33,581 bases of DNA from NCBI GenBank assembly GCA_012959865.1, contig DUCH01000129.1, forward strand, positions 1 through 33,581, read 5' to 3'. The notes under the pieces were generated by a model that searched no databases, was not told the origin of the DNA, and saw only the letters and a program-made list of their open reading frames with translations. Source of the DNA: Myxococcales bacterium (GTDB taxonomy: Bacteria > Myxococcota_A > UBA9160 > UBA4427). Shown piece after piece: positions 1 through 33,581 of this stretch (position 1 is the stretch's first letter; every line of letters starts with the position of its first letter). A program made the translations under genes and the position numbers.

Positions 1-356
1 AGCAATTCGGCCTGATGGATCGCCTGGACGAGGGCGTTTTGAGCCCCCAAATATTCGCCCAGGGCGCGTTCGGCCCGAGCCAAACCCATCAGCGCGGAAT
101 AGCGGGCCGCAGGATCGTTCGGCTCCGAGGCCAGACGGTTGGCCTCGCGGAACAGACCTAGCCCCGTCTCAAAATCGCCTCGGGCCAGGGCGGCCTCGCC
201 TTGGGATCGGACCTGCTCGGAATTCATCGAATCCCGAACAGCACCGTGCCTGGGCGGCGCGAGGGGACTATTTGCGCACGACATGCCCGCAAGCGCCACG
301 AGCAGCCCCACCCACCAAGACCCGGGCTCGCCCCGCGTGGCGCGGAAGACTGTCAA
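1..356 (-). CDS. TPR-type lipoprotein, 5' part only (runs off the left edge)
   Basis: The visible 118 residues begin at a TTG codon. They read as a short basic start (MTVFRATRGEPG), a hydrophobic stretch (SWWVGLLVALAGM) and a cysteine in the context GMSC, which resembles a lipoprotein signal with a non-ideal lipobox. After it comes an alanine-rich helical region (from about residue 44 a pattern like SQGEAALARGDFETGLGLF, then ARYSALMGLARAERALGEY) that looks like tetratricopeptide repeats. The gene follows the anti-sigma gene by 59 bp on the same strand, so it is probably the third gene of a sigma/anti-sigma operon. Such operons often end in a TPR or CHAT-TPR protein, but the C-terminus is outside the window, so no fuller call is possible. 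An ATG at 284 would start after the membrane segment, and one at 227 would give a cytoplasmic TPR protein. I prefer TTG because it restores an export signal. Confidence 0.6.
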   Translation of the reverse strand, partial: MTVFRATRGEPGSWWVGLLVALAGMSCANSPLAPPRHGAVRDSMNSEQVRSQGEAALARGDFETGLGLFREANRLASEPNDPAARYSALMGLARAERALGEYLGAQNALVQAIHQAEL

Positions 357-415
357 CGAACCCGCTCGATTTGGCACATCCACGCAGGACCTGTCCGCGC
401 GATTTGGCCTTCGCG

Positions 416-1912
416 CTATTCGATTGCGGGTTCGGCGCCCAGTCCAACCTGCTCGAGCAAGGCCGCACGATGTTCGAGGAGCCGGGTATCCCCGGGTTCG
501 GCTTCGAGCCAGAGGGTAAGCTGATCGAACGCGTCATACCAGTAGCCCTGGGCCGCGTAACGATGGGCGAGGTGGCCCGCTTCGGCGGAGGCGAACTCCC
601 CCGTCGCACGCGCCCCCGGTGGGCGATAGAGGAGCGCGGAACCGGCGAAGCGATCACGCGAACGATGGGCGTCATCCGTCACCAGGGCAACCGACCACCG
701 GTACGTGATATTGGGAGACAGCTCGATGCCCTCAAGGGCCAGCGATAGGCCGTGAATACCCGCTGCCCGGGGGCCGGTCAGCCGAGTCTCCAAAAGGGGC
801 TCGACGGAAACATCGTCTGAAATTACGATTTCAAGCGGAAGATCGGTCGCCTCCGAAAGGCGCCAATACAGCGTGGGCGTCGCCCGGCTCGTCCTTCCCA
901 AATGCTCGGGAGAAAGGACCTCGACGGCCGGACCGCCCTTACCCACCGAGCGCACGTAGCCTCCGGTGCGAACCGAAGGGCCACTCAATCCCATGAGACT
1001 CTCAACCCCGTAAACGGGCAAATCGCCGGGCAGAAGCGCCGCGATCAGCATCGTTTCGCCGCCTGCCAAGACCAGACCCGCCTTCTCGCTCGCCGCGGGA
1101 AGTGACGCGGGGTCCTCGACCGGGCGAGAAATTTCAGCGGGCACTGCCGCAATCTCGACCGCACCGGGAAGGTCTTCATCCAAGCCCGAAGGCAAATCGA
1201 TCTCTTCGGTTGCCGGGTTCGCCGGGGTTGCCGCGAGTTCCAAGTCGGGCGCGAGGTTCTCCGTCCCTTCCGCCAGCTGAATCGGCTCCTCGATGGGTTC
1301 CGTGGGCATTGCGGGAATCGTGGGCCTGTCGGGGACCGAGGGAACCGACGGTATTGCCTCCGTTACCGGAACCGCCTCCTGCGCGATTTCGACGTCCTGG
1401 GACGGTTGGACACCCGAGACCTCGCCCTGCTGCCAGAGCCGGAGCCCGATGGGAACGGCGATCAAAACCAGAGCCGCCGCCATCAGAGCAGGCCGAGCAT
1501 TTGTCCAGTTGAGGGAATCTCTCCATTCGGCGAGGCTCACAACGGATTTTTGAATGAAATTCGGCCGTATCACCTCGGCGACCGAAGCCGACTGGACAGC
1601 GGAAAAATCGAAGCTCCGCAGTACCGCCACTTCGCTCCGACACGCCGAGCAGCCCCCAAGGTGTTGTTCCACCGCCGCGCGTTCACTCGACGCCAAGGAC
1701 AGCGTCGTCAAACCGAGCAACGCCTCCTCGCTGGGGTGTGAATCGGCAACACTTGCCGACCGCAAAACCCGCTCGAAGTTCGACAAGCTCGCGACTTCGC
1801 GCGAGCAATCGTCGCAGCCTGGATAATGATTACGGAACTCTTCCCACCGCGGTTCTTCGCGCTCAAGAAAAAACTCGCCTAGATCGATTTCTTTGGTTTT
1901 TTTACAGCTCAT
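416..1912 (-). CDS. Membrane anti-sigma factor with two zinc-binding motifs
   Basis: This 498-residue protein probably holds the sigma factor encoded just upstream inactive at the inner membrane. The cytoplasmic N-terminus carries two H-x3-C-x2-C motifs, at His29/Cys33/Cys36 and His84/Cys88/Cys91, typical of the zf-HC2/ZAS anti-sigma fold. One membrane segment follows at about residues 141-157. A long proline- and glutamate-rich linker (about 165-240) then leads to a periplasmic domain I do not recognise. Most anti-sigma factors have one ZAS motif and are shorter, so the duplication and the large outer domain stand out. The ATG has a strong ribosome site (AGGAGG, 5-6 bases upstream). The gene lies 82 bp after the sigma gene on the same strand. 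The anti-sigma role is inferred from the motifs and the pairing. Confidence 0.85.
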   Translation of the reverse strand: MSCKKTKEIDLGEFFLEREEPRWEEFRNHYPGCDDCSREVASLSNFERVLRSASVADSHPSEEALLGLTTLSLASSERAAVEQHLGGCSACRSEVAVLRSFDFSAVQSASVAEVIRPNFIQKSVVSLAEWRDSLNWTNARPALMAAALVLIAVPIGLRLWQQGEVSGVQPSQDVEIAQEAVPVTEAIPSVPSVPDRPTIPAMPTEPIEEPIQLAEGTENLAPDLELAATPANPATEEIDLPSGLDEDLPGAVEIAAVPAEISRPVEDPASLPAASEKAGLVLAGGETMLIAALLPGDLPVYGVESLMGLSGPSVRTGGYVRSVGKGGPAVEVLSPEHLGRTSRATPTLYWRLSEATDLPLEIVISDDVSVEPLLETRLTGPRAAGIHGLSLALEGIELSPNITYRWSVALVTDDAHRSRDRFAGSALLYRPPGARATGEFASAEAGHLAHRYAAQGYWYDAFDQLTLWLEAEPGDTRLLEHRAALLEQVGLGAEPAIE

Positions 1913-1994
1913 CCCGTACCTCCTGCGGGTTTGAGCCGTTCCCCGGCTCCTCTCCCCGCCCCGCTCTCCAGTCGCTCGCTTTCACCAAAAGGGA

Positions 1995-2570
1995 TCACCC
2001 GGATTCGATAAAATCGGCCAATTCCTGGCGCAGTTGAGCGATTCCCTCGCGCAAGTAGCGCTTCAGCGACCCCAGCGGTATTCCACTTTCCTCGGAAACC
2101 ACGTTGTAGGTCTTGCCTTCGAGATAGACACCCAGAACCGCCACTCTCCGCTTTTCCGAGAGCCGCTCCACGGCATTCCGAACGTCTTGACTCAGCCCTT
2201 CGGGCGCCATTGTGCTGGCGGTGGAAAGTTCGTCGCTGCCGACGACATCCTCCCAGGGCAGGGTCTGGTCTTCCTTCACGCGCAGGTGAATCCGCAGGCG
2301 GTCGACAAATTTGAACCGAGCCGTCGTTCGGAGGTAGCCCACAACCGCCCGGCGGTCGCGAATGCGTCCCTCGCGCAACGCCAACGCCGAGGCGATGATC
2401 ACCTCTTGCAGGAGATCGTCCCAGTCGCTCCGGAAATCGTACGCATTCCAGCCGGCCAGGAATCCATTGACCAACCGAGTCAGGCGGGCAAGGGCGAGGG
2501 CATCGCCATCCTGAAGAGCCTCCAAGACCGCGTACCAGTCTTCCTCCCGCCTCCCGTTCCGTGTGGCCAT
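1995..2570 (-). CDS. ECF-like sigma-70 family RNA polymerase sigma factor
   Basis: The 191-residue length and two-domain layout fit extracytoplasmic-function sigma factors. Region 2 is at about residues 20-95, with a WDDLLQEV core-binding helix and a following RAVVGYLRTTARFKFVDRLR segment for -10 recognition. Region 4 is at about 120-185, with LSEKRRVAVLGVYLEGKTYNVV followed by a helix-turn-helix ending in GSLKRYLREGIAQLRQEL. The next gene on the strand is a zinc-motif anti-sigma factor, the usual partner. I see no clear Shine-Dalgarno before the ATG at 2570, so the message may be leaderless or the start may differ slightly. What it responds to cannot be told from sequence. The TPR lipoprotein and periplasmic anti-sigma domain hint at envelope sensing (inference). 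Confidence 0.85.
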   Translation of the reverse strand: MATRNGRREEDWYAVLEALQDGDALALARLTRLVNGFLAGWNAYDFRSDWDDLLQEVIIASALALREGRIRDRRAVVGYLRTTARFKFVDRLRIHLRVKEDQTLPWEDVVGSDELSTASTMAPEGLSQDVRNAVERLSEKRRVAVLGVYLEGKTYNVVSEESGIPLGSLKRYLREGIAQLRQELADFIESG

Positions 2571-2845
2571 CGGTGCGCAGTATGACTAAATCCCCCGGGG
2601 CCCGCGAATTCTCCTGCCCCAATACCCGTACAATTGGGTTTGGTTTACCTCGATGCCGATCCGAAAATCGGCCTTTGGGCCGGCGAATCGCGGAAAAGCG
2701 GACAAAAGCAGCGGAAAAGTGCATTCGTTTCGGGACCCCCGAGCGGAAGAGGAATGAAAGCGCGCACTGGGCGCGGGCGAGACGGCGGCGCAGAGCGCCG
2801 CAACGAGAGATCAGTCGCGCCGAGGGGCCAAAATGGATCGCCCGA

Positions 2846-2870
2846 GCGAGATTTTTTCAAAAAATCTCGC
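2846..2870. repeat. Perfect 12-bp inverted repeat with a single central base
   Basis: The arms GCGAGATTTTTT and AAAAAATCTCGC flank a lone C at 2858. The A/T core is conspicuous in GC-rich surroundings. It could act as a cruciform or protein-binding site, or as part of the transcription end of the oxidoreductase gene that reads into it. It lacks the GC stem followed by a T-run of a classic terminator on the minus strand. Function unknown. Confidence 0.55.
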
Positions 2871-2891
2871 CCCGGCGGCTTTCGGAATCCC

Positions 2892-2915
2892 GAGCGCACC
2901 CTTTTCGGGTCGCTC
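2892..2915. repeat. Hairpin-forming sequence downstream of the oxidoreductase gene
   Basis: GAGCG + ACCC pairs with GGGT + CGCTC around a TTTTC loop, with one bulged C at 2897. It lies about 80 bp past the oxidoreductase stop codon and may stabilise or end that transcript. There is no T-run after it on the minus strand, so factor-independent termination is doubtful. Confidence 0.4.
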
Positions 2916-2996
2916 CCCCGAGTGAAATCGGAGCCGAGACGCTGCCGTGAGCAAAGCCTCCAAAGCACCGGGCACCGGGCGACTCGAACCCCGGAA

Positions 2997-4013
2997 TCAG
3001 CTCGATTGCGCCAGATCTTCGACGATATCGGCCCAACAATCGGCGTCGGGAGCGAAGGGGGCGATCAGGCTTACCCGGTCGGCAAAGCCCGAGCAGCGGG
3101 CGCGAACCTTGTCGGCCACCTCGCTGCGATGACCGACCACCGCGATCTGACCGAGCAGATCGTCGTCGATGCGCCCGGCCATTTCGAGCCACTTCCCCTT
3201 TTTGGACATGAAATTCAGTTCATCCTGCAGATCACCCCGGCCAATGGAATCGAGCACCGGCCGGTAGGCGGGGGTCGAGCCGTAAAAAGAAATTTGCGCC
3301 CGGGCACCATTTTTTGCCGCCTCGATCTCTTCGTCGTTCGACCCCGCGGCAACAATGAGCTGGCACGAGATCTCCAATTCTTTGCGCCCCCGCGATCCCA
3401 GTTCGAGACCGCGCTCAAGGTTCGGCAGGGTCACGGATTGAATGAACTCCGTTGTGTGAAAGGGGTGAACGAAAAATCCGTCGGCGACCTCTCCGACAAC
3501 TTCGGTCATTCGGGGCCCCACCGCCGAGAGAAAAATTCGAGGTACGCCGTGAGGACTCGGCTCGGGGGTAAATACGGGAGTCATCAGTGTGTGGGAGTAG
3601 AACTCGCCTTGAAAATCCAAGCGCGAGCCATTTTGCCAGCAATCCCATATGGCCCGAATGGCCCCGACCATCTCCTTCATTCGCGCTGCGGGCTTGGACC
3701 ACTCCATGCTGAAGCGTCTCTGGATATGCGGGCGAATCTGAGTACCCAGCCCAAGAACGAAACGCCCCGCGCTCAGCAGCTGCATATCCCAGCCTATATT
3801 CGCGAGGATCATTGGGTTCCGCGCGAAGGCGATCGCTATGGCGGTAATCAGCTCCAGTCGGTCGGTCTGCTGGGCTGCGACGGCCAAGGGAAGAAAAGGA
3901 TCGTGGCGCCCCTCGAAGGTAAAGCCTCCCGTGTACCCGACTCTCTCCAAATTCTTCGCCGCGGGTCCCGCGTCGACCGGGTTCTCCACCAGAATCGCAC
4001 CATCCACCCTCAC
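2997..4013 (-). CDS. Luciferase-like (LLM class, F420-type) oxidoreductase
   Basis: About 338 residues match the luciferase-like monooxygenase TIM-barrel family in its F420-dependent branch. Visible signatures are MRVDGAILVENP at the start, GYTGGFTFEGRHDPFLPLA (about 27-45), FARNPMILA (about 63), LSAGRFVLGLGTQ (about 80-92), and IFLSAVGPRMTEVVGEVADGF (about 163-183). Members oxidise or reduce alcohols, aldehydes or other organics with F420 or FMN; substrate and cofactor are not fixed by sequence here. I chose the GTG at 4013 because GAGGAG sits 6 bases upstream and the homologous N-terminus starts exactly there. An in-frame GTG at 4049 would add 12 residues and has no ribosome site. It is divergent from the sulfatase across about 260 bp. 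Confidence 0.85.
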   Translation of the reverse strand: MRVDGAILVENPVDAGPAAKNLERVGYTGGFTFEGRHDPFLPLAVAAQQTDRLELITAIAIAFARNPMILANIGWDMQLLSAGRFVLGLGTQIRPHIQRRFSMEWSKPAARMKEMVGAIRAIWDCWQNGSRLDFQGEFYSHTLMTPVFTPEPSPHGVPRIFLSAVGPRMTEVVGEVADGFFVHPFHTTEFIQSVTLPNLERGLELGSRGRKELEISCQLIVAAGSNDEEIEAAKNGARAQISFYGSTPAYRPVLDSIGRGDLQDELNFMSKKGKWLEMAGRIDDDLLGQIAVVGHRSEVADKVRARCSGFADRVSLIAPFAPDADCWADIVEDLAQSS

Positions 4014-4019
4014 GATCGT

Positions 4020-4025
4020 CTCCTC
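4020..4025 (-). promoter_or_regulatory. Shine-Dalgarno that decides the oxidoreductase start
   Basis: On the minus strand GAGGAG is followed by six bases and GTG (4013). The upstream GTG at 4049 has no such site. Confidence 0.6.
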
Positions 4026-4160
4026 GATTTTCTCATGCTCATCCGTCACTCACAAGAAACTCTAAATTTTGAATCTGGCCCGCACTTGTCGCCCAAATGG
4101 GCGGTCGTTAGGCTACGCGATCTCACCGCCGGAGCCACCCTAGGCCCAAGAAGAACCAAC

Positions 4161-4196
4161 ACCAACAGGCACGACAACAGGCACAACAACAGGCAC
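4161..4196. repeat. Three tandem 12-bp units (xxCAACAGGCAC)
   Basis: Units 4161-4172, 4173-4184 and 4185-4196 share CAACAGGCAC and differ only at the first two positions. The repeat lies in the divergent promoter region between the oxidoreductase and the sulfatase, 80-115 bp before the sulfatase start. It could be a binding-site array or simple slippage; nothing further is visible. Confidence 0.7.
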
Positions 4197-4263
4197 AACG
4201 TCAAAGCTTCGGTTCGTAGCCCCTTCGAAGACATCGCGTGGGCACTGGATCCGTCGCGAAACC

Positions 4264-4269
4264 GGAGGA
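4264..4269 (+). promoter_or_regulatory. Shine-Dalgarno deciding the TTG start of the sulfatase
   Basis: GGAGGA lies six bases before TTG at 4276. That start gives an intact signal peptide; no in-frame ATG nearby does so. Confidence 0.65.
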
Positions 4270-4275
4270 AAGGCT

Positions 4276-5904
4276 TTGAAATTCTCTCGGCCCCAGACGA
4301 AATATTTGTCGACTTTTTTTCTCGCTAGTCTACTTGCCGCTTCAGCGGCCTTCGCCGAATCAAAACCCAATATCGTCATCCTCGTCGCCGACGATCTGGG
4401 CTGGGCGGACGTCGGCTACCACGGCGAAGAAGTCATTCGCACACCTTCTCTCGATCGGTTGTCTCGGGAGGGCGCAGAACTCGACCGCTTCTACACAACG
4501 CCCATCTGTTCCCCGACGCGCGCGGCCCTGATGACCGGCCGCGATCCCATGCGGCTCGGAGTCGCCTACGCGACCATCCTTCCCTGGAGCAACAACGGCG
4601 TCCATCCCGACGAACGTTTCATGCCCGAGAGTTTCCGCGCCGCCGGCTACCAGACCGCGATGGTGGGCAAATGGCACCTGGGGCACGCCCAGCAGACCTA
4701 TCACCCCAACGAACGCGGTTTCGAACACTTCTATGGTCACCTCCATACCGAGGTGGGTTATTTCCCGCCCTTCGCCAACCAAGGAGGAAAGGATTTCCAG
4801 GCCAATGGCGAATCCATCGACGATCAAGGCTACGAGACCTTCCTACTGGCCGCCGAGGCCTCACGCTGGATTCGCGACCGCAACAAGAACAAACCCTTCT
4901 TTCTCTACATTCCCTTCATCGCCCCTCACACACCCCTGGATGCACCGGAAGAACTCAAAGCCCGCTACGCGGATATGGACGACGACCGAAAGCCCACCCG
5001 CAGCAAGCACAGCGATAACACCCGTCGCATCGGAAAATTCAGTGGCCGCCCCAGCGCCCGGCCCACCTACGCCGCCGTGGTGGACGCCATGGATCAAGCC
5101 GTGGGTCGGGTGCTGAAAACCCTGGACGACGAGGGACTGGCGGACAACACCATCGTGCTTTTCTTCAGCGACAACGGCGGAGCCGCCTACGCGAGCGGCG
5201 GTGCGGACAACGTTCCCCTCCGCGGTGGCAAGGGCAACACCTTCGAAGGCGGAATTCGCGTAGTTTCTCTCGTTCGCTGGCCCGGGGTGATTGAACCCGG
5301 TAGCCAAATCGAGAGCATCATCTCGGTGATGGATGTTTTCCCGAGCCTGGCCGCCGCGGCGGACGTTCCCATCGAGGGGGCGCGCAAGCTCGATGGGCGA
5401 AACATGTGGCCTGCCATCGCGGAGAAGAAAAAAATTCAAAGGGAAGATTTTATTTTCTTCGGGTCGGAGACACCGATCCGCGGAGCCTTCTCCCTGACGG
5501 CCTTCAACGACGAATGGAAGCTGGTGCAGGAAGTGAGACAGGGTCTGCTCTCGGCCGATGTCACCCACTACTTGTTCAACATCGCCGATGACCCCAACGA
5601 ATACAACAACCTCGCCGCGGCGCACCCGGACGTCGTCGCTGAAATGGCCGAGGCCATCCACTACTGGCGGACCCTCCACCCGGTCTCGGGTATTCGTTCC
5701 ACGTTGACACCGCCCCCGGGCTGGCGGGCGCCACGCGATTGGGTCTCGTACCCAATTCCCCTAGCCCAGTTGCAGGCTGAGCCCGCACCCGGCATGGCGC
5801 CCCCTGCGGTGCTTCCCGCCCTCGATTGGATGCATGGCGAATCCGGGCGCCTGATCTACGACTGCGAGCCCTACGCGTTGCTCGGGGGTGGGCTCTGCAA
5901 ATAG
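4276..5904 (+). CDS. Secreted type I sulfatase (arylsulfatase family)
   Basis: This 542-residue enzyme should hydrolyse sulfate esters outside the cytoplasm. It begins with a signal peptide (MKFSRPQTK, hydrophobic core, cleavage probably after AFA at residue 27). The alkaline-phosphatase-like sulfatase core follows: metal-binding Asp39-Asp40 in VADDLGW, the C-S-P-T-R signature at Cys78 whose cysteine becomes formylglycine, GKWHLGH (Lys132, His134), and SDNGG (Asp299, Asn300). The Cys-type motif needs a formylglycine-generating enzyme, which is not in this window. The substrate (aryl, sterol or sugar sulfate) cannot be read from sequence; no SusC/D or other polysaccharide genes are nearby. It starts at TTG behind a strong ribosome site and converges with the EamA transporter 20 bp downstream. 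Confidence 0.9.
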   Translation: MKFSRPQTKYLSTFFLASLLAASAAFAESKPNIVILVADDLGWADVGYHGEEVIRTPSLDRLSREGAELDRFYTTPICSPTRAALMTGRDPMRLGVAYATILPWSNNGVHPDERFMPESFRAAGYQTAMVGKWHLGHAQQTYHPNERGFEHFYGHLHTEVGYFPPFANQGGKDFQANGESIDDQGYETFLLAAEASRWIRDRNKNKPFFLYIPFIAPHTPLDAPEELKARYADMDDDRKPTRSKHSDNTRRIGKFSGRPSARPTYAAVVDAMDQAVGRVLKTLDDEGLADNTIVLFFSDNGGAAYASGGADNVPLRGGKGNTFEGGIRVVSLVRWPGVIEPGSQIESIISVMDVFPSLAAAADVPIEGARKLDGRNMWPAIAEKKKIQREDFIFFGSETPIRGAFSLTAFNDEWKLVQEVRQGLLSADVTHYLFNIADDPNEYNNLAAAHPDVVAEMAEAIHYWRTLHPVSGIRSTLTPPPGWRAPRDWVSYPIPLAQLQAEPAPGMAPPAVLPALDWMHGESGRLIYDCEPYALLGGGLCK

Positions 5905-5924
5905 GCACCGGCCGCGCCGAGAGC

Positions 5925-6836
5925 TCAGTTTCCGAGAACGATCAAAAGAACCCCCACGAGAATTGCCGCAATGCCCGCCAGCTCGACCGGACGAATGCCC
6001 TCGCGAAAGAAGAACCAAGACGCACCGAGGGCAAAGACCAGTTCCAATTGGCCGACTGCTTTTACGTAGGCCGCGCTCTGTAGCGACATTGCGGTAAACC
6101 AACTCGCCGAAGCGAGAGCCCCGCAGGCCCCAACCCAGAGCCCAGCACGCCAGGCCTTGGCCACCCTCTGGAGTTCGCCGGGTTCGCGCAACCCGAGATA
6201 GACGGTGACCGCCAGGGTTTGAAAGACGATTACGCTGGCCAGGGTGAAGCTCGCCCGTAGAAAAGCGCCGCTCCCGGTTTCCAAGGAAAGCGAGGCTCCG
6301 CGGTAGCAAACCGACGCGAGCCCGAAGAGTGCGCCCGACGCGAGCCCCGCCAGCGCGCCTCGATCGAAGAGAGAATTCAGGCGCCCGGACTCGAGCACAT
6401 CGCTCCGCGCCAGGCCAAGGGCCACAACACCGGCCAGAGAGAGCAACAGCGCAACCCCGGCCATCTGGCCCACAGATTCGCCGAGCAGCAAGAAGCCAAA
6501 AATGGCCGCCTGCACGGGCTCGGTCTTCGAGTAGGCCGTGCCCACGGCGAAACTCCGAAACGAAACCGCGTAGAGGAGCGCTGCCGTCGCCAGGATTTGG
6601 GCCAATCCTCCCATCCCACCGTAGAGGAAGAACGTACGGCCGGGGATGGGAAGGGGCTGATCGAGACCGACCACAAGGCCCACGAGATAAAGAAGCGCAA
6701 AGGGAACCCCAAAGGCGAACCGGACGTAGGTTGCACCGGAATTGCTCAGCTCGGATTTGATCGACTTCTGCAGCGCTGACCGCGCGTTCTGAAAGAACGC
6801 CGCAACGAGAGTGATGGGGACCCACAGTTCAAACAC
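5925..6836 (-). CDS. EamA/DMT superfamily permease
   Basis: The 303-residue protein is almost entirely hydrophobic, with about ten membrane helices in two EamA-like halves. The first half runs from FELWVPITLVAAFFQNA to VVALGLA. The second runs from LAGLASGALFGLASVCYRG to LAGIAAILVGVLLIVLG. The family exports or imports small metabolites such as amino acids; the substrate is unknown. The TAYSKTEPVQAAIFGFLLLGE stretch (about 100-120) is the family's typical helix 4/5 region. The start is GTG with GGGAG six bases upstream. It lies 59 bp after the HD hydrolase on the same strand and is probably the last gene of the long minus-strand run. Confidence 0.85.
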   Translation of the reverse strand: MFELWVPITLVAAFFQNARSALQKSIKSELSNSGATYVRFAFGVPFALLYLVGLVVGLDQPLPIPGRTFFLYGGMGGLAQILATAALLYAVSFRSFAVGTAYSKTEPVQAAIFGFLLLGESVGQMAGVALLLSLAGVVALGLARSDVLESGRLNSLFDRGALAGLASGALFGLASVCYRGASLSLETGSGAFLRASFTLASVIVFQTLAVTVYLGLREPGELQRVAKAWRAGLWVGACGALASASWFTAMSLQSAAYVKAVGQLELVFALGASWFFFREGIRPVELAGIAAILVGVLLIVLGN

Positions 6837-6895
6837 GCTTCGCTCCCTGACTCATCGACACAGAAAATACCCGTGGAGTGAATCGCCGCCCGGGT

Positions 6896-7504
6896 TCAAA
6901 GGTCAGAGTCCCCGACCAACTGCTTGAGGCTCTCCAATAGGTCTTGCAGTTCCTGGCTCAGGCGCGGCGGAATCGCCGTTCGGATCACTGCAAGAATCGA
7001 TTCGAAATACCAGATTTGCTGCTGAGGAGTACTCGAAAAGCGATCGAAGACCGAAACCCCCTGGGATCGAACATCCCAGACGATGGCATGGAGATTGTGA
7101 CGCTTGTCGCAAGCCGCCACGAGAAGGCTGTCGGGCAACGCGTGGGTCAGTTGCTCGATATAGCGGTCCTTGCGTTCCTTCCAAGGACGCTTTTCCCCTA
7201 TGGACTCGTCGGCCTGGGTATCCGTGCAATCGTTCACCATGCGGAGAACGGCCTCGCCGAAATTTTCCCGGATGACCCTCTCACGGTCGGCGCGCTTCTC
7301 GCTATCCGGCGCGTCTTCCAGCGAATCGTGCAAGAGGCCCGCGATGGCCTGATCCGCGCAGCCCCCGTGCTCGATCACGAGCCCCGCCACTTGGAGCAGA
7401 TGACTCACGTAGGGAATATCGGTCATCTTCCTGCGCTGACCGGAGTGCCACGCGTACGCGTACTCGGTGGCTTCCACTAGGCGCTTCTGTTCTTCGAAGT
7501 TCAT
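6896..7504 (-). CDS. SpoT-like HD-domain phosphohydrolase (small alarmone hydrolase type)
   Basis: This 202-residue protein resembles the isolated hydrolase domain of RelA/SpoT enzymes, which remove pyrophosphate from (p)ppGpp. Expected catalytic and metal residues are all visible: His35 (PYVSHLLQVA), His59-Asp60 with Glu63-Asp64 (GLLHDSLED), and Asp133/Asn137 (DKRHNL). There is no synthetase, TGS or ACT domain, and the length fits a stand-alone MESH1/SAH-type protein. Its ATG overlaps the amidase stop codon as ATGA, so translation is probably coupled. The alarmone role is family-based inference; other nucleotide 3'-pyrophosphates are possible. Confidence 0.8.
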   Translation of the reverse strand: MNFEEQKRLVEATEYAYAWHSGQRRKMTDIPYVSHLLQVAGLVIEHGGCADQAIAGLLHDSLEDAPDSEKRADRERVIRENFGEAVLRMVNDCTDTQADESIGEKRPWKERKDRYIEQLTHALPDSLLVAACDKRHNLHAIVWDVRSQGVSVFDRFSSTPQQQIWYFESILAVIRTAIPPRLSQELQDLLESLKQLVGDSDL

Positions 7505-8988
7505 GCGGACCTCCTCTTCGTCGCGGGCCCACTCCCTCGCTCAACCTCCTCCGGGATCACAGCCTCCACCGGTGGTCGAGTCGAGAACACACCGTGCTGG
7601 GATTCGAACACTCGCTCCAGTGCCCGGGCGAACTGCAGTACCCCCCAATCATCCTGCCAACGTCCCACGATCTGAATGCCCACGGGCAAACCGGACTCTG
7701 TGAATCCACAGGGCATTGAAATCGCCGGATGCCCGGTCAAGGTCACGTAGTAGGCGGATTTCATCCAATCGATGTAGGTCTCCATGGCGACCCCGCCAAT
7801 GGACTCGGGGTAGCGGGTCGAAACCGGAAAGGGAGGTACCTGGCTGACCGGAAGCACCATGAACGGGTAGTCCTCCATCAGGACCCGGACACGCCGATAG
7901 ACTCGGCCACGCAGATTTTCGGCCCGGGCCACATCCGGGGCGGAGAGGGCGAGTCCCTGATCGATATTCCAAATCAGAGTGTCCTTGAGAAAACTGCGTG
8001 CGCCCTCGGGCAAGGCTGCAAAAGACTGGGCAAACTCCCATGCCCGCAAGATCTTGAAGGCCTCGTCGGCCCCGGACCAATCGGGCTCGGCGTCTTCCAC
8101 TTCGCAGCCCAGTTCCGCAAAGGCGCTCCGGCCCGCCTCGAGGACCGACGTCACCTGAGGATCCACGGGGAGGCCACCGAGGTTTCGGCTCCAGGCGACC
8201 CGAACTCCGCGAAAATCGCGATCCAAGGGCCGGGCAAATGCGTCCCCGGGCGTGGCCAGGGAAAGGGGCGCCCGGGGGTCGGGTCCGGCCATGGCTGAAA
8301 GCAGCAACGCCGTGTCCTCCACCGTCCGGGCCATGGGACCCAGCACCGAAAGCGGCGACCAAGGCGAGCGGCTCGGGTAAATGGGCACCCGTCCCGGGGA
8401 GGGACGCAAGCCCACGACGTTGCAGAAACTCGCTGGATTGCGCAGCGACCCCCCCATATCGCTGCCGTCCGCAATGGGCACCATACCGGTGGCCAGGGCC
8501 ACCGCCGCCCCGCCGCTGCTGCCCCCGCAAGTTCGCGCGGAATCCCAGGGATTCAGGGTTTCACCAAAGACCTCGTTGTAGGTCTGGGAGCCCGCGCCAA
8601 ATTCCGGCACATTGGTCTTGCCCAAGGTGATGGCGCCCGCCGCCCGCAGGCGCTGGACGATGAGGTCGTCGTGGTTGGGCACGTGGTCGGCGAGAAGTTT
8701 CGAGCCCGAGGTGCTGCGAATGCCCTCGGTCATCACGAGATCCTTGTGGGCGACAGGGAGGCCGTGAAGCGGACCCAATGTCCCTCCCCGGGCCTGGTAC
8801 TCGTCAGCCTCGGCCGCCCAGGCCAGGGCCCGCTCGGGAACAAGAGTCACTATGGCGTTGAGCTTCGGGTTGATGGCTTCGATGCGATCGAGGTGAAGTT
8901 CAACGAGTTCCCTGGCCGAAAGTTCCCCGGCACGAACCCGGCCGGCAAGCTCGGCTGCGCTCTGATAGTGGAGCACTGTCGCGCTCAT
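7501..8988 (-). CDS. Amidase signature family enzyme
   Basis: The 495-residue protein has the full Ser-cisSer-Lys triad of the amidase signature family: Lys82 in PVAHKDL, Ser157 in CGGSSGG, and nucleophile Ser181 in DMGGSLRNPA. The spacing of 75 and 24 residues equals that of fatty-acid amide hydrolase. These enzymes cleave C-N bonds in amides, aryl acylamides or carbamates; GatA is a relative, but the missing GatB/C neighbours and the C-terminal segment (WMKSAYYVTLTGHPAISMPCG) point to a catabolic amidase. I chose the ATG at 8988 because AGGAG lies seven bases upstream and the family N-terminus starts there; the frame stays open 52 codons further. It is followed by the HD hydrolase with a 4-bp overlap. 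Confidence 0.9.
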   Translation of the reverse strand: MSATVLHYQSAAELAGRVRAGELSARELVELHLDRIEAINPKLNAIVTLVPERALAWAAEADEYQARGGTLGPLHGLPVAHKDLVMTEGIRSTSGSKLLADHVPNHDDLIVQRLRAAGAITLGKTNVPEFGAGSQTYNEVFGETLNPWDSARTCGGSSGGAAVALATGMVPIADGSDMGGSLRNPASFCNVVGLRPSPGRVPIYPSRSPWSPLSVLGPMARTVEDTALLLSAMAGPDPRAPLSLATPGDAFARPLDRDFRGVRVAWSRNLGGLPVDPQVTSVLEAGRSAFAELGCEVEDAEPDWSGADEAFKILRAWEFAQSFAALPEGARSFLKDTLIWNIDQGLALSAPDVARAENLRGRVYRRVRVLMEDYPFMVLPVSQVPPFPVSTRYPESIGGVAMETYIDWMKSAYYVTLTGHPAISMPCGFTESGLPVGIQIVGRWQDDWGVLQFARALERVFESQHGVFSTRPPVEAVIPEEVERGSGPATKRRSA

Positions 8989-9041
8989 CCCGGAACTCCT
9001 CTCACGGCCAGCGCTCCAGTGAGCGATCACCAAGCTCGTTG

Positions 9042-9971
9042 TCAGTATCTTCTCTTGTGACCCGGTCTCAAGCGTCGAGCAGGTTTCACCGCCTCTTGGA
9101 TCCGCTTCTGCAATTTTGCTTTGAGGCGCTCCAGACGATCCCACCCGTCGCGCGACTCCAAGCGCTCGAGACCCGGGCGAGGTTGCTCGAGCCCGCGCTC
9201 GGTCAGTTCCAGCGCGGCCCCCAGTTCTCGCCGACTCTCAAGGAAATAAGCGTAGAAGAGATAATTGAGGGGCTCCTCGACATCGATATCCAGAGCGCGT
9301 TGATAGTATTTCTGGGCTCGCTTGCTGGAGCCACCCAAAAAAAAGGGCACCGCGTGATCGATCGTCCCCAGGGTTCGTGCGGCAGCCCCTTCGGCGAAAG
9401 CGGGATCCAACTCCAGGCTGCGGCGCAGGTGTCGGCGAATCGAACGAAGGGTAAAAATCATTTTCACCACCCCGACGGACTCGGCATAGAGCGCCGTATT
9501 GACACCGACTAGCAAATGACAAGGCGCACAATCGGGTTTCAGCTTCGTGGCCTCGAGCGCCGCATCACGCCCCTGGACGAAGAACGCTTCTTTTTCAGGT
9601 TTCTGTGTCGCCACTCGGTTGCCGAGGAAATAGCAGGTCATTGCGAGCCGCCAGGCCGCCTGCCAATCCTCTGGGTCAGCTCGATAGAGGGCCTCGTAGC
9701 GCTCGTTCGCAAAGATGGCCCGGGCGGAATCGGCCCGCTCCAGATAGGCCTGATCGGCGTCAGCGAAGCGCGGAGCCGGCTCCCAACCCGCCTCGGCGAC
9801 CGCCTCACCCGAATAAATTGAGACGAATCCGCCCAAAACCCCGAGGACAACGCATAGAAGCTTGCTGCATAGAAGCTTGCTGCAGCCGTTCCAACTCGCC
9901 GGGTAAATTATTCGGCCTCGAGTCGTCCGCTCGGCCGACTTTCGCTTTCCATCGATCTGCCCCTTGCTCAT
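9042..9971 (-). CDS. TPR-containing exported or membrane-anchored protein
   Basis: The 309 residues start with a basic segment, then a hydrophobic stretch (about 34-56) that looks like an uncleaved anchor or late signal peptide. They continue with helical repeat pairs such as DWQAAWRLAMTCYFLG, LKPDCAPCHLLVGVNTAL, LRRSLELDPAFAEGAAARTLG and AQKYYQRALDIDVEEPLNYLFYAYFL. The pattern, including a GGSSKRAQKYYQRAL element, recalls the TatT/TPR family linked to TRAP transport, but that match is tentative. It begins 48 bp after the RND pump gene on the same strand and ends 53 bp before the amidase. No ribosome site is obvious at 9971, so the true start could be downstream. A 15-bp tandem duplication sits in the anchor (see repeat). 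Confidence 0.6.
   Translation of the reverse strand: MSKGQIDGKRKSAERTTRGRIIYPASWNGCSKLLCSKLLCVVLGVLGGFVSIYSGEAVAEAGWEPAPRFADADQAYLERADSARAIFANERYEALYRADPEDWQAAWRLAMTCYFLGNRVATQKPEKEAFFVQGRDAALEATKLKPDCAPCHLLVGVNTALYAESVGVVKMIFTLRSIRRHLRRSLELDPAFAEGAAARTLGTIDHAVPFFLGGSSKRAQKYYQRALDIDVEEPLNYLFYAYFLESRRELGAALELTERGLEQPRPGLERLESRDGWDRLERLKAKLQKRIQEAVKPARRLRPGHKRRY
9852..9881 (-). repeat. 15-bp tandem duplication inside the TPR gene
   Basis: GCATAGAAGCTTGCT occurs twice in direct succession and is followed by GCA. The length is a multiple of three, so the frame is kept and the protein reads CSKLLCSKLLC at the edge of its hydrophobic anchor. It looks like a recent in-frame duplication. Confidence 0.85.
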
Positions 9972-10019
9972 GGGAACAAAGTAGAGAATTCGCGCGAGTT
10001 GGGGAATGGCCCTCGCCCC

Positions 10020-13000
10020 TCACTGCTTGATCGCCACGGTCTCCCCGCTGCTCCCGCCCCCGAATGTTTCACGAAAACTTCGCTTGACCCATTCCGTTGC
10101 ATCATCGAGCAGCAGATAAAAGACGGGGACCACGAGCAGTGTGAGCAGGGTCGAGGAAAACATTCCCATGGCGGTGGCAATCGCCATGGGGGCGCGGGTC
10201 TCGGAACCGGGACCAATGCCCAGGGCCGCGGGCAGAACACCGAATATCATCGAAATCGCCGTCATCAGTACCGGACGCATGCGGATCGGCGCCGCCGTCC
10301 GCATGGCCTCCACCTTGTCCATGCCACCGCGGCGCAATTGGTTCGCGTAGTCGACCAGTAGAATCGAATTTTTTGTCACCAAACCCAGTAATAGGATAAT
10401 CCCGATCATGCTGAAGATATTCAGGCTATGGCCAAAGAGCAGGAGCCCACCGAGAGCCCCCACCATGGAAAGCGGAAGGGCCAACATCACCGTGAGGGGA
10501 TGGATGAGGCTCTCAAACTGAGCGGCGAGAATCATGTAAATGACCAAAATTCCGAGCCCCATGGCAAGACCAAACTGATCGTTGCCCTCCTGCATGGCCT
10601 CGGCCTCTCCCGACATGGCGAGACTCATACCTACGGGCAGAATTTCCGCAGCAACCCTCTCGGCGTGCTCGACGGCTTCGGCGAGTTTGATCCCTTGGAG
10701 GTTGGCGCTGATATTGACGCTGCGCTGGCGATCGATCCGCGTGATTTCCGACGGAGCGGCGCCCATCTCGACGGTCACCAGATTTCGCAGCGCCACGGGC
10801 TCTCCGCTCCGATTGCGTACGTAGAGTGCCCCGATCGCATCGGGATCCGCCCGGTCTTCTCCGTCCATCCGCATACGAATATCGTACCGGCGACCGTCTT
10901 CCTTGAACGTTCCCACGTCCATTCCGCCCACCATCATTTGGATCGTCTGGGCAATGGACCGAGCATCGACCCCCATGGCGGCAGCTTTCTCACGGTCTGG
11001 CACCACCTTGAGTTCCGGGAGACCGAGTTTCAGGCTCTTGTCGAGATCGACGAAGCCCGGTACCGCCGAAAGCGCGGCGATGAACTCATCCGAGATCCGG
11101 TCGAGTTCCTGGAGAGAAAGATTTCCGCGCAGATCCACGTCGAAACCGCCGCCCCGGCTCATCATGGACTCGCCGGGATTGAAAATCCGGATCTGCCGCC
11201 CGGGAATCGAACCCAATTCCTTCCGCGCCGCCCCGATCACGTCCATCACACTCCGGGTGCGCTCTTCGTTGCTGGCGAGGGTGCCGAAGATCATCGAACG
11301 ATTGCTCCGGCTGGTGGGGTCGTAACCGCCTCCGGTGCCCGCGGCCGAGAAGATGCCAACGACCTCGGGTTGAGCGAGAAACCAGGCCTCGTCTTGTTTC
11401 ATGTACTCCAGCGAAGCCTGCAAAGAAGTTCCGGGCAGCGCCTCGGAGTTGCTGAAGAAAATTCCCTCGTCCGAAGGCGGAAAGAATTCCCGCTTGAGTT
11501 GCGTCCCGAAGACAACAGCCAGACCCAACGAGGCCAGGGTTGCTGTGGCCGTCAGGGCACGATGGCGGAGACTCAGATCCAGCGCGCGACGGTAGCCATT
11601 TTCCAGCCCCCCGAAGCCGCGCTCGAGCCGCGCATAGATACTCTTTGCGCTGCGCGGTTTGGGGGGTGGCATGCGCGCGGCAAGCATCGGGGTCACTGTC
11701 AGCGCGACGAAAAGCGAGATCATCACGCTCCCGGCGACCACCAGCCCAAACTCGCCCAGGAAGCTGCCCACCAGCCCCTCTACGAAAAACACGGGGATGA
11801 AGACTGCCGCCACCGAAACCGTCGCCGCCGTGGCCGCAAAGGCGATCTCCCGGGTGCCGGCCTTTGCGGCAGCCTTGGCATTTTCACCCTGCTCCCGGTG
11901 TCTCTCGATATTCTCGAGCACCACGATGGCATCGTCGATGACCACGCCCACCGCCAAGGTCATTCCCAGCAGCGTCATGGTGTTTAGCGTGAAACCAAAC
12001 AGCCAGACTAGACCGAAGGTTGCCACCAGGGAGACGGGAATCGCCAGGGCGACGATTAGCGTCGGCCGGGTTCGACGTAGGAAGACAAAGACGGTGAGGA
12101 CGGCCAGAAGCGCACCGACAACCAGAGTGAACTGGGTTTCTGCGACGGCTTCGCGCACACCCCTCGAAAAGTCGATAAAGCCGTCGCTATTTTCGAACTC
12201 GATGCCCTTGGGCAAGACGAGCTCGATCTCGTCGATGCGCCGCAGAACTTCGTCGACGATTCCCACGGTATTGCCACCCGATTGCTTGCGAATCCCCAAG
12301 CCTACGGTTTCTGCCCCGTTGTAGCGGGCGATCACATCTTGATCTTCGGCGCCGTCTTCGACCCGTGCTACATCGCGCAACAGAACCGGGGCACCGTCGA
12401 CATGGCTCACCACCATCCGTTCCAAGGACTGGATGGTCTCAAACTCAGCATCGGTGGTCACCGCATACTCGACTCGTTCGCCCTCTACCTTGCCCGCGGG
12501 CAATTCGACATGTTCCCGTTTGAAGGCCTGAAAAACATCGATGGCCGAAAGCTGGCGCGCGCGAAGCGCCTCACCATCGAGCCAGATCCGGACATTGCGT
12601 TCAAGGCCGCCGAATATTGCGACCCCCGCGACACCCTGAATGGTTTCGAAGCGCGGATTGATCTGGCGTTTGACCGCCTCCATGGTAGCCACCGCACTCT
12701 TGCTGGTCTTGAGCGGAATCCAAAGCACCGGCTGGTCGTTGGGATTGAAGGTATTCACCATGGGGGGCTCAACTGCGGCCGGGAGCTCGTAGCGAGCCTG
12801 GGCGACTTTATCCCGCACCTCCTGCGCCGCGACATCCAGATCGGTCCCGAGTTCAAACTCAACCTGGATCATCGACGCACCGCGAAAGCTCGTCGAAGAG
12901 ATTTTGCGAACGCCCGCGATGGTGTTGAAGCCCTCTTCAAGGACATCGGTCACGTCTTCTTCCATGCCTTCGGGCGTGGCGTCATCGAGCAGTGACGTCA

Positions 13001-13139
13001 CCGAAAGCACGGGGAATTCCATATTGGGAAACTGGTCTACCCCAAGCCGGTTGTAGCCGAGCACGCCAAATACGATAAGCGCAAGGATCATCATCCAGGT
13101 CAGAACCGGACGTTCGATGGAGAGGTCGGAGAGGCTCAC
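10020..13139 (-). CDS. RND efflux pump inner-membrane transporter (AcrB/HAE1 type)
   Basis: The 1039-residue length and twofold organisation are standard for hydrophobe/amphiphile efflux RND pumps. Evidence includes the N-terminal SIERPVLTWMMILALIVFGVL helix, the proton-relay Asp pair in GVVIDDAIVVLENIERH (about 400-415), and the matching lysine of the second half in LGLVTKNSILLVDYANQ. Both porter regions are present, for example the TQLKREFFPPSDEGIF segment after helix 7. It should expel drugs, lipids or solvents with proton-motive force. The GTG start overlaps the stop codon of the membrane-fusion gene by 4 bp. No outer-membrane channel gene is nearby, so a TolC-like partner must be encoded elsewhere. 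Expression is probably controlled by the upstream TetR repressor. Confidence 0.95.
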   Translation of the reverse strand: MSLSDLSIERPVLTWMMILALIVFGVLGYNRLGVDQFPNMEFPVLSVTSLLDDATPEGMEEDVTDVLEEGFNTIAGVRKISSTSFRGASMIQVEFELGTDLDVAAQEVRDKVAQARYELPAAVEPPMVNTFNPNDQPVLWIPLKTSKSAVATMEAVKRQINPRFETIQGVAGVAIFGGLERNVRIWLDGEALRARQLSAIDVFQAFKREHVELPAGKVEGERVEYAVTTDAEFETIQSLERMVVSHVDGAPVLLRDVARVEDGAEDQDVIARYNGAETVGLGIRKQSGGNTVGIVDEVLRRIDEIELVLPKGIEFENSDGFIDFSRGVREAVAETQFTLVVGALLAVLTVFVFLRRTRPTLIVALAIPVSLVATFGLVWLFGFTLNTMTLLGMTLAVGVVIDDAIVVLENIERHREQGENAKAAAKAGTREIAFAATAATVSVAAVFIPVFFVEGLVGSFLGEFGLVVAGSVMISLFVALTVTPMLAARMPPPKPRSAKSIYARLERGFGGLENGYRRALDLSLRHRALTATATLASLGLAVVFGTQLKREFFPPSDEGIFFSNSEALPGTSLQASLEYMKQDEAWFLAQPEVVGIFSAAGTGGGYDPTSRSNRSMIFGTLASNEERTRSVMDVIGAARKELGSIPGRQIRIFNPGESMMSRGGGFDVDLRGNLSLQELDRISDEFIAALSAVPGFVDLDKSLKLGLPELKVVPDREKAAAMGVDARSIAQTIQMMVGGMDVGTFKEDGRRYDIRMRMDGEDRADPDAIGALYVRNRSGEPVALRNLVTVEMGAAPSEITRIDRQRSVNISANLQGIKLAEAVEHAERVAAEILPVGMSLAMSGEAEAMQEGNDQFGLAMGLGILVIYMILAAQFESLIHPLTVMLALPLSMVGALGGLLLFGHSLNIFSMIGIILLLGLVTKNSILLVDYANQLRRGGMDKVEAMRTAAPIRMRPVLMTAISMIFGVLPAALGIGPGSETRAPMAIATAMGMFSSTLLTLLVVPVFYLLLDDATEWVKRSFRETFGGGSSGETVAIKQ

Positions 13140-14302
13140 CCGTCCACTCCTGAAGCCAGGGAGGAAACGGGGGCGGCGACCTGGGGCTCAGCGACGGGAC
13201 GTCCATCGCGGGTACGAATCGATACCGCTCCGCCATCGAGGAGATTCGCCTGGCCCCGAACCACCACCTGATCTCCGGCGTCAAGCTCCCCGCGCACCTC
13301 GACCCAACCGTCGACGAATACCCCGGTGGTGACGTGGACCCGTTGCACGCGGTCGGTCCCCACCATCCGGTACAACGCCGCCCCTGAAGCCCGCTGGATC
13401 AGGGCCTCCTCGGGCACCATCAAGACATCCCCCCGTTCGCTCACGCCCAGTTCAATATGGGCAAACAGACCGGGCCGAAGTCGGCTATCCGCATTCGAAA
13501 GTTCTGCTTTGACCCGAAGGGTTCGAGTCAGAGAGTCTATGGTGGGCGACACCACTGTGACGATGGCGGCAAAGCGCTCTTCGGGAAACGGAGCCAAACT
13601 GACCTCGACGCTCTGACCGGGACGGACTCGCCCGGAATCCACCTCCGCGACCGAAAATTCCGCCTCGATGGGGTCAAGGGTGACGATTTCGAAGAGGGGA
13701 AGACCCACGCTCAAATACTCGCCCACACTGACACTGCGCAGCGCCACCAGACCCGAAAAGGGCGTGCGCACCGACGCATCGGCCAACGCCCGCCGGGCCA
13801 GACCCACCCGGGCCTCGCTGGCACCCTTGCGCGAATGGGCGAGTTTCAATGCCGTCCGCGCTTCGTCGAGTCGCGACTGCGAAGCCGCATCGCGTTTTTT
13901 GAGGTTCTGAATCCGGTCCATCGCGCGCCAGGTCTCCACCACCTGGGCGCTGGCTTCGGTCAACTGGGCATCGGCGCTCGCGAGTTCCAGTTCTCGACGC
14001 TGGGGATCGATCTCCAGAAGAATCTGTCCCGCGCTGACCGCCTCTCCCTCCTCTACCAAAATCGACGTCACCTGGCCGGGAATCTGAGCCGCAATCGTTG
14101 CTTCGGCCTTGGCCACAAGTTGCCCCGTCGCCGTGATCCGGTCGATCACATCGCGAACGACGACCCGCGAAACCATGACCGGCGGCGCGAGCTGCGAATT
14201 GGCCGGAGGCTCGGCGTCCTCGGCGCAGCCAAGAACAAAAAGGAAAAACAAACCAGCAACGGCTGGCATCACGAAACGCCCGTAGCAATTTTTTAGGGCC
14301 AT
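13136..14302 (-). CDS. RND membrane-fusion (periplasmic adaptor) lipoprotein
   Basis: The 388-residue adaptor links the RND pump to an outer-membrane channel. It has a lipoprotein signal with Cys26 in FVLGC. The HlyD/AcrA-type body follows: biotinyl-lipoyl half (ATIAAQIPGQVTSILVEEGE, about 75-95), an alpha-helical hairpin (about 110-175 with RIQNLKKRDAASQSRLDEAR), the second lipoyl half (ASVRTPFSGLVALRSVSVGEYL), beta-barrel (VEVSLAPFPEERFAA), and a membrane-proximal domain ending near residue 370. The ATG at 14302 is preceded by GGGGAG. An ATG further upstream would overlap the tetR stop region. It lies 19 bp after tetR and overlaps the pump gene by 4 bp. Confidence 0.93.
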   Translation of the reverse strand: MALKNCYGRFVMPAVAGLFFLFVLGCAEDAEPPANSQLAPPVMVSRVVVRDVIDRITATGQLVAKAEATIAAQIPGQVTSILVEEGEAVSAGQILLEIDPQRRELELASADAQLTEASAQVVETWRAMDRIQNLKKRDAASQSRLDEARTALKLAHSRKGASEARVGLARRALADASVRTPFSGLVALRSVSVGEYLSVGLPLFEIVTLDPIEAEFSVAEVDSGRVRPGQSVEVSLAPFPEERFAAIVTVVSPTIDSLTRTLRVKAELSNADSRLRPGLFAHIELGVSERGDVLMVPEEALIQRASGAALYRMVGTDRVQRVHVTTGVFVDGWVEVRGELDAGDQVVVRGQANLLDGGAVSIRTRDGRPVAEPQVAAPVSSLASGVDG

Positions 14303-14321
14303 GGTGGCTCCCCTTCTCCGA

Positions 14322-14966
14322 TCAACTTTCGACATTATTCCCGCCCCCAAACTCCAGCGAAGGTAAAAATTCCGCCAGCCAGCCCGCCAAGAGAACATCG
14401 ACACTCGCTTCCAGGAGATTCGGATTCCAATCGAAGTCGGGCTGAACCGCGGGAAGGGAAATCAAACCGTGCAAGCAGGCCCATAGCGATTGCCGGATCA
14501 ATTCGAGTCGCACTTCGCTGATCTGGCCGCTCTGGATCAGAGCGTTCAAGGGCTTCGACATCAGGTCGACGGCCTTCTGGTGCGCCGAGTCCGGAGGCAG
14601 TTCGTGGGCTTTCGGCTGGTTCATCAGATAATAGTGGGTGGGATTGCGAATCCCCCAGCGCGCGAAATCGAGGCAGAGGGCTCGAGCCTGGGCCACAGGA
14701 TTCGCCTTGGCGGGGGCTCGTTCCAATTGCGCCACAAGATCCTCCAGCCTCTCCTCGAGTACGGCATCGATGAGCCCCGGTTTGTCGCCGAAATAGTGAT
14801 AGATAGTGGGCGCCGAGTAGCCGCAGCGCTCGACCAGACCGCGCATGGAGAAACCCCCTAGCCCCGATTCGGCGAGCAGAGACTCGGTGGCATCCAGAAT
14901 CGTACGCCGGGCATCGGCGCGATTTTGCTGACGCCGCAACTCGGCGGCTTGAGCGGGGGGGGACAT
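14322..14966 (-). CDS. TetR/AcrR family transcriptional repressor
   Basis: The 214-residue protein has the N-terminal TetR helix-turn-helix at about residues 17-64 (ARRTILDATESLLAESG, then MRGLVERCGYSAPTIYHYFG) and a ligand-binding domain of mostly helical, unrecognised sequence. It is the first gene of the run tetR-adaptor-pump and is divergent from the acyl-CoA ligase gene. A paired palindrome between the two (15035-15066) is the likely operator. It probably represses the efflux operon, itself, and perhaps the ligase, and is released by a substrate of the pump. The ribosome site GAGGG lies seven bases before ATG. Confidence 0.9.
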   Translation of the reverse strand: MSPPAQAAELRRQQNRADARRTILDATESLLAESGLGGFSMRGLVERCGYSAPTIYHYFGDKPGLIDAVLEERLEDLVAQLERAPAKANPVAQARALCLDFARWGIRNPTHYYLMNQPKAHELPPDSAHQKAVDLMSKPLNALIQSGQISEVRLELIRQSLWACLHGLISLPAVQPDFDWNPNLLEASVDVLLAGWLAEFLPSLEFGGGNNVES

Positions 14967-15034
14967 AGGGGAACCCTCATCGGCTGAACGAACTGGGTAG
15001 ACGGCCTGCCCCCGGCGACACCGTGGAGCGGCTC

Positions 15035-15066
15035 CTAACGGCGTTTCATTAGTGTAACGACGTTAG
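15035..15066. promoter_or_regulatory. Candidate TetR operator: paired palindrome
   Basis: Arms CTAACGGCGTT (15035-15045) and AACGACGTTAG (15056-15066) are inverted repeats with one mismatch around a 10-bp spacer. Each arm is itself nearly palindromic (TAACG-N-CGTTT and TAACG-A-CGTTA), with centres 19 bp apart, close to two helical turns. That geometry fits two TetR dimers side by side, as in QacR. It lies 69-100 bp upstream of the tetR ATG and about 170 bp from the divergent ligase ATG. Confidence 0.65.
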
Positions 15067-15236
15067 CATCGGACTTCTTTTAGCACACGGTTCGGTAAGA
15101 TCAAACTTCCCATCGGGAGACAGCCTGCCAAAGTTCCTGGCCAGACCTCCCTCAGGGGCTGTAGAGCACTCGAACGCTGGCCGAAGGGCGGGGGTCCCGG
15201 TCCCGCCGCCCGTTGGAGGCCAGGAGAATTCACGGA

Positions 15237-16757
15237 ATGGATACTTCCGAAAATAGCCACCTGGCCCCCACGGCAGAATTTGACCCCAGTGCCGGAGGGG
15301 CCGGCTCCCTGACCCGATCTTGGGCCACCCACTGGAACAAGACCCCCGAGCGGCCCTGCTTGTTTTTTGGCCCGGGCGAAACCCTGAGCTACGGCGAACT
15401 CGAAGCCGCATCCCGGCGGGCCGCGTCCCGGCTTCATGGAACCGGATTGGTTGCCGGAGATCGCATTCTGCTTTCTTCGGCGAACTGCGCTCACCTCGTG
15501 ATTGCCCACATCGCCTGCCTGCGGTTGGGGCTGGTGGTCGTCCCCACCAACACCGCGTACCGCGAGGCCGAAGTCAGGCACGTGGTTGCCGACGCCCGGC
15601 CCCGAGCCGCCCTTGTCGACGATCCCCAGCGCGGGCTTTGGATTCAGTCCGCAAACGACCGCATTCACGTCGTCTCGCCCGACCTTCCCCTGCCCGACGC
15701 ACCGACCCCCGAACTCGATATCGCGGCGCCGAATGACCCCGCTCTCATCGGCTACACATCGGGAACGACTGGACGACCCAAAGGGGCAGTCCTTTCCCAC
15801 CAGAACCTGCTGTCCAGCGTCGAGTCTCTTCGCTTGGCTTGGCGCTGGACTTCCGACGACCGCCTGATCCTAACCCTCCCCCTTTTTCACATGCACGGGC
15901 TGGGCGTCGGGCTTCATGGAACCCTCCACGCCGGCGCCAGCGCGGTGGTGCTCTCGGGTTTCGAACCCGACTCGCTGTTTGACGCCATCGCGGAAAACGA
16001 GGCCACTCTGTTCTTCGGTGTGCCCACCCACTATCACCGCTTGATCGAGTCCACCCGGGTGGAAGAACTCGCCCGGCTCCGGCTCTGCGTTTCCGGGTCC
16101 GCCCCGCTGCCCGCCGATCTCCACACCCGATTCGAAGCACGAACTGGCCAGCGCATCGTCGAGCGATATGGGATGACGGAAACCGTCATGCTGGTCTCCA
16201 ACCCAATCGAAGGCGAACGCCGTCCGGGCAGCGTTGGGCTGCCCTTGCCCGGAGTCGAAATGCGTTTGGTGGGCGACCCCGGCGAGATCGAAGTTCGCGG
16301 CCCCAACGTTTTTACGGGGTATTGGGAGCGACCCGAAGCCAACGCCGAAGCTTTCCGAGCCGACGGTTTCTTCCGCACCGGTGATCTCGGGGAACTCGAC
16401 GATGCGGGCTACCTCACCATCACCGGGCGTGCCCGGGAACTTCTGATCAGTGGGGGGTACAACGTTTATCCGCGTGAGGTCGAAGAGGCCTTGGGCGAAC
16501 ACTCTGGGATCACCGAATGCGCCGTAGTCGGCACCCCCTCTCGTGAGTGGGGCGACACCATCACGGCCTACGTGGTGACTCGTCCCGAAGACTCCATCAC
16601 CGCCGAGGGAATTCGCGATTTCCTTGCCCCGCGCCTGGCCCCGTACAAACACCCGCGTATCGTGCACCACATCCAAGCCCTGCCGCGCAATGCCCTCGGC
16701 AAAGTCCAGAAGCACCGCCTGGACGATGGACGCGTCCTCGACGAAGAACCGGCTTGA
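15237..16757 (+). CDS. Acyl-CoA synthetase, malonyl-CoA synthetase (MatB)-like
   Basis: The 506-residue enzyme belongs to the ANL adenylating superfamily and should form an acyl-CoA from acid, ATP and CoA. The phosphate-binding loop starts at Gly172 (GYTSGTTGRPKG). The adenine/ATP motif is YGMTET at Tyr311, the hinge region is TGDLGELDDAGYLTITGR, and the catalytic lysine is Lys489 in NALGKVQK. The stretch after YGMTET (SNPIEGERRPGSVGLPLPGV) is close to what I recall of malonyl-CoA synthetases, which is why I favour a short dicarboxylic or methylmalonate-type substrate. Related medium-chain or aryl acid ligases cannot be excluded. The ATG has AGGAG 10 bases upstream. It converges with the CoA transferase 9 bp downstream. 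Confidence 0.85.
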   Translation: MDTSENSHLAPTAEFDPSAGGAGSLTRSWATHWNKTPERPCLFFGPGETLSYGELEAASRRAASRLHGTGLVAGDRILLSSANCAHLVIAHIACLRLGLVVVPTNTAYREAEVRHVVADARPRAALVDDPQRGLWIQSANDRIHVVSPDLPLPDAPTPELDIAAPNDPALIGYTSGTTGRPKGAVLSHQNLLSSVESLRLAWRWTSDDRLILTLPLFHMHGLGVGLHGTLHAGASAVVLSGFEPDSLFDAIAENEATLFFGVPTHYHRLIESTRVEELARLRLCVSGSAPLPADLHTRFEARTGQRIVERYGMTETVMLVSNPIEGERRPGSVGLPLPGVEMRLVGDPGEIEVRGPNVFTGYWERPEANAEAFRADGFFRTGDLGELDDAGYLTITGRARELLISGGYNVYPREVEEALGEHSGITECAVVGTPSREWGDTITAYVVTRPEDSITAEGIRDFLAPRLAPYKHPRIVHHIQALPRNALGKVQKHRLDDGRVLDEEPA

Positions 16758-16766
16758 GATGTCCCG

Positions 16767-17966
16767 TCAGCCGACGATTCCGCCAGCGCGAAGTTCCTCG
16801 ATCTCATGGGCCAAGCCGAGTTCTTCGAGAATTGCGTCGGTCTGCTGTCCGAGGGTGGGCGCCGGCCCGCCCAAGCGCGCCGGCGTTTTCTCGAAACGCA
16901 CCGGCGGACGCGGCTGACGCAACGGGCCCGCCACGGGGTGTTCGGAATCAACAAGCAGCCCGACCGCCTTGGCATGGGGATCGGCAGCGAGTTCGGCGGG
17001 GGACAGAACTACCCCGCACGGGGCACCTTCGGCCTCGAGCCGCTCCATCACCTCCCGAGTCGTGAAGCTTTCAGCAGCGAGGTAGATCTTCTGCATCATG
17101 GCAGCCATGGCCTCTGGGTTCTGTCGCCGAGCCGCGATGGTCTTGACCTCTGGAGCGTCCCAACCTTCAACACCAAGACCCCGACAGATGCCCGCGAAAT
17201 CTTCGTCGGAAACCGGCGCCGCGATCCCCCAACCATCTTTGAATCTCCACAGGCGTTGACCGTGGGAAAAACTCGAAGGCTGACTGCCATCGGAATCGCG
17301 CAGCACCTCGTTGCCCGCAGCGTCGGCCCAGACAAAGTTGACTACCGCATCCAGCATGGGAACTTCGAGATGCTGCCCACCGGCGCCGCGTTCCCGGGCA
17401 AAGAGCGCCGACGCAATCGCCTGGCTCGCCGTAAGGGCGGTGATTTTGTCCGCCGCCACCTGATAGATGAGTTGGGGCTCGCCGGTTTCCACGTGGGACT
17501 GGCTCGCCGCCAGTCCCCCATAGGCCTGAACCACCGGATCGTAGGCGCTCTTCTCCCGATAGGGACCCTCGCTCCCGAAACCGCTGATCGAGACATAAAT
17601 CAGTTCAGGGTTGGCTTCCCGCAGTTCCGCATAGGAGAGGCCCAGGCGTTCGATCACCCCTGGCCGAAAATTCTGGACAAAAACATCCGCTTCCCGGGCC
17701 AGACGGCGGACGATCTGCTGGCCCCGGTCGGTCTTGAGATTCACGGCCAGCGAGCGCTTTCCGCGATTGACCATCTGGGCCATGGCGCTAATCCCCCCTC
17801 TGGCGACGCCGATCCAACGGCCGATATCGCCGATCCCCAAGGCCTCAACCTTGATTACCGAGGCCCCTTGATCGGCCATGATTCCCACCGCCCACGGCCC
17901 CGAGAGTGCGATGCTGAGATCAACCACCCGTATTCCCTGCATGGGGCCGGGCTTTGGTTCGGACAT
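16767..17966 (-). CDS. CaiB/BaiF family (class III) CoA transferase
   Basis: The 399-residue protein has the class III CoA-transferase fold, which moves CoA between organic acids through an aspartyl thioester. Signatures are VVDLSIALSGPWAVGIMADQGA (about 14-35), VIKVEALGIGD, NLKTDRGQQIV, FVQNFRPGVIERLGL (about 96-110) and the likely catalytic Asp143 in SAYDPVVQAYGG. Substrates in the family include formate/oxalate, carnitine, succinate/benzylsuccinate and bile acids; the exact one is not readable here. AAGGAG precedes the ATG by six bases. Placed next to an acyl-CoA ligase, epimerase-like protein and P450, it probably serves acyl-CoA catabolism. Confidence 0.9.
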   Translation of the reverse strand: MSEPKPGPMQGIRVVDLSIALSGPWAVGIMADQGASVIKVEALGIGDIGRWIGVARGGISAMAQMVNRGKRSLAVNLKTDRGQQIVRRLAREADVFVQNFRPGVIERLGLSYAELREANPELIYVSISGFGSEGPYREKSAYDPVVQAYGGLAASQSHVETGEPQLIYQVAADKITALTASQAIASALFARERGAGGQHLEVPMLDAVVNFVWADAAGNEVLRDSDGSQPSSFSHGQRLWRFKDGWGIAAPVSDEDFAGICRGLGVEGWDAPEVKTIAARRQNPEAMAAMMQKIYLAAESFTTREVMERLEAEGAPCGVVLSPAELAADPHAKAVGLLVDSEHPVAGPLRQPRPPVRFEKTPARLGGPAPTLGQQTDAILEELGLAHEIEELRAGGIVG

Positions 17967-18043
17967 CGGTCACTCCTTGGTGCGAATCAGTCGATCGGGA
18001 AAGTGGGCGGTTCAGCGGGCGTCCAACGGGCGGCGCATGCGGG

Positions 18044-19144
18044 TCATTCGAAATCGGCCGAAGACGGCGCGCGCCCTCCCGGGCCGCTGTAAGCCAGCGT
18101 ATACCCCGGCTCGCGCTCAAACTCAACTTCGGGCATGCGCGCCAGAACGTCCTGCCACTCGGCGATCAGGCGATCTTCCGCCGGGTAGTCGAAGGGGTCC
18201 TGGAGCACGATCTCTTCCGGGCCGCCGGGCGCCGGGGGATGGTCGACCAGCCATCGCGCGGTCCGCGCCAGGGCCTCCTCGGCGGGGACCACATCGCGAT
18301 AGCCCAACTCTGCCCGCAATCGCGTCAGGTCGTAGACCCGATGGGTAGACGCGGGTTGCATGAGCAATGGTCGAGCCGGCGTGGCGAGGGCATAGGGCAT
18401 CGAAATGATTTCGAGAGAACGATTCAGCGCTTTGGCGATGACCGCCACGACCTGGGCCAGGCTGAGCACCTGCTCGTCACCGCAGTTGTAGATCCGTCCG
18501 GCACTGGCTTCGGGCCGATCCACCGCCAACAGAACCGCATGGGCGAGATTCTCCGCATATCCGCAATGGCTGAGGCTGAGCCCCGCATCGGGGAGGATGA
18601 TCTGCCTGCGCCCATCGAGAACGCGGCGCACGATGCTCCAATCCCGAGGGAGGGGCTGCCGGGGGCCGTAGACAATGGGATAGCGAAAATGAGTCGCCTG
18701 GGGATGATGCTTGAAGACGGCATCTTCGGTCAGCGCGATCCGCAACCCCTTCGCGTCCTGTTCGGCCCGGGCCACACGCTGCGCTTCCTCTGGAACCGGG
18801 ACTCGCATGCCCGGGGGCTCGAGCGCTGCGGGATTCATGTATCCAAGATACGAGGGGCCACCTCCGAGCGAGATCAACCGCACGCCCCGGTCAGCGGTCA
18901 ACTCCGCAATGCTGCGCAATCGCCCGTAGGCGGCAATACAGAGTTCGAATGCCCGGCCCTTCAAAGCGTGGAGCAGGGCTTGGGGGTCCCAGGGATCGAC
19001 ATGAAGGTGCTCCACATCTTGTGGAATTTCGGGGACTTCGTGCTTGCCAGTATGAAGAATCGTGACCGCGTAGCCGCGTTCTCGCAGCCCGTTGACGATG
19101 AAGGGCCCGGTGGGACCCGTACCTCCAATCACAAGAGCCTGCAT
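18044..19144 (-). CDS. NAD(P)-binding epimerase/dehydratase-like protein (atypical SDR)
   Basis: The 366 residues start directly with a Rossmann nucleotide-binding loop, G7-G-T-G10-P-T-G13, and continue with extended-SDR features: LISLGGGPSYLGYMNP (about 118-133), HFRYPIVYGPRQ (about 172-183), and a late YNCGDEQVLSLAQVVAVIAKAL segment typical of NAD-dependent epimerases. I do not see the usual Y-x3-K pair clearly, so it may be an atypical SDR with redox or binding function. The ATG at 19144 sits 10 bases after GGAGG. It is divergent from the P450 gene across about 218 bp and lies 77 bp upstream of the CoA transferase on the same strand. Confidence 0.8.
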   Translation of the reverse strand: MQALVIGGTGPTGPFIVNGLRERGYAVTILHTGKHEVPEIPQDVEHLHVDPWDPQALLHALKGRAFELCIAAYGRLRSIAELTADRGVRLISLGGGPSYLGYMNPAALEPPGMRVPVPEEAQRVARAEQDAKGLRIALTEDAVFKHHPQATHFRYPIVYGPRQPLPRDWSIVRRVLDGRRQIILPDAGLSLSHCGYAENLAHAVLLAVDRPEASAGRIYNCGDEQVLSLAQVVAVIAKALNRSLEIISMPYALATPARPLLMQPASTHRVYDLTRLRAELGYRDVVPAEEALARTARWLVDHPPAPGGPEEIVLQDPFDYPAEDRLIAEWQDVLARMPEVEFEREPGYTLAYSGPGGRAPSSADFE

Positions 19145-19362
19145 ATCCCCGTCGCACCTCCGCGGCCGATCATCGCACACCCCCTCCCCCGCCCGCGATT
19201 CGATTCTGGCGCGGCTAAATTTGTATGCGAGGCGGGTGCAAAGCTGGATGAATGCCTACCCTCGGAGCCTTGGCACGAGTGCAGTCGTTGAGAAATTCCG
19301 ATGTCCGCAGGACATCAACGGGCGCTGGGACTTGCCGCACTGGAAAGAAGGAAACCTGGAAT

Positions 19363-20577
19363 ATGCCCGACCACCCGACTCGAAAAGAAATCCAACTCCT
19401 TGACGGCGATTTCTATATCGATCGCCCGCTTCAACATTACGAGTGGATGCGAGCGAACGCGCCGCTCTACTACGACGAGATCGGGGAAATCTGGGGAGTT
19501 ACTCTTCACGAGGACATCATGACGGTTTCCAAGACGCCCGAGATCTTCTGCTCGGGTCAGAGCTCGCGCCCAGAGCGGGGAATCTTGATTCCCTCCATGA
19601 TCAACATGGACGACCCCGACCACAAGCGACGACGCAGCCTTGTCAATAGCGGGTTCACGCCCCGTCGCCTTGAAGAGAGCGAAGCAAAAATTCGCCGAAT
19701 CACGCATCAATTGATTGACCGTGTCTGCGAACGCGGTGAGTGCGAGTTCGTACGCGAGATCGCGGCGCCGCTTCCCCTGATCATGATTGGCGACATGCTG
19801 GGGATGCCCGAAGAAGACTTTGAAACGCTGCTGCGCTGGTCGGAGGATATGCTCGCCGCCACATCGGCCACCGCGAGCCCCGAACTCCAGGAGCGCGCCC
19901 AGCAGGCTGGCATCGAGTACGCCACGTACGCGCTTCAAGCCATCGCAGCCCGGCGGGAACACCCCAAGAACGATCTACTTTCAACTCTGGTCCATGCCGA
20001 GATCGACGGGCACAGTCTGAACGAAGAAGCGCTGATCCACGAATCCTTGTTGATCTTGGTGGGCGGTGATGAAACGACTCGGCACGTCATCACTGAAGGA
20101 ACTCTTGCTCTGATGCACTTCCCAGACCAACGGAAGAAGCTGATCGACGACCCCAGAAAGGTCCCCAACGCTGTGGAGGAACTTCTGCGCTGGGTCTCGC
20201 CCATCAAGAACATGAATCGCACCGCAACCCGCGATACCGAGCTGCGCGGCCTGAGAGTGCGAGAGGGCGACCGCTTGCTGCTCCTTTACCCATCGGGCAA
20301 TCGGGATGAGAGGGTCTACGACAATCCCAATCTTCTCAACGTCGAACGCAGCCCCAATCCTCATGTCGCCTTCGGGGGGTACGGAACCCATCATTGCCTC
20401 GGCGCAAGCCTCGCTCGGCTGGAGTTGCGGATCATGTTCGAAGAACTGAGTCGTCGCCTTCCCGATCTTGAACTGGCCAGTGATGACCCGCTCCCTCAAC
20501 GGGCCTCGAATTTCATTACCGGCATCGAAGCAATGCCGGTGCGGTTTACGCCGAGCAAGCCCCTGGCCGCCCGCTAG
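19363..20577 (+). CDS. Cytochrome P450
   Basis: This 404-residue soluble bacterial P450 should hydroxylate an unknown hydrophobic substrate using electrons from a ferredoxin partner not seen here. The I-helix oxygen-activation motif is GGDETT (Asp236, Thr238), the K-helix ExxR is Glu273-Arg276, and the heme ligand is Cys345 in FGGYGTHHCLGASLARLE. Family resemblance is to CYP families that act on steroids, terpenoids or fatty acids (for instance CYP125/CYP142-like proteins), but I cannot assign one. The start ATG at 19363 has AAGGA about 11 bases upstream; the frame remains open 37 codons earlier without a ribosome site. The adjacent CoA-ester genes suggest oxidative breakdown of a lipid-like substrate. 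Confidence 0.93.
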   Translation: MPDHPTRKEIQLLDGDFYIDRPLQHYEWMRANAPLYYDEIGEIWGVTLHEDIMTVSKTPEIFCSGQSSRPERGILIPSMINMDDPDHKRRRSLVNSGFTPRRLEESEAKIRRITHQLIDRVCERGECEFVREIAAPLPLIMIGDMLGMPEEDFETLLRWSEDMLAATSATASPELQERAQQAGIEYATYALQAIAARREHPKNDLLSTLVHAEIDGHSLNEEALIHESLLILVGGDETTRHVITEGTLALMHFPDQRKKLIDDPRKVPNAVEELLRWVSPIKNMNRTATRDTELRGLRVREGDRLLLLYPSGNRDERVYDNPNLLNVERSPNPHVAFGGYGTHHCLGASLARLELRIMFEELSRRLPDLELASDDPLPQRASNFITGIEAMPVRFTPSKPLAAR

Positions 20578-20889
20578 CGGGAAGCGTAGAAACCATCGCC
20601 TCCGCGCTACGCGAAAGCGGGCGCAACGCCCGGGCCATCCGCCTCGATTTTCTCGGCGCGAGGGCGCGAAGGCGCAGACCGGGCAGACCCCGGTCGCTCG
20701 GCGGCAGGGCCTCGATTTCGGTCTCCACCCCGACTGTCGCTAGCCCCTCTCCTGGGGGTCGTGCGGCCACCGAAAAAAAGGGGGGGGCTTGGCCCCAATT
20801 TTCGCAAATTTGAGCGAAACGATTTGAAAGGATTTTTCGATCGAGCCCCGGGAGTGGTTGATTTTGAACGAATCGGCTCAAACGAACCA

Positions 20890-20901
20890 CGGTCTGGACC
20901 G
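20890..20901. promoter_or_regulatory. Palindrome CGGTC-TG-GACCG, candidate activator site
   Basis: A perfect 5-bp inverted repeat centred about 70 bp before the -24 element, a plausible distance for a sigma-54 activator binding site. No copy was seen before the second sigma-54 promoter, which weakens the assignment. Confidence 0.3.
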
Positions 20902-20963
20902 GCCCGAAGTTTGCCCAACGGCCAAATAGCTGAAATGTCATTTCTTTTTCTCCTTGGAGTATT

Positions 20964-20979
20964 TGGCTTAGAAGTTGCA
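20964..20979 (+). promoter_or_regulatory. Sigma-54 (-24/-12) promoter of the heme-sensor kinase
   Basis: TGGCTT-AGAAG-TTGCA has the invariant GG (20965-20966) and GC (20977-20978) with exactly 10 bases between them. The -12 half is a perfect TTGCA. Transcription would start near 20990, about 70 bp before the GTG at 21061. Confidence 0.75.
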
Positions 20980-21045
20980 ACAAGCCTGTCACAGCGGAAT
21001 CGCTCCCGAAACTCCCCGGGGCCACCCGGATCTCATGACTTCTCC

Positions 21046-21051
21046 AGAGGA
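21046..21051 (+). promoter_or_regulatory. Shine-Dalgarno setting the kinase start
   Basis: AGAGGA lies nine bases before GTG 21061. The start then falls just ahead of the first membrane helix and downstream of the sigma-54 promoter, which excludes the longer open frame from 20761. Confidence 0.6.
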
Positions 21052-21060
21052 AATTTAATC

Positions 21061-23133
21061 GTGCCCGACCGAGACAATTTCGAAGACGTCAGCCGTTTCG
21101 CCCACAACCCGACCATCGTTTTGCTCGTATTGGCGGCGGTCGGGCTGATTGTCTCGATCTACAGCCTGTCCGACGTAACCCAGCACTCCATGCGGATGGC
21201 GGCCATTCAGAACGCCGACCTCCTGCACAAATCCATCGTCGCCCTGCGCGCGCGCCATGTCAGTCAGGCCCAGGGCCAGGTCGATCACAGCAACGACGAC
21301 AACTTTCTCGAAGAAGGCGTTTTTGGCGAATATCAAGACCATACCCCTCACTTCGCTTTGAGCTTTGAATTTGCTCAGCGTCTCGAAGAAAGCCTCGGAT
21401 CGAATGTCCTGGTCTACAGCCCCTACCCCTTCGACGGACGCATACGGGAAAATGCGCTCCCCGATGTCTTCGCCCAACAAGCTTGGGAGCAGGTCAATAG
21501 AGATCCCACTCAGGCGGTATCCCGCTACGAAGAAAAGGACGGAGAACAAATACTGCGCTACGCGAACGCCGATCTGATGACGGATCAATGTGTGACGTGC
21601 CACAACGCGCATCCCAAATCCGAAAAATCAGATTGGAAGGTCGGTGATGTTCGGGGAATCATAGAGATCCAGATCCCTGTCAAAAAATCCCTTGTGGTAG
21701 ACCACCAAACCGACATTAGGCAAGGCCTCGTCTTCTTCTGTTTTTTCTCCTTTCTGTGGTTTGGCGTGGCTGCCGCCGCCCTCATCGTCACAAAAAGGCG
21801 CAACCAGGACTCGTCGAGAGAGGTCGAACGGTATCGCAAGGCAAACGCCGAGCTGCACGAGGCCAACCTGAAGAGAGAATCCGCCGAGGCTGCGACTCGA
21901 AAGCTTGAAGAGCAGATTCAACAAGCACAGAAACTGGAAAGTCTAAGTGTGATGACCGCGGGCCTTGCCCACGATCTCAACAACATGCTCGTTCCGGTTC
22001 TCGCCAATGCCGATCTCCTCAAGAACGAGATTCCCTTGGAGTCATCAGGAATGGAGATGGTCGAAGATATCCTTTTGGCGGCGGGCCGTGGCGCCTCTCT
22101 CTGCCACCAAATGCTGGCCTACGCGGGCAAAGCGAAAATTGAACACGACCAAATTGACCTCAATCGATCGATCGAAGAAACGACTCAGATCTTGATGGTC
22201 AATATCTCTAAGCGTTCTGAGCTCATCCTCGAACTCAGTAAAGATGATCTACTACTTACCGAAGCGGATCCCATTCAGATCGAGCAGGTCATGCTGAACT
22301 TGATCACCAACGCGTCCGAAGCGCTTGGCGAAGCCGGAGGCGTGATCCGGATTCGAACTGGGCGCGCCGATTTCGACGACGGCCGATCCACTCCCGGAGT
22401 CTATTTCGAAGTTCTCGACAGCGGCCCGGGGATACCCGAGGAGGCAATCGGAAAAATTTTCGACCCCTTCTATTCAACCAAATTCGCAGGGCGAGGTCTG
22501 GGTCTTGCAGCGGTTCAGGGGATCATCCGGTCCCACAAAGGAACGATTTCTGTAACCAGAGAGGCTGGAGAATTTACTTGTGTCCGAATCACACTTCCGG
22601 AAACCACTCCCAGCGATTCTATTGCGGCTCGCACTCAGAAGACTGTTCTTCCCCCGTCGACCGAAAAAGGCGCAGTCCTCCTGGTGGATGACGAAGAAGC
22701 CGTGCTTGCTGTAGCCCAACGAATGATCGAGAGGATCGGATTTGATGTGGTCACGGCCAGCGACGGCGAAGAAGCCACACGCTTGTTTTCCCAAAACCCT
22801 GACGCATTTCGTGCGTGCGTTCTCGATCTGACTATGCCCAGGATGGACGGTGTTGAAGCGCTTGAGAGAATCCGCAGCATCCGACCTTTCGTGCCGTGCA
22901 TTTTGGTAAGCGGGTACAGCGAAAAGATCGATTCGATCAAGGAACTCGAGGACGACCGCACGGCCTTCCTCCCGAAGCCGTTTCGCCTCCGCGCCTTTCA
23001 AAACCAGCTGCGCGCTCTGACTCAAAACGCCGGGGAAGTTCTTCGCCCCTGCGACTCCTTCGAACTCGCTGAACCCTTGGAGTCCGGTCCGGTTCCGCCG
23101 GTGAGTCTCGGCGCATTCTCCCCGCATTCATGA
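21061..23133 (+). CDS. Hybrid histidine kinase with Tll0287-like (DUF3365) c-heme sensor domain
   Basis: This 690-residue membrane sensor has a first helix at about 18-36. A periplasmic domain ends in Cys177-V-T-Cys180-His181 and has the MTDQCVTCHNAHP and GIIEIQIPV features of the Tll0287-like/DUF3365 family, where CxxCH binds heme c. A second helix is at about 220-242, followed by a coiled coil. The kinase core has His304 in GLAHDLNN as the phospho-acceptor. The ATP-binding domain has N-box MLNLITNASEAL, DSGPGIP and a GRGLGLAAV lid. A C-terminal receiver domain (about 540-660) has Asp589 in DLTMPRMDG and the KP lysine. It probably senses redox state, NO, CO or O2 through heme (inference). 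It is transcribed from its own sigma-54 promoter. No Hpt domain is seen nearby, so how its receiver passes phosphate on is open. Confidence 0.88.
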   Translation: MPDRDNFEDVSRFAHNPTIVLLVLAAVGLIVSIYSLSDVTQHSMRMAAIQNADLLHKSIVALRARHVSQAQGQVDHSNDDNFLEEGVFGEYQDHTPHFALSFEFAQRLEESLGSNVLVYSPYPFDGRIRENALPDVFAQQAWEQVNRDPTQAVSRYEEKDGEQILRYANADLMTDQCVTCHNAHPKSEKSDWKVGDVRGIIEIQIPVKKSLVVDHQTDIRQGLVFFCFFSFLWFGVAAAALIVTKRRNQDSSREVERYRKANAELHEANLKRESAEAATRKLEEQIQQAQKLESLSVMTAGLAHDLNNMLVPVLANADLLKNEIPLESSGMEMVEDILLAAGRGASLCHQMLAYAGKAKIEHDQIDLNRSIEETTQILMVNISKRSELILELSKDDLLLTEADPIQIEQVMLNLITNASEALGEAGGVIRIRTGRADFDDGRSTPGVYFEVLDSGPGIPEEAIGKIFDPFYSTKFAGRGLGLAAVQGIIRSHKGTISVTREAGEFTCVRITLPETTPSDSIAARTQKTVLPPSTEKGAVLLVDDEEAVLAVAQRMIERIGFDVVTASDGEEATRLFSQNPDAFRACVLDLTMPRMDGVEALERIRSIRPFVPCILVSGYSEKIDSIKELEDDRTAFLPKPFRLRAFQNQLRALTQNAGEVLRPCDSFELAEPLESGPVPPVSLGAFSPHS

Positions 23134-23245
23134 TTGGCTCAATTGATACAGACTTCTCGCCAGAATGGTGGATTTGAAACGCCAAGGGCAGAATACATAC
23201 TCCCCTAAGTGGCTGAAAACACTTGATTTCGATATGAAATTTCAT

Positions 23246-23260
23246 TGGCACGAAAAATGC
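23246..23260 (+). promoter_or_regulatory. Sigma-54 (-24/-12) promoter before the MBL/HTH protein gene
   Basis: TGGCAC-GAAAA-ATGC matches the consensus TGGCAC-N5-TTGC at all but one base. The GG (23247-23248) and GC (23259-23260) pairs are 10 bases apart. The start of transcription would be near 23272, about 90 bp before the ATG at 23362. Upstream lie ATTTC-GATAT-GAAAT and AAGTG...CACTT inverted repeats. Confidence 0.8.
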
Positions 23261-23361
23261 AATTTGATCCGATAGTCACTTTCTAAACGACTTGCTCCTT
23301 AGCCCCGATCGGTGGCGGGACCAACGAAGGAACGAACGAACGAATGGAGGAAACCGCCAAT

Positions 23362-24492
23362 ATGATCCTCGACCACTACATCGACCCAAGCCGGAACCAA
23401 ATCAGCTACCTGATCGCCTGCCCCCAGACCCGCGAGGCAGCCCTGATCAATCCCATGGGCCAGTACTTGAGTGCCTATGAGCAGACTCTCGCCACGCGTA
23501 ATCTTCGGTTGACTCAAATCTTGTTGACCCGAAAGGATCGAGAAAATTTTCTCGCAGTGATCGAGAGATTGAGCAACGGTCGAGAGGCCCTGGTGGTGTC
23601 CCCCAGAGCCGAGGAGTCGGCCAATTTCTGCTCCGCACAGCCCCGGAACGCCCATGCATCGGACTCCGGAAACCTATCCATCGGGCTCGGGAGCCTCCAA
23701 ATCCGAGTTCTCCAGGCGGTTGCCGACTCCGGCGACGACTTCAGTTACCAGATCGAGGGCTACACCTTCACCAGCCAGAGTCTTCTGATCGGCTATCCCG
23801 ATCGGTTCGATGCCCCGGACAACAACGCTCTCGTCCTTGGGCAGCGGCTTCCCGCTTTCAGAAATCGTCTCGCCGCTGTCCGTAATTTCCGGACGACGCG
23901 CGACAACCTGAGCATCGAGAAAATGCTCATAGAAGACCTTCATTCCAGCCTCATCGAGAATGCCTTCAGCCCCAAGGAAACCCTTGTCGTGCGCGCCTAC
24001 GTCGATTTCCTGGAAGAGAACGAGCTCGCCCATCCATCCGCTGCCGAGCTCGGGGGAAAAATTGGGAACATCGATCGCAGCGTCATCCACGTCCTTGTTC
24101 ACAGCATCCGCTGGAAGCAGATCGACCGCGATCGACTCCCCCTCGTACTCTCCGGCCAAGCATCCAAGTGGCTCAGGAGCCTAAAGACCGAACCCGAGTT
24201 CACACCTCACGAGCAGGAATTCCTGTGCACCTATCTTCAGCTTGTAGCCAACAACGGCGCCCCCCCCTCGGGACCCGACATTGTGGCCAAACTCTCGTCT
24301 CAACGATCAATCCAATGGGTTCGCAAGAGGGCTTTCACGGTTCGCCGCAAGCAGCGAGAATTTGGCCAGCCTCTTTTGATACTGGCCCGCAACAAGTCCG
24401 AAGCCAATCTGCACCGACTACAACCGATCACAATCTCACCACAAAAAGTACCGAACCATCGCTTTATCTCCGAGCAAGTCCCGATAGCCTGA
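23362..24492 (+). CDS. Degenerate ETHE1/persulfide-dioxygenase-like MBL fold with tandem C-terminal HTH-like repeats
   Basis: The 376 residues have no catalogued name I know. Residues 1-80 follow the ETHE1 N-terminus closely (DPSRNQISYLIACPQTREAALINP, then NLRLTQILLT). Residues 108-150 follow its core (GSLQIRVLQ, YTFTSQSLLIGYPDRFD against ETHE1 FTGDALLIRGCGRTDF). But the metal site is gone: the THxHADH motif is TRKDREN at 56-62, the PGHT histidine region is ADSGDD at 121-126, and the GD aspartate is SQ at 138-139. Residues 202-253 and 280-331 form two similar repeats (F-S/T-P-x-E, N, P-S, K-I/L, R-S-V/I, R-x-K-Q) with a helix-turn-helix look. I infer a non-enzymatic sensor or transcription regulator. 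A sigma-54 promoter precedes it and a strong terminator follows. GGAGG lies 11 bases before the ATG; an in-frame ATG at 23344 is possible. Confidence 0.75.
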   Translation: MILDHYIDPSRNQISYLIACPQTREAALINPMGQYLSAYEQTLATRNLRLTQILLTRKDRENFLAVIERLSNGREALVVSPRAEESANFCSAQPRNAHASDSGNLSIGLGSLQIRVLQAVADSGDDFSYQIEGYTFTSQSLLIGYPDRFDAPDNNALVLGQRLPAFRNRLAAVRNFRTTRDNLSIEKMLIEDLHSSLIENAFSPKETLVVRAYVDFLEENELAHPSAAELGGKIGNIDRSVIHVLVHSIRWKQIDRDRLPLVLSGQASKWLRSLKTEPEFTPHEQEFLCTYLQLVANNGAPPSGPDIVAKLSSQRSIQWVRKRAFTVRRKQREFGQPLLILARNKSEANLHRLQPITISPQKVPNHRFISEQVPIA

Positions 24493-24812
24493 TCGAACCA
24501 GGAACAGCCGGTCAGAATACTTCCCTGTCAGACCACAATGCACCGTACCGAACAAAAACGCGCCCATTCAGAGTTCCTGAGTGGGCGCGTTTTTCTTGGG
24601 TGCGAGTTATTTTTGGACCAACCAGACCTACCCGGGTGGAGCGCGTTGTCAGGATCGCATCTCGGTTCGCAATAACCACGCTATGCTTTTTCGCGGTTCA
24701 CCAAGCCATTGGGTTCACGGCGACTCCCGCTCGGTCATGAAGAGCAACGAGATCGTGCATATCCGCCGCAAAATCTACGGAAGCAGATGACAGGCATACG
24801 GATCTCCCCACC
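24493..24812 (+). other. Gene-free stretch between the MBL/HTH gene and the second kinase
   Basis: This 320 bp region contains the terminator at 24554-24594. I see nothing else convincing. A 17-codon frame (ATG 24737 to TGA 24789) has no ribosome site. The promoter of the kinase-regulator pair must lie here, but no -24/-12 match and no clear -35/-10 pair was found. Confidence 0.55.
24554..24594 (+). terminator. Strong intrinsic terminator after the MBL/HTH gene
   Basis: An 18-bp stem (24554-24571 with 24577-24594) with one G-T pair and a 5-base AGTTC loop. Its GC core (CGCGCCCA) is flanked by A5 and T5 tracts, so it can end transcription in either direction. It isolates the sigma-54-driven gene from the kinase/regulator pair. 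Confidence 0.92.
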
Positions 24813-25886
24813 ATGAGCCCCAACCACCTGATGACCGGACGGCCCTACTCCCTGATCGCGGGAGTTCTGCTGATAGCCCTGAGCTGTCTGGCATTGGGGG
24901 GAGTCCTGTGGGAACAGGGGAAAAAGATAGAACGAGCGGATGCGGTTATCGCAAAAGTCGTTCAGGGCCAAGCGGAAAGCCGCGGCTTCGGTGCGACCGA
25001 GAAAAAACACACAAGGCTGCTTCCTCCGCCTTTTTTGGTGCCCCTGCTCTTCCTCGGCGTCTTGGCGGGATCCGTCCTGCTGGCTCTCCGTAAGATCTCG
25101 AATCACGTGGAGAACAGCATCGAGGGGGCAAACCAGCAAACCGACGAGATCACCTCCCAGGGCGATGCGATGGTCCCGGCCAAACTCCTGCAACAGCAGC
25201 GCTCCCTCGCCCGAGCCGAGAGATCGGCCGTTGCCACCGAATTCGCCGCATCCATGTCGCACGATATTCGCAACCCCCTGGCGGGCATCCAGATGGGCCT
25301 CGGCAACCTGATTCACGAATCCAAGGATCAGGCACTTAGCGAAAGTCTGAACTCGCTCCTCTCGGAGACCAATCGCGTCACCGATCTGCTCACCCAGGCC
25401 GTTGCAGCGGCTCGCCAGAGGCCCGAACCCTCCCAAGATCTCGATCTCGTCGAGCTGGTCGAAAACCTGTTCTTCCTGCTGCGTTTGGAGACCCCTACGG
25501 GCATTCTCCTCGAGTGTGACGTCGAACCCGACCTTCAGTGTCATCTGCCGCCCAACCGCCTGAGTCACTGCCTGGGCAATCTCCTCACCAACTCCATCCA
25601 AGCGATCGGCGAGAACCAAGGGCGGATTCATCTCGAACTTTCGGCTCGCGCCGAATATCTGTCTTTTGTCATATTCGACGATGGCCCCGGCTTTCCCCAA
25701 GACATTTTGAGCGATGGGTCCCGCCCCCGTGACTCCCGGAATGCGGGCAGGATCGGACTCGCCATGGCAAGGCGATTCGTCGGCGAAATGGGTGGCCAAA
25801 TCCAGTTCTCCAACGGTCTTCCGGGCGGTACAGAATCCGGCGCACGGGTGGCGATCTTGCTACCGTCGGCCGACAATCATGGCTGA
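24813..25886 (+). CDS. Membrane sensor histidine kinase
   Basis: The 357-residue kinase has two membrane helices (about 13-33 and 73-92) enclosing a short loop of about 40 residues. It therefore probably senses within the membrane, or through a partner, rather than with a folded periplasmic domain. The phospho-acceptor is His150 in SMSHDIRNPLAG. The catalytic domain shows N-box LGNLLTNSIQAI, G1 FDDGPGF and G2 GRIGLAMARRFV. It overlaps the NtrC-type regulator gene by 8 bp, so the two form a cognate pair. The ATG at 24813 has only a weak ribosome site. Confidence 0.9.
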   Translation: MSPNHLMTGRPYSLIAGVLLIALSCLALGGVLWEQGKKIERADAVIAKVVQGQAESRGFGATEKKHTRLLPPPFLVPLLFLGVLAGSVLLALRKISNHVENSIEGANQQTDEITSQGDAMVPAKLLQQQRSLARAERSAVATEFAASMSHDIRNPLAGIQMGLGNLIHESKDQALSESLNSLLSETNRVTDLLTQAVAAARQRPEPSQDLDLVELVENLFFLLRLETPTGILLECDVEPDLQCHLPPNRLSHCLGNLLTNSIQAIGENQGRIHLELSARAEYLSFVIFDDGPGFPQDILSDGSRPRDSRNAGRIGLAMARRFVGEMGGQIQFSNGLPGGTESGARVAILLPSADNHG

Positions 25887-27267
25887 CACACTTCTTCTCA
25901 TCGAAGATGAAGAATTTCTCGGGACCGAACTCGTTCGACATTTTTCGCGCGAGGGCTGGGAAGTTGTATTGCACCGAGACATCTCCGGTGCCCGGCGCGC
26001 TTTGGTTGACGAAGGGCTTGTACCTCTGGTTGTCGTCTCCGACATGAATCTTCCCGATGGGAATGCCCTGGATCTGTTGGAGGAATGCCGAGACCAACAA
26101 CGAATCTCCGAGTGGCTATTTCTCACGGGTTACGGAACCGTCGCCGACTCGGTCCGCGCCCTGCGAATCGGAGCTTACGATTTTCTCGAGAAGCCTTGTG
26201 ACCAGAAGAGACTGGACCTCGCCGTTGCCAGCGCTGCCCGAAGCGCACTTGCCCAGCGAAGGCTCGACGACCATGCCCACAATCAGAACCGCGCCTACCC
26301 GGTCTCTAGTTTCGTCGGTTCGAGCAAAGCCGCCACGGAAGTCCGAGAGGTTCTCAACCGATTGATCAATGTCTCGATCAGCGCGCTGGTCATCGGAGGC
26401 GAAACCGGAACGGGCAAGGGCCTTGTCGCGCGGATCCTCCACAATAGCGGGCCACGAGCCAAGGCACCCTTGGTCGAGATCAACTGCGCGGCTCTTCCTA
26501 GGGATCTCCTCGAGTCCGAACTTTTCGGTCATGAAGCCGGAGCCTTTACGGGAGCAAAGCAGAAACGCAGGGGCCTGATTCAGCAAGCCGATGGAGGCAC
26601 CCTCTTCCTCGACGAACTAGCCGAGATGGACATCGATCTCCAGTCGAAACTCCTGAAGGTCATCGAAGATAAGCGCGTTCGGCCTCTGGGCTCGGACAAA
26701 GAGATGGCCGTGGACGTCCAAATTATCGCCGCGAGCAATCGGGATCTGACCGACCGTGTAGCCGCAGGCGAATTCCGTTCCGATCTCTACCACCGGCTTT
26801 CGGTCTTCGAATTGGTCCTGCCCTCGCTCTCCGAACGCACCGACGATCTCGACGAACTCGTTCCTCAGATTATCAACGAGTTCAACTCGATCGCGGGTAA
26901 GGATGTGCGCGATGTTTCCGATGAAGTCTGGCTGGCCCTCAAAGGGCACAACTGGCCCGGCAACGTACGCGAGTTGCGCAACGTCATCGAGCGTTGCGTT
27001 CTGTTCTCAGAAGGTCCGACTTTTCCCGAACGGTGGCTCCAACTGCCGGGACAAAACCTGGCTCCTACGCCCGGGACCGACGATGGAGTGCTTACCCTCC
27101 CCCTCGACGGAAGCCTCTCCCTGGAAGAAATGGAAGCACACATTATCCAAGTGGCGCTCGAACGTTCGAATTACAATGCCACGGCGGCCGCCCGGAGCCT
27201 GGGCACGACTCGCCAGAAACTTCGCTACCGTGCCCAAAAGCACGGTATCCAAGCACCCAACGAATAG
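25879..27267 (+). CDS. NtrC-type sigma-54-dependent response regulator
   Basis: The 462-residue activator has a receiver domain (about 1-118, acidic Glu9-Asp10, phospho-Asp55, EKP lysine). Its AAA+ domain has Walker A GETGTGKG (Lys180), the sigma-54-contacting GAFTGA loop at 221-226, Walker B FLDE (Asp245-Glu246), and RSDLYHRL for the arginine finger. A Fis-type HTH follows near the C-terminus (NYNATAAARSLGTTRQKLRYRAQ). Phosphorylated by its partner kinase, it should drive sigma-54 RNA polymerase. The two -24/-12 promoters found 2.6 and 4.9 kb upstream are its most likely targets (inference). The start at 25879 is where the receiver homology begins and overlaps the kinase stop. Confidence 0.93.
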   Translation: MADTLLLIEDEEFLGTELVRHFSREGWEVVLHRDISGARRALVDEGLVPLVVVSDMNLPDGNALDLLEECRDQQRISEWLFLTGYGTVADSVRALRIGAYDFLEKPCDQKRLDLAVASAARSALAQRRLDDHAHNQNRAYPVSSFVGSSKAATEVREVLNRLINVSISALVIGGETGTGKGLVARILHNSGPRAKAPLVEINCAALPRDLLESELFGHEAGAFTGAKQKRRGLIQQADGGTLFLDELAEMDIDLQSKLLKVIEDKRVRPLGSDKEMAVDVQIIAASNRDLTDRVAAGEFRSDLYHRLSVFELVLPSLSERTDDLDELVPQIINEFNSIAGKDVRDVSDEVWLALKGHNWPGNVRELRNVIERCVLFSEGPTFPERWLQLPGQNLAPTPGTDDGVLTLPLDGSLSLEEMEAHIIQVALERSNYNATAAARSLGTTRQKLRYRAQKHGIQAPNE

Positions 27268-27433
27268 GATGGGACGCCCGCCGACTGAGGGGCGGGGCGA
27301 GAATCCCGAGCCGAACCTCGCCAACAAAAATCGATCTCGGTATGACTCGACGGCAATGAAACGGCGCACCCTTCAGAGGGTTTTTGGCCTCCGAGAGTCA
27401 ACCCATCAACCGGTACACAGAACGGAGAAGACC

Positions 27434-28030
27434 ATGGATCAAAACAGGCACCTGCGCGACGGATTTCCCCTGACAGGCACTCTCTTGGCTGTGATCGGAA
27501 GCCTACTCATTGGTTGCTCGACGGTGAAGGTTCACAACGACTACGACCCCGAGGTGAATTTCGCGACGCTGAAGTCTTTCGCGTGGATGGAAAAACCAAA
27601 TCCCAACGAAGCGCCCACGATCGCTGAAAACACGCTCCTCACCAACCGCATCGAGCGCTCGGTCGATGCAGAGTTGAACGCGAAAGGGCTGCGCAAAGTT
27701 CCGAGAGCCGAGGCCGACTTTCTGATTTCTCAGCATATTGGCGTCCAGCAAAAATTGCAGGTCGACACGACTCAATTCGGATACGGCTATGGGTTCGGAT
27801 ATGGGGCATGGGGAGGACCAATCGGCGGCTATCCGAGTCAGACTACGGTTTCACAATACGAAGAAGGCACCTTGATGATCGACTTTGTGAATCCCGAAAA
27901 CAAAAGCTTGATCTGGCGAGGCACCGGACAGAGCCGGTTGCGAAGGGCGTCGAGTCCCCAGGACCGGGAAAAGCTGATCCGATCGGCCGTCGATCAAATT
28001 TTGGGCCAATTCCCGCCGTCCAAGAAATAG
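27434..28030 (+). CDS. DUF4136 family lipoprotein
   Basis: The 198-residue protein carries a lipoprotein signal with Cys28 in SLLIGCS, then the DUF4136 pattern: VKVHNDYDPEVNFATLKSFAWM, NRIERSVDAELNAKGLRKV, ADFLISQHIG, a Gly/Tyr-rich loop (YGYGFGYGAWGG, about 116-127), EEGTLMIDFVNPENKSLIWRGTG and a final helix RSAVDQILGQFPP. Such proteins sit in the outer membrane or periplasm; their function is not established. GGAGAAG lies just before the ATG. An in-frame ATG at 27357 would put 26 extra residues before the signal, so I reject it. It follows the response regulator by 166 bp. Confidence 0.85.
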   Translation: MDQNRHLRDGFPLTGTLLAVIGSLLIGCSTVKVHNDYDPEVNFATLKSFAWMEKPNPNEAPTIAENTLLTNRIERSVDAELNAKGLRKVPRAEADFLISQHIGVQQKLQVDTTQFGYGYGFGYGAWGGPIGGYPSQTTVSQYEEGTLMIDFVNPENKSLIWRGTGQSRLRRASSPQDREKLIRSAVDQILGQFPPSKK

Positions 28031-28099
28031 ATCCGATATTCAGGGTCCGACCCCGACCGCCCGTGTCCCGAGAATGAAACTGCCGAGAGCTTCGAGCCG

Positions 28100-29734
28100 G
28101 TGTGGACCGGATTGCCCGAACGCGAGAATGAGTCCTTGAAGACCCAAATCGACCCCCGAAGCGAAGATTTCATCGCCAACGCCGAGCAGATGCGTGAAGC
28201 CGTAGAAAATTTGCGCGCCCAACAAGCCAAGATTGCCGAGGGCGGGGGCAAGCGAGCTGTTAAGCGGCATTTGGATCGGGGGAAACTTCTCCCCCGAGAA
28301 CGTGTCCGTCAGTTGATCGATCCTGGTTCTCCCTTTCTCGAGTTCTCGGCTCTCGCGGCCCTGGGCGTTTACGAAGAGGAGGTCCCAGCAGCCGGAATCA
28401 TCACCGGTATCGGGCGAGTCGCAGGCCACGAGTGCGTGGTCGTTTGCAACGACGCCACCGTCAAAGGTGGCACCTACTACCCCCTTACCGTGAAGAAGCA
28501 TTTGCGAGCCCAGCAGATCGCCGCCGAAAATCACCTCCCCTGCATTTACCTGGTGGACTCGGGCGGAGCAAATCTTCCCAATCAAGATCAGGTCTTTCCC
28601 GACCGCGAACATTTCGGCCGCATTTTCTACAACCAGGCCAATATGAGCGCTACAGGCATTCCTCAAATTGCCGCCGTCATGGGTTCTTGCACTGCCGGGG
28701 GCGCGTATGTACCCGCGATGTCCGATGAAAGCATCATCGTCAAAGAACAGGGAACAATTTTCTTGGGCGGCCCTCCGCTCGTCAAGGCCGCGACCGGCGA
28801 AGAGGTCAGTCCCGAAGAACTGGGCGGAGCCGACGTTCACTCGCGAATCAGTGGAGTCGCGGATCATTTCGCCCTCGACGATGCCCACGCCCTGGCGATC
28901 GCAAGGCGCTCGATCGGCCATCTTGCCCGGCCCAAGCGCGTGGAGCTCAAAACTCGTGAACCTCGCGAACCTATCCTGGATCCCCAGGACCTTCTCGGGA
29001 TCATTCCTCGAGATACCCGCAAGCCCTACGACGTGCGCGAGGTCATTGCCCGCATCGTCGATGCCAGCGAATTCGACGAGTTCAAGAGACGGTACGCAGA
29101 GACCCTGGTCACCGGATTTGCGCATATTCATGGTTACCCGGTTGGAATCATCGCCAATAACGGCGTGCTCTTTGGCGAATCCGCGCTCAAAGGCGCGCAC
29201 TTTATCGAGCTCTGCTGCCAGCGGGGCGTTCCACTGGTCTTCCTTCAGAACATCACCGGGTTCATGGTCGGGAAAAAATATGAGCACGCCGGCATCGCTC
29301 GGGATGGCGCAAAAATGGTGACTGCGGTCGCTTGTGCAAAGGTCCCCAAGTTTACGATCATCATTGGTGGATCCTTCGGCGCTGGGAACTACGCGATGTG
29401 CGGGCGAGCCTACGGGTCTCGATTGCTCTTCATGTGGCCCAATGCCCGGATCAGCGTCATGGGAGGCGAACAGGCCGCGCACGTTCTCTCCACGGTGCGG
29501 CGAGATGCCATGGCGACCCAAGATAAAACATGGCCCGAAGCCGACCAGAAGACCTTCATGGATGAAATACGCACGCTCTACGAAGACCAGGGACACCCCT
29601 ACTATGCAAGCGCTCGAATCTGGGATGACGGAATCATCGACCCTCGTGACACGCGTCGGGTCTTGAGCCTCGGGATAAGCGCGTCCCTCAACGCACCCTT
29701 GGAAAAAACGTCTTTCGGCGTTTTCCGGATGTAG
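28100..29734 (+). CDS. mccB: Acyl-CoA carboxylase beta subunit (methylcrotonyl-CoA carboxylase type)
   Basis: The 544-residue carboxyltransferase transfers CO2 from biotin to an acyl-CoA. It follows known MccB sequences almost throughout: [61 protein letters not shown]-like region (about 115-135), [61 protein letters not shown] and [16 protein letters not shown]. The substrate is therefore probably 3-methylcrotonyl-CoA (leucine catabolism), with geranyl-CoA as a close alternative. The GTG at 28100 is the longest start; family alignment begins near the in-frame TTG at 28136, and neither has a strong ribosome site. Only 2 bp separate it from the alpha subunit gene. Confidence 0.92.
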
Positions 29735-29736
29735 CC

Positions 29737-31737
29737 GTGTTCGAAACCCTCCTCATCGCGAATCGAGGCGAGATCGCTTGCCGGATCATTCGAACGGCCC
29801 GGAAAATGGGGATCCGAACCGTGGCAGTGTATTCCGAGGCCGATAAAAACGCACTGCATACCCGAAGTGCCGATATCGCAATTCCCATTGGACCTTCCCC
29901 GGCCCGGGACAGCTACCTGTGCGGCGAAAAAATCCTTGCAGCGGCCAAAAGCGCTGGAGCCGATGCGATTCATCCTGGCTACGGGTTCCTCTCTGAAAAC
30001 GCCGATTTCGCCGAGTCATGCGAAGCCGCGGGTCTCCGTTTCGTGGGTCCATCGGCCTCGGCGATCCGCGCCATGGGGAGCAAGGACGAAGCCAAACGGC
30101 GAATGGAGGCCGCCGGGGTTCCCGTAGTACCGGGGGAACACAGCAAAGGCAACGACTACGCGGACTGGGGCGAAGTCGCCAACCGCATCGGTTACCCGGT
30201 CCTCGTGAAGGCGGTGGCCGGTGGTGGCGGCAAGGGCATGCGAAGAGTCGACATTCCAGAGGACCTGGAGGCAGCCCTGGACGGCGCAAGCCGCGAGGCC
30301 GAAGCTGCATTCGGCGACCCGAGGATATTGATCGAGAAATGGCTAGCTCCTTCCCGGCACATCGAGGTTCAGATTTTCGCCGATGGGCACGGCAATGCGG
30401 TCCATCTGTTCGAACGTGATTGCTCGATTCAACGGCGGCATCAAAAGGTGGTCGAGGAAGCGCCGGCACCGGGCCTAACTGAATCCATGCGAAAACAGAT
30501 GGGGGAGACGGCCATCAAGGCAGCCCAGGCCATCGACTACCAGGGCGCCGGAACTATCGAATTCATTGTGGACGTCTCCGAAGGAATCGAAAACTCGTGC
30601 TTCTACTTCATGGAAATGAATACCCGACTGCAGGTCGAGCATGCGGTGACCGAAGCGGTCACCGGCATCGACCTGGTCGAATGGCAGCTGCGCGTCGCCG
30701 CGGGCGAAGCCTTGCCCCTCGGACAAGATCAAATCGCTGCCAGCGGCCATGCCATTGAGGTCCGCCTCTACGCCGAGGATCCTGCTCGGCGCTATCTCCC
30801 CCAGACAGGGCGACTGGTGCGCCATCGTCCGCCCCCGGACGACGACTGGACGCGGGTAGACAACGGTGTGGCCGAGGGCGACACCATCAGCTTCCACTAT
30901 GACCCCATGATCTCGAAACTCATCGTCCACGGCCGCAGCCGTGCCAGTGCGATTCGTCGGCTCCGCTCAGCCTTGGAGGAGTACGAAATCGCTGGGCTGA
31001 CTACGAATCTAGGCCTGCTCCACGCCATCGCGAAATTTCCCGCCTTCGCGGCCGGCCACGTCAACACCGCGTTTCTGACAGAGCACGACTTGGCTCTGAC
31101 CATGAATCTCGGCCATGCACCCCCCGAACTGATCGCCCTCGGGTGTACGGCCCTGCTCGAAAATCGGGCCCGAACCGCCTACCCCCAGCCCGGCGGGGAT
31201 CCCTACTCGCCCTGGGCAAAAACCGACAGCTTTCGATTGAACGAAGACGGCCTCGAGCGCCTGTGCTTGCGTCAGGGGAAAAACGACCTTCAGATTCTCA
31301 TCCACCCAACCGCCCATGCGACCACCTTGGAATGGGACAATCATGCAGTCGTCGTACGCGATGTATCCATGGGCGAAGATCGCGTCTCGGCGACCCTCAA
31401 TGGAGAGACCCGTTCGGCGAGTTTCGTCTTTGACACCGACCATGTCCATGTGATCGCCGAAGCCCGAAGCGCCAAGCTTGAAGTCGTTCAAACGGAGATC
31501 TCAATCGATGGAGAAAACCCAGGCGACGGTTCGATTCGGAGCCCCATGCCCGGAAAAATTATCGCTGTACTTGTCGCCCAGGGCGACCGGGTAGAACGGG
31601 GCCAGGCCTTGTTGCGACTCGAGGCCATGAAGATGGAGCACACCCTCACAGCTCCAAACTCCGGGAAGGTGAGAACTCTACTCGCGAGCCTCGGCCAGCA
31701 GGTCGATGCCGGCAAAGAGTTGATCGTTATCGACTGA
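29737..31737 (+). CDS. mccA: Acyl-CoA carboxylase alpha subunit (biotin carboxylase + biotin carrier)
   Basis: The 666-residue protein carboxylates its own biotin with ATP and bicarbonate. It has the biotin-carboxylase N-domain (LLIANRGEIACRIIRTA), an ATP-grasp domain (GGGGKGMRRV near 165, EMNTRLQVEHAVTE near 290-303), the C-domain (HAIEVRLYAEDP), a middle linker domain, and a C-terminal biotinyl domain with biotin-accepting Lys632 in EAMKMEH. It pairs with the beta subunit directly upstream; the GTG start follows that stop codon by 2 bp, implying translational coupling. No isovaleryl-CoA dehydrogenase or methylglutaconyl-CoA hydratase follows, unlike standard leucine (liu) operons. The gene converges with the nitronate monooxygenase gene 57 bp on. 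Confidence 0.93.
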   Translation: MFETLLIANRGEIACRIIRTARKMGIRTVAVYSEADKNALHTRSADIAIPIGPSPARDSYLCGEKILAAAKSAGADAIHPGYGFLSENADFAESCEAAGLRFVGPSASAIRAMGSKDEAKRRMEAAGVPVVPGEHSKGNDYADWGEVANRIGYPVLVKAVAGGGGKGMRRVDIPEDLEAALDGASREAEAAFGDPRILIEKWLAPSRHIEVQIFADGHGNAVHLFERDCSIQRRHQKVVEEAPAPGLTESMRKQMGETAIKAAQAIDYQGAGTIEFIVDVSEGIENSCFYFMEMNTRLQVEHAVTEAVTGIDLVEWQLRVAAGEALPLGQDQIAASGHAIEVRLYAEDPARRYLPQTGRLVRHRPPPDDDWTRVDNGVAEGDTISFHYDPMISKLIVHGRSRASAIRRLRSALEEYEIAGLTTNLGLLHAIAKFPAFAAGHVNTAFLTEHDLALTMNLGHAPPELIALGCTALLENRARTAYPQPGGDPYSPWAKTDSFRLNEDGLERLCLRQGKNDLQILIHPTAHATTLEWDNHAVVVRDVSMGEDRVSATLNGETRSASFVFDTDHVHVIAEARSAKLEVVQTEISIDGENPGDGSIRSPMPGKIIAVLVAQGDRVERGQALLRLEAMKMEHTLTAPNSGKVRTLLASLGQQVDAGKELIVID

Positions 31738-31794
31738 CTTCGCCCGAAGCCGCTAGGGAAACGCCTCTCGATGAGCGACCCGGCGGGAACACAG

Positions 31795-32907
31795 CTAAAC
31801 GAAGTCCGAGGCGCCCTTTAAGACCTGCTCGGCCTCAAGTGCCATGGTGCGCAAGACTTCCGCTGCAGGCCGAACCGAGTGAATCGCCCCGGTGCCCTGG
31901 CCCGCAAAGCCCGGCAGAATATCCGCACGCCGGGCCCGAATCCCCGCTGCCATCGCGGGGGCGGATACGATGGATTGGAAGGGCATGGGGAGCGGTTCGA
32001 TCTCCGCCTCCTCCCAGGCCTGGGTCCACAGGCTCTTGATCATCCGCGCAGGCTTCCCGGTCAGGACTCGAGAGACCGTCGTGTCGGATTCATTGGCATC
32101 GACAAGCGCCTGCTTCTGAAAGTCGTGAATGCCCGCCTCTTCGGTGGCCAGGAAGGCCGTGCCCACCCACGCCCCGGCCGCACCGAGCATCATGGCTGCG
32201 GCCACTCCACGGCCGTCGGCAATCCCGCCGGCGCCAAGTACGGGCACATCCACCGCGTCCACCACCTGGGGAATCAGTGCCATGGTGCCTACCGGGGAAT
32301 TGTGTCCCCCGGCATCGTGCCCTTGGGCGACGATCATATCGACGCCACTTTGAACGACGCGTTGGGCGTGAAGAACCTTGCCCACTACGGCGATCACAAA
32401 GGTTCCGTTGGCGTGGAGCCTATCCATCCACGGCCCGGGATCCCCGAGCCCAGCGGCATAGACTGGCACGCGCTCTTCGATGATGACTTCCATCTGGGCT
32501 TCAAAGAATTCCTTGGTGAAGATCATTGGACCGTCTTCACTGGGAACTAGAGACGACAAGTCGCCACTCTTAGCCGCCGGCAGGCCTTCGCGTTCGATGA
32601 ACTCGGCAGTAAATGCCTGATAGGGCGCAAGATCAGGAAATCCTCCAGGCGAGTTCATGACGTCTTTTCTCCGAACCGACGCAGGCAGAAGCGTATCCAC
32701 GCCGAAAGGGCGATCGGTCAATGCTCGGGTCTGGGCGATTTGTTCGCGGAGCGCCTTCGGTCCTGCCGCAGCGGCGCCGATAACACCGAGACCGCCCGCG
32801 TTAGAGACAGCCGCCGCCAAGGCTGGGGTACTCGCCCCGCCCATTCCCGCAAGCACGATAGGGACGTCGATCTTCAACGACTCACAGATAGACGATCGCA
32901 AGGCCAT
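31795..32907 (-). CDS. Nitronate monooxygenase / enoyl-ACP reductase II-like flavoprotein
   Basis: The 370-residue FMN TIM-barrel protein belongs to the NMO/2-nitropropane dioxygenase family. Markers are PIVLAGMGGASTPALAAAVSNAGGLG (residues about 16-41), the AQGHDAGGH loop with its catalytic-type histidine, LGAGGIADGRGVAAAMMLGAAGAWVGTAFLATEEA, and a C-terminal GFAGQGTGAIHSV segment. Members oxidise alkyl nitronates or act as enoyl reductases or other flavin oxidoreductases, so the reaction is not certain. GGGGAG precedes the ATG. It lies 85 bp after the DAHP synthase on the same strand. Confidence 0.88.
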   Translation of the reverse strand: MALRSSICESLKIDVPIVLAGMGGASTPALAAAVSNAGGLGVIGAAAAGPKALREQIAQTRALTDRPFGVDTLLPASVRRKDVMNSPGGFPDLAPYQAFTAEFIEREGLPAAKSGDLSSLVPSEDGPMIFTKEFFEAQMEVIIEERVPVYAAGLGDPGPWMDRLHANGTFVIAVVGKVLHAQRVVQSGVDMIVAQGHDAGGHNSPVGTMALIPQVVDAVDVPVLGAGGIADGRGVAAAMMLGAAGAWVGTAFLATEEAGIHDFQKQALVDANESDTTVSRVLTGKPARMIKSLWTQAWEEAEIEPLPMPFQSIVSAPAMAAGIRARRADILPGFAGQGTGAIHSVRPAAEVLRTMALEAEQVLKGASDFV

Positions 32908-32992
32908 GGCCTCTTCTCCCCTTTGCTTTTCGATGGCATACCTGAAACGGAGTTCACGCGAATATCGCCCACGGGTTCTCGCCGCTTGAACG

Positions 32993-33581
32993 TCAGCCTT
33001 TTTGATTCCTTCGCTGTCGCACGGCTCGAACGAGTTCGTCCAAAATGGGGAGGCTACGCTCCCAACTCATGCAGGCGTCGGTGATACTCTGACCGTGCGC
33101 GAGATTTTCGCGCTCCACCCCTTCGGCGTTCTGATTACCGTCGAGCAAAAAGCTTTCGAGCATCAACCCCGAAACCCGGTCGCTCCCGCCGGCGACCTGC
33201 TCAGCGACCTCATCTGCAACTTTGGCCTGGACCTTATGGTCTTTGCCGCTATTGGCATGGCTGCAATCGATCATGACTCGTCCCGCAAGGCCGGCCGCTT
33301 GTAGATTTTCCACTACCTCGGCCACCTGCTCGGCCGAGTAGTTGGGCCCGCTGGCCCCGCCGCGCAAGATCACGTGACAATCTTCGTTGCCCCGGGTGGC
33401 CACAATGGCCGCCACACCCTGCTTGCTCACCGAAAGAAAATGATGTGGGTGAGCGCTGGATCGAATTCCGTCGAGAGCCACCTGAACGTTTCCGTCGGTC
33501 GCATTCTTGAACCCCACGGGCATGGAAAGTCCCGAGGCCAATTCCCGGTGAACCTGGCTCTCGGAAGTCCGAGCACCAATG
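32993..33581 (-). CDS. aroG: 3-deoxy-7-phosphoheptulonate (DAHP) synthase class I, C-terminal part (cut by right edge)
   Basis: About 195 C-terminal residues are visible of an enzyme normally near 350. It joins PEP and erythrose 4-phosphate in the first step of aromatic amino-acid synthesis. Seen in order: IGARTSESQVHRELASGLSMP, GFKNATDG, HHFLSVSKQG, GNEDCHVILRGG, DCSHANSGKDH (metal histidine), LMLESFLLDGNQ (metal glutamate) and GQSITDACMSWE (metal aspartate). The remaining metal ligand (a cysteine) and the N-terminal feedback region lie outside the window, so which isozyme (AroF, G or H) cannot be told. Confidence 0.92.
   Translation of the reverse strand, partial: IGARTSESQVHRELASGLSMPVGFKNATDGNVQVALDGIRSSAHPHHFLSVSKQGVAAIVATRGNEDCHVILRGGASGPNYSAEQVAEVVENLQAAGLAGRVMIDCSHANSGKDHKVQAKVADEVAEQVAGGSDRVSGLMLESFLLDGNQNAEGVERENLAHGQSITDACMSWERSLPILDELVRAVRQRRNQKG

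Follow-up and report, generated by a model that had tools for sequence, protein, structure and literature searches.

A predicted double-palindrome operator with a conserved 19-bp spacing at a tetR-RND efflux locus of Myxococcales and related uncultured bacteria

What is the role of two closely spaced palindromes that lie between a tetR gene and a divergent acyl-CoA ligase gene, and which of the two flanking transcription units would they serve? The question is raised by a stretch of 33,581 nucleotides from a Myxococcales bacterium (contig DUCH01000129.1), which is referred to here as the window. A preliminary description had proposed that two near-identical palindromes with centres 19 bp apart form a larger inverted repeat in a divergent promoter region, that this geometry suits two cooperating TetR dimers, and that a single repressor could control both an efflux pump and the ligase. 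The genes and sites concerned are the following:

15035-15066: composite double-palindrome site, two TAACG-N-CGTTA-like sites with centres 19 bp apart, predicted operator
15036-15046: tetR-proximal palindrome TAACGGCGTTT (TAACG-G-CGTTT), one mismatch in the outer pair
15055-15065: promoter-proximal palindrome TAACGACGTTA (TAACG-A-CGTTA), perfect
14322-14966, minus strand: tetR, regulator with TetR_N and TetR_C_33 domains, presumed repressor
13136-14404, minus strand: RND periplasmic adaptor (RND_mfp), true start probably inside the open reading frame, past the tetR stop
10020-13139, minus strand: RND efflux permease (ACR_tran)
9042-9971, minus strand: TAtT-family protein behind the pump, weakly like the sterol transporter BstC
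15237-16757, plus strand: MatB-like AMP-binding acyl-CoA ligase, divergent from tetR, its control by the operator unsupported

On the minus strand tetR is followed, in this order, by the adaptor, the RND permease, the TAtT-like protein and an amidase. The regulator scores 51.2 bits against the TetR helix-turn-helix profile PF00440 (cut-off 24), which places it in the TetR family, and the best matches of its structure model (pLDDT 93) are TetR folds. The highest-ranking Foldseek matches, Rv1816 (5d1r) and 3on2 (E 4.0e-6 and 5.7e-6), are distant at 21-26% identity and have only the common TetR fold in common with it. The first helix is long, and its arginines R11, R12, R16 and R20, which are kept in at least 90% of 43 sequences, might, judging from the model, reach DNA between the two sites. 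As for the gene behind the pump, the TAtT-like protein was matched in this position only in four same-genus loci among the 45 relatives' loci introduced below.

On the opposite side, the ligase starts with an ATG at 15237 (plus strand; an in-frame TTG lies at 15213) and tetR starts at 14966 (minus strand), which leaves 270 bp between the two start codons. The ligase scores 481.8 bits against NCBIfam PRK07514 (MatB malonyl-CoA synthetase), below the cut-off of 558; its nearest solved structures are malonyl-CoA synthetases, either MatB or MatB chimeras, and given these 'MatB-like' is a fair name despite the sub-cut-off score. The region from 15237 to 20577 of the window forms a block of ligase, CoA-transferase, epimerase-like and P450 genes, which is partly conserved beside tetR in the family; in two other genomes (G014, G024) the ligase occurs without these companions within the stretch read.

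The composite site itself, CTAACGGCGTTTCATTAGTGTAACGACGTTAG on the plus strand, consists of two palindromes of 11 bp each (TAACG-N-CGTTW) centred at 15041 and 15060, which combine into a 14-nt inverted repeat of 86% identity with 4 nt between the arms. To score it we used a 30-position matrix trained only on 26 orthologous operators from outside the window's genus. With this matrix the site reaches 29.3 on the minus and 28.0 on the plus strand, as against 7.9 for the runner-up in the window and at most 21.6 in 300 shuffled windows (~10 Mb). The two near-identical palindromes in a larger inverted repeat are therefore confirmed, both by the sequence and by the matrix. Their placement in a divergent promoter region is literally right, yet the operator is off-centre in the gap, with 69 bp separating it from the start codon of tetR and 171 bp from that of the ligase.

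The preliminary description had proposed a genome-wide motif search. In it the single word TAACGNCGTTW shows no enrichment, with 4 occurrences forward and 2 reverse against 12 and 8 in the reversed control, so that the significance lies in the pairing and its position rather than in the single palindrome. A regulon made up of many TAACGNCGTTW sites was considered and rejected, since the remaining three single sites do not exceed the reversed-control level; the finding of a single place for the pair in each matching genome at E<=0.01, described below, likewise speaks against it.

The conservation of this arrangement was followed through the relatives of the regulator. When the TetR protein was searched for in 60 genomes, 59 of them relatives and one that of the window itself, every genome gave a match, many of the matches being distant paralogs. 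We took the 45 best relatives' loci, of about 35% identity or more, from 43 genomes (two each in G008 and G021). Up to 350 bp upstream of tetR were then scanned for pairs of TAACGNCGTTA-like sites at each spacing between 8 and 35 bp. In 31 of 45 loci (the window included and L077, which has no upstream sequence, left out) the top spacing is exactly 19 bp, and with ties counted it comes first in 33 of the 45; shuffled sequences pick 19 in 28 of 900 cases. A second count, of loci scoring at least 24 at this spacing (shuffle maximum 23), also gives 31, with a slightly different membership: the score cut-off admits L040 and L041 and drops L058 and L079. Aligned, the 31 operators are 30 bp long with four TAAC/GTTA-like half-sites. 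In three of these half-sites each letter of AAC/GTT is kept in at least 29 of the 31, while the fourth, the inner one of the tetR-proximal palindrome, retains its first A in 19 operators.

Fifteen of 46 loci fall below the score cut-off, among them L077, L058, L066 and L070. The more distant orthologs L078 and L080 have a single palindrome, L043 and L055 show one clear palindrome by eye, and seven of the nine loci of genus g11 belong here with drifted half-sites. When 14 of the 15 were put through a generic palindrome test, 19 bp came out as the sole best spacing only in L058. In six of the g11 loci (L068, L071, L073-L076) the operator has taken a drifted form, TAACnnnGGTC-N8-GACC..., with GGTC/GACC-like inner half-sites and the 19-bp register kept, which is possibly a sign of co-evolution with the repressor. 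Scored leave-one-out, these six reach 26.6 to 41.3, although, being closely related, they lend the 19-bp register little weight. A third palindrome is also seen upstream of the pair, at 18 bp in L040 and L041 (genus g2) and, by eye, at about 20 bp in L066; in all three it sits at or near the -10-like element discussed next, and these loci possibly carry a tripled operator.

Upstream of the operator, on the tetR strand, two putative promoter elements can be recognised:

15078-15087, minus strand: -10-like element of the tetR promoter, TGTGCTAAAA, operator just downstream, called from conservation
15099-15105, minus strand: -35-like element TTTGATC, tentative, read from the sequence only

A sigma-70 consensus scan of both strands found no site, and the promoter calls rest on conservation instead. 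An NGCTA/CTATA element on the tetR strand, at most 35 bp upstream of the operator or running into it, is present in 26 of the 31 loci, as compared with a mean of 4.1 and a maximum of 10 in shuffles, for a pattern that was picked after inspecting the sequences. In many loci the operator begins ~8-15 bp past this element, while L061, L063, L065 and L067 read CTATAAC where the element continues into the first palindrome. Since the position of the promoter slides while the 19 bp stays, the constraint would seem to come from the bound protein rather than from the polymerase.

The pair is tied to one particular set of genes. In all 45 relatives' loci tetR is followed by an RND adaptor and in 44 also by the pump, the missing one being cut by a contig end; the pair stays with tetR, adaptor and RND pump whatever gene lies on the other side. 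With an operator model trained on 27 loci (the window and its genus included), 36 of 90 genomes of the class have a site at E<=0.01, in one place each among the best 73 or 150 candidates scored per genome, a search that weak extra sites may escape; in the other 54 no operator match reaches this threshold. We checked 33 of the 36 places, and all 33 have TetR and adaptor genes alongside. In G053 the TetR and operator matches have adjacent coordinates, and G085 and G088 are outside the 33 checked. One of the operator-bearing genomes (G067) lies outside the order, and the named relatives from another collection are assemblies of uncultured bacteria, most of which bear the label Myxococcota, Deltaproteobacteria or Proteobacteria and one that of Spirochaeta. 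Among weaker matches, three (E 0.3 to 0.5) have neither a TetR nor an adaptor gene nearby, and at E 0.1 to 1 there are a few further places away from tetR (e.g. G001:C223, E 0.12).

The regulator gene thus adjoins adaptor and RND pump, as is expected of a local TetR repressor of such a pump, and a palindromic operator lies at its own promoter, the latter placed by conservation. We consider it very probable that the site is the operator of the adjacent TetR, at which two dimers bind as a cooperative pair and repress tetR, adaptor and pump. One dimer would sit on each TAACG-N-CGTTA palindrome, and the two, 19 bp or 1.8 helical turns apart, would bind cooperatively where the tetR transcript begins. 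So placed, they would block RNA polymerase and keep tetR and the adaptor-RND pump genes repressed together, until some ligand or pump substrate releases the repressor. Binding, cooperativity, repression and induction at the site are in this way predicted from sequence. Of the two-dimer proposal in the preliminary description, the part that stands is a double operator whose geometry suits two TetR dimers at a conserved distance of 19 bp; the part that falls is the control of the ligase from the same site.

Could the palindromes belong to something other than this TetR? That another regulator binds the site, with tetR merely alongside, is very improbable, given that the strong matches track tetR orthologs across families and adjoin tetR wherever checked (33 of 33). 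We give even less credence to the idea that the inverted repeat acts as an RNA hairpin at the 5' end of the tetR transcript, in attenuation or stability, and not as a DNA site. The composite repeat does fold as a hairpin in the predicted leader, where a second conserved hairpin comes after it, but the z-score of this fold is only -1.44, both halves are palindromes in their own right, and the fixed 19 bp is left unexplained by an RNA loop. Moreover, part of the first palindrome would go untranscribed in several families, where the -10-like element extends into it.

The other reading of the preliminary description, namely that the same operator governs both the efflux operon and the MatB-like ligase and so couples export and activation of one acid, has to be weighed against the distribution of the ligase. 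A ligase divergent from tetR is found in 8 of 45 loci (four relatives in the genus and L040, L042, L044 and L045 of the family), but it is absent from 22 of the 31 operator-bearing loci. One of these 22, L063, has too short an upstream stretch for adjacency to be judged, and the same holds for L077 among the 45. Adjacency within the genus is itself weak evidence for co-control because much of the genus neighbourhood is conserved. G005, which belongs to the same genus as L040, has kept tetR and operator and has no close ligase (best match 41%).

Eight genomes of genus g11 carry a ligase of 56-63% identity on contigs other than that of tetR, and the upstream regions of seven (~450-490 bp; the eighth has 3 bp) were scored for an operator. 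With the usual matrix the seven give -13.9 to -2.6, none above the shuffle maximum, against at least 20.7 for the 31 operators. Since six of the seven genomes have drifted operators at tetR, a matrix of six drifted g11 operators was also applied; it gives -2.9 to 11.4, against at least 26.6 for left-out members. The highest value, 11.4 for the L242 ligase, is just above the shuffle maximum of this matrix (9.3), and the genome's own operator is of the usual type. G014 is the sole genome with an unlinked ligase and a usual-type operator at its own tetR, which makes it the cleanest case. The seven close homologues are thus without the operator by either matrix.

The geometry of the gap points in the same direction. 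The operator is on the tetR side, whereas a candidate -10 element of the ligase, GGGTATSCT or a close variant, lies 90-185 bp beyond it in seven of nine ligase-bearing loci (missing in the window and L040); shuffles give a mean of 0.4 and a maximum of 3 for this pattern, which was picked after inspecting the sequences. Among the Streptomyces TetR regulators described in the portion of PMC3511530 drawn on here, all five with gaps below 200 bp repressed the divergent gene. The four with longer gaps comprised one activator of that gene and three regulators that had no action on it, two of which bound away from the neighbour. The 270-bp gap of the window exceeds this 200-bp rule of thumb, which has known exceptions; AtuR, BpeR and Mce3R, as mentioned in the same portion of PMC3511530, are able to act across more than 200 bp on a divergent gene. 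By analogy, the window would fit the long-gap pattern of regulators that bind away from their neighbour. In view of the 8 of 45 adjacencies, the absence of an operator from all seven unlinked homologues, the candidate ligase -10 elements well beyond the operator and the 270-bp gap, co-control was rejected as unsupported, and we regard it as unlikely; in all likelihood the ligase just happens to adjoin tetR in one sub-clade.

Between the operator and tetR, the predicted transcript contains a further element:

15004-15032, minus strand: leader hairpin GCCGCTCCAC...GGGGGCAGGC of the predicted tetR transcript, lineage-specific

The pattern GCCGCTCCAC-N(9-27)-GGGGCAGGC follows directly on the operator in nine genomes, which belong to three genera (g1, g2 and g10), for example at 15004-15032 of the window (minus strand), at 8749-8777 of L036 and in L042. 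Eight of 30 genomes have the exact pattern, once each, and the ninth (G019) was found by a hairpin model. The element folds into a stem in which each strand has a bulged A. In the alignment of eight sequences (two of the nine being identical) 9 of 11 pairs are invariant, and each of two upper-stem pairs is altered at both of its positions in 2 sequences; the share of cells that pair is 98.9%, as compared with 37.5-60.2% in slid controls. The covariation score exceeds all 500 shuffles, but the observed values for pairs changed on both sides and for pair types were reached by 75 and 54 of 500 shuffles. These comparisons give modest support for a conserved RNA structure. A search of positions 14900-15300 against Rfam returned no known RNA family up to E=1. 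The hairpin model has some match at E<=1 in 35 of 60 genomes, the best beyond the nine being G041 (8.5e-4), G028 (0.0016), G001:C233 (0.0044), G046 (0.011) and G003:C59 (0.019); among the four match sequences inspected, those of G001 and G003 have a longer loop and a different bulge. It is conceivable, if rather doubtful, that the tetR-pump transcript of the sub-clade made up of these nine genomes, to whose three genera that of the window belongs, carries a small structured RNA element that adds RNA-level control to two-dimer repression. Such an element would consist of the invariant stem with its bulged A per strand under a short covarying upper stem, and might be bound by, e.g., a protein or a small molecule.

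The predicted two-dimer operator may be compared with several known systems. SmeT binds a 28-bp pseudopalindrome and, according to the passages of PMC3128119 cited here, represses the RND pump smeDEF and its own gene sterically. The likeness, which is drawn at the level of the TetR family only, lies in an operator within the promoter regions of pump and regulator and in steric repression of both (PMC3128119, same passages), the latter being what is proposed for our locus; the difference is that tetR runs here in the same direction as adaptor and pump, and that the operator consists of two complete palindromes 19 bp apart. Operators for a dimer of dimers, as given in the part of PMC4150764 used here, measure 28 bp in QacR, 32 bp in CgmR, 31 bp in Ms6564 and 22 bp in CprB. 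The 30-bp site falls within this range of ~22-32 bp and has half-sites for two dimers, so that it resembles the ~30-bp operators of these proteins as a predicted counterpart, although here two separate perfect or near-perfect palindromes stand side by side. CprB differs further in that its two dimers lie on opposite sides of 22 bp, as described in that part of PMC4150764. Finally, the operator of SCO7222 from Streptomyces coelicolor, given as TGGAACGNCGTTCCA with three repeats in the cited portion of PMC3511530, shares the AACG-N-CGTT core with ours. The likeness lies in this core motif alone, and the divergent target of SCO7222 is a monooxygenase gene at 146 bp.

A literature search over titles and abstract openings found no description of this regulator or of a 19-bp pair. 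As far as these openings and the cited portions of the literature go, double-dimer operators and TetR repression of RND pumps are already known, while this member, its 19-bp geometry and its spread were not found described.

For the biology of these bacteria, the analysis removes a tempting yet unsupported link between efflux and acyl-CoA ligation. It also provides a clean test case for a spacing rule, as the 19 bp are fixed while promoter position and half-site letters vary. For a group of uncultured bacteria, mostly labelled Myxococcota or Deltaproteobacteria, it predicts the regulator of a conserved RND pump together with the operator and the target operon.
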